This document shows positions 1 through 64,000 of a stretch of 64,000 bases of DNA, one piece after another. Each line of letters opens with the position of its first letter. The stretch's first letter is position 1. The notes under the pieces are model-generated. The model saw only the letters and a list, made by a program, of their open reading frames with translations. It was not told the DNA's origin and made no database searches. The stretch lies in assembly GCA_944372115.1 (NCBI GenBank), contig CALVYH010000001.1:62001-126000 (forward strand). The letters run 5' to 3'. The stretch comes from an uncultured Bacilli bacterium. GTDB taxonomy: Bacteria; Bacillota_I; Bacilli_A; RFN20; CAG-826. The position numbers were made by a program, and so were the translations under genes.

Positions 1-2
1 AT

Positions 3-2690
3 TTTGAAAATAGTTATGAAATATCTCTTTTACCTAGAAAAATAACTTTTGAAGCGAAAGAAAGCATTGAATATGATGCTTTAAAACATAAATTTAACAA
101 TATCGATTTAATTGATGGTTCACTTTATAATTTAGATCGATATGAAATAGATGATTCAAATGAATTTATTGATGCAAAAGATTATAAACATAGTTTAAAA
201 ATAAACTTTTTTGATAATAAAAATCGTGATGTTTCTCGTTTTTATTCTTATTCTTTTAATGATGACTCATATTTAGAAATTACAAAACGAAATATTACCA
301 TTAAAACAAGTGATTTTACGAAAATTTATGATGGTAAAGCGAGTGAAAATAATACGAGTTTAACTATAAAAGAAGGCTCATTAGCTAGTGGAGATAAAAT
401 TGAATCTACCCTTCCTTTACATATTGATGCCGGGACTTATAAAAATCAACCAACGATTACTATAAGAAATAGTAAAGGAGAAGTTGTTAATAAAAACTAT
501 AATATTAAAATCGAAGCGGGTAATTATATAATTTCACCTCGTCCTTTAAAAATTATTTATAGATTTAGTGATAAAACATACGATGGAGATTACTATAATA
601 ATGTTGAAAATATTTATGAAGAAGGGATTTTAGAAGGACATCATATTTCTGCACACGTAAATCAAAATATGATGCATGTAGGAACTCATGGTTATGATTT
701 TGAAGTAAATGTTTATGATGATAATACATATGAAGAAGTGACAAAAAATTATGCAATTACTATTTCTTGCAATAATTATGAAGTTTATAAAAGAAAAATA
801 ACAATTGAAACTATCAGCGTTGATACTGGTTACACAGGTAAACCACAAGGTTTTCCAATGTATAAAGTTAGTAGTGGAACGCTAGCTGCAACTGATTCTT
901 TAGAATTAGTATCATATAGAAAAGAAACTAATATAGGTACATATGAAAATGAAGTTATTTTAAAAATTAACCATCAAGATGCTGGTGATGTAACTTTTGA
1001 TTATTATATTACTTATGATTATGGAACTTTTTCTATTTTAGAAAAAGTTGATAGCAATGAAGGAGATATTGATGTTAGCGAAGATCCAGAGTGGGATGGA
1101 TTTTTCGATACAGATTATGATTTTGGTGATGGGGGTGGTAATATTCCTACCGATGCCGAAGATAAAATAGAAGCAAATGATTCACTTGAATATGATGGCG
1201 GAGGAAATAGTTTTAATCAAAATTTAAATGAAGTAGTTTTAAAATATACTCCTACAAAATCTGGAAGTTCTTTCTTTAAATCAAGTTCTTTTGGTAGATA
1301 TAATGGAAAATCTTTTGAAGAAGCTCCTTTATATCAACCAAAATATGGAGTTAATCCTCAAGAATTTATTTCTATTTTATTAGAACAAAAAAATGCTAAA
1401 GAATTAGCTGGTAATTTAAATTATTATAAAGTTGCTTCAAGAACTTCTGATTTAGTTCCTTTATATCCTAAATTAAATAAAGAACAACAATTTGATGCAT
1501 ATAGCGTTATTTCGGATTTAAAAACTAAAGACATATTTGTTGAAGGGTATGATTTTGATTATTTAAAAAATCATTCCTTAATAGATAATGTAACTTTTAA
1601 TGATGAAAACGTAAGATTGGAAGAAGAAAATTATAGAGCATTTGTTGATGAGAATTATCGAGGTGTTGAATCAAAAACTTTTGATTTATTAAATGATTTT
1701 ATCGATAAAAAGGATTTAAGAACTTTTGATACGATTACTTTAGCAAATAAATTAATGAATTTATTTAAAAATGAATATTTTTATAGTACAAAAAATTTAG
1801 CAGCTGGAAACAGTTCTAATCCAATGATTACTTTTTTAACTCAAACAAAAATTGGAAAATGTGATTATTTTGCCGGTGCCGCTTCTTTAATTTTTAGAAT
1901 GAATGGAAAACCTTCAAGAGTAATAGGCGGATATTTAATTAATGGAGAAACTGTTGGAAAAACTTACGATGTAATTTTATTCCAAAAACACGCAATTACT
2001 GAAGTTTATATTGAAGGAAAAGGATGGGTTGGTTTTGATTTTACTGTTGCTCCACTTTTAGATGGAGAAGAAATTCCTCCAATTGATGGAAACAATGAAA
2101 ATGGAAGTGCTACTGGAGGCACCTCTTTAGAAGAAGGCGGAGATAGTGGAAATCAAGGTTCAGGAAGTGGAGAAAATCTGCCAAAAGAAATAATTAGTAT
2201 TTATACTGATTCAGCAACTTTTGAATATGATGGAAAAGAACATAGTTATGAAAAATATTCTATGGATGGAAATTTAAAAAATGGTGATGAATTATTTATT
2301 AATACATGGAGTAATATTTCTAAAGCAGGAAGTATAAAAAATGATATTCAAATCGAAATAAGAAATATGCAAAATCAGCCTTCAATTAATAACTATACAA
2401 TTAGGAAATATTTGGGTGATTTAACAATGCAAAAAAGAGATATTTATTTAACGACTGAAGATATTACAATTTCTTTAAGTGATTTAAAATCTTATACTGG
2501 AACTTTAAGTATCGAAAATTTAATAAATGGAGATTATATTTATAAAGGAATCCAACAAACTGCTAGTATTAAAAAACCAGGAATTTATAAAAATATTTTT
2601 ACTGTTCAAACAATAATTAACGATAAGGGAGAAGATGTTACAAATTGCTATAATATTCATTATATTTATGGAAATTTGACAGTTATTTAA
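3..2690 (+). CDS. Large surface repeat protein with transglutaminase-like domain (5' end outside window)
   Basis: The frame is open from base 3 to the TAA at 2688-2690 (895 visible residues) and reads through the first in-window ATG at 669, so the start lies upstream of the window. The N-terminal visible part carries Ig/YDG-type repeats of about 80 residues, with YDG at visible residues 109-111 and 193-195, each ending in an R/K-x-I-T-I-like strand; another repeat starts near 742. In the middle is a transglutaminase-like fold with Cys620 (KCDYFAG), His663 (FQKHAITE) and Asp679 (VGFDFT), a complete Cys-His-Asp triad. Gly/Asn/Asp-rich linkers flank it. There is no C-terminal LPXTG or membrane helix, so any anchor must be in the missing N-terminus. 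Extracellular location and crosslinking or protease activity are inferred. A strong terminator follows. Confidence 0.72.
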   Translation, partial: FENSYEISLLPRKITFEAKESIEYDALKHKFNNIDLIDGSLYNLDRYEIDDSNEFIDAKDYKHSLKINFFDNKNRDVSRFYSYSFNDDSYLEITKRNITIKTSDFTKIYDGKASENNTSLTIKEGSLASGDKIESTLPLHIDAGTYKNQPTITIRNSKGEVVNKNYNIKIEAGNYIISPRPLKIIYRFSDKTYDGDYYNNVENIYEEGILEGHHISAHVNQNMMHVGTHGYDFEVNVYDDNTYEEVTKNYAITISCNNYEVYKRKITIETISVDTGYTGKPQGFPMYKVSSGTLAATDSLELVSYRKETNIGTYENEVILKINHQDAGDVTFDYYITYDYGTFSILEKVDSNEGDIDVSEDPEWDGFFDTDYDFGDGGGNIPTDAEDKIEANDSLEYDGGGNSFNQNLNEVVLKYTPTKSGSSFFKSSSFGRYNGKSFEEAPLYQPKYGVNPQEFISILLEQKNAKELAGNLNYYKVASRTSDLVPLYPKLNKEQQFDAYSVISDLKTKDIFVEGYDFDYLKNHSLIDNVTFNDENVRLEEENYRAFVDENYRGVESKTFDLLNDFIDKKDLRTFDTITLANKLMNLFKNEYFYSTKNLAAGNSSNPMITFLTQTKIGKCDYFAGAASLIFRMNGKPSRVIGGYLINGETVGKTYDVILFQKHAITEVYIEGKGWVGFDFTVAPLLDGEEIPPIDGNNENGSATGGTSLEEGGDSGNQGSGSGENLPKEIISIYTDSATFEYDGKEHSYEKYSMDGNLKNGDELFINTWSNISKAGSIKNDIQIEIRNMQNQPSINNYTIRKYLGDLTMQKRDIYLTTEDITISLSDLKSYTGTLSIENLINGDYIYKGIQQTASIKKPGIYKNIFTVQTIINDKGEDVTNCYNIHYIYGNLTVI

Positions 2691-2696
2691 TAGTTC

Positions 2697-2738
2697 AAAA
2701 AGACAAAATTGTTAATAATAAACTAATTTTGTCTTTTT
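2697..2738 (+). terminator. Intrinsic terminator after the surface repeat protein
   Basis: Perfect 14-bp inverted repeat, 2697-2710 against 2725-2738, with a 14-nt loop. The 3' arm ends in a T run. It is A-rich on the other side and could also stop transcription from the opposite strand. Confidence 0.8.
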
Positions 2739-2816
2739 CTTAGTTTAATTGATTAACTTTATATTGTATTTCCTTAAAATAAATTTAGATTCGTAAATTG
2801 AAAGGAGGAAATTGTA

Positions 2817-4685
2817 ATGAAAGCGAAACAAATATTAGACCCACTAGATAAATATAACGAAACGTTTTCCAAAACCATAATTAAAAATTCAAACGATTAT
2901 TTTGAAGATTTAGTTAAAAAATCTGGAATTGACGTTGAGAAAAATAAACATTTAGTTGCGGAATATGATGAACTTTTAAAACAATATCATGAAGCTTCAT
3001 CAAAAGGTAGCAATACCGATTTATTAAAGAAGTTATGTTTATTTGGTGGAATTGCACTTATAGCACTAGGAATAATTCTTTGCTTCTTTTGTGGAGGTAC
3101 TAGTGGAGGAGCTTTAGCTGGATTAATTGTTTTTATTATTTTATTTTTTCTTTTAGGTATTGGAGGTTTACTTGGATATTTTCTATATTTCAAGCAATTG
3201 TCTGAATTACTTAACAGAAAAACAGAAGAACTTAAAAATAAAAAAGATGAGAAACTTGAAGAATGCTATGAATCAATTGATGCATTAAATGAACATTTTG
3301 ATTATGATATGCCTCAAGAAATATTTAATAAAACTTTGGATATTATTAATTTTGATAAAAATTTTGACTTGCAAAAATATTTATACGTAAAAGATAAATA
3401 TAATTATCAAAAATCAGATAATGTTGATGAAAGTTTAATATATGTAATGAGCGGTGACATTCAAGGAAATCCATTTCTAGTTGAAAAATATTTAGAAAAA
3501 GAAATGGTTAATGTACCTTATTCTGGTGAATTAGTTGTTAAATGGACAACATATGATAGTGATAATCATGCACATAATCACAAAGAAAAATTAACGGCAA
3601 CAATTTATAAGCCAGCTCCAAATTATTATGGTGTTACTCAATTACGTTATTTTAATGATGCTGGAAATCAATTATCATTTTCAAGAAAGCCGGTCGTTGA
3701 TAAAAACTGGTCAGAAAAAGATATTGAATCATATGTAAAAAAATATACAAAACAAGCGCAAAAAATTGCTAAAAAAGAGTTAAAAGATGGTTCTATAAAT
3801 TCCTATACTCATATGAATAATGATACTTTTGAAGCTTTATTCGGTGCTATAAATCGTGATAATGAGCATGAATTTAGATTGCTCTTTACTCCATTAGCAC
3901 AAAATAATATTGTAAAACTTGTTAAAGATAAAAAATTTTTTGGCGATGATTTCAGTTTTGACAAGAGCAAAGGAATAAACACAATTATTAGTGAACATTC
4001 CCAAAAGGTTAATTATGATTTATGCCCTAATGATTTCAAAACCTACTCTTATCAAATTGCAAAAGAAAATTTTGTTAATTTAATTTCTAAAGCTTTTGAT
4101 TCAATATATTTTGATTTTGCGCCATTGCTTTCCATTCCTTTATATCAACAGCTCAAAAATAAAGATTTTGTAAATGGGGAATTTCCAAGCAACTATAATC
4201 CAATGGTACATGAATGTTTAGCAAATGCAATGGATCCATCATATTTTATTCACAAAGAAGCAACAACAAGCCAAATCTTAAAAACTAGATTTGTTTCCAA
4301 AGATAATTTAGCAGATAGACTTGAAGTTGATTCATATTCTTTTAAAGGGGTAGAAAGAGTGGAATATGTTACCAAACGTTGTTCAGACGGAAATTATTAT
4401 GATGTTCCGGTTCATTGGATTGAATATTTACCATTAGTTAATAAAAAAACTATTGAAGTTAAGAATATGGGGCACACTTATCCTGATTTCTGTTCACTTG
4501 TTTCAAATAATAAACATTTTGATGAAATTATTGGTGACCGAAACTATTTTATTTATAGAGGATTTTTGCTTTTCCCATTAGATAATTATAGTTACGATGA
4601 AAATCTTGATAATAAACTAACTGAATTTTTCAAAAATTCGAATTTAAATTCGAATATTAATACGAATATAAACAAAACAAATTAA
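2817..4685 (+). CDS. Membrane protein of unknown function, upstream of lemA
   Basis: 622 residues, strong Shine-Dalgarno AAAGGAGG at 2801-2808. I do not recognise a family. Two hydrophobic segments lie near residues 73-92 and 98-125 (Gly/Ile/Leu rich, with a Cys-Phe-Phe-Cys stretch at the end of the first). They are preceded by a helical N-terminus and followed by a short charged coiled coil. The long C-terminal part (about 150-600) is soluble, rich in Asn/Asp/Lys, and contains a beta-rich stretch with a His cluster (HAHNHKEK). The tail is low complexity (Asn/Ser/Thr). It is 23 bases before lemA, with its own ribosome site for each gene. LemA genes are often paired with large membrane proteins, so a joint membrane role is plausible but unproven. 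Confidence 0.7.
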   Translation: MKAKQILDPLDKYNETFSKTIIKNSNDYFEDLVKKSGIDVEKNKHLVAEYDELLKQYHEASSKGSNTDLLKKLCLFGGIALIALGIILCFFCGGTSGGALAGLIVFIILFFLLGIGGLLGYFLYFKQLSELLNRKTEELKNKKDEKLEECYESIDALNEHFDYDMPQEIFNKTLDIINFDKNFDLQKYLYVKDKYNYQKSDNVDESLIYVMSGDIQGNPFLVEKYLEKEMVNVPYSGELVVKWTTYDSDNHAHNHKEKLTATIYKPAPNYYGVTQLRYFNDAGNQLSFSRKPVVDKNWSEKDIESYVKKYTKQAQKIAKKELKDGSINSYTHMNNDTFEALFGAINRDNEHEFRLLFTPLAQNNIVKLVKDKKFFGDDFSFDKSKGINTIISEHSQKVNYDLCPNDFKTYSYQIAKENFVNLISKAFDSIYFDFAPLLSIPLYQQLKNKDFVNGEFPSNYNPMVHECLANAMDPSYFIHKEATTSQILKTRFVSKDNLADRLEVDSYSFKGVERVEYVTKRCSDGNYYDVPVHWIEYLPLVNKKTIEVKNMGHTYPDFCSLVSNNKHFDEIIGDRNYFIYRGFLLFPLDNYSYDENLDNKLTEFFKNSNLNSNINTNINKTN

Positions 4686-4708
4686 ATTATAGAAAGGAGA
4701 TTAAGAAT

Positions 4709-5377
4709 ATGTCAGTACAATTAGACGAAGTTAATGGACCAGTAAAAGAAGAAGGAAATCAAACAAATGTTATTCAACAAAAAATTCCTATTACCGTTGG
4801 TAAAGGGTCCCTAATTTTTGAAATCTTGTTATGGGTTTTAGGAATTATTCCAGGAATTGTGTTTTTATTCATGAAAATTGGTGCGCAAAACCATTTTGAA
4901 CAATTACAACAACAAATTCAAGCTAGCGCTTCTCAAATTGATAACTTCTTAGTTCAAAAAGACACAATTTTAAGAAATTGTGCAAAACTTTTGGATAAAT
5001 CTGTTGATTTAGATAAAGAAACAATGGTTAAAATTGCTGAAGCAAGAGGCGGAAATAGACTTAGTGACGAAGATAGAAATGAAGTTTATGCGAAGTTAGA
5101 TAGTGTTCAAAATGCAATTAATGTAGCTTTTGAAAATTATCCAAATTTAGAAGCACATCATACCATTCAAGAAGCAATGGATAAAGCCGATTATTTATCT
5201 AGAGAAATTACAGCTGCACGAGAACTTTATAATGATAAAATCTTACAACGGAACACAGATATATTTAAATGGCCAACAAATCAAATTGTTGCAGCGAAAA
5301 ATAAATATACAACAAGAATTCCATTCTCGGCATCACAAGAAGTTAAAAAAAGAGCTGATGAAGAAACTTATTTTTAA
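4709..5377 (+). CDS. lemA: LemA family membrane protein
   Basis: 222 residues with ribosome site AAAGGAGA. One membrane helix at about residues 33-55 (IFEILLWVLGIIPGIVFLFM) is followed by a long all-helical bundle, and the C-terminal half carries the LemA-like signature: an A-R-E-L-Y-N-D stretch followed by F-K-W-P-x-N-x-I-V-A. In LemA proteins a short N-terminus lies outside, one helix crosses the membrane and the helical bundle follows; the molecular function is unknown. The N-terminal tail here (about 30 residues) is longer than usual. It sits between an unknown membrane protein and a YccF protein, a small membrane-protein group. Confidence 0.85.
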   Translation: MSVQLDEVNGPVKEEGNQTNVIQQKIPITVGKGSLIFEILLWVLGIIPGIVFLFMKIGAQNHFEQLQQQIQASASQIDNFLVQKDTILRNCAKLLDKSVDLDKETMVKIAEARGGNRLSDEDRNEVYAKLDSVQNAINVAFENYPNLEAHHTIQEAMDKADYLSREITAARELYNDKILQRNTDIFKWPTNQIVAAKNKYTTRIPFSASQEVKKRADEETYF

Positions 5378-5414
5378 TATTTAAAAATACAATTTAAAAG
5401 AGAGGTTAAAAAAT

Positions 5415-5789
5415 ATGAAAACATTAGGCAACATTTTATGGATCATTTTTGGTGGTCTTTTATGGGCAATAGGATTATTTATTACAGGTATTTTCCTTTG
5501 TTGTTCAATTATTTTTATTCCTGTAGGTATTCAATATTTTAAACTTGCAGGTTTTGTTTTTTGTCCTTTTGGAAAAACAGTTGAAAAAATCGATAATAAT
5601 GTTTTAAAAAAGATTATCAATTTTTTATGGGCAGTACTTTTAGGATGGGAAAGTGCTTTAATGATGCTTCTTACAGGAGCAATCCTTTGCATTACAATTA
5701 TAGGTATCCCTTTTGGAAAACAATATTTTAAAATGGCAAAATTTGTCCTTCTCCCATTAGGAAGAAAATTTCTTAAAGAAAGCAAATAG
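5415..5789 (+). CDS. yccF: YccF domain inner-membrane protein
   Basis: 124 residues, ribosome site GAGAGG. It consists of two tandem copies of the YccF unit: a hydrophobic hairpin followed by an I-P-x-G-x-Q-Y-F-K-x-A-x-F-x-x-x-P-G-like stretch, seen at about 36-55 (IPVGIQYFKLAGFVFCPFG) and again at 95-118 (IPFGKQYFKMAKFVLLPLG). Four membrane segments are expected. The family has no established biochemical role. It is the last gene before a strong hairpin terminator and probably belongs to the same transcript as lemA. Confidence 0.85.
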   Translation: MKTLGNILWIIFGGLLWAIGLFITGIFLCCSIIFIPVGIQYFKLAGFVFCPFGKTVEKIDNNVLKKIINFLWAVLLGWESALMMLLTGAILCITIIGIPFGKQYFKMAKFVLLPLGRKFLKESK

Positions 5790-5821
5790 TAATTTTAAAA
5801 TTAATATTATTTTTATTTCTT

Positions 5822-5872
5822 AATTAAAGAGATATAACAAAATTTTAAAAAAATAGTTATATCTCTTTAATT
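5822..5872 (+). terminator. Intrinsic terminator after yccF
   Basis: Perfect 17-bp inverted repeat, 5822-5838 against 5856-5872, with a 17-nt A/T loop. Base composition would allow function in both directions. Confidence 0.75.
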
Positions 5873-5918
5873 CCGTTATTATTTTTATATATATTTTTAA
5901 TTTTTAAAAAAGAGAGTG

Positions 5919-5924
5919 TATTAT
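5919..5924 (+). promoter_or_regulatory. Candidate -10 box of first XRE-LRR gene (near-leaderless)
   Basis: TATTAT ends 8 bases before the ATG at 5933. No clear -35 is present (TTTAAT at 5896-5901 with 17-bp spacing is weak). If used, the transcript would begin at or next to the start codon. Confidence 0.4.
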
Positions 5925-5932
5925 TAATTTAT

Positions 5933-7924
5933 ATGAATCTAAGTTATGGTAATTTTATAAAAGAAAGAAGAAAAAAGTTAAATTTAACTCAAAAAGATTT
6001 AGCTAATGTCTTAAAAGTTAGTATTCAACAAATTTCTAAATATGAAAAAGATATTTCTAAAATAGATGTTTCTTTAATATCTACTTTTTGCAAAATTTTA
6101 AAAATAGATTTAAAAGATTTTTTAATTAAAAATATTAATTCACCTTTAAAAGAAGATTTTGAGGATTCTTTTTTAAATTTTGATGTTTCAAAATTTAAAA
6201 AAGGAATGTCTTATTATCGATTAAAAAATAATTATACTTTTATTGATTTAGAAGAAAGAGTAAATATTAATAAAAATAGGTTATCATCATTTGAAAGAAA
6301 TGGTTCTTTACCTACTATTGAAGAATTTAAAATAATCGCTGATTTATATAATCTTGATTATTTAACATTTTATTATGGATATGATGAAACTGAAGAAAAT
6401 TTATATATTAAAGATAAAGAAAATAAAATAAATAATAAAAAAAGAATTGAAGAATTTAAAATCAGTAAAAATGATTTTAAAGATATTTTTAAAAATAAAA
6501 AAGTTTTATCTGTTATTCTTTTACTTTTTATTTTTGTTTTAACTAGTTCGATTTCTTTACCTTTAATTTTATCTTCTTCTAATAATAGTCAAATTAATGA
6601 TGATATAAGTAATAATGAAGAGGAAGATAATAAAAATCCATCTAATCCAAGTGGAGATAAAGAAGAAAATGGCAATAATAATGATAATAATAAACCATCT
6701 ATTGATGATAAACCAAATGAAGGTGAAGATGATAAGCCTTTAGAAGATAATAACGAAGAAGATAAATTAGATTTAGAATCTTTAGATGAGTTAGCTAAAA
6801 ACTTTTATTTCGTTATTTCATCAAAAAAAGAGATAACTATTACTGGATTTAAAAAAGATGATGAAACAATTATAATTCCTGGAAAAGCAGGTTCTTATAT
6901 AGTTAAAAAAATTGAATATAGCTCAAATTCATCATTTTTATCTTGTAAAAAAATTATAATTGAAGAAGGCTTAGTTGAAATTGGGAAAAATGCTTTTGGA
7001 GTCTGTTCAAATTTAGAATATTTATCATTACCTTCAACATTAGCAAGAATTGATGAAGAAGCTTTTCATACAAATCCAAATTTAAAAGAAGTGGTTTTTC
7101 CAAACGGTAATGAAAATTTTACTTTTATTAATAATTCCATTTGTTCTAAAGATGGTAAAGATTTAATACTTTGTTTAGAAAAAAGAGAAGAAATTTCAAT
7201 TTATTATGTTCCTGAAGGAATTGAAACTATAAAAACTCATGCTTTTGTTGGAAACAATAATTTAAAAGAAATTTATTTACCAGAGAGTGTTAAAAATATT
7301 GAAACTTTAGCAATTATGGATTGCTATAATCTTGAAAAACTTCATTTAAATAATACGATAAGTGAATTAAAAGAAAGAGTGATATGCGGATCAAATAATT
7401 TAAAAGAATTTTATATTCCTAAAAATATTAAGAAGATAAATAACTCTCCTATAATTTCTTGTTATCAATTTGGTGGCTATAAAGTCGATAAAGACAATGA
7501 ATATTTTAAAGATATTGATGGAAGTTTATATTCAAAAGATGGAACTATTCTTTATTCTTTTAAAAATTCTTCATTAAATCAAATTATTCATATTAAAGAA
7601 GGAGTTAAAAAAATATTAAAACTTGCGATAAATTTTATTTTAGATGATTGTGAATATATCATCTTACCATCAACTTTAGAATTTTTAAATGAAGATGCAA
7701 TTTTTAATAACCCAATGTTAAAAGGAATTATCATTTTAAACGGTGCTAAAGGCTTACAAAGTAAGTCAATCGGTGGTTGCGAAAATAGTTCCGTTTATTT
7801 AGAAAGTGAAAAATTACCTGCAAATAGTAGTTTAGCTTTTTTTGATCGAGAAAATGCTAATCAAAAAATTTATTATGCTGATAGTTGGGAGTATGTAAAT
7901 GGTTTTCCTGAACCTTTAATTTAA
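5933..7924 (+). CDS. XRE-type DNA-binding / membrane / BspA-like LRR protein, copy 1
   Basis: 663 residues. Residues about 5-62 form an XRE helix-turn-helix (GNFIKERRKKLNLTQKDLAN, then VSIQQISKYEK). A second, more degenerate XRE-like domain covers about 84-145 (LEERVNINKNRLSSFE). A single membrane helix lies at about 190-214. Residues 215-285 are an Asn/Asp/Glu-rich, flexible linker, and about 290-663 is a BspA-type leucine-rich region with repeats of the form I-x-x-x-A-F-x-x-x-x-x-L-x-x-x-x-L-P (for example near 350-385). Expected topology is DNA-binding end inside, LRR end outside. There is no signal peptide or ribosome site, and a -10-like box lies 8 bases before the ATG. A paralogue follows after 6 bases. 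Role inferred: direct surface sensing coupled to transcription. Confidence 0.85.
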   Translation: MNLSYGNFIKERRKKLNLTQKDLANVLKVSIQQISKYEKDISKIDVSLISTFCKILKIDLKDFLIKNINSPLKEDFEDSFLNFDVSKFKKGMSYYRLKNNYTFIDLEERVNINKNRLSSFERNGSLPTIEEFKIIADLYNLDYLTFYYGYDETEENLYIKDKENKINNKKRIEEFKISKNDFKDIFKNKKVLSVILLLFIFVLTSSISLPLILSSSNNSQINDDISNNEEEDNKNPSNPSGDKEENGNNNDNNKPSIDDKPNEGEDDKPLEDNNEEDKLDLESLDELAKNFYFVISSKKEITITGFKKDDETIIIPGKAGSYIVKKIEYSSNSSFLSCKKIIIEEGLVEIGKNAFGVCSNLEYLSLPSTLARIDEEAFHTNPNLKEVVFPNGNENFTFINNSICSKDGKDLILCLEKREEISIYYVPEGIETIKTHAFVGNNNLKEIYLPESVKNIETLAIMDCYNLEKLHLNNTISELKERVICGSNNLKEFYIPKNIKKINNSPIISCYQFGGYKVDKDNEYFKDIDGSLYSKDGTILYSFKNSSLNQIIHIKEGVKKILKLAINFILDDCEYIILPSTLEFLNEDAIFNNPMLKGIIILNGAKGLQSKSIGGCENSSVYLESEKLPANSSLAFFDRENANQKIYYADSWEYVNGFPEPLI

Positions 7925-7930
7925 CTTTTT

Positions 7931-9865
7931 ATGGAAAAAAAAGAAATCAATTTAACATATGGTGAATTTATTAAAAAAAGGAGAATTGAGTTAAATCTTT
8001 TACAAATTGATTTAGCATCTTTTTTAAATGTTACTCCTCAAACAATTTCAAAATATGAAAATGATGAATGTGATGTTAGTTTTGATTTAATAGGAAAACT
8101 ATGTAAAATCTTAAAAATTGATGTTAGTAGTTATTTTTATAAAATTAATTCATATGAAAATAAATTAGCCGAAAAATATGGTTTTGATATTAAAAAATTC
8201 ACTTTTAATTTAAAGAATATTAGGAATGAATTACATATAAAACAACAATCTTTAATTGAAAAAGTTAATATTTCATCTTCTCGATATTCAAATATTGAAA
8301 ATGGGAAAAGTTTACCTACCTATGATGAATTTTTAAAACTAGCAACTTTTTTTAATTTAAAAATAGATTATTTTTATTTCGGTTTAAATCAAACCGAAAT
8401 AATTGTTAATGAACTTAATAATAAGAAAGTTGATAATAAGGGAAATTTTTTAAAAAACAAAAATTTAAATTTAATTTTATCTCTTTCTGTTGTTATAAAT
8501 TTAATTTTAGCTATTTCTTTATTAGCAATTATTATTCCAACTGTTAAAAATAATTCTAATGATAATTTAATAGTTGATGATGATAACATTGGAGAAAATA
8601 ATAATCAAGATAACGAAAATAATAACGATGATAATATTTTTAACGATAATGAAGAAAACAATAAACCAAGTGATGAAGAGTTAAATGATAAATATAATGA
8701 TCCTATGATTAACGAAGAAGAACTTTCTAATTTCATTTTTACTTTAAATGAAGATGGATATCATTTAATCTCTTATAAAGGAAGAGAAAAAAATATAACT
8801 ATTCCTTCAATTATTAATAATAAAAAAGTAAGTGTTATTGAATCTTATTGTTTTGCAAATAATTCGCTTATTGAATCGATAAGTTTATCTGAAAATATTT
8901 ATTATATTGAAACTAATGCTTTTTATAATTTATCTTCTTTAAAAACATTAACTTTAAATAGTAATATCGAAACAATAGAAGAAGGTTTTTTAATTAATAC
9001 TCCTTCATTAACTCTTATTAAATTTGATAATGAAAATAATAGTAATGATAAATATAAAATTATTGATAATAGTATTTTTTCATTTGATGAAAAAATACTT
9101 TATTATGCTTTTTTAAATATTAATAATGTATATAAAATAAGAAAAGATATAGAAATAATTGCTTCATATGCATTTAATTGTTCTAATACGATAAAAAATA
9201 TTGATTTTAGCGAAGCAAATTCTTTAAAAACAATAAGTTCTTATTCATTTTTTAAACTTACTAATATAGAAAAATTAACTTTAAATAATAATATTTTAAA
9301 AATTGAAGAAGATGCTTTTTATGATTTAGTTAATTTAAAAGAGCTATATCTACCTTCACTATTAAAAGAAATAGATGGTAATATTATTTCTTATTCTTCA
9401 TTATCTTATTCTTATTTAAATCTTTATTTAGCTGGTAACAATAACTATTTTGAAATTTTTGATAATTCTTTATATTCAAAAGGAAAAAAGATACTTTATA
9501 CATTTATACCTTTAAAAGATATTAGTATTTATACTTTTCCTTCATCCTTAAAAGAAATAACTTCATATTCGATTAATTTAATTAATAATACTTTAAAAGG
9601 TATTGTTTTACCTTCTTCAATCAGAAATATTAATAAATACGCAATATGTGGAAATAAATCTATTGAATTTGTTATTTTAAAAGATGGAATAAGTGGATTA
9701 AATGATTATTCATTTTATTTTAATGATAATATGAATTTATATTTTGAAACTAATAAATCACCTATAAATAGTAGTGATATTTATTCTTTTAAAAGTGGAA
9801 ATAGTTATTTTAAAAATGAATGGTATTTATCAAGTGATAATATTCCAATTTTAAAAGAAAATTAG
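7931..9865 (+). CDS. XRE-type DNA-binding / membrane / BspA-like LRR protein, copy 2
   Basis: 644 residues with the same order as its neighbour: XRE domain at about 9-66 (FIKKRRIELNLLQIDLASFL, then VTPQTISKYEN), a second XRE-like domain at about 88-150 (SSRYSNIENGKSLPT), one membrane helix at about 180-205, an Asn/Asp linker to about 260, then leucine-rich repeats to the end. The ATG comes 6 bases after the first copy's stop with no Shine-Dalgarno, so expression probably depends on the upstream gene. The two copies are alike in layout but clearly diverged in sequence, most in linker and LRR, which suggests an old duplication with different ligands or operators. Ligand and target are unknown. 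Confidence 0.85.
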   Translation: MEKKEINLTYGEFIKKRRIELNLLQIDLASFLNVTPQTISKYENDECDVSFDLIGKLCKILKIDVSSYFYKINSYENKLAEKYGFDIKKFTFNLKNIRNELHIKQQSLIEKVNISSSRYSNIENGKSLPTYDEFLKLATFFNLKIDYFYFGLNQTEIIVNELNNKKVDNKGNFLKNKNLNLILSLSVVINLILAISLLAIIIPTVKNNSNDNLIVDDDNIGENNNQDNENNNDDNIFNDNEENNKPSDEELNDKYNDPMINEEELSNFIFTLNEDGYHLISYKGREKNITIPSIINNKKVSVIESYCFANNSLIESISLSENIYYIETNAFYNLSSLKTLTLNSNIETIEEGFLINTPSLTLIKFDNENNSNDKYKIIDNSIFSFDEKILYYAFLNINNVYKIRKDIEIIASYAFNCSNTIKNIDFSEANSLKTISSYSFFKLTNIEKLTLNNNILKIEEDAFYDLVNLKELYLPSLLKEIDGNIISYSSLSYSYLNLYLAGNNNYFEIFDNSLYSKGKKILYTFIPLKDISIYTFPSSLKEITSYSINLINNTLKGIVLPSSIRNINKYAICGNKSIEFVILKDGISGLNDYSFYFNDNMNLYFETNKSPINSSDIYSFKSGNSYFKNEWYLSSDNIPILKEN

Positions 9866-9899
9866 ACTAATTTCTCATTAATAATATATATATTATTAA

Positions 9900-9928
9900 T
9901 TGTATTTTATATATTTTCATATTAAAAT
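9900..9928 (+). promoter_or_regulatory. Promoter of ftsA
   Basis: -35 TTGTAT (9900-9905), 17-bp spacer, -10 TAAAAT (9923-9928). Transcription should start near 9935, only 3-4 bases before the ATG at 9939. The longer reading from a TTG at 9900 would overlap the -35 and cannot be made from this promoter. Confidence 0.6.
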
Positions 9929-9938
9929 TATAAGCAGT

Positions 9939-11171
9939 ATGGATATAACAGTTGCAGCCGTAGAAATTAAAAATACATCTTTTAAATTATTAATCGGTTA
10001 TTTATATGATAATAAAATTAATGTTCTTTATAAAAGAACATATCCTTTAAGAGTCTCTAATAAAGATGGGGACATTTTTGATTTAACTTCTTTAAGTGAA
10101 GATTTAAAGCAAATTAAAGTAATTTCTGATCCAAAAAAGAGATTAAGAGTTGATATTAATGAAGTAGTCTTAATTCTTCCTCCTTTTGGACTTAAAGTTT
10201 TTTCTAATGAAAAAACTACTAATACAATTTCTAGTGATGGAAGAATTGCTAAAATTGATATCGCAAATGCTTTAAGTATGATTAAAAAAGCAAGAACTAA
10301 TGAACCTAACGATGAAATTGTTGATATTATTCCTTATGTTTTTTCACTTGAAGGAAACAGGGTTTATAAAGATCCACCATTAGGATATTTTTCAAATTCA
10401 CTTTTAGTAAGTGCTCATATTTTTACACTTCCTAAAGTAATGGTTGAAAACTTTAAAAAAGCAATTAGTGATGCTGGAATTTTAATTAAAAGAGTAGTTA
10501 TTGCTCCTTTAGGAGTAAATTCTCTTTTAGAAATTAACAAATCATCTTTTGATAAATATTTACTTGTTGATTATAACAAAGATAACACAACTGTTTCTTT
10601 TTTTGGAAACGGAAGACTTTATGATTCAACTTCATTCCCAAATGGGGGAAATGATATAACTAACGCTATTGCTAATTCTTTTGAAATTTCAATGGATAAA
10701 GCTGAAGAATTAAAGATAATTTACGGACATGATTTAAGAGAAACAAAATTTAATGCTCCAATTTTATCAGTTTTAGGTGATGATGGAATTAAAAGAAAAT
10801 ATAATAAGAACGAACTTGTTCAAGTTGTTGATGAATGTTTAAATAACTGGGATAAATTATTTACAAACTCGATAAATTATTTACTTAAAGACTATGGAAA
10901 TTTAAAAGAGGATATTCCTTTAGTATTTATTGGAAACGGAACTTTACTTAATGGTTTTAAAGAATTTGTCAATCGTTTACATTCTTCTAATCCAATTAAA
11001 TTCTTTACTAACGATTCAATTGGCGCTTTAGAACCTGGTGATATTAACCTTCTTGGTGCGATTGCCTTTACTTCTGTATATAAAGGTTCTTTAGAAGATG
11101 AAACAAAAATCGATATTAAACCTATTGAAAGAAAGGTTGATGAATATCGAGAAGATGAAGATGAATTATAA
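9939..11171 (+). CDS. ftsA: FtsA-like cell-division protein (divergent)
   Basis: 410 residues from ATG 9939. This start puts VAAVEIKNTSFKLLIG in register with the first phosphate motif of FtsA, and the promoter above supports it. The actin/SHS2 fold is recognisable: the middle YLLVDYNKDNTTVSFFGNG matches the second phosphate motif, then FPNGGNDIT, and late FIGNGTLLNGFKEF matches the adenosine motif. Several usual Asp/Gly positions are changed (VEIKNTS where L-D-I-G-T-S is usual; DYNKDNTT where D-I-G-G-G-T-T is usual). The C-terminus ends in an acidic tail (EYREDEDEL) with no amphipathic membrane-targeting helix. It lies 52 bases before ftsZ, the usual partner, which FtsA tethers to the membrane and builds into the division ring. 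Confidence 0.85.
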   Translation: MDITVAAVEIKNTSFKLLIGYLYDNKINVLYKRTYPLRVSNKDGDIFDLTSLSEDLKQIKVISDPKKRLRVDINEVVLILPPFGLKVFSNEKTTNTISSDGRIAKIDIANALSMIKKARTNEPNDEIVDIIPYVFSLEGNRVYKDPPLGYFSNSLLVSAHIFTLPKVMVENFKKAISDAGILIKRVVIAPLGVNSLLEINKSSFDKYLLVDYNKDNTTVSFFGNGRLYDSTSFPNGGNDITNAIANSFEISMDKAEELKIIYGHDLRETKFNAPILSVLGDDGIKRKYNKNELVQVVDECLNNWDKLFTNSINYLLKDYGNLKEDIPLVFIGNGTLLNGFKEFVNRLHSSNPIKFFTNDSIGALEPGDINLLGAIAFTSVYKGSLEDETKIDIKPIERKVDEYREDEDEL

Positions 11172-11223
11172 AAAATATTTACTCATTAAATAGATGAAAA
11201 AAAGATAAAGCGAGGATAAAACT

Positions 11224-12387
11224 ATGATTGATACACATGAATTAGATGGGTTTGAACCTGTAGCAAGAATTATTGTTATAGGTGTTGGCGGAGCTGGAAA
11301 TAACTCCGTTAATAGAATGATTGATGAAGACATTAGAAATGTCGAGTTTTATGTCGCAAATACTGATAAGCAAGCTTTATCTTTATCAAAAGCTCCAAAT
11401 AGAATTATTTTAGGAGAAAATGTCACTGGTGGACTTGGTGTTGGAGGAGATCCTATTGCTGGAAAAGAAGCTGCTGAAGCTTCAAGTGAAGATATTCGTG
11501 AAATAGTTAGAGGCGCTAATATGGTCTTTATTGCTGCTGGAATGGGTGGTGGAACTGGAACTGGTGCTGCACCTGTTATTTCTAGAATTGCAAAAGAAGA
11601 AGGCGCTTTAACTGTTGCTATTGTTACTCGTCCATTTACTTTTGAAGGTAGGAAAAAGGTTGAAGCTAGTGTTCAAGGATTAAATGAATTAAGAGAAAAT
11701 TGTGATTCATTAATCGTTGTTTCTAATGATAAATTATTGATGAGTAGTGGCAATCTTCCAGTAGGAGAAGCATTCTCATTAGCTGATGATGTTTTAGCAA
11801 AAAGTGTAAAAACAGTTACTGATTTAATTTTAATGCCTTCATTTATCAACCTTGATTTTGCTGATGTTAAGGCAACTTTAAAAGATAGTGGCGTTGCTTT
11901 AATTGGTTTTGGTAGCGGACAAGGAGCAAATAATGCTATTGAAGCAGCTGAAAATGCTTTATCTTGTCCATTAATTGAACAATCAATTGATGGTGCTCAA
12001 AAAGCATTATGCCATATTACATGTGGACCAAGAGTTTCTCTTTTAGATTGTCAAACATGTGTTGACCATATGGTTTATAGTTGTGGAGGAAACCTTGATT
12101 TAAAATTTGGTATTAGTGTAAATGATCAACTTGATGATCAAATCATGGTTTCAATTATTGCTGGAGACTTTAATACTGAATTTGATTTCTCTGTTAATCC
12201 AGGTACTAAACTTGATTTATCAGCATTAAGAGAAGAAAAAGAAAGACAACAACAAATGCTTTTTGAAAAGAGTGTTGAACAATCTAAACTTAAAGCTGAT
12301 GAAAGAAATAAAGAAGAAGCAGCAAATAAAGAAAAGGAAGAAGAAGATTCAATTATTCCTGAATTCTTAAATGATACTGATTTTTAA
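11224..12387 (+). CDS. ftsZ: Cell-division GTPase FtsZ
   Basis: 387 residues. Tubulin-like GTPase that polymerises into the division ring. Visible motifs are GVGGAGNNSVNRM at the N-terminus, the GTP-binding signature GGGTGTG at 108-114, and the T7-loop-like NLDFADVKATL with its catalytic Asp. After the core there is a Lys/Glu-rich linker and a C-terminal peptide IPEFLNDTDF that matches the conserved I-P-x-F-L tail used to bind FtsA, SepF or ZapA. The start follows an AAGCGAGGA-like site. A terminator follows directly. Length is normal. Confidence 0.97.
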   Translation: MIDTHELDGFEPVARIIVIGVGGAGNNSVNRMIDEDIRNVEFYVANTDKQALSLSKAPNRIILGENVTGGLGVGGDPIAGKEAAEASSEDIREIVRGANMVFIAAGMGGGTGTGAAPVISRIAKEEGALTVAIVTRPFTFEGRKKVEASVQGLNELRENCDSLIVVSNDKLLMSSGNLPVGEAFSLADDVLAKSVKTVTDLILMPSFINLDFADVKATLKDSGVALIGFGSGQGANNAIEAAENALSCPLIEQSIDGAQKALCHITCGPRVSLLDCQTCVDHMVYSCGGNLDLKFGISVNDQLDDQIMVSIIAGDFNTEFDFSVNPGTKLDLSALREEKERQQQMLFEKSVEQSKLKADERNKEEAANKEKEEEDSIIPEFLNDTDF

Positions 12388-12409
12388 ATAAATAAGAATT
12401 AAATAATAT

Positions 12410-12435
12410 AAAAAGCCTCAAATTTGAGGCTTTTT
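12410..12435 (+). terminator. Bidirectional terminator between ftsZ and converging genes
   Basis: Perfect 26-base palindrome (AAAAAGCCTCAAA followed by TTTGAGGCTTTTT), A run on one side and T run on the other, so it can stop ftsZ and the convergent membrane-protein gene. Confidence 0.88.
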
Positions 12436-12456
12436 AAATTAACAATTAAAGATAAT

Positions 12457-12891
12457 TTATCTAATATACCTAGTTTTAATAACAACTATTATATAAGAAA
12501 GATAAATAATAATATTAAAAAGAATAAATATACCAATAGAAGTAAAACAAACTCCTAATAAATAATTTAAAATTATTAAATAATAAATACCAAAAATTAA
12601 TAATGCTAATCCAATAACTCCTAAAACGAGTGAAACATAAAAAGCAAATTTATTTATTTTCCCATCTCTTTCAAAAGCTAAATTATATAAAGCACTATTA
12701 TTATTTTTAATAGTTTTTATTGAAACAAATGTTTCAATAATTGAAAGAAGTAAACAAATCAGAGTAGAAGCTAAAACGATTAAAGAATCAGTTTCTTGAT
12801 TGGTTAAATTTAAATATAACAAAAAAGCATGAACAGGAATTTGAAGTAAAGAAAATATTAAACTAATAATACGATAAATTCTTAATGACAT
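12457..12891 (-). CDS. Small four-helix membrane protein, unknown
   Basis: 144 residues, not recognised. Four hydrophobic stretches lie near residues 6-26, 38-60, 84-106 and 110-136, with a short polar loop (NLAFERDGKINK) between the second and third. The start has no close ribosome site. It is 27 bases downstream of the GH13 gene on the same strand and probably co-transcribed with it. No functional claim is made. Confidence 0.65.
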   Translation of the reverse strand: MSLRIYRIISLIFSLLQIPVHAFLLYLNLTNQETDSLIVLASTLICLLLSIIETFVSIKTIKNNNSALYNLAFERDGKINKFAFYVSLVLGVIGLALLIFGIYYLIILNYLLGVCFTSIGIFILFNIIIYLSYIIVVIKTRYIR

Positions 12892-12918
12892 ATAATAATA
12901 GTTAAATCCTTTAATTGA

Positions 12919-14229
12919 TTATTTGTTTATCTTTTCACTTTTAAAGAGGAAAAGAGGTTCTTTAACTCGAATTGAATTATTTTCAATAACTACAACTTTA
13001 GAAGTAAAATAATCAACATATGCTCCATTAATTAATCTTTCATCTTTAATTAAACTTCCGTTTGGAGAAGATGAAAGATTAAATAAACCATAAGAATAAG
13101 AATTATCTTTATAATGATTTATAATAGCGAGATTATCTCCTTTAGTTAATAAAACTTCACTAGTTAAAACATCTAAATTTAATTTACCTTTTTTAAAATT
13201 AATTAATGAAATAATAAAATCATACCATTCATTATCAACGCTCATATCAATTAAATCTTTATCAAATAAACTAGGGTGATGATCAGCTTTACTTTCAAGT
13301 CCATTATAAACAAACATTGGTCCTTTCATAAAAATAGGGAAAGCAGCTAAATTTCTCATTACTCTTTTATTTTTAGTTAATTCAATTAAACGAGGTTGAT
13401 CATGATTTTCTAATCCTCTTATTCTTAAAGAAGAAGCAGGATTATAAGCTTCTTCATTATTTAATAAAACTTTATAAATATCTAAATAACGATCATTTTT
13501 TTCTTTTATAAAATTATCAAATGCTTCAACACTGTTATACATATAGCATAAATCAAAACCCAAAGAATAAAGTTCAGCATCACTCAAAGCATTAAAACCG
13601 ATACTTCTAACATAATTATTAAATGAAGCATGAATTGATTCGGCAAGTAAAATAGTTTCTGGATATTCTTTATCAAGCATTTCTTTTAATGCTTGATAAA
13701 ATTTCTTATCGATTAAAGAAGCAACATCAAAACGATATCCATCAACTCCTAAAGAAGAATAGTGACGAATAACATCAACAAGATAAGCTATTAATTCATC
13801 ATTTTTTGTATCAAGATCATAGACATCACTCCAATCTCCAACTTTATTAGCACATTCTCCTTTTTCATTTTTATACATCCATTCATTATGGTTTTTATAA
13901 ATAAATGAATCTCTAGAAGTATGATTGAAAACAATATCAATCATGATTTTCATACCCAATTCATGAGTTTTGTTAATTAATGAAATAAAATCTTCTTCAC
14001 TCCCTAATTCTTCATTAATTGCCATATAATCACTAATTGCATATGGAGAACCTAAACTTCCTTTTCTATTTACTTTTCCAATAGGAGAAATAGGTAAGAG
14101 ATATAAAATATCTACCCCTAAATTTTTAATATAATCTAATTTTTCTTTTAAGGCATTAAATGTACCTTCTTTAGTAAAGTTTCTAACAAAAACTTGATAT
14201 ATAATTTTATTTTTTAATTCATTTTTCAT
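12919..14229 (-). CDS. Cytoplasmic GH13 alpha-amylase family enzyme
   Basis: 436 residues with no signal peptide, so probably acting on maltodextrins inside the cell. The GH13 (beta/alpha)8 motifs are all present: DIVFNHTS (region I), nucleophile Asp168 in GYRFDVAS, acid/base Glu197 in LLAESIHAS and transition-state Asp277 in LENHDQPR. A short C-terminal beta domain follows (about 355-430). The exact specificity (amylase, maltodextrin hydrolase or transglycosylase) cannot be read off. It is divergent from the malQ-like gene at 14390, and both promoters lie in the 160-bp gap. The -10 box ends 8 bases before the ATG, which suggests a leaderless mRNA. Confidence 0.88.
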   Translation of the reverse strand: MKNELKNKIIYQVFVRNFTKEGTFNALKEKLDYIKNLGVDILYLLPISPIGKVNRKGSLGSPYAISDYMAINEELGSEEDFISLINKTHELGMKIMIDIVFNHTSRDSFIYKNHNEWMYKNEKGECANKVGDWSDVYDLDTKNDELIAYLVDVIRHYSSLGVDGYRFDVASLIDKKFYQALKEMLDKEYPETILLAESIHASFNNYVRSIGFNALSDAELYSLGFDLCYMYNSVEAFDNFIKEKNDRYLDIYKVLLNNEEAYNPASSLRIRGLENHDQPRLIELTKNKRVMRNLAAFPIFMKGPMFVYNGLESKADHHPSLFDKDLIDMSVDNEWYDFIISLINFKKGKLNLDVLTSEVLLTKGDNLAIINHYKDNSYSYGLFNLSSSPNGSLIKDERLINGAYVDYFTSKVVVIENNSIRVKEPLFLFKSEKINK

Positions 14230-14237
14230 ACTTTAAT

Positions 14238-14265
14238 ATTTTATTATCTAGTATTAAAAAAACAA
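14238..14265 (-). promoter_or_regulatory. Promoter of cytoplasmic GH13 gene (leaderless)
   Basis: On the minus strand: -35 TTGTTT (14265-14260), 16-bp spacer, -10 TAAAAT (14243-14238), then 8 bases to the ATG at 14229. Transcription should start at or one base before the start codon. Confidence 0.55.
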
Positions 14266-14353
14266 TATCTTTTTTGACACTATTTATAAAGAAATCATTA
14301 TGATAATTGAAATTTTGTGATAAAAAATATTATTTTTGATTATGTTAAATATT

Positions 14354-14382
14354 TTGAAAAGAATATTTTCTTAATATAAAAT
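14354..14382 (+). promoter_or_regulatory. Promoter of pseudo-malQ gene (leaderless)
   Basis: -35 TTGAAA (14354-14359), exact 17-bp spacer, -10 TAAAAT (14377-14382), then 7 bases to the ATG at 14390. The mRNA is predicted to begin at the start codon, and there is no Shine-Dalgarno. Confidence 0.65.
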
Positions 14383-14389
14383 TATAACC

Positions 14390-15922
14390 ATGAATGAAAA
14401 AGAAAGCGGCGTAATTATGCATATAACTTCATTACCATCAAAATATGGTATTGGAGGATTAGGGAAAGAAGCTTATAAATTTATTGATTATATTAAAGAA
14501 TGTGGATTTTCTTATTGGGAAATATTACCTTTAGAAGATGTTGGATTTTCTAATTCGCCATTCCAAGTTATTACTGCTTTTGGATTAAATCCTTTATTAA
14601 TTGATATTGATGATTTAATTGAACAAGGTTTAGTTAATAGTAGAGATTTACAAAATTTAGATTTTGGAGAAAATCCTCGAAAGGTAGATTTTCAAAAAGT
14701 TACTTTATCTAAAGATATTGTCTTTAAAAAAGCATTTAAAAGGTTTGATTTAGAAAATAAAGAGTATCTTGAATTTAAAAAAGATAGTCAAATTTTCAAA
14801 TATTGTTTATTTAAAATAATAAAGCTAAATAATGGCAATAAAGCTTGGTTTGATTATTCATTAGAAGATAGATATTACGATGAAGAAGTAATGGTTCATT
14901 ATTTAAAACATCATAGTAAAGAAATTGAGTATCAATATTTTTTACAATTTGTTTTTATTAAACAATGGAATAAATTGCATGATTATGCTAAAAGTAAAAA
15001 TATTGAAATAATCGGTGATATTCCTCATTTTTTAGGATTTGATAGTGACGAAATGTATTTTAATCCTGAACTTTTTATGGTTGATAAAAGAAATTTAGTT
15101 ACTTATGTTGCGGGCTATCCTGCAGATAATTTTAATTCTCGTGGTCAAAAATGGGGATACCCTCTTTATGATTGGGAATACATGAGACTTAATAATTATA
15201 AATGGTGGAGAAGAAGGCTTTATCGAGCTTCAAGCCTTTACGATAGAGTTAAATTAAATCACTTTAGAGGTTTTAAAGAAGTATATGCAATTCCTTTTAG
15301 AAGTAAAAATCCTAAAAAAGGTGTTTTTATGGATGGACCAGGAATTGAATTTGTCAATTTAATTAAAGAAGAAAATAATTTAATCGCCTCTGGATTAGGA
15401 AATTATTCGTTAAAAATTAGAGATTTTATTAAAGAAAGTGATATTCCTTATAATATTACATTAATTCCAACTCTTTTTGATGATGTTGAAGATATAAGAA
15501 GAATATTGCCTTCAGAAATAGATGAAAATACATATTTTTATTTAGGAAATCATGATAATACACCTATTAAAGTAAAATTGGATGAAATAAGTGAAGTTAA
15601 AAAAGAAGAACTTTTAAAAATTATTAAAGAAGAATGCATTAAATTAAATGTTTCTTTTCTTGAAGATGCTTTTTCTAATTATGATATTGCTTTTAAACTT
15701 ATTGAACTTATTTTTGCTTCAAAAGCAGAACATGTTTCTTTTACTTTTCAAGACTTATTTTTTAAAGGAAAAGAGTCAAGAATGAATCGTCCTTCAACAC
15801 TTTTAGAAGATAACTGGACATATAGATTTTTACCTTTTGAGTTCAATAATGACTTAAAAAATAAAATTTTTTCTTTAAATGATAAATATTGTCGTTTAAA
15901 TGTTAAAAATAATAAAAAATAA
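14390..15922 (+). CDS. GH77 4-alpha-glucanotransferase homologue lacking catalytic residues
   Basis: 510 residues, colinear with the intact MalQ at 16171 (both begin with a G-[IV]-[IL]-x-H-I-[ST]-S-L-P-S-K-Y-G-I-G motif). GH77 enzymes need an Asp nucleophile in R-I-D-H-F-R-G-F, a Glu acid/base in A-E-D-L-G and an Asp in G-T-H-D. Here the first is Asn290 (KLNHFRGF), the second is Ser334 (ASGLGNY) and only Asp389 (GNHDNT) is kept. The active enzyme next door has D291, E334 and D388. The frame is intact with no frameshift, so this is a maintained protein, most likely a non-catalytic glucan-binding or regulatory relative. A promoter with leaderless spacing precedes it and a terminator follows. 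Confidence 0.85.
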   Translation: MNEKESGVIMHITSLPSKYGIGGLGKEAYKFIDYIKECGFSYWEILPLEDVGFSNSPFQVITAFGLNPLLIDIDDLIEQGLVNSRDLQNLDFGENPRKVDFQKVTLSKDIVFKKAFKRFDLENKEYLEFKKDSQIFKYCLFKIIKLNNGNKAWFDYSLEDRYYDEEVMVHYLKHHSKEIEYQYFLQFVFIKQWNKLHDYAKSKNIEIIGDIPHFLGFDSDEMYFNPELFMVDKRNLVTYVAGYPADNFNSRGQKWGYPLYDWEYMRLNNYKWWRRRLYRASSLYDRVKLNHFRGFKEVYAIPFRSKNPKKGVFMDGPGIEFVNLIKEENNLIASGLGNYSLKIRDFIKESDIPYNITLIPTLFDDVEDIRRILPSEIDENTYFYLGNHDNTPIKVKLDEISEVKKEELLKIIKEECIKLNVSFLEDAFSNYDIAFKLIELIFASKAEHVSFTFQDLFFKGKESRMNRPSTLLEDNWTYRFLPFEFNNDLKNKIFSLNDKYCRLNVKNNKK

Positions 15923-15981
15923 TTAATAAAAATAAATTAATGATATTATTGCTAATTTTTAATTGTCATTTAATATTTAAT

Positions 15982-16010
15982 AAATATTCGATAACCATCG
16001 AATATTTTTT
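15982..16010 (+). terminator. Intrinsic terminator after pseudo-malQ
   Basis: 11-bp inverted repeat (15982-15992 with 15997-16007), AACC tetraloop, and a T run to 16010. Confidence 0.82.
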
Positions 16011-16104
16011 AATTTTATGTAAATTTTAATTAAAAATATTGTATTTTTTATCAACAATTGACAAAAATATAAAAATTAATAGATATTATGCTAAAAATTC
16101 ACTC

Positions 16105-16133
16105 TTTACACAATAAAACTTTGAAATTATAAT
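16105..16133 (+). promoter_or_regulatory. Sigma-A promoter of the maltodextrin operon
   Basis: -35 TTTACA (16105-16110), 17-bp spacer, consensus -10 TATAAT (16128-16133). The start of transcription is expected near 16140, inside the overlapping cre site. A perfect TTGACA at 16058-16063 upstream lacks a well-spaced -10 and may be a weaker second promoter. Confidence 0.72.
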
Positions 16134-16146
16134 GAAAGCGCTTACA
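16132..16146 (+). promoter_or_regulatory. cre operator (CcpA / LacI-family site) over the operon start
   Basis: ATGAAAGCGCTTACA fits the catabolite-responsive consensus W-T-G-N-A-A-N-C-G-N-W-N-N-C-W at every position. It overlaps the last bases of the -10 and the predicted start point, a position that normally gives repression. No LacI/GalR-family gene is in the window, so CcpA or a distant maltose regulator must bind it. Confidence 0.78.
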
Positions 16147-16170
16147 GAAATTTTCAAGCAAATTTTATTT

Positions 16171-17688
16171 ATGAAAGAAAGAGAATGTGGAATTTTATTA
16201 CATATTTCTTCCTTACCTTCAAAATATGGTATTGGGAGTTTAGGGAAGGAAGCTTATGAATTTGTTGATTTTTTAAAAAAATCTAATTGTAATATATGGC
16301 AAATCTTACCACTCAATGTTACTTCATTTGGAGATTCACCTTATCAATCTCCTTCAAATTATGGTTTAAATTATTACTTTATTGATTTAGATACATTAAT
16401 TAATAAGAAGTTATTAACAAAAGAAGAAGTAACTTCAACTTGTTGGGGTAATAACGAAGAAAGAGTTGATTATGGAATACTTTTCAATAATAGACTTAAA
16501 GTATTAAGAAAAGCATTTAATAGATTCGATAAAACTAATCTTGAGTTTAAAGAATTTATTAAAAATAATCCTCAATATAAAGATTTTGCTATATTCATGG
16601 TTTTAAAAGATATTAATCATTTAAAACCATGGTATGAATGGGAAAATAAATATAAAACATACTCTTTAGAATTAGAAAAAGAATTAATTCAAAATAATAA
16701 AGATGATATTCTCTTTTATATTTGGACCCAATATGAATTCTTAAATGAATACAATTCATTAAAAGAATACGCTCATAAAAACAAGATTAAAATTATGGGT
16801 GATTTACCAATTTATGTAGCTTTTGATTCATTAGAGGTTTGGAAATATCCATCTTTATTTGAATTAGATAGTAACCATTATCCAGTTAACGTTGCTGGAT
16901 GTCCACCAGATTGTTTCTCAGTTGATGGTCAATTATGGGGTAATCCTTTATATAATTGGACTTATCATAAAGAAACCAATTATAAATGGTGGAATGAAAG
17001 AATTAATAACGCATTAAAGTTCTTTGATTATTTAAGAATAGATCACTTTAGAGGATTTAGTGGATATTATTCAATTCCATTTAAAGATACAACTGCTAAA
17101 AATGGAAAATGGATTAAAGGACCTGGATTTGATTTATTTAAAGATAAATTAGATTATCCAATTGTTGCTGAAGATTTAGGAATGATTGACGATGATTTTA
17201 TTGAATTCTTTAATAAATGTGGTTATCCAGGAATGAAAATTGTAACTCAATGTTTCGATGATCCAGATAAAACAAATATTTGGAGGCCATCAAATTATAC
17301 TTACAATTTCTTCTCTTATAGTGGAACTCATGATTCTCAAACATGTCGTCAATTTATTGATGACTTAACTAAAGATGAAAAGAAGATGTTTTTAGAAATA
17401 TTAGAAGATGAATGTAAGAGATTTAGAATTCCTTTTGTTAAGGATTTATCAAATAAAGAATTAACATTAAAGGTTTGTGAACTCAACATTGCTTCATCGA
17501 CAAAAGCTGCTATATTACCTCTTCAAGACTTATTTGCAATAGGAGCAGAAGGAAGAATGAATTTTCCTTCAACGCTTGGTTCTTCAAACTGGTCTTGGAG
17601 AATTACTAAAAAACTCTTTGATAAAAATAAAAAAGAAGTTTCATCTATGTTATTAAGATGGAACGATAATTATCAAAGAGGAGATTAA
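16171..17688 (+). CDS. malQ: 4-alpha-glucanotransferase (amylomaltase), active form
   Basis: 505 residues from ATG 16171. GH77 enzyme that transfers alpha-1,4-glucan segments and releases glucose from maltodextrins in the cytoplasm. Catalytic residues are present: Asp291 (LRIDHFRGF), Glu334 (VAEDLGMI), Asp388 (GTHDSQT). The start at 16171 aligns with the start of the upstream homologue; an in-frame ATG at 16132 lies within the promoter -10 and cre site and is not used. There is no ribosome site, and the predicted 5' UTR is about 30 bases. It is the first gene of the operon that continues into the sugar ABC transporter. Confidence 0.93.
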   Translation: MKERECGILLHISSLPSKYGIGSLGKEAYEFVDFLKKSNCNIWQILPLNVTSFGDSPYQSPSNYGLNYYFIDLDTLINKKLLTKEEVTSTCWGNNEERVDYGILFNNRLKVLRKAFNRFDKTNLEFKEFIKNNPQYKDFAIFMVLKDINHLKPWYEWENKYKTYSLELEKELIQNNKDDILFYIWTQYEFLNEYNSLKEYAHKNKIKIMGDLPIYVAFDSLEVWKYPSLFELDSNHYPVNVAGCPPDCFSVDGQLWGNPLYNWTYHKETNYKWWNERINNALKFFDYLRIDHFRGFSGYYSIPFKDTTAKNGKWIKGPGFDLFKDKLDYPIVAEDLGMIDDDFIEFFNKCGYPGMKIVTQCFDDPDKTNIWRPSNYTYNFFSYSGTHDSQTCRQFIDDLTKDEKKMFLEILEDECKRFRIPFVKDLSNKELTLKVCELNIASSTKAAILPLQDLFAIGAEGRMNFPSTLGSSNWSWRITKKLFDKNKKEVSSMLLRWNDNYQRGD

Positions 17689-17785
17689 TTTACTTTAGGT
17701 TATTAAGCTCGTAACAGAGTTAATAATATATAAAATTACTTAAAAATAATTTTTACATTCATATTTAAGGAGGAATAAAAATAAT

Positions 17786-19078
17786 ATGAAAAAAACAAAA
17801 TTATTTGGTGTTATTGCTGTTTTAGGCATTTCACTCGCAGGTTTAGTTGCTTGTGGTGACAGAGGAAACACTGATAACCCAGGTGGAGGAACAGACAACC
17901 CAGGTGGTGAAACTCCAACAGGAAAAACAATTAATCTTGTTCTTTCTGGTCCAGCTGATAAGGCAGAATTTGATGCGGAATTAATCGAAGATTTCAAAGA
18001 ATATAGAAAATCTCTCGGTGATCCAAATACTTATGTTATTGAACAAGTTGCTCACGGCGAAGATAAAGTTGACTCAGAAATTACCGACTGGGCTACGGGA
18101 CCAGATGTTTATGCTTTTGGTGCTGACAAAACTCAAAATTTAGTTGCTAAAGGTGCATTAGCTGAATTAAGAAGTACATATAAAACATACGTTGAAGAAA
18201 ATACAAATCAAGTTGGTCTTGATAGTGCTACATTCAACGATACATTATATGCATTCCCATACACTGCAGATAATACCTACTATTTAATGTATGATAAATC
18301 TGTCTTTACAGAAGAAGATGTTGCTTCTGTTGAAGGTATTTTAGCAAAATGTGCTGAAACAGGAACTTCATTTGCTTATAAATTACAAGAAGGTTTCTAT
18401 GGACAAGGCGCTATGTTTACTTTTGGAGCTGATTATAATGTAACCTTTACTGAAGATAATCAAGTTGATGAAATTACAGCTGATTTTAATAGTGAAAAAG
18501 GATTAAAAGCTGCTAAAGCTATTTATAATATTGTTCAACATCAAGCAGATGGAACATGGGTTGATGAATATATTTTAGCTGGAACAGGCAATACTAAAAT
18601 TGCTGTTAATGGTACTTGGGATATTTCTGCTGCTAAAGAACAACTTGGTGAAAATTATGCTTGTGCACCAATGCCAACAGTAACTGTTGATGGTGAAACA
18701 GCTCACTTAGGTTGCTTCAATGGTGCTAAACTTTACGGCGTTAATCCAATTAGAAGTGCTAATGATCAAGATAGAATGACAGCTGCTTTCAATTTAGCTC
18801 AATATCTCGCAGGTCCTGAAGCACAAGAAAAAAGATTTGATGAATATTTTATTTGTCCATCAAATACAGAAGTTGCTGAATTAGATAAAGTTAAGAACGA
18901 TCCTAACTTCCAAACATTAATGGAACAAAGTGAATGGTGTCACGTTCAAACTGTTGTTCCAGGTGCAGTTTGGAATGCTCCAAGTGTTTTAGTTAAAGGT
19001 ATTAAAGAGGGCACAGTTACACTCGACAACTTACAAGAAGCTGTAGATGTTTATAACGAAACAGTTATCAATTCATAA
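17786..19078 (+). CDS. malE: Maltodextrin-type ABC transporter substrate-binding lipoprotein
   Basis: 430 residues with ribosome site AAGGAGG. Lipoprotein signal peptide with lipobox L-V-A-C, Cys23, then a Gly/Thr/Asn-Pro-rich spacer to about 50. The body matches the family 1 extracellular solute-binding proteins (MalE/MdxE group): VYAFGADKTQNLVAKGALAE near the N-terminal lobe, FNDTLYAFPYTADN, and AVNGTWDISAAKEQLGENY in the C-terminal lobe. It should bind maltose/maltodextrin at the cell surface and hand it to the permeases downstream. Sugar identity is inferred from malQ and the GH13 lipoprotein in the operon. A stem-loop separates it from malF. Confidence 0.9.
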   Translation: MKKTKLFGVIAVLGISLAGLVACGDRGNTDNPGGGTDNPGGETPTGKTINLVLSGPADKAEFDAELIEDFKEYRKSLGDPNTYVIEQVAHGEDKVDSEITDWATGPDVYAFGADKTQNLVAKGALAELRSTYKTYVEENTNQVGLDSATFNDTLYAFPYTADNTYYLMYDKSVFTEEDVASVEGILAKCAETGTSFAYKLQEGFYGQGAMFTFGADYNVTFTEDNQVDEITADFNSEKGLKAAKAIYNIVQHQADGTWVDEYILAGTGNTKIAVNGTWDISAAKEQLGENYACAPMPTVTVDGETAHLGCFNGAKLYGVNPIRSANDQDRMTAAFNLAQYLAGPEAQEKRFDEYFICPSNTEVAELDKVKNDPNFQTLMEQSEWCHVQTVVPGAVWNAPSVLVKGIKEGTVTLDNLQEAVDVYNETVINS

Positions 19079-19090
19079 TTTATTTATTTT

Positions 19091-19125
19091 GTAAACAAAC
19101 TACACTACTTGTGTAGTTTGTTTAC
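19091..19125 (+). other. Stem-loop between binding-protein and permease genes
   Basis: Perfect 15-bp stem (19091-19105 with 19111-19125) and a 5-base loop. It is not followed by a long T run, so it looks more like a partial terminator or a 3'-end stabiliser that raises binding-protein expression over the permeases. Confidence 0.7.
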
Positions 19126-19140
19126 TTTCAGGAGATTTTT

Positions 19141-20682
19141 ATGTCGAATTTAGAATATTATTCCTTGACAAGACCTGAAAAATTTTTTTATAAAATCGGT
19201 TCGTTTTTCAAAAGTATTCCATTAGGAATATGGAAATTCTTTAAAAAGACACCTTCAAAATTAAAAGAATTTTTTAAAAAAATTTTTAATCCAATTATAA
19301 ATTTATTTCATTGGTTTGTCCGAGGCGATGCTTTAACTAAACTTAATTTTTTAGTTATGGGTATTGGACAAATTACTAGACATCAAGTTTTAAGAGGGTT
19401 ATTAAATCTTTGTTATGAAATAATTTCAGTTATCTTTATTGTTTTAATCGGTGCTCCAAATTTTACTAAATTACCAACTTTTGGATACGTTTCTTCAGTT
19501 CAATATGAGACTGATGAAGCTCCATTTATTGGTTATATGTATCAAGATGACAGTTTTAAGATTTTACTTTATTCAGTAGTTTCTATTATTGTTATTTTAA
19601 TACTCGTTTTCCTCTGGTATACAAGTATTAGAGATTCTTATGAACTCCAACAATTAAAATATATTGGAAAAAATAAATCTGACAAAGAAACATTAAAAGG
19701 TTTAGTCGGGAAAGATTATCACAAAGTAATGCTTTCAATTCCTACTTTAGGAATTGCTATATTTACAATCATTCCTTTATTTTTCATGATTTTGATTGGT
19801 TTTACAAATTACAATTCAAACCACATGAATCCTAAAGAATTATTTGACCGGGTTGGCTTAGGAAATTTCCAACAACTTTTAGGTATTACTGGTGGCCAAA
19901 ACGGTACTCAATTTGCTTTAGTTTTCGTTCAAATATTAATTTGGACATTAATCTGGGCTTTCTTTGCAACTTTTACTAATTATTTTTTAGGAATGATAGT
20001 TGCAATCATGATTAATAAAAAAGGTATAAAATTAAAAAAATTATGGAGAACGATTTTAATTACAACAATCGCTGTTCCTCAATTTGTATCTTTGCTATTA
20101 ATGTCAAAAATGCTTAATACCGATACAGGTGTAATTAATGCTGTATTAAGAGAATTAGGTATCATTACACAAAATATCCGTTTCTTAACCGATGGTATAT
20201 TGGTTAAGGTTACTATTATTTTAGTTAATATGTGGATAGGTATTCCTTACACAATGTTAATGTGTACTGGTATTTTAATGAATATACCTGATGATCTTTA
20301 TGAATCAGCAAAAATTGATGGCGCAAGTCCATATAAAATGTATATGAAAATTACATTACCTTATATGTTATTTGTTACCACACCTTATTTGATTTCTCAA
20401 TTTGTTGGAAATATTAATAATTTTAACGTTATTTATCTTCTTTCAAATGGAGGTCCGATTTTCTCTAGTATCAATGGAGAAATGATTACAGCTCAAGTAT
20501 TCGGTGCCGGTCAATCTGATCTTTTAATTACATGGCTTTACAAAATGTCTATGGGTGAAGTCTTTAAAGATTATGGAACTTCGTCAGTTATTGGTATGGT
20601 AGTCTTCGTAGTCGTTGCATTCTTCTCATTAATTTTCTATGGTAAGAGTAATTCTGTTAAAAACGAGGAGGATTTCCAATGA
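19141..20682 (+). CDS. malF: Sugar ABC transporter permease, MalF type
   Basis: 513 residues with ribosome site CAGGAGA. Membrane permease of a carbohydrate importer. The basic N-terminal 70 residues (many F, K and P) are cytoplasmic, followed by two early membrane segments (about 85-105 and 137-160), a loop, then the permease core from about 195. The ATPase-contact EAA loop reads YESAKIDGASPYKMYMKITL near 380-400. It is larger than most Gram-positive MalF proteins because of the N-terminal region. The TGA stop overlaps the malG start (ATGA). Confidence 0.92.
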   Translation: MSNLEYYSLTRPEKFFYKIGSFFKSIPLGIWKFFKKTPSKLKEFFKKIFNPIINLFHWFVRGDALTKLNFLVMGIGQITRHQVLRGLLNLCYEIISVIFIVLIGAPNFTKLPTFGYVSSVQYETDEAPFIGYMYQDDSFKILLYSVVSIIVILILVFLWYTSIRDSYELQQLKYIGKNKSDKETLKGLVGKDYHKVMLSIPTLGIAIFTIIPLFFMILIGFTNYNSNHMNPKELFDRVGLGNFQQLLGITGGQNGTQFALVFVQILIWTLIWAFFATFTNYFLGMIVAIMINKKGIKLKKLWRTILITTIAVPQFVSLLLMSKMLNTDTGVINAVLRELGIITQNIRFLTDGILVKVTIILVNMWIGIPYTMLMCTGILMNIPDDLYESAKIDGASPYKMYMKITLPYMLFVTTPYLISQFVGNINNFNVIYLLSNGGPIFSSINGEMITAQVFGAGQSDLLITWLYKMSMGEVFKDYGTSSVIGMVVFVVVAFFSLIFYGKSNSVKNEEDFQ

Positions 20683-21542
20683 TGGCTAAATTAGAACGTT
20701 ATCACAGTAAAAAATTTAAAGAAATTACCTCAAGAGCTTTAATTTATATTATTTTGATTATACTTTCGATTGTTTGGTTAGTTCCGTTTATCTATTTATT
20801 ATTACAATCTTTTACTGAAAGTTATGATCCAACAAATATTATCCCTGAAGTTTGGACATTTCAAAATTATATAAATTTATTTACAGACCCTATTTATCCT
20901 TTTGGTAGATGGTATTTAAATACATTGATTATTGCAATTATTACAGCAGTATTACAAACAATTATTACTTTAATGACAGCATATGCTTTTTCAAGATTAA
21001 GATTTAAAACAAGACAAGCATATATGAAACTTATTCTTGTAATTGGTATGTTCCCTTCATTTTTAGGAATGATAGTTACATATTTCTTATTACAAATGAT
21101 TGGATTATCCGGTTCAATTTTTGGTCTTGTTGTTGTTTATTGTGCTGGAGCTGGGATGGGATATTATGTCGCAAAAGGTTTCTTCGACACAATTCCTCGT
21201 TCTTTAGATGAAGCTGCGATGATTGATGGTGCAAACAAAAATACTGTATTTTGGAAAGTTATATTACCTTTATCCAAACCAATTGTTGTTTACACCGTAT
21301 TAATGAGTTTTACAGCGCCTTGGGGTGACTACATGATGGCATCTTACCTTGCTCAAGGCAAACAAGAATTGTTTAACGTTGCTGTTGGTTTACAACAGAT
21401 GATGTCTAAAGGTAGAGACATACAATATTTCCCACAATTTTGTGCTGGTGGAGTATTTGTTTCTATAGGAATTATGGCTCTATTCTTCTGGTTACAAAGA
21501 TATTATGTTGAGGGTGTTACTGGAGGAGCTGTTAAAGGGTAA
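20679..21542 (+). CDS. malG: Sugar ABC transporter permease, MalG type
   Basis: 287 residues, six membrane helices. Second permease subunit; pairs with MalF and the ATPase. The EAA loop reads LDEAAMIDGANKNTVFWKVI. Two adjacent ATGs (20679 and 20682) follow GAGGAGG at 20665-20671; the second gives the more usual spacing, the first overlaps the malF stop. Either way the two permeases are translationally coupled. Normal length. Confidence 0.92.
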   Translation: MMAKLERYHSKKFKEITSRALIYIILIILSIVWLVPFIYLLLQSFTESYDPTNIIPEVWTFQNYINLFTDPIYPFGRWYLNTLIIAIITAVLQTIITLMTAYAFSRLRFKTRQAYMKLILVIGMFPSFLGMIVTYFLLQMIGLSGSIFGLVVVYCAGAGMGYYVAKGFFDTIPRSLDEAAMIDGANKNTVFWKVILPLSKPIVVYTVLMSFTAPWGDYMMASYLAQGKQELFNVAVGLQQMMSKGRDIQYFPQFCAGGVFVSIGIMALFFWLQRYYVEGVTGGAVKG

Positions 21543-21547
21543 TAAAA

Positions 21548-23164
21548 ATGATTAAAAAAAGATTATTAATTCTCTTACTTTTACCTTTACTTTTTACTTC
21601 ATGTGGTTTCAAAAGAAATTATGATGAAGTATACGGATTTAAAATCGATGAAACAAATGAAAGGCCGATAATAATCGATGATAATTATAGAAATTATTAT
21701 GAAATATTTGTTCGCTCATTTGCTGATTCAGATGATGACGGAATTGGAGATTTAAATGGTGTAACCGAAAAATTAGATTATCTTGAAAATTTAGGTTTTA
21801 CAGGAATTTGGCTTATGCCTATTAATGAATCTCCTTCTTATCATAAATATGATGTTGCTAATTATTATGAGATTGATAATAGTTATGGTGATATTGACGA
21901 TTTAAAAAATCTCATTGAAAAAGCTCATGAAAAAAATATTAAAGTAATTATCGACCTTGTAATGAATCATTCATCTTTGTACCTAAATGAATTTAAATTG
22001 GCGAGTGATGCTTATTATAAATTTTTAAATAAGCAAGAATTGAATGAGGAAGAACAACGTTATTACGATTATTATTGTTTCTATGAGAATGAAAAAGATC
22101 CAAATGCTAGAGGAAAAACTTTATATAAAAATCCTTATTATAATTTTTATTATGAAGCCAATTTTTCTAAAGATATGCCTGAATTTAATTTCGACTCAAC
22201 ATATGTTAGAGAAGATTTTGAAAAAATAATGAAATATTATTTAGATTTAGGCGTTGACGGATTTAGATTAGATGCTGTTCTCTATTATTATTTGAATAAT
22301 ACTCAAAAAAACTTAGAAGTTCTAAGGTGGATAAACGATTATGTAAAATCAATAAAAAAAGATGCGTATGTAGTCGGTGAATCTTGGAGCTCAGCACAAA
22401 TTATTGAAGAATATTATTCTTCGGGTATTGATTCATTCTTTTATTTTCCAGGATCTACTGCTTATCCAGATGGTTTGTATCTTAATTCTACTAATATGGA
22501 TGGGAGAATGGTCGAGACCTTCTACGAAGAGCTTGAAAAAATAAATGAAACTTCAAAAGAAGGAATTCCCGCTCCATTTATCGATAATCACGATATGTCT
22601 AGATATGTTAGAGTTACTTCTCCAGAGAAAACGAAATTCTTTTATGGTTTATTAACTATAACTAACGGAACAACATTTACATATTATGGTGATGAAGTAG
22701 GAATGTCGGGTAATAATCCTCCTGATCAGAACGTAAGAACATCAATTAGATGGGGAGAAGATAATGGAAAATACGACACAGATCAATTGAGTGGTGTTAC
22801 AAAAGTTGAATACCCATACGGAACAGTAAAAGAAAATATAGAAGATGAGAATTCTATATTAAATTATTATAAAAAAGCTAATTACTTAAGAAATAAATTC
22901 CCAAGTATTTCTAGGGGTGAAATGTCTTTGGTTAAAGCTGATAAAGAAAGAGGACTATTAATAATTTCAAAATCTTACCTTAACGAAATAATTGATATCG
23001 CTATTAATTTCAAAGAAAATTATAATATTATCCTTGATTCAAGCGATATAAATGAAAATAAAAAAGTTGTTGGACAATTAATTGTTAACAACGAAAAATA
23101 TATCGGCGAATTAAAAGATGGCTCAATTATATTACCATCTTATTCAATAGCGATATTTAAATAA
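21548..23164 (+). CDS. GH13 alpha-glucanase lipoprotein
   Basis: 538 residues. Lipoprotein signal with lipobox L-F-T-S-C, Cys19, so surface anchored. The GH13 core begins at about 50 (YYEIFVRSFADSDDDGIGDL, which includes the Asp-rich Ca-binding loop). Catalytic residues: region I DLVMNHSS, nucleophile Asp242 (GVDGFRLDAV), acid/base Glu278 (VVGESWSS), Asp349 (FIDNHDMS). It probably cleaves starch or longer maltodextrins outside the membrane so that the adjacent importer can take up products. Specificity (alpha-amylase, glucosidase or pullulanase type) is not resolved. It starts 5 bases after malG. Confidence 0.9.
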   Translation: MIKKRLLILLLLPLLFTSCGFKRNYDEVYGFKIDETNERPIIIDDNYRNYYEIFVRSFADSDDDGIGDLNGVTEKLDYLENLGFTGIWLMPINESPSYHKYDVANYYEIDNSYGDIDDLKNLIEKAHEKNIKVIIDLVMNHSSLYLNEFKLASDAYYKFLNKQELNEEEQRYYDYYCFYENEKDPNARGKTLYKNPYYNFYYEANFSKDMPEFNFDSTYVREDFEKIMKYYLDLGVDGFRLDAVLYYYLNNTQKNLEVLRWINDYVKSIKKDAYVVGESWSSAQIIEEYYSSGIDSFFYFPGSTAYPDGLYLNSTNMDGRMVETFYEELEKINETSKEGIPAPFIDNHDMSRYVRVTSPEKTKFFYGLLTITNGTTFTYYGDEVGMSGNNPPDQNVRTSIRWGEDNGKYDTDQLSGVTKVEYPYGTVKENIEDENSILNYYKKANYLRNKFPSISRGEMSLVKADKERGLLIISKSYLNEIIDIAINFKENYNIILDSSDINENKKVVGQLIVNNEKYIGELKDGSIILPSYSIAIFK

Positions 23165-23188
23165 AAACTCAAACGGAGGGAAGTAAAA

Positions 23189-25735
23189 ATGGCTAACATT
23201 AAATTAGATCACATCTATAAAGTTTACCCAAATGGTGTAAAAGCTGTCTCTGATTTTACAATGGATATTAAAGATAAAGAATTTATTGTATTTGTCGGTC
23301 CATCGGGTTGTGGAAAATCTACAACATTAAGAATGATTGCTGGACTTGAAGATATTAGTGCAGGCGAACTTTATATCGATGATAAAATAGTAAATGATGT
23401 CGAACCTAAAGATAGAGACATTGCAATGGTTTTCCAAAACTACGCACTTTATCCACATATGACTGTTTATGAAAACATGGCCTTTGGTTTACAACTTAGA
23501 CATGTTCCAACCGAAGAAATTCACGAAAGAGTCTTATGGGCAGCCAATATTTTAGGTTTAACTGATTATTTAGATAGAAAACCTAGAGCAATGTCTGGTG
23601 GTCAAAGACAAAGAGTCGCTTTGGGTAGAGCAATTTTAAGAAATCCAAAAGTTATGCTTTTGGATGAACCTTTAAGTAACTTAGATGCAAAACTTAGAGC
23701 ACAAATGAGAAGTGAAATAGCAAAACTTCATCAAGATTTACAAACAACATTTATTTATGTAACTCATGACCAAGTCGAAGCTATGACTTTAGGAACAAGA
23801 GTAGTTGTCATGAAATTAGGAGAAATCCAACAAATTGATTCTCCAAAAAATTTATATGACTATCCTCAAAATAAATTCGTTGCTGGATTTATCGGAACAC
23901 CACAAATGAATTTCTTTGAAGCAACACTTTTAAGAAATGGTGATTCTGTTGAAATTAACTTTGATTATTCTGATAATAAATTATTTGTAGATGCAAATGA
24001 TTTAATTAAAGTTCAACCTCATTATTTAGATGGAAAACATAAAGTATGGTTTGGTATTAGATGTGAAGATTTAAGCATTGATACAAGCAATACTAATTCT
24101 AAAGATTCTTTTAAAGTAAAAGTTTCTCACTTTGAAGAATTAGGTAATGAAACTTTAATTTATGGTGACATTAATATGAATGGTGACGGATTTAAAGAAT
24201 CTTCAACAAGAATTATTGTTAAGGCTTTAAATTCCAACGGTTTGAAAGCTGGAGATATTATTGATGTCAAAGTTAATGTTAAGAAAGCTCATTTCTTTGA
24301 TTATGATACAGAAGTTTCAATCGTCCCTCGTATACCAACATTGAATGTTATTTCTTGTTCAATTAAAGAGCAAAAAGTTTTATTCGATAATAATTCTTTG
24401 GAATTACCAAAAGTTGTTGAAACAAAAGATGGAAACGGACAACTTTATATTCCATGTAGCGCTATCTCAATTTCTGGCAAAGGAACAATTAATGCTACTA
24501 TCATTAATATAGAAGATGTCGAAGGTACTAAAGTTGCTTATTTAAAATTAAATGAAAGAGTTTTATTCTTAACATTATCAAATGAAGACGTTCATATAGG
24601 AGACAATGTTAAACTCTCTATCGATATTACCGAAATCACAATTAAAAATGGAGAAGATACTTTAGTTTCAACTCTTAAAAAATATAACGAAATTTCATCT
24701 ACATTTATTAATTTTGTTACAGCCAATAGTAACGAAAAAAATAAATATTCTTCAATTTTAGAAAATAACATAGCAAAAGTTAATTCTAAATACGAAGAAA
24801 AAGTTAAAGAAATAAATGCAAAATATGATGCTTTAATAAATGAAAACTCTTCTAAAGACTTAAGTAGCTTGAAAAAAACAAACGAGGAAAAAATTGCATC
24901 TATTAGTCTTGAAAATAAAGAAAAACTTAAAGAAATGGATAAAAAATATAAGATTGCTATTTCTGAAGTTAAAAAACAACATAAGATTAATAGAAAAGCA
25001 GTTGTTGAAAAAGTCAAAGAAGAACAAGAAAGAATTAAAAAAGAAGAATATGATTCTTATAAGAAATTCTTGAAAACCAATAAGGATAAAGATGTTTATC
25101 ATAAGAGAAAGTCTGAACATGAAGAATTTAAAGAAAATTATCCAAAAGAAAGAGAAAATTTGATTAATAAAGCTCTTGATGGTGAAACTTTAAATTATGA
25201 ATCTGCTTTAAATGAAATAAAAGCTCCTTATAAGAGAGAAAAGAAAATTCTAAAAAATAACTTTAAAGAAAAGGTTAAAAAACTTAAAGATGAATACAAT
25301 GTCTTAAATGTTTTAGAGAAAGAAAGAAAACAAGCTCTTCAAGAATTAGAACGTGAAAAGAAAAATAATTTAGCAAAAGCTAGACAAATTTTCTTCCTTA
25401 AAATTAATGGACATTTATATCAATCACCAGATCTTATTTCTAATAAAATGATACAAGGTCTTGGAACAAAAGTTTTTGTTAAAGATTTCTTAGTCGAAAT
25501 TCCAAATGATAAGATTCATATCTCAGATGAAGGTATCGAAGCTACAGTAAGTTCCTTCTTGGATTATGGTGAAAAGAAATTTATTATTTGTAATGTCGTA
25601 GAAGAAGATGGCAGTACACATGAATTCTACGTATTAAATGATAGCGAAATTCCAGTAGGAACAAAGATTCATTTATCATTTAATTTAATCGATACACACA
25701 TTACAGAAAAATCAATGAATTTAAGAATTTATTAA
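23189..25735 (+). CDS. malK: MalK/MsmX-type sugar ABC ATPase with large coiled-coil insertion
   Basis: 848 residues; relatives have about 370. Residues 1-240 are a complete ABC ATPase: Walker A GPSGCGKST at 37-45, signature MSGGQRQR, Walker B VMLLDEPLSNLDA and switch His in YVTHDQVEAMTLG. About 290-385 is the usual TOBE/OB regulatory domain. A second TOBE-like unit spans about 425-495. Then about 515-730 is a strongly charged coiled coil (Lys/Glu heptads), and about 745-848 is a third TOBE-like unit (GIEATVSSFLDYGEK to the end). No frameshift is seen and the ribosome site GGAGGG is good. It energises the MalFG importer; the added arm may bind partners or other regulators. Confidence 0.88.
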   Translation: MANIKLDHIYKVYPNGVKAVSDFTMDIKDKEFIVFVGPSGCGKSTTLRMIAGLEDISAGELYIDDKIVNDVEPKDRDIAMVFQNYALYPHMTVYENMAFGLQLRHVPTEEIHERVLWAANILGLTDYLDRKPRAMSGGQRQRVALGRAILRNPKVMLLDEPLSNLDAKLRAQMRSEIAKLHQDLQTTFIYVTHDQVEAMTLGTRVVVMKLGEIQQIDSPKNLYDYPQNKFVAGFIGTPQMNFFEATLLRNGDSVEINFDYSDNKLFVDANDLIKVQPHYLDGKHKVWFGIRCEDLSIDTSNTNSKDSFKVKVSHFEELGNETLIYGDINMNGDGFKESSTRIIVKALNSNGLKAGDIIDVKVNVKKAHFFDYDTEVSIVPRIPTLNVISCSIKEQKVLFDNNSLELPKVVETKDGNGQLYIPCSAISISGKGTINATIINIEDVEGTKVAYLKLNERVLFLTLSNEDVHIGDNVKLSIDITEITIKNGEDTLVSTLKKYNEISSTFINFVTANSNEKNKYSSILENNIAKVNSKYEEKVKEINAKYDALINENSSKDLSSLKKTNEEKIASISLENKEKLKEMDKKYKIAISEVKKQHKINRKAVVEKVKEEQERIKKEEYDSYKKFLKTNKDKDVYHKRKSEHEEFKENYPKERENLINKALDGETLNYESALNEIKAPYKREKKILKNNFKEKVKKLKDEYNVLNVLEKERKQALQELEREKKNNLAKARQIFFLKINGHLYQSPDLISNKMIQGLGTKVFVKDFLVEIPNDKIHISDEGIEATVSSFLDYGEKKFIICNVVEEDGSTHEFYVLNDSEIPVGTKIHLSFNLIDTHITEKSMNLRIY

Positions 25736-25760
25736 TTAATGAGTTTATGGAGGAAATAAC

Positions 25761-26321
25761 ATGAAAAAGAAATTAAAAATGTTAGTCTTAGGCTCATTAA
25801 CTCTAGTTTTAACCGCTTGTGGTGCTCCTAAAGGATATTTATCATATGATCAAATAGAAGATGTTGTATCATCTTTTAATGACAATGGTTATATAACGTA
25901 TTCTTATGAAGGAACATTTAATTGTAAGGGTTTAACTGGTGATGATTACGCAGCCCATGGTGAAAATAGATCTTTCGATCCATCTGACACCTCATATTAT
26001 TTAGCTCTTCCTTTAAAATTAGATTCTGAAAATTTAGAAGATCAATATGCCTCGATTATTTCTAAATTTACAACGACCGATTCTATTGATACAGTTTATT
26101 GTTATTCAACAAGTGAAAACGGTTTATCATTTAAAACATTTTCTATTAATAAACGTTTAATTATTAGAAGATTCGGTATGGAAATTACAGCTAAATGGAA
26201 TTTAGATTTAACTTATGATGCTAACGGATATTTAATTAGTGAAAGGTTTGAAAGTGTAAATGCTCAAACTGATAGTTATCTTAATTCAGTATATGGGTAT
26301 TGTACTTATTCTTATAATTAA
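25761..26321 (+). CDS. Small lipoprotein of unknown function
   Basis: 186 residues, ribosome site GGAGGA. Signal peptide with lipobox L-T-A-C, Cys20. The mature part is beta-rich with many Ser, Tyr and Asp and no motif I know. It follows the transporter ATPase by 25 bases, so it is probably co-transcribed with the maltodextrin genes; a role in surface glucan binding or handling is only a guess. Confidence 0.7.
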   Translation: MKKKLKMLVLGSLTLVLTACGAPKGYLSYDQIEDVVSSFNDNGYITYSYEGTFNCKGLTGDDYAAHGENRSFDPSDTSYYLALPLKLDSENLEDQYASIISKFTTTDSIDTVYCYSTSENGLSFKTFSINKRLIIRRFGMEITAKWNLDLTYDANGYLISERFESVNAQTDSYLNSVYGYCTYSYN

Positions 26322-26340
26322 AAAAATAATAAAATATCGT

Positions 26341-26376
26341 ATAATAAGATTGGCATTAGCCAATCTTATTATTTTT
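26341..26376 (+). terminator. Hairpin between the two lipoprotein genes
   Basis: Perfect 14-bp stem (26341-26354 with 26359-26372), ATTA loop, T run to 26376. It may be a partial terminator within the operon. A TATAAT at 26340-26345 lies in the 5' arm but has no good -35. Confidence 0.72.
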
Positions 26377-26386
26377 CGTAAACAAT

Positions 26387-27109
26387 ATGGGTAAAAATAT
26401 TTTTAAAGTTAGTGTATTTAGTTTAATTCTTTTATTAACATCGTGTAATTCAAAAATTCCTGAAGGACCTGTAAGGGATTATATTGAAGGTTTTTCAATA
26501 AAAAATGCTTTAGAAAATATAAATAGTGCTTCGTTAGAATATTATAATTATGAATATGATTCTAATGGAGAAGAAATCGGAAAAGCATATTGCTATTTTG
26601 AGTTTGATAAAAACGATGAAAATAATCCTTATTTATATTTATATAGAACTTATGAAGGAACATTAATTCAAGATGACGGCATAAAAGAAAAAGAAGTTCT
26701 TCAATATATTAATTCCGGAACAATATACGGATGTGAAATAACTGATGATGCAAGAAAAGATTTAAAAGTCGATAAAACTAAAATTAATGATTCTATAACA
26801 TCATTCTTTTATAAAGATAATACTTATGATTATTATCGTGGCGGTCTATATTATGGAGATTTAATAAAAATAAGCGCTGAAAAATGGCATATGAATTTTT
26901 CGATTAATGATGATGGTCTTCTAAGATATACTTTAGTTAATGATATGACTTATGAAGGTGCTATATTTAACACCGATTATACTGTTACTAAGGAAGGAAT
27001 GCTAAAAAATTATTACTATGATGGTGTAATAACTGAAACTAAAGAAAAAATGGTTAATACAATTGACATTGAATATAATGTTAATTTAAATAAGAAGGAA
27101 TCAATATGA
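26387..27109 (+). CDS. Lipoprotein of unknown function
   Basis: 240 residues. Signal peptide with lipobox L-L-T-S-C, Cys20. The mature protein is rich in Tyr, Asp and Asn and appears mostly beta, without a recognised motif. No ribosome site is seen before the ATG, which comes 11 bases after the hairpin T run. The TGA stop overlaps the SGNH hydrolase start (ATGATG), so these two are coupled. Confidence 0.68.
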   Translation: MGKNIFKVSVFSLILLLTSCNSKIPEGPVRDYIEGFSIKNALENINSASLEYYNYEYDSNGEEIGKAYCYFEFDKNDENNPYLYLYRTYEGTLIQDDGIKEKEVLQYINSGTIYGCEITDDARKDLKVDKTKINDSITSFFYKDNTYDYYRGGLYYGDLIKISAEKWHMNFSINDDGLLRYTLVNDMTYEGAIFNTDYTVTKEGMLKNYYYDGVITETKEKMVNTIDIEYNVNLNKKESI

Positions 27110-27894
27110 TGAAAAAAATTTATGAAATAGATTCTAATGAAAAACCGTTAGATAATATTAAAGATACTTGTGGTTTTGCAGGAATATTTAAAAATATTGG
27201 TGTTATAGGCGATTCTTTAAGTAGTGGTGAATTTGAATCAACTGATAAAAACGGTGTAATTATATATAATGACATGTATGAATATTCTTGGCCGGCTATT
27301 TTAGAAAGAATTACAGGTACAAAATACGACAATTTTTCTCGTGGAGGAATGACCTTTAAAGAATTTTATGAATCTTGGGCTGAAAAAAATTGTTTTTGGA
27401 AAAAAGAACAGGCCTATATAATCTTTTTAGGGAATAATGATTTATTCGTTTATAATCAAAAAGTTGGAACAAGTGAAGATATTAATTTAAAAGATCCTTC
27501 AAAAAATCCTGATTCATATTTTGGGTATCTTGGTAAAGTTATATCTAAATTAAAATTACTCGAACCTGATTCAAGAATTTTTTTAACATCACTTCAAATT
27601 GATAATTTAACACCTGAAAGAACAAAAGTTGTAAAAGAAGTTAGAGATGAGATGAAAAAAGTTATAAAACTTTATTCATATACTTACTTGATCGATTTTA
27701 CTGAATATTTATTTTTATATGATGAAAATGCAAGAGATAAAATAGCAATGGGATTCCACCCTAATCCTTTAGGATATTATTCTTTAGCTTTGGCTTTTGG
27801 AAATTATATTGATTATATTATTAGAAAATATCCTGATGACTTTAGAAAAATTCCATTTATCGGAACAGATTTAGTTAATATAAATTACAAATAA
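27106..27894 (+). CDS. SGNH/GDSL hydrolase
   Basis: 262 residues, no signal peptide. Catalytic blocks: GVIGDSLSSG with Ser37; SRGGMTF (block II Gly); FLGNNDLF (block III Asn, about 110); and MGFHPNPLGYY with His218 near the end. This is the serine hydrolase/esterase fold found in acyl- and acetyl-esterases. It is the last gene of the maltodextrin operon and overlaps the preceding lipoprotein gene, so it may deacylate a sugar or glycan in the cytoplasm; the substrate is unknown. ATG 27109 is an equally possible start. Confidence 0.85.
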   Translation: MMKKIYEIDSNEKPLDNIKDTCGFAGIFKNIGVIGDSLSSGEFESTDKNGVIIYNDMYEYSWPAILERITGTKYDNFSRGGMTFKEFYESWAEKNCFWKKEQAYIIFLGNNDLFVYNQKVGTSEDINLKDPSKNPDSYFGYLGKVISKLKLLEPDSRIFLTSLQIDNLTPERTKVVKEVRDEMKKVIKLYSYTYLIDFTEYLFLYDENARDKIAMGFHPNPLGYYSLALAFGNYIDYIIRKYPDDFRKIPFIGTDLVNINYK

Positions 27895-27911
27895 ATATTT
27901 TTATAAATAAC

Positions 27912-27925
27912 TGAAAGCACTTTCA
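27912..27925 (+). promoter_or_regulatory. cre-like palindrome after the operon
   Basis: TGAAAGCACTTTCA is an inverted repeat that differs from a cre only in its centre (CA for CG). It lies 17 bases after the last operon gene and before the terminator. Confidence 0.4.
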
Positions 27926-27946
27926 TTCGAAACTAATTAAAATAAT

Positions 27947-27973
27947 AAAAAGTCGATATTTATCGACTTTTTT
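27947..27973 (+). terminator. Terminator of the maltodextrin operon
   Basis: 12-bp inverted repeat (27947-27958 with 27961-27972) with a TT centre, A run before and T run after. Confidence 0.85.
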
Positions 27974-27988
27974 ATTTATGAAAAAGAA

Positions 27989-28004
27989 ATGAAAACGTTT
28001 TCAT
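27989..28004 (+). promoter_or_regulatory. Perfect palindromic cre site upstream of the 49-residue ORF
   Basis: ATGAAAACGTTTTCAT is a 16-base perfect palindrome and a perfect cre match. It lies 128 bases before the small ORF at 28132. No convincing promoter elements are visible between them, so whether it represses or activates is open. Confidence 0.75.
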
Positions 28005-28131
28005 AAATTAGTCAATAATAATGATAAATTACGATTTTTATTGATTATCCATTAAAATATATCCATCTTCAAAAGATAAAATAAATTTTGAAGATATTAA
28101 TCCTTATATTATTAATGGAGGTAATAAAGTT

Positions 28132-28281
28132 ATGTTTAATGAAAAATATGAATATAGTTATAGAAAAGAAGAAAATAATAGTGAAAAAGATGTTGAAATA
28201 GTTGGTGTAGGAAACTATTACACAGCTTTAGGAAATTATGTTCCTTCTATTGGCTTTATTAAAGTTGAAAGAGATTTCTAA
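28132..28281 (+). CDS. Small ORF, 49 residues, unknown
   Basis: The ATG at 28132 follows a good ribosome site GGAGG (28117-28121, 10-base spacing) and ends at TAA 28279-28281. The peptide has an acidic/basic N-terminal half (rich in Glu, Lys, Asn) and a hydrophobic, Gly/Tyr-containing C-terminal half (IVGVGNYYTALGNYVPSIGF). It is too short to assign. The strong ribosome site and the cre upstream argue that it is translated and sugar-regulated. It could also be a chance ORF in a regulatory RNA. Confidence 0.5.
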   Translation: MFNEKYEYSYRKEENNSEKDVEIVGVGNYYTALGNYVPSIGFIKVERDF

Positions 28282-28707
28282 TTAGCAAATATAAATCTTT
28301 TTATTGAATATACTTTAATAATTATTGTCTTAATATCCGCTAATAAAATTAGAAGTTCTAATTTTATTATAAAAAGTAATGTAAAAATTATTTAATTTCT
28401 CCTTAAAGATGATGCTTTGAAATAATATTTCAAAGCATTTTTCTTTTCTTTTTTATTTATATAAATATATCTATTTATATCTATATATAATATAAGAATG
28501 GGATTCTTATAAAAAGGATCACCCAACCCTTTACGTAGTGCAAGAATGCTTCTAAGAAGAAAAAATATTCACTTTTTTAGAAAAAAATTTGTAAAAATAT
28601 TATTTGTTATATTATTTTGGCACATATTATCAAATTATTCTAATTAGTGATTTTTTTAACTATTTTTCTATATAATTAATATATAAATTAAACAAGGAAA
28701 AAGAAAA
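28282..28707. other. 426-base intergenic region with two hairpins and a repeated motif
   Basis: No gene is seen. It contains a 12-bp stem at 28341-28369, a terminator-like hairpin at 28412-28446, a short hairpin at 28491-28511, the minus-strand copy of the motif shared with 49853-49903 (28528-28578), and a TATAAT at 28671-28676 that probably serves the next gene. It might encode a small RNA; no known RNA family is recognised. Confidence 0.5.
28412..28446 (+). terminator. Terminator-like hairpin downstream of the small ORF
   Basis: 12-bp stem (28412-28423 with 28427-28438), 3-base loop, then a T-rich tract that continues past 28446. Confidence 0.72.
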
Positions 28708-30279
28708 ATGTTAAAGAATACACAAAAAATTATTAAAGAAAAAGATAAAGAATCTTTATATGCAACATATTTAGATTTATATAAATATGATGCTATTGAT
28801 TATAAGAAAATAAGTAAAAATAAAATATATGAAGAAATTGTTAATTTCTTCATATATGTACCTGAAAATATCTATTTTTATTTATCTGAAAATACATTAG
28901 AAGCATTAGTTGAAGATAAACCTTTATCCTTAAATCCAGAATATGAAGATGTAATGACTTTATTAGATTTATGTGTTATTTATCTTGATAAAACAATTGA
29001 TACAAAAAATGGTAGTAAAGATATTTATAAACTTAATGAAGACTTTAAAGAAGTAATTTCTTATTTAAAAGAAGATATTTCAAGTGCATTAATTGAAACT
29101 AATTTAAATGATTTTTTAAAAGGAATAATTGATTTATATGGTTTTTTAAGTTTTGATGATTATTATAAATTTTATAAAGACATATTTATTTCTTCTCCTT
29201 ATGATTATTCATGTGGAGATGAATTTTTGAGTAAAGATGAATTTATAGAAAGAGTTTTAAATAGCTACATTCCTTTTTCATGTTCCTTTAATGAAAAATA
29301 TATTTATAAAACGATATTTGCTTCAGCATTTAAAAATTCTATAGAAAAAATATCTGAAATAATTAAAAGTAATCCATATTTTAAAAAATATAAACAATAT
29401 GATATTGATTTCATAATGAATTATGCTAATAGTTATGAAAATCCTGCAGTTAATAGCGATGTTTATAATGATGCTTCGATTTCTTCATGCTTAAGAGTTT
29501 TAAAAGGATTTTCTCTTCTTCCAACATTAGAATATATTTATAATGAAAAAACTTTAAATGGATTAAAAGAAGAAGAACTTAAAAAAATAATGTTTGTTCA
29601 TGAAACAACTCCTAAATGGCTTTTAAAAGGTCATACGATTAACGATATAAAACTTAAAGAAAACAAAAATAAAATTAAATTTAAAAAGATAAATAAAGAA
29701 ATACCAGTTTTTAATGATGAATCTTATCTTGATTATAGAAATCTAATTTGTGATATTTATGAATTTGTTGCATCTAAAAACCATTATGATTATTTAAATT
29801 TAAAAGAAATGGAAAATGTTGACATGGATGATTTTTTATCTTCTAGAGATAAATTTCTTTTATCTAAAAACAAATATTTAGATGATTTTATAAAAAATAG
29901 AAAAGAAAAGATTACATCTAAAGATTTAGAAATTATTAATAGCATGAGAAATCTAGTTTCTTTAAAAGTTATGGTTTTAGATTTAACTAATGAAGGATTG
30001 ATTGTTTTAGATTTTATTAATAATATTCGTCTTTTAGTTAAACCATTATCGGTTCCATTTTATGAACTTTTTAAATATTATAATAAATATTGTTTTATTG
30101 ATCTTTCTTTTTTACCTTACAAAAACATTATTACATATGATGCATTTTTAATTCCTCAAGAAATGAACGCTTTTATGTTTAATACTGATATAAATGATTT
30201 AGAAAATTTTAATAAATTAAAATTAATAAAAACAGCTGTTGAATTTATTGAATTTTATAAAGAAAAAAAGATTTTATAG
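28708..30279 (+). CDS. Cytoplasmic helical protein of unknown function
   Basis: 523 residues with ribosome site AAGGAAA and a -10 TATAAT at 28671-28676. No signal peptide or membrane segment. The sequence is Lys/Asp/Tyr rich and mostly helical. Two spots recall a Bacillota family that often ends in a SEC-C zinc motif: ETTPKWLLKGHTINDI near 307-322, and FLPYKNIITYDAFL near 469-482. The SEC-C Cys/His tail itself is missing here. This resemblance is from memory and needs a profile search. It appears to be a single-gene unit between two hairpin-containing gaps. Confidence 0.62.
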   Translation: MLKNTQKIIKEKDKESLYATYLDLYKYDAIDYKKISKNKIYEEIVNFFIYVPENIYFYLSENTLEALVEDKPLSLNPEYEDVMTLLDLCVIYLDKTIDTKNGSKDIYKLNEDFKEVISYLKEDISSALIETNLNDFLKGIIDLYGFLSFDDYYKFYKDIFISSPYDYSCGDEFLSKDEFIERVLNSYIPFSCSFNEKYIYKTIFASAFKNSIEKISEIIKSNPYFKKYKQYDIDFIMNYANSYENPAVNSDVYNDASISSCLRVLKGFSLLPTLEYIYNEKTLNGLKEEELKKIMFVHETTPKWLLKGHTINDIKLKENKNKIKFKKINKEIPVFNDESYLDYRNLICDIYEFVASKNHYDYLNLKEMENVDMDDFLSSRDKFLLSKNKYLDDFIKNRKEKITSKDLEIINSMRNLVSLKVMVLDLTNEGLIVLDFINNIRLLVKPLSVPFYELFKYYNKYCFIDLSFLPYKNIITYDAFLIPQEMNAFMFNTDINDLENFNKLKLIKTAVEFIEFYKEKKIL

Positions 30280-30344
30280 AAATTATCATAAATAAATAAC
30301 TTTAAAAGCAAATAAATATTCAAAAATAGTTCCTTATATTATTA

Positions 30345-30378
30345 TTGAGTGATGATTAAAAAAAGAATCATCACTCAA
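30345..30378 (+). other. Stem-loop before ldh
   Basis: Perfect 13-bp stem (30345-30357 with 30366-30378) with an A-rich loop, ending 7 bases before the first possible ldh start. No T run follows. It may be a terminator for the minus strand, an operator or a 5' UTR hairpin. Confidence 0.5.
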
Positions 30379-30385
30379 CAAATAA

Positions 30386-31372
30386 ATGAAAGGAACATTT
30401 TTAATTAATATGAATGATTTAGATAAATTAAACGATAAAAAAATAGGTATTATTGGTTTAGGGAATGTTGGAGCTACAATTGCTTATACTTTTGCCTTAT
30501 CAAAACTATTTAATGAAATTATTTTAGTTGATAATAATAAAGAAAAAGCTCTTGGAGAAGCTTTAGATATTTCTCATTCAATACCATTTTTACAACCAAT
30601 GGAAATAAAAGAAGGTAGTTATGATGATTTAATGGATGCTAAAATAATTGTTATAACTGCTGGAAGCGCTCAAAAAGAAAATGAAACTAGATTAGATCTA
30701 ATTAGTAAAAATATAGTAATTTTTAAGTCAATTATTGGTGAAATAAAGAAAAGAGATTATAAAGGAATCCTTTTAATTGTTTCTAATCCAGTCGATATTT
30801 TAACTTTAGCTACTTTAAAAATATCTGGATTTAATAAAAATAGAGTTATTGGAAGTGGAACCGTTTTAGATAGTGCACGTTTACAATATAGTTTAAGTAA
30901 ACATCTTAATATCGATCCTCGTTCAATAAATGCCTTTATTATTGGAGAACATGGTGATAGTGAATTCCCTTTATGGAGCAATGCTAATGTTGAAGGAATA
31001 CCATTATCAAAGTTTTGTGAATTTAAAGGATATTTTGATCATGAAAAAGAAACTAATCGCCTTGCAAATATTGTAAGAAATAGCGCTTATGAAATAATTG
31101 CCAAAAAAAGAGCTACATATTATGGAATTGCTACATCTACTTTAAGAATAGTTAAAGCAATTATTAACGATGAGAATACTATTTTACCTATTTCAACCTA
31201 TTTAGATAATGAATATGATTTAAAAGATATTTGTTTATCAATTCCTTCAATTATTAATAAAAACGGATTTGTTTCACATCTTCCTTTAGTTTTATCTAAT
31301 GAAGAAAAAGAAAAATTAATTAATTCTTCTAACGAACTTAAAGAGTCGATTAAAAATATTACCTTTGAATAA
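30386..31372 (+). CDS. ldh: L-lactate dehydrogenase
   Basis: 328 residues from ATG 30386; ATG 30410 (320 residues) fits the family start equally well and has AAAGGA 15 bases before it. NAD-dependent reduction of pyruvate to lactate, the end step of fermentation. Rossmann motif GLGNVGATIA, specificity-loop Gln96 (SAQKENETR, Gln marks lactate rather than malate enzymes), Arg102, and catalytic His189 (IGEHGDS). The length is normal. It stands apart from its neighbours and is followed by an acetyltransferase gene. Confidence 0.93.
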   Translation: MKGTFLINMNDLDKLNDKKIGIIGLGNVGATIAYTFALSKLFNEIILVDNNKEKALGEALDISHSIPFLQPMEIKEGSYDDLMDAKIIVITAGSAQKENETRLDLISKNIVIFKSIIGEIKKRDYKGILLIVSNPVDILTLATLKISGFNKNRVIGSGTVLDSARLQYSLSKHLNIDPRSINAFIIGEHGDSEFPLWSNANVEGIPLSKFCEFKGYFDHEKETNRLANIVRNSAYEIIAKKRATYYGIATSTLRIVKAIINDENTILPISTYLDNEYDLKDICLSIPSIINKNGFVSHLPLVLSNEEKEKLINSSNELKESIKNITFE

Positions 31373-31438
31373 ATATTAATTTATTTTTATTTTACTATGT
31401 ATATAATCTAAATGTTTAAAACATAGAGGTGATGTTTT

Positions 31439-32188
31439 ATGAGTTTTAATAAAGAACAACTAGAAAAAGAAGAATTATACATTGCTCAAGATGAAGAGTT
31501 GGCAAATATGTATATTAAATGTCGAAAATTATTAAGAAAAATAAATAATTTAGAAGAAGTTGATGACTTTGAAAAAAGAAATGAACTTTATCATAAGTTA
31601 TTAGGAAGGGTTGGTAAAAATATTAATATTGAACCACCTTTTAGATGTGATTATGGGAAAAATATCGAAGTTGGCGATAATTTTTATGCAAATTTTGATT
31701 GTTTAATTTTAGATACTGGAAAAGTAATTATTGGAAACAATGTTTATTTTGCACCAAGAGTAAATATTTTTACCGCCGCTCATCCAATCGATAAAGATAT
31801 TCGTAATGAGAATTTAGAATTTTCTAAAAAAGTAATTATTGGAAATGACGTTTGGATTGGAGGAAACGTTACAATTAATCCTGGTGTAACAATCGGAAAT
31901 AATGTTGTTATTGGATCTGGAAGTGTTATAACGAAAGATATTCCTTCAAATGTAATTGCTTTTGGAAATCCTTGTAAAATTTATCGAGAAATTACTGATG
32001 AGGATAAAAAATATTGGAAAAAAGAAAAGAAAAAATATTTATTAGCTAAAGAAGAATATAAAAAATTAAATAAATATAATTTTAAAAATCTATTAACATC
32101 TTTTCTTCTGTTTTTATGGACTTTTCTAATAATTTATTATATATTTTTAAAGGTAAAAGACACGTTTTTAAGACTATTTAATTTTTAG
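31439..32188 (+). CDS. maa: Maltose/galactoside O-acetyltransferase-like protein with C-terminal membrane helix
   Basis: 249 residues, ribosome site GAGGTG. Residues about 7-55 are the helical N-terminal domain of maltose-type acetyltransferases; about 60-185 are left-handed beta-helix hexapeptide repeats (for example VIIGNDVWIGGNVTINPGV), with catalytic His115 in TAAHPID. It transfers acetyl from acetyl-CoA to a sugar hydroxyl. Family members stop near 185 residues; here a Lys-rich linker and a hydrophobic segment (about 218-240, LLFLWTFLIIYYIFL) are added, suggesting membrane attachment. The stop codon abuts the ileS T-box leader. Confidence 0.82.
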   Translation: MSFNKEQLEKEELYIAQDEELANMYIKCRKLLRKINNLEEVDDFEKRNELYHKLLGRVGKNINIEPPFRCDYGKNIEVGDNFYANFDCLILDTGKVIIGNNVYFAPRVNIFTAAHPIDKDIRNENLEFSKKVIIGNDVWIGGNVTINPGVTIGNNVVIGSGSVITKDIPSNVIAFGNPCKIYREITDEDKKYWKKEKKKYLLAKEEYKKLNKYNFKNLLTSFLLFLWTFLIIYYIFLKVKDTFLRLFNF

Positions 32189-32365
32189 CGAGATATAGTT
32201 TGGTGAAAAGATATCAATTAAACCTTAAAAATATCACTTTTATTTGTTTTTAAAATATAACTACAACTATAAATTAAGTGATTAATATATTTTTTATATT
32301 AATAACTAAGGTGGTAACGCGGTAATTCGTCCTTAGAAAATTTAAATTTTCTAAGGACTTTTTGT
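32189..32365 (+). ncRNA. T-box leader of ileS
   Basis: The T-box sequence AAGGTGGTAACGCGG is at 32308-32322. CTAAGG (32306-32311) can pair with CCTTAG (32331-32336) as antiterminator, or the latter forms the terminator stem 32329-32343 with 32344-32358, followed by T's. Uncharged tRNA-Ile should favour readthrough into ileS. The 5' part is short for a canonical stem I. Ile codons ATC occur at 32213 and 32233, and I cannot decide which is the specifier. Confidence 0.88.
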
Positions 32366-32396
32366 TTTTTACTTATTAAAGGAAGGAAAATAAATT

Positions 32397-35126
32397 ATGG
32401 ATTTAAAATCAAGTTTATTGATGCCAAAAACAAATTTTGAAATGAGAGGTAATTTAAATAAAAAAGAACCTGTTTATTTAAAAAAATGGCAAGATGAAGA
32501 TATTTATAAAAAGATGAATGAAAATAAAGATTTAACATTCATGCTTCATGATGGCCCTCCATATGCTAATGGTGCAATGCATTGTGGACATATGTTAAAT
32601 CGTTTACTTAAAGACTTTATTGTTAGATTTAAAAATATGGAAGGATATAATACTCCATTTATTTTTGGATGGGATACTCATGGACTTCCAATTGAAAATA
32701 TGGTTACTAAAAGTGGAGTTAATAGAAAAACCACTCCAGTTGTTGAATTTAGAAAAAAATGTTATGACTACGCTTTAGAACAGGTAGAAAAACAAAAAAG
32801 AGATATTATTCGTCTTGGCTGTTTAGGTGATTATAATCATCCATATTTAACTTTATATAAAGAATTTGAAGCAAACGAAATTCATTGTTTTGCTGATATG
32901 GCTTTAAAAGGTTTAATTTATAAAGGATTAAAACCTGTTTATTGGTCTCCATCAAGCGAATCTGCTTTAGCTGAAGCTGAAATCGAATATAAAGATGTTA
33001 AAGCTAAAACTATTTTCGTTGAATTTTCTTGTTTAGATGGAAAAGATTTAATTCCAAATGATGCAAAATTTGTTATTTGGACAACAACTCCTTGGACATT
33101 ACCTGCTAATCTTGCAATCTGTGCTAATCCTGATTTTATTTACGGTTTATTTGATACAAATTTAGGAAAATTAGTTTTCCTTAGAGATTTGGAAAATTCT
33201 TTAAAAGAACAATTAAATTTAACAAAATGCGAATTAATTAAAGAATTTAAAGGAACCGAGTTAGAAGGTTTAAAAGCAAAACATCCTTTCTATGATAGAG
33301 AATCGGTTCTTATTTTAGGAGATTATGTTACAGCCGATAGTGGTTCTGGACTTGTTCATATTGCTCCTGGACATGGTGAAGACGACTATTTAGTTTGTTT
33401 AAAATATGGAATTAAACCTTATTGTCCTGTCGATGAACATGGAAAAATGACAAAAGAAGCTGGTCCACGACTAGAAGGTTTATTCTATGAAGATGCTAAT
33501 GAAGAAGTTTTAAAAATCTTGGAAGAAAATCATTCTTTATTAAAAGAAGAAGATATCGTTCACTCTTATCCACACGATTGGAGAACACATAAGCCAGTTA
33601 TTTTTAGAGCTACTGATCAATGGTTCTGTTCAATTGATCCAATTAGAGATGAATTAATTGAAAAAATTCATGGTGTTAAATGGTTACCTTCTTGGGGTGA
33701 AACAAGAATGGTCAACATGATTAAAGATCGTAATGATTGGTGTATTAGTCGTCAAAGAATTTGGGGCGTCCCTCTTCCTATAATTTATTGTGAAGATAAT
33801 ACTCCAATTATTGATAAAGAAGTTTTTGATCATATCGAAAAATTAGTTAGAGAATTTGGTTCTAATGTTTGGTATGAAAGAGAAACTAAAGATTTATTAC
33901 CAGAAAATTATACAAATCCACATTCTCCAAATGGTTTATTTAGAAAAGAAAAAGATATTATGGATGTTTGGTTTGATAGCGGATCTTCTTGGAGTGGAGT
34001 TTTAAAAGAAAGAGGGTTAAAATATCCAGCTGATCTTTATTTAGAAGGAAATGATCAATATAGAGGTTGGTTTAATTCTTCTCTTATTTTAAGTGTTGCA
34101 AATAATGATGTTGCTCCTTATAAAGAAGTTGTTTCTCATGGTTTCGTCATGGATGAAAAATGGGAAAAAATGTCTAAATCAAAGGGAAATGGTATTGATC
34201 CTTTAAAAATTATTGAAGTTTATGGTTCTGATACATTAAGACTTTGGGCTTCTTTAATTGATTATCAACAAGACGTTAGATTATCTGAAGGAATAATTAA
34301 AACAATTAGCGAACAATATCGTAAGATTAGAAATACACTTAAATTCTTATTAGGAAATATTTCTACATTTAATCCATCTGAAGATGTTGAAATTACTGAA
34401 TTAATTGATAAATGTGTTTTAGCTAAATTTGAAAGTGTTAAAAACGATTATTTAGCTTCGTTCTCTAATTATGATTTTATTAACGCAATGACAAAAATTA
34501 TGAATTTTATGTCAAGTGATTTATCTTCATTCTATTTAGATATCACAAAAGATATTTTATATTGCGAAGATGTTTCTTCTTTAAGAAGAAAAAAAGTTGT
34601 TAAAGTTTTAAATGAAATTACATACTCTTTAATGGTTTTACTTAATCCAATACTTCCTTTTACAATGGAAGAAGTTAATCAAAACTATCCATTTAGAAGT
34701 AAAGATAATGTTCAACTTTATCCAATGTTAAAAGAATCTCATAATTATGATACTTCTTTATTAGATAAATATAATTTATTACTTTCTTTAAGAGAAGATG
34801 TCTTTAAAGAATGTGAAAATAAAAGAAATGAAGGTGTTATTAAATCAAATCAAGAAGCAAAAGTATTTGTTAATATCTTTGATTCTTCTTTAAAAAAATT
34901 GTTAAAAGAAGTATCAAATGATGAATTAACTAAGCTTTTAATCGTTTCTTCACTTGTTTTTGATGATTCATTAACTGAAAATAAAGGAAAAGTTTCTTAT
35001 GTTAAAGTTATTCATCATGAAGGTGAAAAATGTAAACGTTGCTGGAATTATTTTGATAAGAATGAATTAACAGAAGTTGATGGAGAATATATATGTCCAA
35101 GATGCTTAAAAGTATTAAAGAAATAG
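32397..35126 (+). CDS. ileS: Isoleucyl-tRNA synthetase
   Basis: 909 residues, ribosome site GGAAGG. Class I synthetase that charges tRNA-Ile; cytoplasmic. The HIGH-type motif is HCGH at 62-65 (within PPYANGAMHCGHM), and KMSKS lies at 591-595. The editing domain is recognisable (TTPWTLPANLAI). The C-terminus has the tRNA-binding zinc cluster with CKRCW and CPRC. It is controlled by the T-box upstream. Its 3' end overlaps the start of lspA by 34 bases. Confidence 0.97.
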   Translation: MDLKSSLLMPKTNFEMRGNLNKKEPVYLKKWQDEDIYKKMNENKDLTFMLHDGPPYANGAMHCGHMLNRLLKDFIVRFKNMEGYNTPFIFGWDTHGLPIENMVTKSGVNRKTTPVVEFRKKCYDYALEQVEKQKRDIIRLGCLGDYNHPYLTLYKEFEANEIHCFADMALKGLIYKGLKPVYWSPSSESALAEAEIEYKDVKAKTIFVEFSCLDGKDLIPNDAKFVIWTTTPWTLPANLAICANPDFIYGLFDTNLGKLVFLRDLENSLKEQLNLTKCELIKEFKGTELEGLKAKHPFYDRESVLILGDYVTADSGSGLVHIAPGHGEDDYLVCLKYGIKPYCPVDEHGKMTKEAGPRLEGLFYEDANEEVLKILEENHSLLKEEDIVHSYPHDWRTHKPVIFRATDQWFCSIDPIRDELIEKIHGVKWLPSWGETRMVNMIKDRNDWCISRQRIWGVPLPIIYCEDNTPIIDKEVFDHIEKLVREFGSNVWYERETKDLLPENYTNPHSPNGLFRKEKDIMDVWFDSGSSWSGVLKERGLKYPADLYLEGNDQYRGWFNSSLILSVANNDVAPYKEVVSHGFVMDEKWEKMSKSKGNGIDPLKIIEVYGSDTLRLWASLIDYQQDVRLSEGIIKTISEQYRKIRNTLKFLLGNISTFNPSEDVEITELIDKCVLAKFESVKNDYLASFSNYDFINAMTKIMNFMSSDLSSFYLDITKDILYCEDVSSLRRKKVVKVLNEITYSLMVLLNPILPFTMEEVNQNYPFRSKDNVQLYPMLKESHNYDTSLLDKYNLLLSLREDVFKECENKRNEGVIKSNQEAKVFVNIFDSSLKKLLKEVSNDELTKLLIVSSLVFDDSLTENKGKVSYVKVIHHEGEKCKRCWNYFDKNELTEVDGEYICPRCLKVLKK

Positions 35127-35839
35127 TTAAAGAATATAAAAAACAACTTTTAATTATCTTTTTAGTATCCATTCTTTTATGTTTAATCGATCAACTTACT
35201 AAATGGCTAGCTGTTTATTTTTTAGGACCTTTAATTACTTATCCTTCATCTAGTGAATTGCCTTATCAACAAGGAAGTAGTGTTAAAGTTATCCCTGGTT
35301 TATTAAATTTTACTTTGTTAACTAATAATGGTGCCGCTTTTGGAATGGGAAGCGGCGCCATTATAGCTAGAGTAATATTTATTATTGTTTCTTGGTTAGT
35401 ATTTTTAGGAGTACCTATTTTTATAATTTATTATTATAAAAAATATAAACATCAATTTAATATTTTAAATCTTTTATGTTTAATATTAATTTATGGTGGT
35501 AATTTTGGTAATTTAATCGATAGAACGTTTTATTGGATTAATCCATGTGGGGTTATTGATTTTATTGATGTTACACCATTAATTCCTAATTTTGGAATAT
35601 TTAATATTGCGGATAGTTTTGTTGTTGTTGGGGTAATTATTTTACTTGTTTCTTTAATTATTGATATTTTTAAAGGTGATGATAAAAAGAGTAGTGAAAA
35701 AGAAGAATTAAATAAATTAAAAGAAGATAATAAGTCTACTAGTAGTAATTTAGTAGAAAATAATGATAAAACTAGTAATATTAATAATTCTCAAAATAAT
35801 GAAAATAACATAGAAAATGGAAAAGAAATTTCTAATTAA
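35093..35839 (+). CDS. lspA: Lipoprotein signal peptidase II
   Basis: 248 residues from ATG 35093 (ATG 35102 also possible). Removes the signal peptide from lipoproteins such as those in this window; four membrane helices. Catalytic aspartates are Asp156 (GVIDFIDV) and Asp174 (FNIADSF); GGNFGNLIDR and NNGAAFGM are also family motifs. After about 195 an added hydrophilic tail of about 50 residues (Lys/Glu, then Asn/Ser) extends beyond the usual 150-170 residue length. It overlaps ileS and rluD, so the three are coupled. Confidence 0.93.
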   Translation: MSKMLKSIKEIVKEYKKQLLIIFLVSILLCLIDQLTKWLAVYFLGPLITYPSSSELPYQQGSSVKVIPGLLNFTLLTNNGAAFGMGSGAIIARVIFIIVSWLVFLGVPIFIIYYYKKYKHQFNILNLLCLILIYGGNFGNLIDRTFYWINPCGVIDFIDVTPLIPNFGIFNIADSFVVVGVIILLVSLIIDIFKGDDKKSSEKEELNKLKEDNKSTSSNLVENNDKTSNINNSQNNENNIENGKEISN

Positions 35840-36728
35840 TAAAAATATTGAAACTTTACGATTAGATAAAGCATTAACTTTATTAAACGAAAATTATTCT
35901 CGTGAATATTTTTCGTTTTTAATTAAACATGAAAATGTTTTAGTTAATGGAAAAGTTGTTTCGCCATCATATAAAGTTAAAGAAAATGATGAAGTAATTG
36001 TTAAATTTAATGAAAAAGAAACTAATTTAAATTTAAAACCATATGAATTTAAATTAGATATAGTTTATCAAGACGAAGATTTATTAGTTATAAATAAACC
36101 AAAAGGATTAGTTGTTCATCCTGGAAGCGGACATCTTGATGATACACTTGTAAATGCTTTAATTTATAACAAAGTAGAACTTTCTAGTGTAAATGGATTA
36201 AATAGAGTAGGAATTGTTCATCGAATTGATAAAGACACTTCAGGTTTACTTTTAATTGCTAAAAATGATTTTGCCCATAATGAAATAGCTAAAGAATTAA
36301 AAGATCATTCAATGAAAAGAAGCTATATTGCTTTAGTTGATGGAATTATTGAAGAAAATGATTTAAAAATTGTTGGTAAAATAGGTAGAGATAAAACTAA
36401 TCGTTTAAAAATGGCAATCGATAGTAAAAATGGTAAAGAAGCTATTACCCATGTTCATGTTTTAGAAAGATTTAAAAATCAATATACATTAATTAAGTGT
36501 GAACTTGAAACTGGAAGAACACATCAAATTAGAGTTCATCTTTCTTCAATTAAACATCCTTTAGTCGGGGATACAATTTATGGAGGAAGTAACCATATTT
36601 ATAATAATGGTCAACTTTTACATGCTTATAAATTAGTATTTTTTCATCCAACATTAAAAAAAGAGATTTCTTTAGAAATCCCTTTACCATTATATTTTTT
36701 AGAAGTTTTAGAAAAAATTAAACAATAA
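35817..36728 (+). CDS. rluD: Pseudouridine synthase, RluD family
   Basis: 303 residues. An N-terminal S4 RNA-binding domain (about 14-75) is followed by the RluA/RluD catalytic domain with catalytic Asp138 in VHRIDKDTSGLL; later GRTHQIRVHL and HPLVGDTIYG are the family motifs. It isomerises uridines in 23S rRNA (helix 69 for RluD; the precise target here is inferred). The start overlaps lspA by 23 bases, an order common in Bacillota (lspA-rluD). The 3' end overlaps convergent rnhC by 11 bases. Confidence 0.93.
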   Translation: MEKKFLINKNIETLRLDKALTLLNENYSREYFSFLIKHENVLVNGKVVSPSYKVKENDEVIVKFNEKETNLNLKPYEFKLDIVYQDEDLLVINKPKGLVVHPGSGHLDDTLVNALIYNKVELSSVNGLNRVGIVHRIDKDTSGLLLIAKNDFAHNEIAKELKDHSMKRSYIALVDGIIEENDLKIVGKIGRDKTNRLKMAIDSKNGKEAITHVHVLERFKNQYTLIKCELETGRTHQIRVHLSSIKHPLVGDTIYGGSNHIYNNGQLLHAYKLVFFHPTLKKEISLEIPLPLYFLEVLEKIKQ

Positions 36729-37644
36729 AAGTAGAATCATCAGTTACTTCTTTATAGTTAGCAAAACTTTTTTTAGCAATCTTATTAAATTCATCAATTC
36801 CGAATTTATGAATAAATGATTTTGAAAAAAGATTTACTTTTTCTCCCGCACCTAAAGGTACGCTAACATTATATTTTTTATTTATTAAATCGATTTCTTG
36901 AAGAAATAAATATCGAGCAATACAACTTGCTAAAGCGACGCTAGGAAAATAAGTTTCCCCTTTTTCTTTAAAAATAATTCCTTTTTGAATTTTGCTCATT
37001 CCTTTTAAATATTCATAATATTTATCTTCATCAACAAATTTATCCATATAAACATTGTTAACATAAGGAACTCGAGCGTGTAATTTTAAAAGACAGAAAT
37101 TATGTAAAATTGCTTTCATTTGATTTAAATTAAAGCCTTTTGCTTTAGCGTTATTATATTTTTCAATACTTAAAACTTTAGCTTCATAATAAACTTTTTT
37201 AATTAATAGAGGGACGATTGTTAAAATTTGTTTATCGCTTAATTTTTTAGAATCAGTAATTCCATATTCATTAATAAATTTCATTGTTTCGTTATCGCAA
37301 AAAGCTGCACAAACAACAACAGGACCTAAAAAATCACCAGTTCCAACTTCATCGCTACCAATTTGAGGATTTACATCAATAAAATAAGGAGATTCTTTAA
37401 CAATTTCTTTCTTTTTAGGGAAAGAAAGTGGTTCATCACTATATTTTAAAGCGAGTGAAAGAGGATCTTCACCTTGAATTGTAATTTTAAAAGTGTTTTT
37501 CTTTTTGTTATCGTAAGCAGTGACTACATAATCAGTTGTTTTTGCAACGAAAATAATATATCCGATATTTTCTCCGATAATATTTTCTTTAAAATCATTT
37601 CTAATTTTATTTAATGTTTCGATATCAACTTTGATTGTTACCAT
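36718..37644 (-). CDS. rnhC: Ribonuclease HIII
   Basis: 308 residues. Cleaves the RNA strand of RNA-DNA hybrids. The N-terminal part (about 1-80) is the TBP-like substrate-binding domain found in HIII and not in HII. The catalytic domain starts at QIGSDEVGTGDFLGPVVV, with acidic Asp-Glu, and continues with GITDSKKLSD. Convergent with rluD and divergent from mutS2. The promoter gives no 5' leader. Confidence 0.94.
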   Translation of the reverse strand: MVTIKVDIETLNKIRNDFKENIIGENIGYIIFVAKTTDYVVTAYDNKKKNTFKITIQGEDPLSLALKYSDEPLSFPKKKEIVKESPYFIDVNPQIGSDEVGTGDFLGPVVVCAAFCDNETMKFINEYGITDSKKLSDKQILTIVPLLIKKVYYEAKVLSIEKYNNAKAKGFNLNQMKAILHNFCLLKLHARVPYVNNVYMDKFVDEDKYYEYLKGMSKIQKGIIFKEKGETYFPSVALASCIARYLFLQEIDLINKKYNVSVPLGAGEKVNLFSKSFIHKFGIDEFNKIAKKSFANYKEVTDDSTFIV

Positions 37645-37651
37645 TAAAAAT

Positions 37652-37660
37652 ATTATATCA
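37652..37660 (-). promoter_or_regulatory. Extended -10 promoter of rnhC (leaderless)
   Basis: Minus strand: TGATATAAT, a consensus -10 with the extended TG-n element, then 7 bases to the ATG at 37644. Transcription should start at the A of the ATG. Confidence 0.65.
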
Positions 37661-37799
37661 CAAATTTAAATTTGTTTAATGATTTTTTCGATAGTTATCG
37701 TGAAATCTCGGATATACATTGTTATTAATTTTTACTTAATCTTAAAAATAAACGCTTTTTTAATTTATTAATTTATAAAAGTCTTAATATTTATAGTTA

Positions 37800-37828
37800 T
37801 TTATAATAAAAGAAAAATAATGTATTAT
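37800..37828 (+). promoter_or_regulatory. Candidate promoter of mutS2
   Basis: -35-like TTTATA (37800-37805), 17-bp spacer, -10 TATTAT (37823-37828). Predicted leader is about 9 bases, and no Shine-Dalgarno precedes the ATG at 37844. Confidence 0.45.
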
Positions 37829-37843
37829 AGTTAAGTTAAATTT

Positions 37844-40126
37844 ATGAAAAAAAGTTTTTATATATTAGAAATAAATAAAGTCGTCGAACTTTTTAAAAAA
37901 AATGCTAAAACGATTAAAGGAATCGATATTTTTAATAATCTTACATTATCTAATGAGAAAAAATATGTTATTAGAGAATATAAAAAGTTAGATGAAATGT
38001 ATAAATTATATGAAACCTATGGTGAATTACCAATTTATTCAAAATTGATATTAGCTGAAGAAATTAACTCTTTAAAATTAGGTAAATTATTAGACCCTTT
38101 AAAACTTAATTTATTAAAAGATGAAATATATTCTTCTTTTGAAATAACTTCATTTTTACAAAAAATAAAAAATAAAGAAGATTATAAGATAATTTTTGAA
38201 ATAATTTCAAAAATTAAACCTTGTAGTGAATTATATAATAAAATTAATAGATCTATAGGTAATGATGGTTCTATTTTAGATAGTGCTTCAAAAGAATTAG
38301 AAAATGTTAGAAATTCTTTAAGAAATATTGATAAAAGAATTCATTCATGTTTACTTAAAATAATGGATAAAAATAAAGATAAGATGAATGGTGATAATTA
38401 TGTTTTTAGAAATGGACATTATGCTATTCCTATTTCTACATCTTTAAAATCTAGTGTATTTGGAGTAGTTTTAGATATTTCAGATAGTGGAGCAACAACA
38501 TTTATCGAACCTTATGAAATCGCTGAATTAGAAAATGAAAAAAATATACTTTTATTAAAAGAAAGAGATGAAATAAGTAAAATTTTATCTTCTTTTAGAC
38601 AAGATGTTTTATTTTATTCTCATGATTTAATTTTTTCTAATGAAGCAATAGGAGAACTTGATTTTTTAACTTCAAAAGTTAAATTTATGAAAGAATATCA
38701 CGCTTCTATTCCTAATATTTCTTTAAAATATTCTTTTAACTTTAAAAAAGCAAAACATCCTTTACTTGATCAAAATATTTGCGTAGCAAATGATTTTTTA
38801 CTTGATGAAAATAAAAGAATTTTATTAATAAGTGGTCCAAATGCTGGAGGAAAAACTGTTGCTTTAAAAACTATTGGAACTTTAGCTTATATGGTTAAGC
38901 TTGCTCTTCCTTTAACTTTAGAAGAAGGAAGCGAATGCGCTGTTTTTAATAATATTTTTGTAGATATAGGCGATAATCAATCTTTAGAGAATAATTTATC
39001 AACATTCTCTTCACAAATTTCAAATGTCTCTTCAATTTTAAAAGGTTTAACAAATAGAGATTTAGTAATTTTTGATGAACTTTGTAATGGAACTGATCCA
39101 AAAGAAGGCGAAGCTCTTTCAATTGCAATTACTAAATATTTATTAAATACAAGATGTTTATCAATTATTTCATCTCACTATTCTTTACTTAAAAAGTTTG
39201 GTTTAGAGAATCCAAATGTTTTAAGTGCCTCGTTTATTTTTGATGAAAAAAAGATTCGTCCAACTTTTAAAATGCTTTTAAATGTTAGTGGAAAATCTTA
39301 TGGATTTGCTATTGCAAACAAATTCGGAATAGATAAAGAAATTGTTGACGAAGCTAAAGAAATTTATGAAAAAAATTATTTAAGTGAAGAAGATAAACGA
39401 ATTGAAGTTATAGAAGATAAAGAAAGAGCACTCTCTTTTAAAGAAGAAAAGTTAAAAAATTACGAAAAAAGATTAAATAAAGAACAAAGCTTAATTGATC
39501 AAGAAAAAAATAAAATTAAAATAAGAACTGAAAAATTAAATCAAAATAAGAGTGAAGAATTCGATAGATATTTAGATGCTAAATATAAAGAAATAAACGA
39601 TATTTATGCAGAATTTATTAAAGATAAAAATGCTAAAAAAGCAATGGATAAATTGTTAAAAATAAATATCGAAGAAAGCGAAAATGAACCGATTAATATT
39701 GGTGATTATGTTTTAATAAAAGGACTTGATGTGAAAGGCCAAGTAACTTCGATTAAAGGCAATAAAATAATCGTAAATTCTTCCGATGGATTTAGCTTCG
39801 AAGCATCTTTTGATTCACTTAAAAAGATTCCAACTCCAAAACAAGTTTTAGATAATAATCTTGATATTGATAATAAAATTTTAAATAAAACAGTCGCTCC
39901 TTCGAGTTTAAATTTAATTGGTTATCATACTCATGAAGGTGTTGAAATGATGGAAGATTATATATCAAAAGCCTTAGTTGATAAAAAAAGTAGTGTTAAA
40001 GTTATTCATGGATTTGGAAGCGGGCGACTTAGACAAGCTTTATGGGAAGCTTTAAAAAAGAATAAACATGTTTCTTCTTTTTCATTAGGTCCTGATGGCG
40101 GCTCAACAATTGTAAATTTGAAGTAA
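37844..40126 (+). CDS. mutS2: MutS2 ATPase/endonuclease
   Basis: 760 residues. MutS-family ATPase without the mismatch-recognition domain; in Bacillota it acts in recombination control and in rescue of collided ribosomes (also called RqcU). Lever/clamp helices precede the ATPase core with Walker A GPNAGGKT from 331, followed by SISSHYSLLKK. After a long coiled coil (about 510-600) comes a KOW-like segment and a C-terminal Smr nuclease domain (NLIGYHTHEGVEMME, HGFGSGRLRQAL). uvrC starts one base after its stop. Confidence 0.94.
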   Translation: MKKSFYILEINKVVELFKKNAKTIKGIDIFNNLTLSNEKKYVIREYKKLDEMYKLYETYGELPIYSKLILAEEINSLKLGKLLDPLKLNLLKDEIYSSFEITSFLQKIKNKEDYKIIFEIISKIKPCSELYNKINRSIGNDGSILDSASKELENVRNSLRNIDKRIHSCLLKIMDKNKDKMNGDNYVFRNGHYAIPISTSLKSSVFGVVLDISDSGATTFIEPYEIAELENEKNILLLKERDEISKILSSFRQDVLFYSHDLIFSNEAIGELDFLTSKVKFMKEYHASIPNISLKYSFNFKKAKHPLLDQNICVANDFLLDENKRILLISGPNAGGKTVALKTIGTLAYMVKLALPLTLEEGSECAVFNNIFVDIGDNQSLENNLSTFSSQISNVSSILKGLTNRDLVIFDELCNGTDPKEGEALSIAITKYLLNTRCLSIISSHYSLLKKFGLENPNVLSASFIFDEKKIRPTFKMLLNVSGKSYGFAIANKFGIDKEIVDEAKEIYEKNYLSEEDKRIEVIEDKERALSFKEEKLKNYEKRLNKEQSLIDQEKNKIKIRTEKLNQNKSEEFDRYLDAKYKEINDIYAEFIKDKNAKKAMDKLLKINIEESENEPINIGDYVLIKGLDVKGQVTSIKGNKIIVNSSDGFSFEASFDSLKKIPTPKQVLDNNLDIDNKILNKTVAPSSLNLIGYHTHEGVEMMEDYISKALVDKKSSVKVIHGFGSGRLRQALWEALKKNKHVSSFSLGPDGGSTIVNLK

Positions 40127-40127
40127 A

Positions 40128-41885
40128 ATGAATGAAATTTTAAAAAAAGAAATAGATTTATTAAAAGATTTGCCTGGATGTTATATGATGTTTGATTCAA
40201 ACAACACCATAATTTATGTTGGAAAGGCCAAAAATTTAAAAAAGCGTGTTTCTCAATATTTTTTAAGACTTCACACTGGTAAAACTGCAGCGATGGTTTC
40301 TCATGTTGATCATTTTGAAACAATTATTACTTCAAGCGAGAAAGAAGCTTTAATTTTAGAAATGAATTTAATTCAAAAACACCATCCTCGATATAATATT
40401 CTTTTAATGGATGATAAACATTATCCTTATATTGAACTTCATAAAAGAATAAAAGACCCTTATATTTCAATAGCTAGAAATTTAAAAAATAAAAAAAGTT
40501 CATATTTTGGACCTTATCCATCATCATCAAGCGCTTATGAAGTTATTAATATTATAAATTCTTTATACCCTTTAAGAAAATGTTCAAGCGTTCCTAAATC
40601 TCCATGTCTTTATTATCATATGCATCAATGTTTAGGACCTTGCATTAATAAAATAGATGAAAATCAATATAAGGAAATTCTTGATGAAATCGAAAGTTTT
40701 TTAAGAGGAAATAATGAAGAAGTTATTAAAAAATTAAAAGAAAAAATTAATGAATATTCTTTAAAACTCGATTATGAAAATGCTTTAGAATATAAAAAAA
40801 GACTAGATTCTATTTTATATATAAACGAAAAGCAAAATGTTGAATTTTTAGACAAAATTGATCGTGATTTTATCGGTTTTTATACAAATGAAAATTATGT
40901 TTCTATCGTTATTTTAATTTATCGACAAGGATTATTAATTGGCAAGAAGAAATTTTTTTATGAACTTATCGGAGAATTAAATGATTTTATAAGTGATATT
41001 TTAATTCAATATTATCAATATAATATGCTTCCTAAAGAAATAATTATTTCTTCAAAGGAAATAAGCGATATACTAATAAACTACTTAAATACTACTATAA
41101 TTCTACCTAAAATAGGAAAGAATATAGACATTGTTAATATAGCAACTCAAAATGCTCAAGATTATTTTTCTTCTTATTTACAAACAAATTTAAATAAAGA
41201 AAGTAATGAAGAATTATTAGAAAAGTTAGGAAAATTATTAAATATAAATACACCTTATTATATTGAATTATTCGATAATTCTCATTTACAAGGAACTAAT
41301 GCAATTGGAGCAATGGTGGCTTATATAAATGGTGAAGAGTATAAAAAAATGAATCGAAAATTCAATATTGAATCTTATAATAAAAAGGATGATATTTCTT
41401 CAATGAAAGAAGTAATTTATAGAAGATATTCAAGATTGAAAGAAGAAAAACAAAAATTTCCAGATTTAATTATTGTGGATGGAGGAATGAATCAAATAGA
41501 AATAGCAAAAGAAACATTAGAAAAAGTCGGTGTTAAAATTAATTTAGCTGGTTTAGTTAAAGATGATAAACATCGTACAAGAGCTTTAATGGATGAAGAT
41601 TTTAACGAGATTCCAATTGAAGATAAAAACTTATTTATTTTCTTAACGAAAATGCAAGATAGTGTCCATCGTTATGCTATTTCTACACATATAAAGAAAA
41701 GAAATAAAAGTATGTTTAATTCGGTTTTTGATGATATAAAAGGAATTGGCGAAAAAAGAAGAGAATTATTAATAAAACAATTTCCAACATTAATCGATTT
41801 AAAAAAAGCAACTTTAGAAGAACTTGAACAATTTATACCAAAAGAAAGTGCTATAGAATTAATTGAAAAATTAAAGGAGATTTAA
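40128..41885 (+). CDS. uvrC: Excinuclease ABC subunit C
   Basis: 585 residues. Nuclease of UvrABC repair that makes both incisions. GIY-YIG domain at the N-terminus (GCYMMFDSNNTIIYVGKAKN from 17), central zinc-binding Cys cluster (RKCSS, PCLYY, CLGPC), UvrBC helical motif near 200-235, RNase H-like second nuclease domain from about 375 (IELFDNSHLQGTNAIGAMV, IVDGGMNQ) and a C-terminal helix-hairpin-helix. No ribosome site: it starts one base after the mutS2 stop, so it depends on translation of that gene. Confidence 0.96.
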   Translation: MNEILKKEIDLLKDLPGCYMMFDSNNTIIYVGKAKNLKKRVSQYFLRLHTGKTAAMVSHVDHFETIITSSEKEALILEMNLIQKHHPRYNILLMDDKHYPYIELHKRIKDPYISIARNLKNKKSSYFGPYPSSSSAYEVINIINSLYPLRKCSSVPKSPCLYYHMHQCLGPCINKIDENQYKEILDEIESFLRGNNEEVIKKLKEKINEYSLKLDYENALEYKKRLDSILYINEKQNVEFLDKIDRDFIGFYTNENYVSIVILIYRQGLLIGKKKFFYELIGELNDFISDILIQYYQYNMLPKEIIISSKEISDILINYLNTTIILPKIGKNIDIVNIATQNAQDYFSSYLQTNLNKESNEELLEKLGKLLNINTPYYIELFDNSHLQGTNAIGAMVAYINGEEYKKMNRKFNIESYNKKDDISSMKEVIYRRYSRLKEEKQKFPDLIIVDGGMNQIEIAKETLEKVGVKINLAGLVKDDKHRTRALMDEDFNEIPIEDKNLFIFLTKMQDSVHRYAISTHIKKRNKSMFNSVFDDIKGIGEKRRELLIKQFPTLIDLKKATLEELEQFIPKESAIELIEKLKEI

Positions 41886-41890
41886 AAAAT

Positions 41891-42802
41891 ATGAAAGATA
41901 TCGCTACAATGTTTGATAAACAAGAATTTGAAGAAATTATTGAAAATTTTAAAAATTCGCTAAAATACGAAGATTTGCTTTATGTTTTGTCTTCTTATAT
42001 TTCATTAAATAATGTCGGAGGAGCCTACGAATTTTATAAAAAAAGAGAAAAAATATTAGAAAAAACTGATTTTTTAGCTTCGATGAATTATCTTCTTTTA
42101 ATACTTGCTTTATTAAATAATAATGAACTAGTTAAAAGAGAATTTGAAAGAATAAAATCAATACCTTATATCTCTCAAGAAGTTGAAGAATTTATTCATG
42201 ATTTAGATGAAAATTATAAAAAAATAAAAGCAACAACCGAAGAAAATTCTTCTACCAACTATAATTTTATCGAAGAATTAAATAGTGAGAATTGTGATGA
42301 TGTTATTGGCGCAATCAAATATATACATGAAAATTTTAAAGACAAAATTAATAGTTATGGTGTTGTTTTTTATGAAGCATTTACTAAAAGAGAAAATTTT
42401 GATTTAGCTAAAAATTTTCTTTTGCTTGAACTTTTAGAAACTGGATTTGATAAAGATATTTCATTTTTTAAAAACGGTAAGTTTTATTATATAAATCCAA
42501 AAGAATATCAAGTTCAATATTTAACTTATGAAAAGAAAATCGATGAAATGATTAAATTTGTAAAAAGAAATGAAAAAGTTACGAATTTAATTGATGATAT
42601 TAGTTATTATTTTATTTCTTTTTTAAATAATGAAATACCAACATTTTTTAATAATGAACAACTTGAAACTATTTTATATTTAGCAATTAGAAAAGCTTAT
42701 ATGAATGTAAATGCTGATATAAATGAAGATTCGATAGTAAAAGAATTAAAAATCGATGAAAATTTAATAAAAGAATACGAAAATTCGTTTAATAATTTTT
42801 AA
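41891..42802 (+). CDS. Helical-repeat protein of unknown function
   Basis: 303 residues. No catalytic motif, signal or membrane segment seen. The pattern of paired helices (LYVLSSYISLNNVGGAYEFY, then NYLLLILALLNNNELVKREF) resembles TPR-like repeats. It starts 5 bases after uvrC behind AAGGAG and is the last gene before the tig promoter. Function unknown; possibly a scaffold. Confidence 0.65.
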   Translation: MKDIATMFDKQEFEEIIENFKNSLKYEDLLYVLSSYISLNNVGGAYEFYKKREKILEKTDFLASMNYLLLILALLNNNELVKREFERIKSIPYISQEVEEFIHDLDENYKKIKATTEENSSTNYNFIEELNSENCDDVIGAIKYIHENFKDKINSYGVVFYEAFTKRENFDLAKNFLLLELLETGFDKDISFFKNGKFYYINPKEYQVQYLTYEKKIDEMIKFVKRNEKVTNLIDDISYYFISFLNNEIPTFFNNEQLETILYLAIRKAYMNVNADINEDSIVKELKIDENLIKEYENSFNNF

Positions 42803-42848
42803 TTTTTTGGTATTATTTTTTGGCCGCACTTTATAAAGTGTAATATTA

Positions 42849-42877
42849 TTTACTACTATTATTACTTAGTATATAAT
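42849..42877 (+). promoter_or_regulatory. Promoter of tig
   Basis: -35 TTTACT (42849-42854), 17-bp spacer, -10 TATAAT (42872-42877). A 14-base palindrome CACTTTATAAAGTG (42827-42840) lies directly upstream and may be an operator. Confidence 0.6.
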
Positions 42878-42913
42878 TTTCGAGAATAAATTTAAGTTAA
42901 GGAGAAAATAAAA

Positions 42914-44305
42914 ATGGCAACAAATTTAAAGAAAATTGGAAACTCAGAGTTCGAAGTTAAATACTCTGTTAAAGGTGAAGCATTAAATGCTGCTAAACAA
43001 AAAGCATTAAAATCTTTAGCAAGTAGAGTTCAAATCAAAGGATTTAGAAAGGGAAAAGCTCCTATTGAAATTGCTAAAGATCATATTTCACCAATGCAAC
43101 TTGCTAATGAAACAATCAATGAATCAATTAATCCTGCATATCAAGAAATTTTAAAAGAACACAATATTAGACCTATCGCTCAACCAAATGTTGAATGCAC
43201 AGGTTATAAAGAAGATGAAATTGAATTAACATTTAAAATCATTGTTGAACCAGAAGTAACTTTAGGACAATATAAAGAATTAAATATTCCACTTAAAAAA
43301 GCTATTGTTACAAAAGAAGAAACAGATAATGCTGTTAATAAACTTTTAGAAGACAATGCTGAATTAACTTTAAAAGATGGTCCTGCAGCAATGGGTGATA
43401 CTGTTGTTTTTGATTTTAAAGGATATATCAATGGAAAAGAATTTGATGGCGGAAGTGCTGACAATTATTCTTTAGTTTTAGGTTCAAATCAATTTGTTCC
43501 TGGATTCGAAGATCAACTCGTTGGTGTTACTGCTGAAAGTAAAAAAGATGTTATCGTTACTTTCCCTGAACAATATATTAAAGATTTAGCAGGCAAAGAA
43601 GCTAAATTTGTTTGTATTATTCATGAAGTCAAAACAAAAGTTATCCCTGAATTAAATGATGACTTTGCTAAATCATTATCACTTGAAGGTGTAAACACTG
43701 TTGAAGATTTAAGAAAACATGAAACTGCAACTCTTTTAGCTAGAAAAACAAATGAAGCTAAAAATCAACAATTTACAGATCTTTTAAATAAAGTTATTGA
43801 AAATTCAACTTTAGAAATTCCAGAAAGATTAATTCAATCTGAAGCTGCTTCATTAAAACAACAAACAATTGATCAAATCACTCAAAATGGCTTAACTTAT
43901 GAACAATATAAAGAAATTACAGGTATGAGTGACGAAACTTTAGATAACAACTTTAGAGAAAATGCTTTAACAAGATTAAGAGAATATTTAATCTTAAACA
44001 AGATTGGTCAAGTTGAACATTTAACAATTACAAGAAATGAAGTTGAACAATACTATGAAAGTGTTGCAAAACAATATGGTATGAAACTTGAAGATGTTAA
44101 AAAAGCATTATCACCAAATGAACAAAATATTATTTCAAATCTTTACCAAAATAAGATTGAAAGATTCTTAATTGCTAACAATTTAGAAGAAAAGAAAGCA
44201 GAAGTTAAAGAAGAAGCCAAAAAAGAAGAAAAGAAAGAAAAGGCTCCAGCTAAAAAAACAACTGCTAAAAAAACAACTAAAAAAGAAGAAAAAACTGAAG
44301 AATAG
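42914..44305 (+). CDS. tig: Trigger factor chaperone
   Basis: 463 residues, ribosome site AAGGAGA. Ribosome-bound chaperone and peptidyl-prolyl isomerase. The N-terminal ribosome-binding domain has the signature FRKGKAP; the FKBP-type domain covers about 155-245 (GDTVVFDFKGYINGKEFDGG); the C-terminal chaperone domain is helical to about 430. The final 35 residues are a Lys/Glu/Thr/Ala-rich tail (AKKTTAKKTTKKE) not usual in the family. Followed by lon, a common order. Confidence 0.96.
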   Translation: MATNLKKIGNSEFEVKYSVKGEALNAAKQKALKSLASRVQIKGFRKGKAPIEIAKDHISPMQLANETINESINPAYQEILKEHNIRPIAQPNVECTGYKEDEIELTFKIIVEPEVTLGQYKELNIPLKKAIVTKEETDNAVNKLLEDNAELTLKDGPAAMGDTVVFDFKGYINGKEFDGGSADNYSLVLGSNQFVPGFEDQLVGVTAESKKDVIVTFPEQYIKDLAGKEAKFVCIIHEVKTKVIPELNDDFAKSLSLEGVNTVEDLRKHETATLLARKTNEAKNQQFTDLLNKVIENSTLEIPERLIQSEAASLKQQTIDQITQNGLTYEQYKEITGMSDETLDNNFRENALTRLREYLILNKIGQVEHLTITRNEVEQYYESVAKQYGMKLEDVKKALSPNEQNIISNLYQNKIERFLIANNLEEKKAEVKEEAKKEEKKEKAPAKKTTAKKTTKKEEKTEE

Positions 44306-44336
44306 TTTTTAATATATAAGGAGGGCTTGTTTAACG

Positions 44337-46661
44337 ATGTCAGATATTGAAAAAATCAAGTTACCTGTACTCATTACTAGAGGAGCCACCGTATTTCCAA
44401 AACAAGAGATCAATCTTTACGCTGAAAGAGATTTTAGTGTCGCTGCAATTAGTGAAAGTATTAATTTTTACAATTCTTTAATTTTCATAGTCTCTCAAAA
44501 AGACTTAACTTTAGATAAAATCGGCTCTATTTCTGATATCTATACAGTCGGAACTTTATGTCGAATTTTATATAAAGTTGATCAAAAAGATATTGTAAAA
44601 GTAGTTTTACAAGGAATTGATAGATACTCATATAAAAATTTAACTTTTGAGGAAGGCTCTTTCTTTATTGAAGGCGATTTACTTAAAGAAGAACCTTCTG
44701 ATCAAAATGCTGAAGTTGCATACATTAATAAAATCATTAAGTATTTTGATGAAAACAATCTTGAAGATTTTTTTGGAAAACAACCAAAGAATTTTTATGC
44801 AACTATTAAAAAAGGATTAAATTCTGCAGAATTATCTTATCTTTTTTCTAATGAAATAAATATTGAACCTGAAAAGAAACAAGAATTATTAGAAGCTAAG
44901 AGTGTTAATGAAAGACTTGAACTTTTAATTAAGGATTTTGAAATTATTAAAATCAGAATCAAAGTTGATCAAGATTTACAAAATACAATTCGTCAGACTA
45001 GTGAAAAACAACAGAAAGAATATTATCTTCGTGAACAACTTAAAGCTATCCGTCAACAATTAGGAGAAGGTAGTGAAAATAGCGAAGATGGATATGAAGA
45101 AAAATTAAAAAAAGGAAATTATCCAAAAGAAGTTGTCGATAAAGTTCATGATGAGCTTAAAAGAATGAAGAATCTTCCACAAGGAACTCTCGAATATTCT
45201 TTAATTTTAGATTATTTAGATACTTTATTTGATATTCCTTTTAATAACGAAACCGAAGATAATGATGATTTAATTCGTGCTAGAAAAATTTTAGATGATG
45301 ATCATTATGGCCTTGAAAAAGCAAAAGACAGAATTATTGAATATCTTGCTATTAAAAAATTAAACGGAAATTTAAAAGCTCCTGTTTTATGTTTTTATGG
45401 ACCTCCAGGAACTGGTAAAACATCTCTTTCTATTTCTATTGCTAAAGCATTAGGAAGAAAATTTGTTAAATGCTCTTTAGGTGGTATTTCTGATGAATCA
45501 GAAATTAGAGGACATAGAAGAACTTATGTTGGTTCTAAGCCAGGAAGAATTATGACTTTCCTTAAAAAAGCTGGAACAATTAATCCTGTTTTCTGTCTTG
45601 ATGAAATCGATAAACTTTCTCACGATGGTTTTAAAGGTGATCCTTCAGCTGCTTTATTAGAAGTTTTAGATCCTGAACAAAATACACATTTTAGAGATAA
45701 TTATCTTGAAATCGATTATGATTTATCAAAAGTATTATTCATTTGTACATGTAACTATCTTGAAAATGTTCCTGAACCATTAAGAGATCGTTTAGAACTT
45801 ATTCCAATCGATTCTTATACATTAATTGAAAAAGTTAAAATTGCAGAAGACCATTTAATTGCTAAAGAAGCAAAGGCAAATGGAGTTGATCCAAAAAGTG
45901 TAAAATTTTCTAAAGATGCTATCGAACATATTATCGAAAGATATACTCGTGAAGCTGGAGTTAGAGAATTATCAAGAAAAATTGGAACAATTATTCGTAA
46001 AGTTATTGTTGAAAAATTAAATACCAATACCTTAGATGAAGTTTATAAAATTGGTGTTAAAGAAGTTAAAAAATTCTTAGGAATTGAAATGTTTGACCCA
46101 ACTGATAAAGAAAAAAAGGATCAAATTGGTATTGTCACTGGTTTAGCTTATACTCAATATGGTGGGGATATTCTTCCTATTGAAGTAAACCATTTTGAAG
46201 GAACAGGCAAATTAGTTTTAACAGGTAATTTAGGTGATATCATGAAAGAATCGTGTTCAATCGCTTTAGATTATATTAAAGCTAATGCAACCAAATATGG
46301 AATCGATCCTACTTTCTTTAATAAAAATGATATCCATATTCATGTTCCAGAAGGAGCAGTTCCAAAAGATGGACCAAGTGCAGGAATTGCGATTACTACC
46401 GCAATTATCTCAGCTTTAACTGATAAACCAGTTTCAAATGAAATTGCAATGACTGGTGAAGTTAATTTAAGAGGTAATGCTCTTCCAATTGGTGGATTAA
46501 GAGAAAAATCTTTAGCTGCATTAAGAAGTGGTATTAAAACAATTATCGTTCCAAAAGGAAATAAAAAGAATATAAACGAACTTCCAAAAGAAATAATATC
46601 CAATTTACATGTTGTTTATATGGAAAATGTCGATGATGCCTTAAAGGTTTGCTTACGTTAA
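44337..46661 (+). CDS. lon: ATP-dependent protease Lon
   Basis: 774 residues, ribosome site AAGGAGG with a longish spacing to ATG 44337. Hexameric AAA+ Ser-Lys protease that removes damaged proteins. N-terminal substrate domain to about 200, coiled coil, AAA domain with Walker A GPPGTGKTS at 355-363, and the protease domain with Ser681 (PKDGPSAGIA) and Lys724 (GGLREKSLAA). All catalytic residues are intact. engB begins just after the stop. Confidence 0.97.
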   Translation: MSDIEKIKLPVLITRGATVFPKQEINLYAERDFSVAAISESINFYNSLIFIVSQKDLTLDKIGSISDIYTVGTLCRILYKVDQKDIVKVVLQGIDRYSYKNLTFEEGSFFIEGDLLKEEPSDQNAEVAYINKIIKYFDENNLEDFFGKQPKNFYATIKKGLNSAELSYLFSNEINIEPEKKQELLEAKSVNERLELLIKDFEIIKIRIKVDQDLQNTIRQTSEKQQKEYYLREQLKAIRQQLGEGSENSEDGYEEKLKKGNYPKEVVDKVHDELKRMKNLPQGTLEYSLILDYLDTLFDIPFNNETEDNDDLIRARKILDDDHYGLEKAKDRIIEYLAIKKLNGNLKAPVLCFYGPPGTGKTSLSISIAKALGRKFVKCSLGGISDESEIRGHRRTYVGSKPGRIMTFLKKAGTINPVFCLDEIDKLSHDGFKGDPSAALLEVLDPEQNTHFRDNYLEIDYDLSKVLFICTCNYLENVPEPLRDRLELIPIDSYTLIEKVKIAEDHLIAKEAKANGVDPKSVKFSKDAIEHIIERYTREAGVRELSRKIGTIIRKVIVEKLNTNTLDEVYKIGVKEVKKFLGIEMFDPTDKEKKDQIGIVTGLAYTQYGGDILPIEVNHFEGTGKLVLTGNLGDIMKESCSIALDYIKANATKYGIDPTFFNKNDIHIHVPEGAVPKDGPSAGIAITTAIISALTDKPVSNEIAMTGEVNLRGNALPIGGLREKSLAALRSGIKTIIVPKGNKKNINELPKEIISNLHVVYMENVDDALKVCLR

Positions 46662-46662
46662 T

Positions 46663-47256
46663 ATGGAAGGTATTTATCACTATAAAAAAGCTAACTTTAT
46701 AAAATCCATTACGGATATGAATCAAGCACCTACACCAAGATTAAGTGAGGTGCTTTTTGTCGGTAAATCGAATGTTGGTAAATCATCTTTAATTAACGCT
46801 TTAACAAATAATAAAAAACTTGCCTATACCTCATCAAAACCAGGTATGACTCGTTTACTTAATTATTTCTTAATCGATGATAAATTTTATTTTGTTGATG
46901 CCCCTGGCTATGGTTATTCTTCAAAAAAAGATTTAGATTATGAAATGTATGGAAAAATGATTGATTCATATTTTCATAACAATGAATATTTAAAATTAGT
47001 AGTATTTTTATTAGATTCTCGTCATGAGCCTAATGAAGATGATTTATTATTTTATGAATATTTAATGTATAATAATATACCATTTATTTTTGCTTTAACT
47101 AAAGTTGATAAACTTAACATGTCGATGAAAGCAAAAATAAAGAAAAATTTAGTAGCTAAATTTAAAGATTTTGATGAAAATAAATTATTTTTAGTATCAA
47201 TTAATAATTATCGTTTATTAGAAAAATTAAAAGATAAAATCGATAGTGTAATTTAG
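46663..47256 (+). CDS. engB: Ribosome-biogenesis GTPase EngB (YsxC)
   Basis: 197 residues. GTPase needed for 50S assembly. G1 GKSNVGKSS at 35-43, G2 region with TSSKPGMTR, G3 DAPGYGYSS, G4 TKVDKL, G5 near VSINN. The ATG comes one base after lon's stop. In B. subtilis lon and ysxC are also neighbours, which supports the call. Confidence 0.96.
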   Translation: MEGIYHYKKANFIKSITDMNQAPTPRLSEVLFVGKSNVGKSSLINALTNNKKLAYTSSKPGMTRLLNYFLIDDKFYFVDAPGYGYSSKKDLDYEMYGKMIDSYFHNNEYLKLVVFLLDSRHEPNEDDLLFYEYLMYNNIPFIFALTKVDKLNMSMKAKIKKNLVAKFKDFDENKLFLVSINNYRLLEKLKDKIDSVI

Positions 47257-47274
47257 TTAAAGGAAGGTAAAAAT

Positions 47275-49854
47275 ATGCTTGATAAACGTTATGATTTCAA
47301 AGAAATAGAAAAAGGAAAAGTAAAAAAATGGAAGGAAAGTGGCTATTTTAAAGCTGGAGATACTTCAAAATTACCATTTTCAATGGTTATTCCACCTCCA
47401 AATGTAACTGGTGTTTTACATATTGGTCATGCCATTGATAATACTTTCCAAGATATTATTGCTCGTTATAAAAAAGCAAAAGGTTTTGATGTACTTTATC
47501 TTCCTGGAGTAGATCATGCTGGAATTGCCACTCAAGCTAAAGTTGATGCTAAATTAAAAGAAGAAGGTACTGATCGTTTTAAAATTGGTAGAGAAAATTT
47601 CTTAAAGGAAGCCTTCAAATGGAAAGAAGAAAAGAGCGATATTATTCATTCTCAATGGGAAAAAATGGGAATAATGATTGATTATTCTCGCGAAAGATTT
47701 ACTCTAGATGAAGGATTCCAAGATGCTGTTTATAAAGTGTTTAAAACTCTTTATGATGAAGGATTAATTTATAGAGGCGAAAGAATCGTAAATTATGATC
47801 CAGAAATGAAAACAGCTTTAAGTAATATTGAAATCGTTTATAAAGAAGATAAAGGACATTTCTATTATTTTAAATATCGTTTTGTTGATGAACCTACTAA
47901 ATATTTAGAGATTGCTACAACAAGACCAGAAACTATGTTTGGTGATACATGCATTGTTGTTAATCCAAACGATGAAAGATATAAAGATATAATTGGCAAA
48001 AAAGTTATTAATCCAGCAAATAATGAAGTAATTCCAGTTATTGCTGATGAATATGTCGACATTGAATTTGGTACTGGAGCTATGAAATGTACTCCAGCTC
48101 ATGACCCTAATGATTTTATTATTGGTCAAAAATATAATCTTCCACATCCAATCATTATGAATGTTGATGGAACGATGAATGAAAATTGTGGTAAATATGC
48201 TTCAATGGACCGTTTTGTTTGTAGAGAAGCTTTATTAAAAGATATTAAAGAGCATGATGATTTAATTAAAATTGAAGAAATTACTCACCAAGTCGGACAT
48301 TCTGAAAGAAGCGATGCTGTAGTTGAACCTATTTTATCAAAGCAATGGTTTGTTAAAATGAAACCACTTGCTGATAGAGTTTTAGAAAATCAAAAAAGTG
48401 AAAATAAAGTTAAATTTTATCCAGAAAGATTTGAAAACGTTTTAACTAGATGGCTTTCAAATATTGATGATTGGTGTATTTCCCGTCAATTATGGTGGGG
48501 ACATCGTATTCCAGTTTGGTATAAAAATGGAAGTGAAGAAATGGTCGTTTCAAGAACTTGTCCAGGGAAAGAAGACGAGTGGAAACAAGACGAAGATGTT
48601 TTAGATACTTGGTTTTCATCTGCATTATGGCCATTCGCAACATTAGGTTGGCCAAAAGAAACAGATGATTTTAAACGTTATTTCCCTACATCTTGTTTAG
48701 TTACAGGATATGATATTATTTTCTTTTGGGTTTCAAGAATGATTTTCCAATCTCTTCATTTTACAAATAATATTCCATTTAAAGATGTTGTTATTCATGG
48801 ATTAGTTAGAGATTCTTTAGGAAGAAAAATGTCTAAATCTTTAGGAAATGGTGTCGATCCTGTTGCAGTTATTGATAAATATGGAACCGATTCACTTAGA
48901 TATTTCCTTGCAACAACCGCTGCTCCTGGACTAGATATGAGATATAGTGAAGAAAAGGTACAAGCAGCTAATGCATATTTAAATAAGATTTGGAATAGTG
49001 CTAGATTTGCTTTAATGAATCTTCCTAATGATTATAAATTTGAAGAAATGGATTTCGCTTCTTTAAATGAAGTTGATAAATTCATTATTTCTAGACTCAA
49101 CGAAACGATCTTAAAAGTAACGAATGCAATGGAAAAATATGAGTTTGGTATCGCCTGCCAAATCTTACATTCATTTGTTTATGATGATTTCTGCGATTTC
49201 TATTTAGAGATGTGTAAAGTTACTTTACAAAATGATTCATTTAATAAAAAATCAACCTATTACACATTATTTAAATCTTTAAAATCTATTATTTTAATGA
49301 TTTATCCATTTGCTCCATTTATTAGTGAAGAAATTTATCTTTCATTAAGTGAACATAAAGATTCAATTATGCTTGAATCTTATCCAAATAGTGAATCTAA
49401 TATTTCTTTTGATGAATCAAATGTTTTATTCGTTAAAAATGTTATTGAAAAGATTAGATCTTATAAAGTTGATAACTCTCTTGCCCCTAATCAAAAAATT
49501 TCGTTAAAAATTAAAACGAATAAAAATATTTCTTCGCTTATTTCTTATATTGAAAGATTTACATTTGCTTCAAATATTGAATTAACAAGTGAAGAACGTC
49601 ATGATTTAACTTCATTAGTTATAAATGATGGAATTATTTATATTGATGATAATATTTCTAAAGAAGAAAAATTAAATAAACTTAATCTTCAACTTGAAAA
49701 TATTAATAAAGAAATCAAAAGAAGTGAAGCTTTATTAAATAATGAAAAATTCTTAGCAAAAGCAAAGAAAGAAAAAGTTGATGAAGAAAAAGAAAAATAT
49801 CAAAAATATAAAGAAAAAAAAGAAATTTTAGAAGAAAAAATTAAAAATATTTAA
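47275..49854 (+). CDS. valS: Valyl-tRNA synthetase
   Basis: 859 residues, ribosome site AAGGAAGG. Class I synthetase. HIGH at 49-52 (VTGVLHIGHAID), KMSKS at 518-522 (GRKMSKSLGNG), editing domain TTRPETMFGDT near 216-226. The C-terminal 70 residues form the tRNA-binding coiled coil (Lys/Glu rich), as expected for ValRS. No T-box leader is present; the gene is read from the engB side. A hairpin with the ribosome site of the next small ORF follows. Confidence 0.97.
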   Translation: MLDKRYDFKEIEKGKVKKWKESGYFKAGDTSKLPFSMVIPPPNVTGVLHIGHAIDNTFQDIIARYKKAKGFDVLYLPGVDHAGIATQAKVDAKLKEEGTDRFKIGRENFLKEAFKWKEEKSDIIHSQWEKMGIMIDYSRERFTLDEGFQDAVYKVFKTLYDEGLIYRGERIVNYDPEMKTALSNIEIVYKEDKGHFYYFKYRFVDEPTKYLEIATTRPETMFGDTCIVVNPNDERYKDIIGKKVINPANNEVIPVIADEYVDIEFGTGAMKCTPAHDPNDFIIGQKYNLPHPIIMNVDGTMNENCGKYASMDRFVCREALLKDIKEHDDLIKIEEITHQVGHSERSDAVVEPILSKQWFVKMKPLADRVLENQKSENKVKFYPERFENVLTRWLSNIDDWCISRQLWWGHRIPVWYKNGSEEMVVSRTCPGKEDEWKQDEDVLDTWFSSALWPFATLGWPKETDDFKRYFPTSCLVTGYDIIFFWVSRMIFQSLHFTNNIPFKDVVIHGLVRDSLGRKMSKSLGNGVDPVAVIDKYGTDSLRYFLATTAAPGLDMRYSEEKVQAANAYLNKIWNSARFALMNLPNDYKFEEMDFASLNEVDKFIISRLNETILKVTNAMEKYEFGIACQILHSFVYDDFCDFYLEMCKVTLQNDSFNKKSTYYTLFKSLKSIILMIYPFAPFISEEIYLSLSEHKDSIMLESYPNSESNISFDESNVLFVKNVIEKIRSYKVDNSLAPNQKISLKIKTNKNISSLISYIERFTFASNIELTSEERHDLTSLVINDGIIYIDDNISKEEKLNKLNLQLENINKEIKRSEALLNNEKFLAKAKKEKVDEEKEKYQKYKEKKEILEEKIKNI

Positions 49855-49872
49855 AAAAAGTGAATAATTTTT

Positions 49873-49912
49873 ACCTCTCGTAGCATTCTTGTATTGTGAA
49901 GGGAGGTTTTTT
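49873..49912 (+). promoter_or_regulatory. Hairpin that is both terminator-like and hides a ribosome site
   Basis: ACCTCTC (49873-49879) pairs with GGGAGGT (49901-49907) with one G-U, and a T run (49907-49912) follows. The 3' arm contains the Shine-Dalgarno GGGAGG of the small ORF at 49914. The loop contains the 10-mer AGCATTCTTG that also occurs in the intergenic copy at 28541-28550 (minus strand). Confidence 0.55.
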
Positions 49913-49913
49913 G

Positions 49914-50096
49914 ATGAATAAAGTTATCTTAACTGATGAAGAACTAGAAAACATTAAGCCTGGTGAAGCGATAACTTTGGCTGCAATTATTGCGATTATG
50001 ATTGTTTCAATTATTGCAGTTGCAGCTTATAAATTATTCACTTCTAACGATGGAATAGTTAAACTTCCAGGCGGATATCAGTTTTCATGGAATTAA
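49914..50096 (+). CDS. Small hydrophobic peptide, possibly bacteriocin-like
   Basis: 60 residues from ATG 49914, with ribosome site GGGAGG 7 bases upstream (an in-frame GTG at 49896 lies before the ribosome site and is rejected). The N-terminus LTDEELENIKPG resembles the L-x-x-x-E-L-x-x-I-x-G-G leader of class II bacteriocins and peptide pheromones, with Pro-Gly for Gly-Gly. Residues about 20-39 form one membrane-spanning helix (TLAAIIAIMIVSIIAVAAYK), then a short polar tail LPGGYQFSWN. No transporter or immunity gene is adjacent. A small membrane protein of other function is equally possible. Confidence 0.6.
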   Translation: MNKVILTDEELENIKPGEAITLAAIIAIMIVSIIAVAAYKLFTSNDGIVKLPGGYQFSWN

Positions 50097-50141
50097 TTTT
50101 ATAAAAAAATGAAATTCTTTCGATTTTAACGTGATTATTTG

Positions 50142-50170
50142 TTGAATTTAGACTAACTTTATGATATATT
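50142..50170 (+). promoter_or_regulatory. Promoter of the rplU-prp-rpmA operon
   Basis: -35 TTGAAT (50142-50147), exact 17-bp spacer, -10 TATATT (50165-50170). Transcription should start near 50177 at the base of the leader hairpin. Confidence 0.6.
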
Positions 50171-50176
50171 TTCTAA

Positions 50177-50288
50177 CGTTGTAACTCTTAATTAGCTACA
50201 ACCGCATTGAAAAGGTCTTATAAAATTTATTTTTTATTTAAATAAATACCTTAAAAGCGAGTAATTATTTAATTAAAGGAGGAAACAT
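50177..50288 (+). ncRNA. Probable L21-type ribosomal protein leader
   Basis: A leader of about 110 bases before rplU. GTTGTA (50178-50183) pairs with TACAAC (50197-50202), and further pairings (AAGGT near 50213 with ACCTT near 50250) close a second helix ahead of the ribosome site AAAGGAGG. Bacillota rplU operons often carry such an autoregulatory leader; identity is inferred from position and hairpins. Confidence 0.5.
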
Positions 50289-50597
50289 ATGTACGCTATA
50301 ATTTTAAGTGGTGGAAAACAATTAAAAGTAGAAGTTGGCCAAAAGATTTATGTTGAAAAATTAGATGTTGAAGCTGGCAAAGAATATACTTTTGATAAAG
50401 TTTTATTAGTTGCTGATAAAACTATTAAAACTGGTAACCCTTTTGTTGAAGGCGCTAAAGTTGTCGCAAAAGTTGAAAAACAAGGCCTTGGCAAAAAGAT
50501 TCATGTCTTTAAATACAAAGCAAAAAACAATTATCGTAGAAGTATGGGTCATAGACAACCATATACTTGCTTAACAGTTACAAGCATTAACTTATAA
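50289..50597 (+). CDS. rplU: 50S ribosomal protein L21
   Basis: 102 residues, ribosome site AAAGGAGG. N-terminus [18 protein letters not shown] and the C-terminal [17 protein letters not shown] segment are characteristic of bL21. The first gene of the rplU-prp-rpmA operon. The last base of its stop is the first of the prp ATG. Confidence 0.97.
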
Positions 50598-50905
50598 TGA
50601 TTAAAATTACTTATTTAGAAAATAATGATCAAATAGTTTATTTAAAAAGTGAAGGTCATGCTAATTATGATAAAAAAGGCAAAGATATTGTCTGTAGCGC
50701 GGTAAGTGCAATTATAGTTGGTGGACTTAATGCTATTAAAGAAATCGATGATTATAAAATAAGTAGTGAAAATGGTAAGGTAGAAATTGTTTTAAAAACT
50801 GATAAACAAAATAACAATGATAAAATTGTTTTAAAAACAATGCTAATTCAATTAAAAACTATCGAAGATAGTTATAAAGATTACGTTAAAATTACTAAAA
50901 AGTAA
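50597..50905 (+). CDS. prp: Ribosomal-processing cysteine protease Prp
   Basis: 102 residues. Cleaves the N-terminal extension from L27 so that mature ribosomes form. Catalytic His21 ([12 protein letters not shown]) and Cys33 (IVCSAVSAI) are in the expected positions. It lies between rplU and rpmA, the usual place, and overlaps rplU by one base. The adjacent L27 carries the extension it needs. Confidence 0.94.
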
Positions 50906-50924
50906 TGAAAGGATGGAAGTATTT

Positions 50925-51215
50925 ATGGAATTAAGATTTAAACTTGATTTACAACTCTTCGCTTCCCACAAAGGTGTTGGTTCTACTAAAAACGGAAGAG
51001 ATAGTGCTGGTAGAAGACTTGGCGCTAAAAGAGGCGATGGACAATTCTGTAAAGCAGGTGCAATTATTTATAGACAACGCGGAACAAAAATCTATCCAGG
51101 GTTAAATACCAAAAAGGGTGGAGATGATACAATTTTTGCAACAAAAGCTGGTATTGTTAAATACGAAAGAGTTGGCAAAAATAGAAAACGTGTATCTGTT
51201 TACGAAGCTGCTTAA
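50925..51215 (+). CDS. rpmA: 50S ribosomal protein L27 with cleavable N-terminus
   Basis: 96 residues from ATG 50925, with AAAGGA 11 bases upstream (the in-frame ATG at 50913 overlaps that ribosome site and is rejected). The first 12-13 residues ([13 protein letters not shown]) match the Prp-cleaved extension of Bacillota, after which [20 protein letters not shown] is the classical L27 start. Cleavage probably falls at the LF-A position. A terminator follows. Confidence 0.96.
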
Positions 51216-51224
51216 TAATTAATT

Positions 51225-51256
51225 AACCATCTGCTATGCAGATGGTTTTAATTTTT
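51225..51256 (+). terminator. Terminator after rpmA
   Basis: 10-bp inverted repeat (51225-51234 with 51238-51247), TAT loop, then a T-rich run. Confidence 0.85.
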
Positions 51257-51281
51257 TTAAAAATAAAAAAAGGAAAACTTT

Positions 51282-52544
51282 ATGTTTATTGATCGTACTA
51301 TTATTGAAGTTAGGAGTGGAAAAGGAGGCGATGGTGCTCTTACTTTTTTACATGAAAAAAATCGTCCTTTAGGTGGTCCTAGTGGAGGAAATGGTGGCAG
51401 AGGTGGATCAATTTATTTAAGATGTTCATCTTCAACTACAACATTAGTTAATTATCGTCATAGTAAAGTATTTATTGCTGAAAATGGTGAAAATGGCGGT
51501 AATAAACTTCAATATGGTAAAGATGCTAAAGATGTTTTTATTGATTTACCTGTTGGTACAGTTGTTTATTTAGAATCAAATCACAGTTTTATTTGTGATT
51601 TAAATAAGGTAGGTGAAACTTATTTAATTGCTAAAGGTGGAAGAGGTGGAAGAGGCAATGCTTGTTTTAAAAATGCAAGAAATAAAGCTCCAAAAATTGC
51701 TGAAAATGGTCTTCCTGGAGAAATTAAAAGATTAATTTTAGAACTTAAACTTTTAGCTGATGTTGGAATAATTGGTCTTCCTAGTGTTGGTAAATCAACA
51801 TTTATTAGTTGTGTTTCTAATTCAAAAGCTGAAATTGGTGATTATCCTTTTACAACTATCGTTCCAAATTTAGGTGTTACTTATTTAAAAGATGGTTCTT
51901 CATTTGTATTAGCAGATATGCCAGGATTAATTGAAGGGGCTCATTTAGGAAAAGGATTAGGTCTTGCTTTTTTACGCCATATTGAAAGAACAAGAGTTTT
52001 AATTCATATGGTAGATATGAGTAGAGAAGATCCTTATCAAGATTATCTAACTATTAGAAAAGAGTTAGAAGAATATGGAATGAATCTTATCGATCGTCCC
52101 GAAGTCATAGTTGCTTCAAAAATGGATGAAGAAGGCGCTGATGAAAAATTAAAAGATTTTGAAAAAAGAGTAAATCAAAAAGTATATCCACTTTCTTGTT
52201 TAACTAATGAAGGAATCGATGAAATTTTATATAAATGTAAAGATTTACTTAAAGACGCTCCAATTTTCCCAATTTATAAAGAAGAAGAAAAAGAAGTTGT
52301 TATTAATCTTGATGAAAATGAAGAAATCTTTGATATTGTTAAAGAAAAAGAACATTTATTTATTATCAAAGGTGAAAGAGTTGAAAGAACTTATGATTTA
52401 ATTAATATTTCAACTGATGAAGGAATGATGAGATTAATCACTTATTTAAATAAAATCGGCGTTGATCAAAAGTTAAAAGACATGGGCGCTAAAGATGGTG
52501 ATATAGTTAAACTTAAAGAATTTGAATTTGAGTATTTTGAATAA
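51282..52544 (+). CDS. obgE: GTPase ObgE/CgtA
   Basis: 420 residues, ribosome site AAAGGAAA. Essential GTPase for ribosome assembly and stress control. The glycine-rich Obg domain spans 1-155 (GGPSGGNGGRGGSIYLR), the G domain starts with Walker A GLPSVGKST at 165-173, switch ADMPGLIEGAHLGKGLG, and NKxD-like ASKMDEE; the C-terminal OCT domain covers about 345-420. Order rpmA-obgE is common in Bacillota. Confidence 0.97.
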   Translation: MFIDRTIIEVRSGKGGDGALTFLHEKNRPLGGPSGGNGGRGGSIYLRCSSSTTTLVNYRHSKVFIAENGENGGNKLQYGKDAKDVFIDLPVGTVVYLESNHSFICDLNKVGETYLIAKGGRGGRGNACFKNARNKAPKIAENGLPGEIKRLILELKLLADVGIIGLPSVGKSTFISCVSNSKAEIGDYPFTTIVPNLGVTYLKDGSSFVLADMPGLIEGAHLGKGLGLAFLRHIERTRVLIHMVDMSREDPYQDYLTIRKELEEYGMNLIDRPEVIVASKMDEEGADEKLKDFEKRVNQKVYPLSCLTNEGIDEILYKCKDLLKDAPIFPIYKEEEKEVVINLDENEEIFDIVKEKEHLFIIKGERVERTYDLINISTDEGMMRLITYLNKIGVDQKLKDMGAKDGDIVKLKEFEFEYFE

Positions 52545-52572
52545 ATTATTCATCAAAAAAATATAAAAATTA

Positions 52573-53118
52573 ATGTATTCATATTTTTTCGGAACTATTA
52601 AAGATATTAAATTTAACAAAATTATTTTAGAAGTTAATAAAATCGGTTACGAAATTTTTACAAAACCAAACGAAAAATTTACTTTAAACGAAGAAATTAA
52701 GCTCTATATCTATGATTATTCAAAAGATGAGAGAGTTTTACTTTGCGGATTTAAAACTTATAAAGAGTATGAAGTTTTTATTAAGTTAATAGAAGTAAAT
52801 GGTATTGGTCCTAAAAAAGCATTGCAAATTTTAGGAAATGTAAAAGTGGAAGAACTGATTTTTTTAATTAAAACAAAAAGAATTCAAGAACTAAAAAAAA
52901 TAAAAGGAATAGGAGTTTATGCTGAATCTATTGTTATAAAATTAGCTGATAATATCGATAAAAACGATGAAAATTTATTAAAATATTCAAACGTTTATTT
53001 AGCATTAAAATCTTTAGGTTATAGTCAAAACGAAATAAATGTTTCACTTTATTCATTAAAAGAAGAATTAAGTGATGATGAAGCATTAAAAGAAGCTATT
53101 AGGGGGATGAAAAAATGA
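52573..53118 (+). CDS. ruvA: Holliday junction protein RuvA
   Basis: 181 residues. Tetramer that binds Holliday junctions and loads RuvB. OB-fold N-terminus (MYSYFFGTIKDI), helix-hairpin-helix motifs LIEVNGIGPKKALQIL and IKGIGVYAESIV, and a short C-terminal RuvB-binding helical domain. No ribosome site; it starts 28 bases after obgE. The TGA stop overlaps ruvB. Confidence 0.94.
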   Translation: MYSYFFGTIKDIKFNKIILEVNKIGYEIFTKPNEKFTLNEEIKLYIYDYSKDERVLLCGFKTYKEYEVFIKLIEVNGIGPKKALQILGNVKVEELIFLIKTKRIQELKKIKGIGVYAESIVIKLADNIDKNDENLLKYSNVYLALKSLGYSQNEINVSLYSLKEELSDDEALKEAIRGMKK

Positions 53119-54071
53119 GCAATATGGATAATACACTTCGCCCTAAAGTTTTAACTTCTTTTTTTGGACAAAAACAAATTGTTTCTCAACTTAAAGCTTT
53201 TATATTTAGTGCTAAAAGCAGAAAAACAGTATTAGATCATATTTTATTTTATGGACCTCCAGGTTTAGGAAAAACTACCTTAGCTTATATTATTGCTAAT
53301 GAAATGGGTGGAAAAATTGTTACGATTACTGCTTCATCGCTTGAAAAAGGAAGTGAATTAATTTCAATTTTAGGTCAATTAAACCCTGGAGATATATTAT
53401 TTATTGATGAAATCCATCGTTTAAAAAGAGAATTTATGGAAATTTTATATAGTGCAATGGAAGATTTTAAAATACATGCAACTTATAAAAGCGAAGAAAA
53501 TGTTAAAGCGTTATCTTTTTCTTTATCTCCGTTTACTTTAATAGGGGCAACAACAAACGCTGGAACGCTTTCTATTCCTTTAAGAGATCGCTTTTCTATT
53601 ATTTTTAAATTCGATTATTATAAAAAGAATGAAATTATAGAAATAATAAAAGAAAATGAAAAAATCTTTAGTTTAAATTTAAGCGATGAATGTTATGAAG
53701 AAATCGCTTTAAGAAGTAGGGATACTCCTCGATATTTAAATAATTTATTAAAACGTTTATATGATTATAAAATTTATAAAAAGATTGAAAAATTCGATAA
53801 AAAAGAACTTTTTAATGCTTTTTCTTTTTTAAAAATTAATAAATATGGTTTAAATAATGAAGATTTAGAAATTATAAAAATAATGAAAGAAAAATTTATT
53901 CGCCCAACATCTTTAGAAGCAATTGCCGCTCTTTTAAATGATGATGTCAATAATATTAAAAATATAAATGAACCATATTTAGTTAATAAAGAAATAATTG
54001 AAAGAACTAAACAAGGAAGAAAATTAACGAAATTTGGGGAAATTATCTATCAAGAATTTTATAAAAAATAA
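53115..54071 (+). CDS. ruvB: Holliday junction branch-migration helicase RuvB
   Basis: 318 residues. AAA+ motor that works with RuvA. Walker A GPPGLGKTT at 47-55, Walker B LFIDEIHRL, sensor and arginine-finger region (IGATTNAGTLSIPLRDRF), and C-terminal winged-helix domain with RPTSLEAIAALL. It starts within the ruvA stop (ATGA) behind GGGGGATG. Normal length. Confidence 0.96.
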   Translation: MSNMDNTLRPKVLTSFFGQKQIVSQLKAFIFSAKSRKTVLDHILFYGPPGLGKTTLAYIIANEMGGKIVTITASSLEKGSELISILGQLNPGDILFIDEIHRLKREFMEILYSAMEDFKIHATYKSEENVKALSFSLSPFTLIGATTNAGTLSIPLRDRFSIIFKFDYYKKNEIIEIIKENEKIFSLNLSDECYEEIALRSRDTPRYLNNLLKRLYDYKIYKKIEKFDKKELFNAFSFLKINKYGLNNEDLEIIKIMKEKFIRPTSLEAIAALLNDDVNNIKNINEPYLVNKEIIERTKQGRKLTKFGEIIYQEFYKK

Positions 54072-54189
54072 GATATTTTTATTCTAAATACTCAGTTATT
54101 TTTTATTGTTATTAATTCTATTTTTATATATAATTATTAACGATTGTTTATAAATATAAATATTTATAAAGTCTGAGGATTTTTAATAT

Positions 54190-56970
54190 ATGAAAAGAAT
54201 AGTTGGATATATAAGCGTTGTAGCATCATTACTTCTTGCTCTATTAGTCGCTCTTGTTCCTTCATTTATCAATGTAAATGGTACAGGCGATTATGAATCA
54301 ATGAGAACTTATGTCTATAAGATTAATGAAAAGACATTCGATATTTCTAATGGCGGTACAACTGATGATGGAAATATTTCTGATCAAGATAAGCAAGACC
54401 GTTTAGATGAAGCTGTTGATGAATTTAAAGTAAGACTTGATAACGCTGATATTAGTGATTATCGTCTTGAAACAAGCGGACTTGATACAATTAAAGTCAC
54501 TTTTAAAACAGATAGTGCTTTATATGATGATATTTCTTCATATTTAAATTTTTCATGGTCTTTCATGGCTTCTACTTATAGTGGAGATCCAACTGCCGGA
54601 CAAACTCCAAGTGAAATTGCTTCGTTAAGTGGAGATGCAAATTTCTTTGAAAGTGGTTCTGCAAGAATTGAATATCGTGATAATTATCCTTATGTCGTTG
54701 TTTCTCTTTCTGATGCCGAACAATTTAAAACAATTGTTACTGCTGCTAGCGAAGCTGAAGCAGAAGAAGATAGTAGTGATGATTCTAGTGACGACTCAAG
54801 TGAAGATAGTGAAGAAGAAACAACTGCAAATCAAAATTTAATTTATGTTTTAAATAACTGGGTTGATGGTTTAACCATCGAAACTTTAATTGAAAATAAA
54901 GGAAATGAATTTTTAAGCGCAAAACAAATTAAAAATCATATTTTATTTACATTTGATGCAACTAACCCATCTTCTTTTTATTGGGATTATGATTCAAGTT
55001 TATCTAGTGAAGATCAAGAAAATCCTCTTTATGAAGAAATTTATTTCGGCGGATATAATCTTTCTTCAACAGAAGATAGTGCATATTATGGATCAACTGA
55101 AGGTGATAGAGTTTTAGCTTATAAAAAAGCTAATATTTGGATGCACAAATTCAATTCTTCAACATACGATTTTAATGTTACGTTATTAAACGTTAATGGA
55201 GATAATGCTTATACAACAACTGTAAAACCATTTACTGATTTTCTTGTTTATATGAATACAATTAATTGGTCAAATGGCTTATTTATCGCAACATTAATCG
55301 CAACAGTAGTTGTTTCTTTATTCTTAATTTTAAATTATGGAATCAATGGAATCAGTGCAATATTAAATGCAGTTGCAATGTTTATTGCTTCAATTGGATT
55401 ATTTAATACATTTGGAAGTGAATTTAATATTGGTACAATTATTGGTCTTATTACATTAGTAATGCTTTCAATTTTCTCTTCTGGTATTTATTTTAAGAAA
55501 ATAAAAGATGAAATTTATTTAGGTAAAAACATCAAAAAAGCTTATGTTGATGGAAATAAAAAGAGTTTAGCTTCTCAAATCGATTTCTCAATTGTTACTT
55601 TAATTTTAGGTATTACATCTTATTTAATTCCTAACTCTATTTTAATTTCATTTGGTTCATTACTTATTGTTGGCTCAATTTTAAATATTGTTTTAAATGG
55701 AATTATTTTAAGATCTCTTTCATGGTTAATTTATAACTCTTCAACAGTTGCTAATAAGTTAAGTTTAATTGGCGTTGATAAAAAGAAAGTTCCAAATCTT
55801 TCAATGGATGAAAAACCAACATATTTTGATCAATTTAAGAAAAGAGATAATAAAAAGACTGGATTAGCCTTAACAATCGTTTCTTCTTTACTTTTACTCG
55901 CTTCAATTATTGGATTAACAACTTTCCAAATTGTAAGAGGAAATATTTATAACTCAACTTCAGCACAACAAAATAGCGAAGTTGTTATTAGAATTGATAG
56001 AAGAAATGTTTCTAGCGATGATTCTCGTGATATTCAAAGATATGAAGAAAATATTAAAGATGTTTTCTTAACAAAATTCTATAAAGATCAAGACACATTA
56101 ATGTTTAATGATGTTGATATTGAAACATACAATTATTCTTATATTGTTAATAACGTTACTAATAAAGAATATTATTTTATTGTTTCTTTAGATACTGCTT
56201 ATAATCAAGATTCTTTAATTTTTACTCTAGAAAATGAAAATGTCGTTGAAATGAGAATTGAAGAAGCTTTAGATATTCAACTTAGACCAGTTTTAGGTTC
56301 TCCAACAATTACTTTAAATCAAGTTTATAATGTTAATAATGATGCAAATAATTATTATGTTATGCTTTATTGTCTTATCGGGGTTGCTGTAACTAGTATT
56401 TATATGTTATTTAGATTTAATATTTCTAAGACATTGACTTCAATTATTTTAGTTGGAGGAAGTTTAACTGTTACAATTGGAATATTCTCATTAATCAATG
56501 GACCATTCGCTTCAATTATTACTCTTGGCGGATTATTATTAACACTTTTAGGATATATCATTTTAATTTCTTACTTTAATAAAGAAAAAGAAGTATTACG
56601 TGAAAAAAGAAAAGAAATTGGTAGCGATTTATCTTTAAGAAGAGAACAATATGAATATCGTTTAAATTCATATTATCCAAGTATTGTTAATTTAACTTTA
56701 ATTTCATCATTTATTGTAATCTCATTATTCTTCGCTAATGGAATTAACCAATATTTACTCATTCTTATATTAGCGGGCATGATTATTGAAGTTATTTCAA
56801 CAAGATTCCTTGTTTTACCTATTGAATTTTTGTTTACGTCTTTCTTTAATAAAATTAAAACTAACATTAATAAATCTATTGATGCAAGAAGAAAGAAACA
56901 TCCTTCGAAGAACAATAAGAAAAATGATGATGGACCAGAAGAAGCAATATTTGTTGGTATTAACGATTAA
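54190..56970 (+). CDS. secDF: SecDF protein-export membrane subunit (divergent)
   Basis: 926 residues, ribosome site TGAGGA. SecD and SecF are fused. First helix at about 8-28; the large external P1 domain spans about 35-355 with an acidic Asp/Ser/Glu run near 195-215; SecD helices follow (about 358-520) with the family stretch KKIKDEIYLGKNIKKAY; SecF external domain about 590-720; SecF helices 725-890; basic tail. The conserved TM4 Asp of V-D-A-N appears as Phe429 and the SecF Asp (G-Y-S-x-N-D) as Ile793. It normally uses the proton gradient to pull exported proteins out of SecYEG. Confidence 0.85.
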   Translation: MKRIVGYISVVASLLLALLVALVPSFINVNGTGDYESMRTYVYKINEKTFDISNGGTTDDGNISDQDKQDRLDEAVDEFKVRLDNADISDYRLETSGLDTIKVTFKTDSALYDDISSYLNFSWSFMASTYSGDPTAGQTPSEIASLSGDANFFESGSARIEYRDNYPYVVVSLSDAEQFKTIVTAASEAEAEEDSSDDSSDDSSEDSEEETTANQNLIYVLNNWVDGLTIETLIENKGNEFLSAKQIKNHILFTFDATNPSSFYWDYDSSLSSEDQENPLYEEIYFGGYNLSSTEDSAYYGSTEGDRVLAYKKANIWMHKFNSSTYDFNVTLLNVNGDNAYTTTVKPFTDFLVYMNTINWSNGLFIATLIATVVVSLFLILNYGINGISAILNAVAMFIASIGLFNTFGSEFNIGTIIGLITLVMLSIFSSGIYFKKIKDEIYLGKNIKKAYVDGNKKSLASQIDFSIVTLILGITSYLIPNSILISFGSLLIVGSILNIVLNGIILRSLSWLIYNSSTVANKLSLIGVDKKKVPNLSMDEKPTYFDQFKKRDNKKTGLALTIVSSLLLLASIIGLTTFQIVRGNIYNSTSAQQNSEVVIRIDRRNVSSDDSRDIQRYEENIKDVFLTKFYKDQDTLMFNDVDIETYNYSYIVNNVTNKEYYFIVSLDTAYNQDSLIFTLENENVVEMRIEEALDIQLRPVLGSPTITLNQVYNVNNDANNYYVMLYCLIGVAVTSIYMLFRFNISKTLTSIILVGGSLTVTIGIFSLINGPFASIITLGGLLLTLLGYIILISYFNKEKEVLREKRKEIGSDLSLRREQYEYRLNSYYPSIVNLTLISSFIVISLFFANGINQYLLILILAGMIIEVISTRFLVLPIEFLFTSFFNKIKTNINKSIDARRKKHPSKNNKKNDDGPEEAIFVGIND

Positions 56971-56978
56971 TTAAATAT

Positions 56979-57006
56979 AAGTGGGGAGAAATTTTTCCCA
57001 CTTTTT
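56979..57006 (+). terminator. Terminator after secDF
   Basis: AAGTGGG (56979-56985) pairs with CCCACTT (56997-57003), extended inward by weaker pairs, and is followed by a T run. recJ starts 17 bases later, so readthrough or a weak separate promoter is needed. Confidence 0.75.
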
Positions 57007-57023
57007 ACGCTTTAAAAAAGATT

Positions 57024-58610
57024 ATGGAAGAATTACTAATTAGACTTTTAAAATATTATAATTTGACATATGAAGATTATTTAAAAATTAAAGATGAGAG
57101 TATAGATTATTCTTTTCTTTCTTTTTTACTTTCTAATAAAGATTTTTTAAAAAGTAAAGAAATAATAAAAGAATCTATTAAAAATAATGAAAAAATCATT
57201 ATTTATGGTGATTATGATTGCGATGGAATAATGTCTACATCAATTATATATAATTTAATAAAAAAAGAAGATGATTATAAATGTGGCTTTTATATTCCTT
57301 TTAGAGAAAAAGATGGTTATGGAATAACAAAAGAAAACATTGATATGTTTTTATCTCTTGATTATAAATTGTTTATTCTTGTAGATAATGGAATCACTTT
57401 AAAAGAAAATGTAGATTATATAATTTCTAAAGGGGCAAAAGTTATAATTATCGACCATCATGAAATTATAAAAGAAAAAGAAGCTAATCCAACTTCTTTA
57501 ATTCATTGGTATAAAATAGATGAAATAAAAGAAAATATTTCTGCAGGAGCTCTTTCTTTTTTATTTTCTTATGTTTATTTAAACGGAAATGTTGATGAAT
57601 ACTTACTTTCTTTAGGTGGAATTTCTCTTATTTCTGATTTAATGCCTCTTTCATCACTTTTTAATCATAAAATAGTTAAACTTGCTTTAAAAGCGATTAA
57701 TAAAAATAAATTTAATGAAATTTGTTTATTAATTAATAAATTTAATGATATTAATGAAGAAGATATCTCTTCTTATTTAGTTCCAAAAGTTAATTCAGTA
57801 GGGAGAATAATTAAAGATAATTCTTTATTTAATGTGGTTAGATATTTTTTAATAGATAAAACAAAAAACATAAATGTTTATTTAGATTATATAAATTCTG
57901 TTAATAATAAAAGAAAACAATTATTAACCGATTTTGAAAATTTCGAAATGAATATCGATGATACTTTACCTTATTTATTATTAATTCTTGATATTGAAGA
58001 AGGGATAAGTGGTTTACTTGCTAATCGTTTTTTAGAAAAATATAGTAAACCTACATTTATTTTAATAAAAACTAAAAATAATACATACAAAGGAAGTGCT
58101 AGAAGTAAAATTGGATTTAATATCGTTTCATTTTTAAAAGAAAATAGCGATATTTTTCTTGCTTTTGGAGGGCATGAATTTGCAGGTGGTTTTGAATTAA
58201 AACTTGAAAATTTAAATAAACTTAAAGAAAGATTGTTAACTTATTCTTCACAAAATAAATTTAAAAAAGAAGAAAAAAAGAGCATCGAATTTAAATTAAA
58301 CGAAATTAATAAAAACTCTTTTGATTTAATATCATCATTTGCACCATTTGGAAAAGATTTTCCTAAACCTTTATTAAAGATAGAAGATATAAGTACTTTA
58401 TCTTTAAAATTTTCAAAAGATAAAAATCATATTATTACTAAAATTTCCTTTGATTCTTCTTTAATTTATTTTAATTATCCTAGTGAAATGTTAAACAAAA
58501 ATAAAATAAATTTATTCGGGTATTTATCATTAAATAAATTCAACGGACATATTTCATATCAATTTAAAGCAATTGATTATGAAATTTATTTAGAATACAT
58601 AGAAAATTAA
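57024..58610 (+). CDS. recJ: Single-stranded-DNA exonuclease RecJ (short form)
   Basis: 528 residues. 5'-3' ssDNA exonuclease in recombination and repair. Motif I YGDYDCDGIMS, DHH motif at 144-146 (IIDHHE), and the DHHA1 motif GGHEFAGGFEL near the middle-to-end. The OB fold after DHHA1 is shortened; many Bacillota RecJ proteins exceed 700 residues. No ribosome site. Followed 35 bases later by rel, as in other Bacillota (recJ-apt-rel without apt here). Confidence 0.92.
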   Translation: MEELLIRLLKYYNLTYEDYLKIKDESIDYSFLSFLLSNKDFLKSKEIIKESIKNNEKIIIYGDYDCDGIMSTSIIYNLIKKEDDYKCGFYIPFREKDGYGITKENIDMFLSLDYKLFILVDNGITLKENVDYIISKGAKVIIIDHHEIIKEKEANPTSLIHWYKIDEIKENISAGALSFLFSYVYLNGNVDEYLLSLGGISLISDLMPLSSLFNHKIVKLALKAINKNKFNEICLLINKFNDINEEDISSYLVPKVNSVGRIIKDNSLFNVVRYFLIDKTKNINVYLDYINSVNNKRKQLLTDFENFEMNIDDTLPYLLLILDIEEGISGLLANRFLEKYSKPTFILIKTKNNTYKGSARSKIGFNIVSFLKENSDIFLAFGGHEFAGGFELKLENLNKLKERLLTYSSQNKFKKEEKKSIEFKLNEINKNSFDLISSFAPFGKDFPKPLLKIEDISTLSLKFSKDKNHIITKISFDSSLIYFNYPSEMLNKNKINLFGYLSLNKFNGHISYQFKAIDYEIYLEYIEN

Positions 58611-58631
58611 GCAAAAAACTCAAGATTATAG

Positions 58632-58637
58632 TAAAAT
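58632..58637 (+). promoter_or_regulatory. Candidate -10 box of rel (leaderless)
   Basis: TAAAAT ends 8 bases before the ATG at 58646. No good -35 is visible and there is no ribosome site, so a promoter that gives a leaderless mRNA is only a candidate. Confidence 0.35.
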
Positions 58638-58645
58638 ATTTAAGT

Positions 58646-60946
58646 ATGGCAGAAACGAATTTAAAATTAAGTGATGAAATAAAAAAGGATGGACTTAGTG
58701 AGCAAGTTGTAACCACTAAAGTTGAAAAAGGCACTGGAAAGCTATTGCCTAATGGCGGTTATCCAATGCATACTTTTGATGACCTGAAAGCCGCTTATTC
58801 TTTATATATTCATAATGAAGCCGATCAAAAAATGATTGAAGACGCATATCATTTTGCTGAAAAAAAACATGCTGGAATTATCAGAAAATCTGGTGAACCT
58901 TATATTCATCATCTCATTGAAGTTGCATATATTGTTGCTACTCTTCAAGGTGGTCCTGTTACAATTGCTGCCGCACTTTTACATGATGTAGTTGAAGACA
59001 CTGATACAACAGTTGAAGATATTGAAAAGATATTCGGAGAAGAAACGGCTAGAATCGTTGATTCTTTAACTAAAATTCAACGTTTAAAACTTTCTAAAAG
59101 AACACAAGAAGAATTCGAAGCCGAGGATCATCGTAAGATTTTCTTAGGAATGGCAAAAGATGTTCGTGTTATTATTATTAAACTTGCTGATAGACTTCAT
59201 AATTTAAGAACAATTGAAGCTTTAAAACCTGAAAGACAACATGCTTTAGCAAAAGAAACTTTAGAAGTTTTTGCTCCAATAGCTCATCGTTTAGGTATTT
59301 ATAGAGTAGAAAGCGAACTTGAAGATTTGTCTTTGAAAATCGAAAAACCTGAAGAATATCAACATATCAGTGAGCTTTTAAATGAAAAGATTAAAAATCG
59401 TAAGAATGCTCTTAATCAATTAAAAAAGAAAATCGCTGATATTTTATATCGTCAAGGCTTTAAATTTGAAATTGAAGCTAGAGTCAAATCAATTTATTCA
59501 ATTTATAAAAAAATGTTTTTAAAAAATCATAATTTTGAAGATATTTATGATGTTTTAGCTTTAAGAATTATTACTGAAACTGAATTAAATTGTTATGAAA
59601 TTTTAGGAATTATTCACCAAAATTTCACTCCGATTCCTGGAAGATTTAAAGATTATATCGCAATGCCAAAACCAAATATGTATCAATCTTTACATACTTC
59701 AGTCATTGATGGCAATTCTAATATTTTTGAAGTTCAAATTAGAACTAAAGAAATGGATGAAATTGCTGAAAGTGGTGTTGCGGCTCACTGGAGATATAAA
59801 GAAGGTACACATTATAGTGCTAAACAAGAACAAAAAGAAATCGAAGAAAAATTACATTGGTTTAGAGATTTCGTTTCGATTAGTAAAGATAAAGATTTAA
59901 GTGGTGAAGATGCTCAAGATTATTTAGATACATTATCTAAAGATATTTTCGAAGCAAATGTTTATGTTTTTACTCCAAAAGGTAAGGTAATTGATTTACC
60001 CGCTGGATCTACTCCACTTGATTTAGCTTTTAAAGTTCATACGAAAGTAGGCGAATCAGCGGTAGGAGCAGTAGTTAATGGAAATTTAGTTCCGTTAAAT
60101 ACTCCTTTAAAAACTGGCGATGTTTGTGAAATTAAAACATCTAAAACTTCTCCAGGTCCTAATGAATCTTGGTTAAATATTGTTAAAACTTCATCTGCAA
60201 AATCTCGTATTAAAAAATTCTTACTTAAAAAGAATAGTGAACTCGTTAGAGATGAAAAAATAAATAGAGGAAAAACTATTTGTTTAGACTTTTTTAAGGA
60301 TAGAGGTTATAACGAAAGGGAAATGGTACAAATGTTAAATACTCAAAAATTACTAGAATTCTACCATTTTGATACTTTAGATGATGTTTATGTTGGTATT
60401 GCAATGCATAATCCAACTCCTGGAGCAATCGCTAATGTTTTAGGCTTAAAAAAGAAAAATAATGATTTAGCATTATCAAAAAAAGAAAATTTTGATGATG
60501 ATAAATGTCCGGTTACTATTGAAAATGGTAAAGGAATTAAAATTACTTTAGGAAATTGTTGTACTCCAATTCCTGGAGATGAAATTATTGGATATGTTAC
60601 TAAAGGAAATGGAGTAACAGTCCATCGTAAGGAATGTCCAAATATTATAAATGAAAAATCACGTTTAATTGATGTTAAACGGAAAGAAAAAAGAGGAGAA
60701 GAATCTTATCCAGTAGATTTATCAATTGAATGTAATGATCGTAATAATTTAATCGCAGATATTTTATCTGCTCTTGCTGGAGCAAGAATTAAATGTACGG
60801 AAATTAGTGCTAAACTTCACAGCGAAAATTTTACCTGCACTATTTCAACGCAAATTTATGTTAAAGATATTAATGAATTAAATAAAGCATTCCAACTTTT
60901 AAAAAATGTTAAAGATGTTTACGAGGTAAAAAGAGTAATTCATTAA
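58646..60946 (+). CDS. rel: Bifunctional (p)ppGpp synthetase/hydrolase
   Basis: 766 residues. Controls the stringent response. HD hydrolase domain with HHLIEVAYIV and LLHDVVEDTD; synthetase domain with VKSIYSIYKKM and PKPNMYQSLHTSV; TGS domain (VFTPKGKVIDLPAGSTPLDL); zinc-finger-like CCTPIPGDEIIGY region; ACT domain at the C-terminus. Both catalytic halves look intact, so this is the Rel/SpoT type. An extra N-terminal stretch of about 40 polar residues is present. Confidence 0.96.
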   Translation: MAETNLKLSDEIKKDGLSEQVVTTKVEKGTGKLLPNGGYPMHTFDDLKAAYSLYIHNEADQKMIEDAYHFAEKKHAGIIRKSGEPYIHHLIEVAYIVATLQGGPVTIAAALLHDVVEDTDTTVEDIEKIFGEETARIVDSLTKIQRLKLSKRTQEEFEAEDHRKIFLGMAKDVRVIIIKLADRLHNLRTIEALKPERQHALAKETLEVFAPIAHRLGIYRVESELEDLSLKIEKPEEYQHISELLNEKIKNRKNALNQLKKKIADILYRQGFKFEIEARVKSIYSIYKKMFLKNHNFEDIYDVLALRIITETELNCYEILGIIHQNFTPIPGRFKDYIAMPKPNMYQSLHTSVIDGNSNIFEVQIRTKEMDEIAESGVAAHWRYKEGTHYSAKQEQKEIEEKLHWFRDFVSISKDKDLSGEDAQDYLDTLSKDIFEANVYVFTPKGKVIDLPAGSTPLDLAFKVHTKVGESAVGAVVNGNLVPLNTPLKTGDVCEIKTSKTSPGPNESWLNIVKTSSAKSRIKKFLLKKNSELVRDEKINRGKTICLDFFKDRGYNEREMVQMLNTQKLLEFYHFDTLDDVYVGIAMHNPTPGAIANVLGLKKKNNDLALSKKENFDDDKCPVTIENGKGIKITLGNCCTPIPGDEIIGYVTKGNGVTVHRKECPNIINEKSRLIDVKRKEKRGEESYPVDLSIECNDRNNLIADILSALAGARIKCTEISAKLHSENFTCTISTQIYVKDINELNKAFQLLKNVKDVYEVKRVIH

Positions 60947-61009
60947 TTTTTGAATATATAGAAATAATTATATATAATTATTTCATTCTATTTAGAGGGA
61001 AAAAGATTT

Positions 61010-62317
61010 ATGTTTAATTTAGTTAAAGGTACCCACGATGTAATTTTAAGTGAGGCTGATAAATATTCTTATATTGAGCAAACTTTAATTCAAGTTGCTG
61101 AATATTTTAATTATAAAGAATTTAGAACTCCAATTATGGAATATAGCGAACTTTTTCAACGTTCTGTTGGAGATAGTAGTGATATTGTTAGAAAAGAGAT
61201 GTATACGTTCTTAGATAAGGGAGATAGAAGTATTACTTTACGTCCAGAATTAACTGCTGGAGTAATTAGAAGTATTGTGAATAATAAACTTTTAGCTTTA
61301 GGAGATATTCCTATAAAAGCTTATTATGTTGGTCCATGTTTTAGATATGAAAGACCTCAACAAGGAAGATATCGTCAATTTAATCAATTTGGCATTGAAT
61401 GTGTTGGTGTTGTTTCTCCATATAGAGACGTTGAAGTTATTTCTTTATGTTATTTTTCTTTAAAAATGTTAGGTTTTAAATCATTAAAACTTGTTATTAA
61501 TTGCTTAGGTGATGATGAATCTAGAAATAATTACAAAGAAGTTTTAAGAAATTATTTTGAAAAGCACTTAGATTCAATGTGTGGTGATTGTAAAGAAAGA
61601 TTTAAACTCAATGTTTTAAGAATTTTAGATTGTAAAGATCCTGCTGATCAAGAAATTGTTAAAAATGCTCCTAAAATTGAAGATTATTTAACCGAAAAAT
61701 CCAAAGATAATTTTAATAAAGTTTTAAAAAGCTTAGATGAATTAGGAATCGAATATGAAATTGATAGAAATCTTGTAAGAGGACTTGATTATTATAGCGA
61801 TGTAGTTTTTGAATTCCATTATACTTCTTCAAAAGGTATCAATTATGGTGCTTTATGTGGAGGTGGACACTATAATAAACTTATTCAAGAAATCGGTGGT
61901 CCTAAAGATATTGAAGGCTGCGGGTTTGCAATTGGTATTGAAAGAATTGCTTCAGTAATGAGTGATGATTCACTTTTTGATGAAATTGATGATTCTTTAG
62001 ATTGCTATATCATGCCTTTAGATATTTCTTATCAAGATAAAGCTTTAGAAATCGCTACATCTTTAAGACTTAATGGTTATAAGAGCGATGTTAATTTAGA
62101 AGGAAAAGGATTAAAAGGAATGCTTAAAAAAGCAATAAAGTTATCTTCTAAATACGCTTTAATTTTAGGTGAAGATGAAATTAAAAATAATTCAATCGTT
62201 GTTAAAGATTTAAGTAAAGAAACTCAAGAGAGCATTGAATTAGATAAATTAATTGATTATTTAGATGAAAAAGAAAATGAAAATCATTCATGTTCTTGCC
62301 ATCATCATGAGGAATAA
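61010..62317 (+). CDS. hisS: Histidyl-tRNA synthetase with Cys/His tail
   Basis: 435 residues, ribosome site GAGGG. Class II synthetase. Motif 2 YYVGPCFRYERPQQGRYRQF, His-A motifs LVRGLDYYSDVVFEF and GALCGGGHYNKL, motif 3 GFAIGIERI, then the anticodon-binding domain (about 335-415). The last 11 residues (NHSCSCHHHEE) are an unusual metal-binding-like tail. Followed by aspS after 5 bases; hisS-aspS is a common pair. No T-box leader is seen. Confidence 0.95.
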   Translation: MFNLVKGTHDVILSEADKYSYIEQTLIQVAEYFNYKEFRTPIMEYSELFQRSVGDSSDIVRKEMYTFLDKGDRSITLRPELTAGVIRSIVNNKLLALGDIPIKAYYVGPCFRYERPQQGRYRQFNQFGIECVGVVSPYRDVEVISLCYFSLKMLGFKSLKLVINCLGDDESRNNYKEVLRNYFEKHLDSMCGDCKERFKLNVLRILDCKDPADQEIVKNAPKIEDYLTEKSKDNFNKVLKSLDELGIEYEIDRNLVRGLDYYSDVVFEFHYTSSKGINYGALCGGGHYNKLIQEIGGPKDIEGCGFAIGIERIASVMSDDSLFDEIDDSLDCYIMPLDISYQDKALEIATSLRLNGYKSDVNLEGKGLKGMLKKAIKLSSKYALILGEDEIKNNSIVVKDLSKETQESIELDKLIDYLDEKENENHSCSCHHHEE

Positions 62318-62322
62318 ATTTT

Positions 62323-64000
62323 ATGGAAAAAGAGGTTAAAAGAACTAATTATTGTGGAGAATTATCTTTAAATGATTTAAATAAAACTGTCTCTGTTGTC
62401 GGGTGGGTTTCTAAAAAAAGAAATCTTGGAAGCTTAATGTTTGTTGATTTAAGAGATAGAAGCGGAATCATTCAAGTTTTAATTAAAACCGATTCTATTA
62501 ATGTACCTGATATTCGTAATGAATATATTTTAAATATTACAGGTGTTGTTAATAAAAAAGATGTTCCAAACCCAAATTTAAAAACTGGTGAAATTGAAAT
62601 TGAAGCAAGTGAAGTTGTTTTAATTAACACAGCAAAACAACCTCCATTTATTATTGCTGAAAAAACTGATGCTTTAGAAGATATTCGTTTAAAATATCGT
62701 TATTTAGATTTAAGAAGACCTAATTTATTAAAGAATTTTATTACAAGAGCAAAAATTGTAAAAATTGCTCATGAATATTTAGATCAAAATGGTTTTATCG
62801 AAGTTGAGACTCCTTATCTTGCTCCATCTACCCCAGAAGGTGCTAGAGATTATCTTGTTCCTAGTAGAATTCATAAAGGCCAATTTTATGCTCTTCCTCA
62901 ATCACCACAACTTTATAAACAAATGCTAATGGTAGCTGGATTTGAAAGATATTATCAAGTTGCACGTTGTTTTAGAGATGAAGATTTAAGAGCTGATCGT
63001 CAACCTGATTTTACACAAATCGATATTGAAACTTCATTCTTAACTCAAGATCAATTCCTTACTTTGATGGAAGGATTCGTTCAAAAAGTATTTAAAGAAG
63101 TAATTAATGTCGATATTAAATTGCCTTTAAGAAGAATGTCTTATGATGAAGCAACAAATGTTTATGGAAGTGATAAACCAGATACTCGTTTTGATTTAAA
63201 ATTAACTGATGTTAAAGATTTATTTTTAAATTCTGAATTTGAAACTTTTAAAAACGCTAAATATATTAAAAGTATAAAAGTTGAAAATTTCGCTAAAGAA
63301 TGTTCTAGAAAAAAACAAGATACATATAATCTTTTAGCAAAAAAATTCAAACTTAATAACTTTTTTGTTATAAAATATGAAAACAATGAATTAGTTGGTT
63401 CTATTGTTAAATTCTTTGATGAAAAAACAAAAGCTGGTTTAATTGAAAGACTTAACTTAAAAGAAAATGATGTTATTTTCATCGCTCAAGGTAATGTTTT
63501 AAGAAATGTTAACTTCGGTCTTGGCGCTTTAAGAAGTGATTTAGCTGAAGAATTACATTTAATCAAACCACATACATTTGATGTATTATGGGTTGTTGAT
63601 TTCCCACTTTTTGAAAAGAGTGAAGAAACTGGAGAAATCACTCCATGTCATCACCCATTTACTAGACCAGTTGATGAAGATTTAGATAAATTAGAAACTG
63701 AACCATATAATGTTTATTCTTATACTTATGATATTGTTATGAATGGTTATGAAGCTGGTGGTGGCGGATTAAGAATTTATGATCAAGATACTCAAGATAG
63801 AATTTTTAAAATTTTAGGATTTAGCGAAGAAGACATTCAAAGAAAATTTGGATGGTTTGTCGAATCACTTAAATATGGAACACCTCCACATGGAGGAATG
63901 GCTTTCGGTCTTGAAAGATTAACTATGGTTTTATGCGAAACTAATAATATTAGAGACGTTATTGCTTTCCCTAAAAATTTAAGTGCTGTCTGCCCTGTTA
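62323..64000 (+). CDS. aspS: Aspartyl-tRNA synthetase (3' end outside window)
   Basis: ATG at 62323 behind GAGGAA; open to the window edge (559 visible codons). Class II synthetase. N-terminal OB anticodon domain (GWVSKKRNLGSLMFVDLRDR), catalytic domain with FIEVETPYLAPSTPEGARDY and motif 2 FRDEDLRADRQPDFTQIDIE, the bacterial insertion domain (about 285-420), and at the edge motif 3 GMAFGLERLTMVL followed by VIAFPKN. Full length should be about 585-590 residues. Confidence 0.96.
   Translation, partial: MEKEVKRTNYCGELSLNDLNKTVSVVGWVSKKRNLGSLMFVDLRDRSGIIQVLIKTDSINVPDIRNEYILNITGVVNKKDVPNPNLKTGEIEIEASEVVLINTAKQPPFIIAEKTDALEDIRLKYRYLDLRRPNLLKNFITRAKIVKIAHEYLDQNGFIEVETPYLAPSTPEGARDYLVPSRIHKGQFYALPQSPQLYKQMLMVAGFERYYQVARCFRDEDLRADRQPDFTQIDIETSFLTQDQFLTLMEGFVQKVFKEVINVDIKLPLRRMSYDEATNVYGSDKPDTRFDLKLTDVKDLFLNSEFETFKNAKYIKSIKVENFAKECSRKKQDTYNLLAKKFKLNNFFVIKYENNELVGSIVKFFDEKTKAGLIERLNLKENDVIFIAQGNVLRNVNFGLGALRSDLAEELHLIKPHTFDVLWVVDFPLFEKSEETGEITPCHHPFTRPVDEDLDKLETEPYNVYSYTYDIVMNGYEAGGGGLRIYDQDTQDRIFKILGFSEEDIQRKFGWFVESLKYGTPPHGGMAFGLERLTMVLCETNNIRDVIAFPKNLSAVCPV

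Follow-up and report, generated by a model that had tools for sequence, protein, structure and literature searches.

Two adjacent genes of an uncultured gut Bacilli bacterium (GTDB RFN20; CAG-826), here called p1 and p2, probably encode single-pass transmembrane one-component transcription regulators that belong to a modular family. The window analysed, a stretch of 64,000 nt, covers positions 62,001-126,000 of contig CALVYH010000001.1 in assembly GCA_944372115.1. The family is built on two XRE domains that follow each other at a fixed distance in a module of about 150 aa (hereafter XX) and was defined in this study by the A3 profile. These regulators are tethered to the membrane, their outer part has been replaced repeatedly, and the family is apparently undescribed.

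The p1 gene (5933..7924, plus strand) encodes an XRE-XRE-TM-LRR protein of 663 aa, and p2 (7931..9865) lies downstream on the same strand after a gap of 6 bp, encoding a protein of 644 aa with 35% identity to p1. Four proteins of this type were found in the window genome. The preliminary description had read each of the two open reading frames as two XRE-like domains, one membrane helix near residues 180-214, a linker and a leucine-rich C-terminus, and this architecture was confirmed by Pfam (two HTH_3 stretches and LRR_5 in each), by hydropathy, by an alignment with nine relatives for p1 and by AlphaFold2 for p2.

HTH_3 matched two stretches per protein above the Pfam cut-off, with E values of 1.6e-19 (p1) and 1.7e-23 (p2). 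XRE domain 1 of p1 comprises residues 6-62 (5948..6118; best HTH_3 stretch 9-62) and domain 2 about residues 92-147 (6206..6373), the latter placed by Pfam and residue conservation. In p2, Pfam and AlphaFold2 placed the two domains at residues 10-70 (7958..8140) and 94-148 (8210..8374). The p2 model (mean pLDDT 79) folds into two XRE bundles (10-70 and 79-150), which match XRE proteins such as C.BclI in the PDB. R13, Q20, Q32, S35 and E38 are invariant in XRE domain 1 (XRE1) of 19 diverse family members, p1 included; the conserved Arg-Glu pair and the Gln residues that start helices 2 and 3 are thus retained, and the earlier assignment of these regions to XRE profiles was borne out. The second domain of the own-genus LRR group is without the Gln that starts the recognition helix, and the net charge of the XRE domains is mixed, at -1 for XRE1 of p2. 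PADLOC returned generic XRE matches only, for example HTH_VI and RmrA. On the basis of homology, we infer that p1 and p2 may bind DNA.

Hydropathy revealed exactly one membrane segment per protein, at residues 185-203 of p1 (6485..6541) and 184-202 of p2 (8480..8536), and in the p2 model a helix of residues 154-201 crosses the membrane, with residues 173-201 taken as its transmembrane part. In both proteins the membrane segment comes after Lys-rich and before Asn/Asp/Glu-rich sequence; the flanking charges, together with hydropathy and the AlphaFold model, suggest an N-in/C-out topology. Neither protein has an N-terminal secretion signal or lipobox, the N-terminus being an XRE domain and the sole hydrophobic segment internal. 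In p2 the helix is followed by an Asn/Asp-rich linker (residues 203-259; 8537..8707) predicted to be disordered (pLDDT <50 at 200-259) and, from residue 266 onward, by a confidently modelled LRR solenoid. The BspA-type LRR ectodomain occupies about residues 289-653 of p1 (6797..7891; Pfam and alignment) and residues 266-640 of p2 (8726..9850; Pfam, AlphaFold2 and PDB fold match). LRR_5 matched both above the cut-off (E 2.1e-24 and 5.8e-26, respectively), and fold matches in the PDB were the BspA-type LRRs 4gt6, 4cp6 and 4h09.

Both genes are kept in a sister species (G013) with 86-93% identity in the large domains, where dN/dS is 0.06-0.30 for the XRE domains, with XRE1 among the slowest-evolving parts, and 0.13-0.21 for the ectodomain. 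Every large part of p1 and p2 is under purifying selection, and this conservation together with the low dN/dS excludes a chance origin of the architecture. Host-driven diversifying selection on the LRR was considered and rejected, since dN/dS was well below 1 in most comparisons, with the G002/G023 pair too close to judge.

The XX module was detected with the A3 profile in 62 of the 279 genomes of the order. The profile matched p1 and p2 with E values of 6.5e-64 and 3.0e-67, which hold partly by construction because both proteins are rows of A3. Across the family, XX and one helix are joined to LRR, M23, DUF6273, Ig-like and InlB-like ectodomains or to very short tails, and soluble XX proteins of 158-174 aa also occur. 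A tree of 54 XX domains requires 17 ectodomain changes; for the LRR label, the starred branches imply at least four. Combination with many unrelated ectodomains is expected of modular receptors. The preliminary description had proposed a one-component surface receptor in which the LRR reads a ligand; for the family this view is supported in part, by the constant double-XRE and helix, the unrelated ectodomains and the promoter dyads of relatives. A ligand, DNA binding by this very pair and the heterodimer that the preliminary description had suggested are hypothetical. Complete XX-TM-LRR genes are absent in most species of the genus and broken at two loci, and their function is therefore dispensable.

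Outside the LRR clade of the window, a dyad of the form cTATCA-N5-TGATAg lies upstream of XX genes, of a winged-helix gene and of adjacent lipoprotein genes, at about 24-150 bp from the target genes. The dyad was first noticed at three loci, and six more loci yielded it independently. CTATC-N7-GATAG occurred 12 times at XX loci, compared with 0-1 occurrences for each other spacer from 0 to 13. Genome-wide, this loose form is unspecific (44 sites versus 25 for the reversed control), and only the strict form CTATCA-N5-TGATAG is specific, all six of its occurrences in 28 whole genomes being at XX loci. Other XX clades have dyads with the same N5 geometry and different arms, giving the general form xxxCA-N5-TGxxx and, in one clade, ACTATCA-N5-TGATAGT; these clades also differ in the recognition helix of XRE1. 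The winged-helix gene encodes 72 aa (AlphaFold2 pLDDT 95), and 32 of its 37 strong matches have an XX gene no more than 5 kb away; this linkage, too, applies to members other than the LRR clade of the window. The dyad and this linkage support a local, membrane-tethered one-component regulator.

No winged-helix partner was found in the window genome or in any further LRR species of that genus, and no N5 dyad was found near their XX genes except one weak match with 5-bp arms (L039); the strongest functional evidence therefore sits in relatives. Conserved flanking operators and neighbours, to which the preliminary description had drawn attention, are thus present in relatives as the dyad, the winged-helix gene and the lipoprotein genes, whereas p1 and p2 have neither dyad nor partner. 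A perfect 17-bp inverted repeat with a 17-bp spacer (5822..5872) ends 60 bp before the start of p1, is conserved in G013 and has its only exact match in the genome here. It is a candidate operator of p1 and p2, and it could also be a transcription terminator, in that case of yccF. No operator common to the own-genus LRR clade was found. At the C8 paralogue, a 25-bp palindrome (GTCTTTTTATTA-N-TAATAAAAAGAC) directly follows a TATAAT box in two species, and shuffles equal its score in 7-11% of cases.

In the regulator proposed here, the two XRE domains of the XX module would bind DNA inside the cell, the single helix would anchor the protein N-in/C-out, and the LRR ectodomain would serve as the exchangeable sensing part. 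Among relatives the target would be local, comprising the XX gene itself, the winged-helix gene and the lipoprotein genes through their upstream dyads. Upon binding of a ligand by the LRR, p1 and p2 would adjust a few envelope or surface genes from the membrane, possibly the operon they form and the surrounding LemA/YccF/transglutaminase/AAA island. The domain order, the exchange of ectodomains, purifying selection, the linkage to the winged-helix gene and the dyads at promoters of relatives were observed directly; reading of the dyad by XX, passage of a signal through the membrane, the ligand, and the targets of p1 and p2 are predictions. More tentatively, a broader reading is possible, in which uncultured gut Bacilli carry an undescribed module composed of a tandem XRE reader, a freely exchanged ectodomain, the 72-aa winged-helix partner, an adjacent lipoprotein gene and one palindromic operator; the BspA-LRR forms of the window type would then be a branch in which the partner was lost and whose members act alone or as the p1/p2 pair.

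The winged-helix gene is tightly linked to XX genes, its product has a high-confidence fold and dyads lie upstream of the gene itself, all of which would also be consistent with an operator owned by the winged-helix protein, which a membrane-bound XX-TM partner sequesters or releases, with another role where the winged helix was lost, as in the own-genus LRR clade. We regard this as rather unlikely, because dyad arms vary between the clades that differ in the XRE1 recognition helix, own-genus XX-TM-LRR proteins retain the XRE1 residues without a partner, and one genome (G194, 88% complete) has dyad and XX with no winged-helix gene detected. BspA-type LRRs are mostly surface adhesins. The LRR could accordingly be mainly an adhesin, as the PDB matches to cell-surface proteins would allow, and likewise the dyads with which several relatives precede the XX gene itself, with the XRE end repressing its own operon upon accumulation in the membrane and no ligand sensed; the very short tails and unrelated folds joined to XX-TM, and the dyads before separate lipoprotein genes, favour signal input instead and make this account unlikely. 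The soluble XX proteins indicate that XX does not need a membrane anchor to function, and the linker is disordered, so ectodomain-triggered proteolysis might release XX to act in soluble form; this is doubtful, as neither a cleavage site nor a protease partner was identified.

The genomic setting brings up a role in cell division. Upstream of p1 lie a transglutaminase protein, a DUF gene (2817-4685), LemA (4709-5377) and a YccF family membrane protein (5415..5789, plus strand; Pfam), and directly downstream of p2 are FtsA (9939..11171, plus strand; likely ATG start 9939; Pfam) and FtsZ (11224-12387). As RodZ does, the XRE end might bind a protein of the cytoskeleton or of cell division; p1 and p2 resemble RodZ in their layout of HTH, membrane helix and outer domain, and the pair would then belong to the ftsA-ftsZ machinery. 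Against this, ftsA follows mraZ-mraW-ftsL in 14 further congeneric species with no p1/p2-type genes between, and the adjacency reflects the lineage-specific insertion of an island of about 15 kb, carrying LemA, yccF, p1 and p2, into the window species and a single sister. Unlike RodZ, p1 and p2 are without RodZ_C (DUF4115), which was not found in the window genome, and keep the canonical XRE residues; the sole MreB-profile match (70 bits) is a 627-aa frame of DnaK size, probably DnaK. A RodZ-like role and one deduced from the ftsA/ftsZ adjacency were therefore rejected, and a division function is very improbable.

Gut Bacilli that have not been cultured, with genomes near 1.2 Mb, are difficult to work with, and there is little knowledge of how they perceive their environment. 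Because the XX reader is constant and the outer domain repeatedly exchanged, the family allows a direct test of how an extracellular domain connects to a DNA site, and this includes BspA LRRs, which are usually regarded as adhesins. In its strict form, the predicted operator occurs only at XX loci in the genomes searched and poses a simple binding or reporter question on single-pass membrane transcription factors. If the broader reading given above is true, these proteins would be a one-protein alternative to two-component systems, with the sensor swapped by recombination.

The LRR ectodomain itself is shared with BspA-type LRR surface proteins (4gt6, 4cp6/PcpA and 4h09), which are secreted or anchored, whereas in p1 and p2 the LRR makes up the outer half and the XRE domains lie on the inner side. 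BcrR of Enterococcus faecalis has an XRE-type HTH, several membrane helices and no large ectodomain, whereas p1 and p2 combine two XRE domains and a large ectodomain with a single helix. The likeness is to the role proposed here, in that BcrR, a one-component transmembrane regulator of bcrAB (PMC3968067), has a membrane-tethered HTH that detects an external signal and controls an adjacent operon; without its membrane domain it has no DNA affinity, as cited in a passage of PMC13384398. Transmembrane transcription regulators (TTRs; Demey et al. 2023, PMC10269533), such as ToxR, CadC and TcpP, combine a DNA-binding domain and a membrane helix in one polypeptide; single-pass forms are commonest (56%), no further domain is recognisable in about 57%, and some act with a co-encoded partner. 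As p1 and p2 have a DNA-binding domain (HTH_3, with predicted binding) and at least one transmembrane region, their architecture is of this already known kind. Their putative control of transcription from the membrane is indicated only indirectly, through the dyads at promoters of relatives. The suggestion that they represent an undescribed system thus does not hold for the class, but literature searches found no published description of the double-XRE family, the winged-helix partner or the dyad, and the main text of the TTR survey (PMC10269533) leaves XRE and HTH_3 unmentioned, with leucine only in a reference title. Compared with the TTRs, XX proteins are distinguished by tandem N-terminal XRE domains, by large named ectodomains (BspA LRR, M23 and DUF6273) and, in relatives, by the winged-helix gene.

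Two adjacent open reading frames on the forward strand, p1 (5933-7924, 663 aa) and p2 (7931-9865, 644 aa), are separated by 6 bp and probably form one operon. The preliminary description of each as two XRE domains, one membrane helix, a linker and a leucine-rich repeat (LRR) region was borne out by Pfam, a hydrophobic segment, AlphaFold2 and a fold search. Both carry two XRE domains (HTH_3, E 1.6e-19 for p1 and 1.7e-23 for p2), a single hydrophobic segment (residues 185-203 and 184-202) and a BspA-type LRR (LRR_5, E 2.1e-24 and 5.8e-26). The AlphaFold2 model of p2, built from a 14-row alignment (mean pLDDT 79), comprises two XRE bundles, a membrane-crossing helix, a disordered linker (200-259) and a confident LRR solenoid; fold searching matched BspA-type LRR structures (4gt6, 4cp6 and 4h09) and XRE proteins. 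In both sequences, the helix is preceded by a Lys-rich stretch and followed by an Asn/Asp/Glu-rich one, which suggests an N-in/C-out orientation.

The full architecture was detected in two further proteins of the window genome (1.25 Mb, 24 contigs, 96% complete), on contigs C8 (L001:7954-9693, +; L numbers denote loci of the genomes compared) and C4 (L002:7918-9666, −). Both p1 and p2 are present in the sister species G013, two loci in the genus are disrupted by stops or frameshifts, and the public-genome loci that carry names come from metagenome assemblies labelled 'uncultured Bacilli' or 'Firmicutes'. Among the informative ortholog pairs nearest the window, dN/dS was 0.06-0.30 for the first XRE domain, which places it with the most tightly constrained regions; the ectodomain gave 0.13-0.36, and no sign of a diversifying LRR was found in this comparison. 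In several species, one set of three genes lies after the C8 paralogue (L001:9721-13631); their products are an uncharacterised 508-aa protein, a protein with 4 helices and a lipoprotein bearing InlB-like repeats. Elsewhere, a serpin-domain lipoprotein gene (L043:4449-5783, +) lies immediately 5' of a gene of this architecture.

A profile of two XRE domains plus the helix (A3) was used to search for the tandem-XRE module (XX). Within the order, 62 of 279 genomes carried it, representing 15 of 56 genera; a wider sample of the class gave 26 of 395 genomes, with single-XRE or soluble proteins among several of the weaker matches. The sequence after XX varies widely. In the window's genus it is a BspA LRR; InlB-like repeats combined with an LRR occur in other genera and in a further family of the class (L227, L228). 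Other forms are an M23 peptidase domain similar to SpoIIQ (L171); DUF6273 (L139 and L141 by Pfam, L142 and L146-L149 by resemblance of the tail); Cys/His-rich repeats (L140, L150, L172); InlB/GLUG-like domains (L143, L145, L165); Ig-like tails (L157, L160, L161, L164, L167); short Ser-rich tails (L168-L170, L173, L174); and several helices (L158). In soluble proteins of 158-174 aa, nothing follows XX. When mapped onto a maximum-likelihood tree built from 54 XX domains, these labels, assigned by eye except where Pfam-supported, require 17 changes, with at least 4 changes of the LRR label on well-supported branches. A constant XX reader with a repeatedly swapped outer part is the pattern expected of receptors.

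At L171, the M23-bearing membrane proteins are encoded in tandem (1061-2188 and 2190-3353, −). The short-tailed proteins (L045/L169, L168, L170, L173, L174) have in common a C-terminal, extracellular motif resembling PPxIxxIxI, and some of their genes adjoin large lipoprotein or surface genes. In another genus, a soluble double-XRE gene is divergent from yccF (L175:4944-5992 and L051:7441-8462); in the window, p1 follows yccF.

An alignment of three divergent promoters between an XX gene and a Big_2 lipoprotein gene contained one conserved block, CTATC-N7-GATAG. Across 558 kb of XX loci, 12 sites had this spacer of 7, against 0-1 for every other spacer from 0 to 13. The fuller form of this dyad is the palindrome ACTATCA-N5-TGATAGT (L148:7352-7370; L152:3667 and 6069; L151:2056 and 4537; others), and other XX clades show the same geometry with different arms (GTATCA, CATCA, AATCTCA, TGACA or TGTCA). 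The sites lie ~24-150 bp upstream of the start codons of lipoprotein, winged-helix or XX genes. Because the motif was derived from XX loci, its presence there is no test by itself; independent evidence comes from six loci of the 12-site set that played no part in its discovery, the spacer control and its absence elsewhere. Across 28 whole genomes, the strict form (CTATCA-N5-TGATAG) has 6 occurrences, each at an XX locus, which points to local regulation; the loose form is close to background.

A small gene for a ~72-aa protein stands beside many XX membrane-protein loci in varying orientation (L149:8091-8369 and L014:2307-2528, both +, and some 30 others), usually in one or two copies per genome. 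AlphaFold2 predicts a winged helix (pLDDT 95); the nearest profiles are HTH_11 (E about 1e-3) and, with matches below the cut-off (E 2e-5 and 5e-7), the N-terminal part of the AcpB/EbpR/MafR family. A survey of 60 whole genomes placed 32 of the 37 strong matches no more than 5 kb from an XX gene (chance expectation ~1%); the window genome had none, nor did the other species of its genus that carry the LRR form. Either XX or the winged helix may read the dyad; in genome G194, XX and the dyad are present and the winged-helix gene was not detected.

The preliminary description had proposed a search of related genomes for the same domain order, conserved operators and neighbours. The order recurs in 8 of 26 species of the genus, and a partner and dyad exist in relatives, but neither was found at p1/p2. 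A separate, perfect 17-bp inverted repeat with a 17-bp spacer lies at 5822-5872, its end 60 bp from the p1 start. The repeat is kept in G013, none of the 100 shuffles reached its score, and the window genome has no second exact match. This repeat could be an operator or, given its folding into an RNA hairpin (z −2.5), the terminator of yccF. The two genes lie at the end of a ~15 kb island between ftsL and ftsA (L231:2095-17501 plus window 5933-9865), which also contains genes for a four-helix LRR protein, two AAA proteins, two transglutaminase-domain proteins, a DUF protein, LemA and YccF. A functional tie to ftsA/ftsZ was rejected as an accident of insertion, since only the window species and, judged by synteny, G013 have the island between ftsL and ftsA. 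Elsewhere in the genus, ftsA comes after mraZ-mraW-ftsL in 14 species; in one further species ftsL alone is seen where the contig ends, and another has a different gene order without p1/p2.

RodZ-like scaffolding by p1/p2 is unlikely, and the best account of the XX proteins is a membrane-tethered one-component regulator whose outer part would act as an exchangeable sensor. The one-component receptor proposed at the outset gains family-level support from ectodomain exchange and the local dyad, but its class is not an undescribed system. The literature searched, with most subscription journals outside its scope, contained no relevant description of the double-XRE/LRR architecture. We regard XX proteins as a new modular form within a known class, well supported as a family, and infer the function of p1 and p2 themselves. 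Precedents are the transmembrane transcription regulators, most commonly single-pass (PMC10269533); HigX (PMC13384398); and BcrR (PMC3968067), whose membrane part is needed for DNA binding according to PMC13384398. The window genome also encodes proteins with one XRE domain and two or three helices in the membrane (L003:5987-6853 and L004:3705-4232), a layout nearer to that of BcrR.
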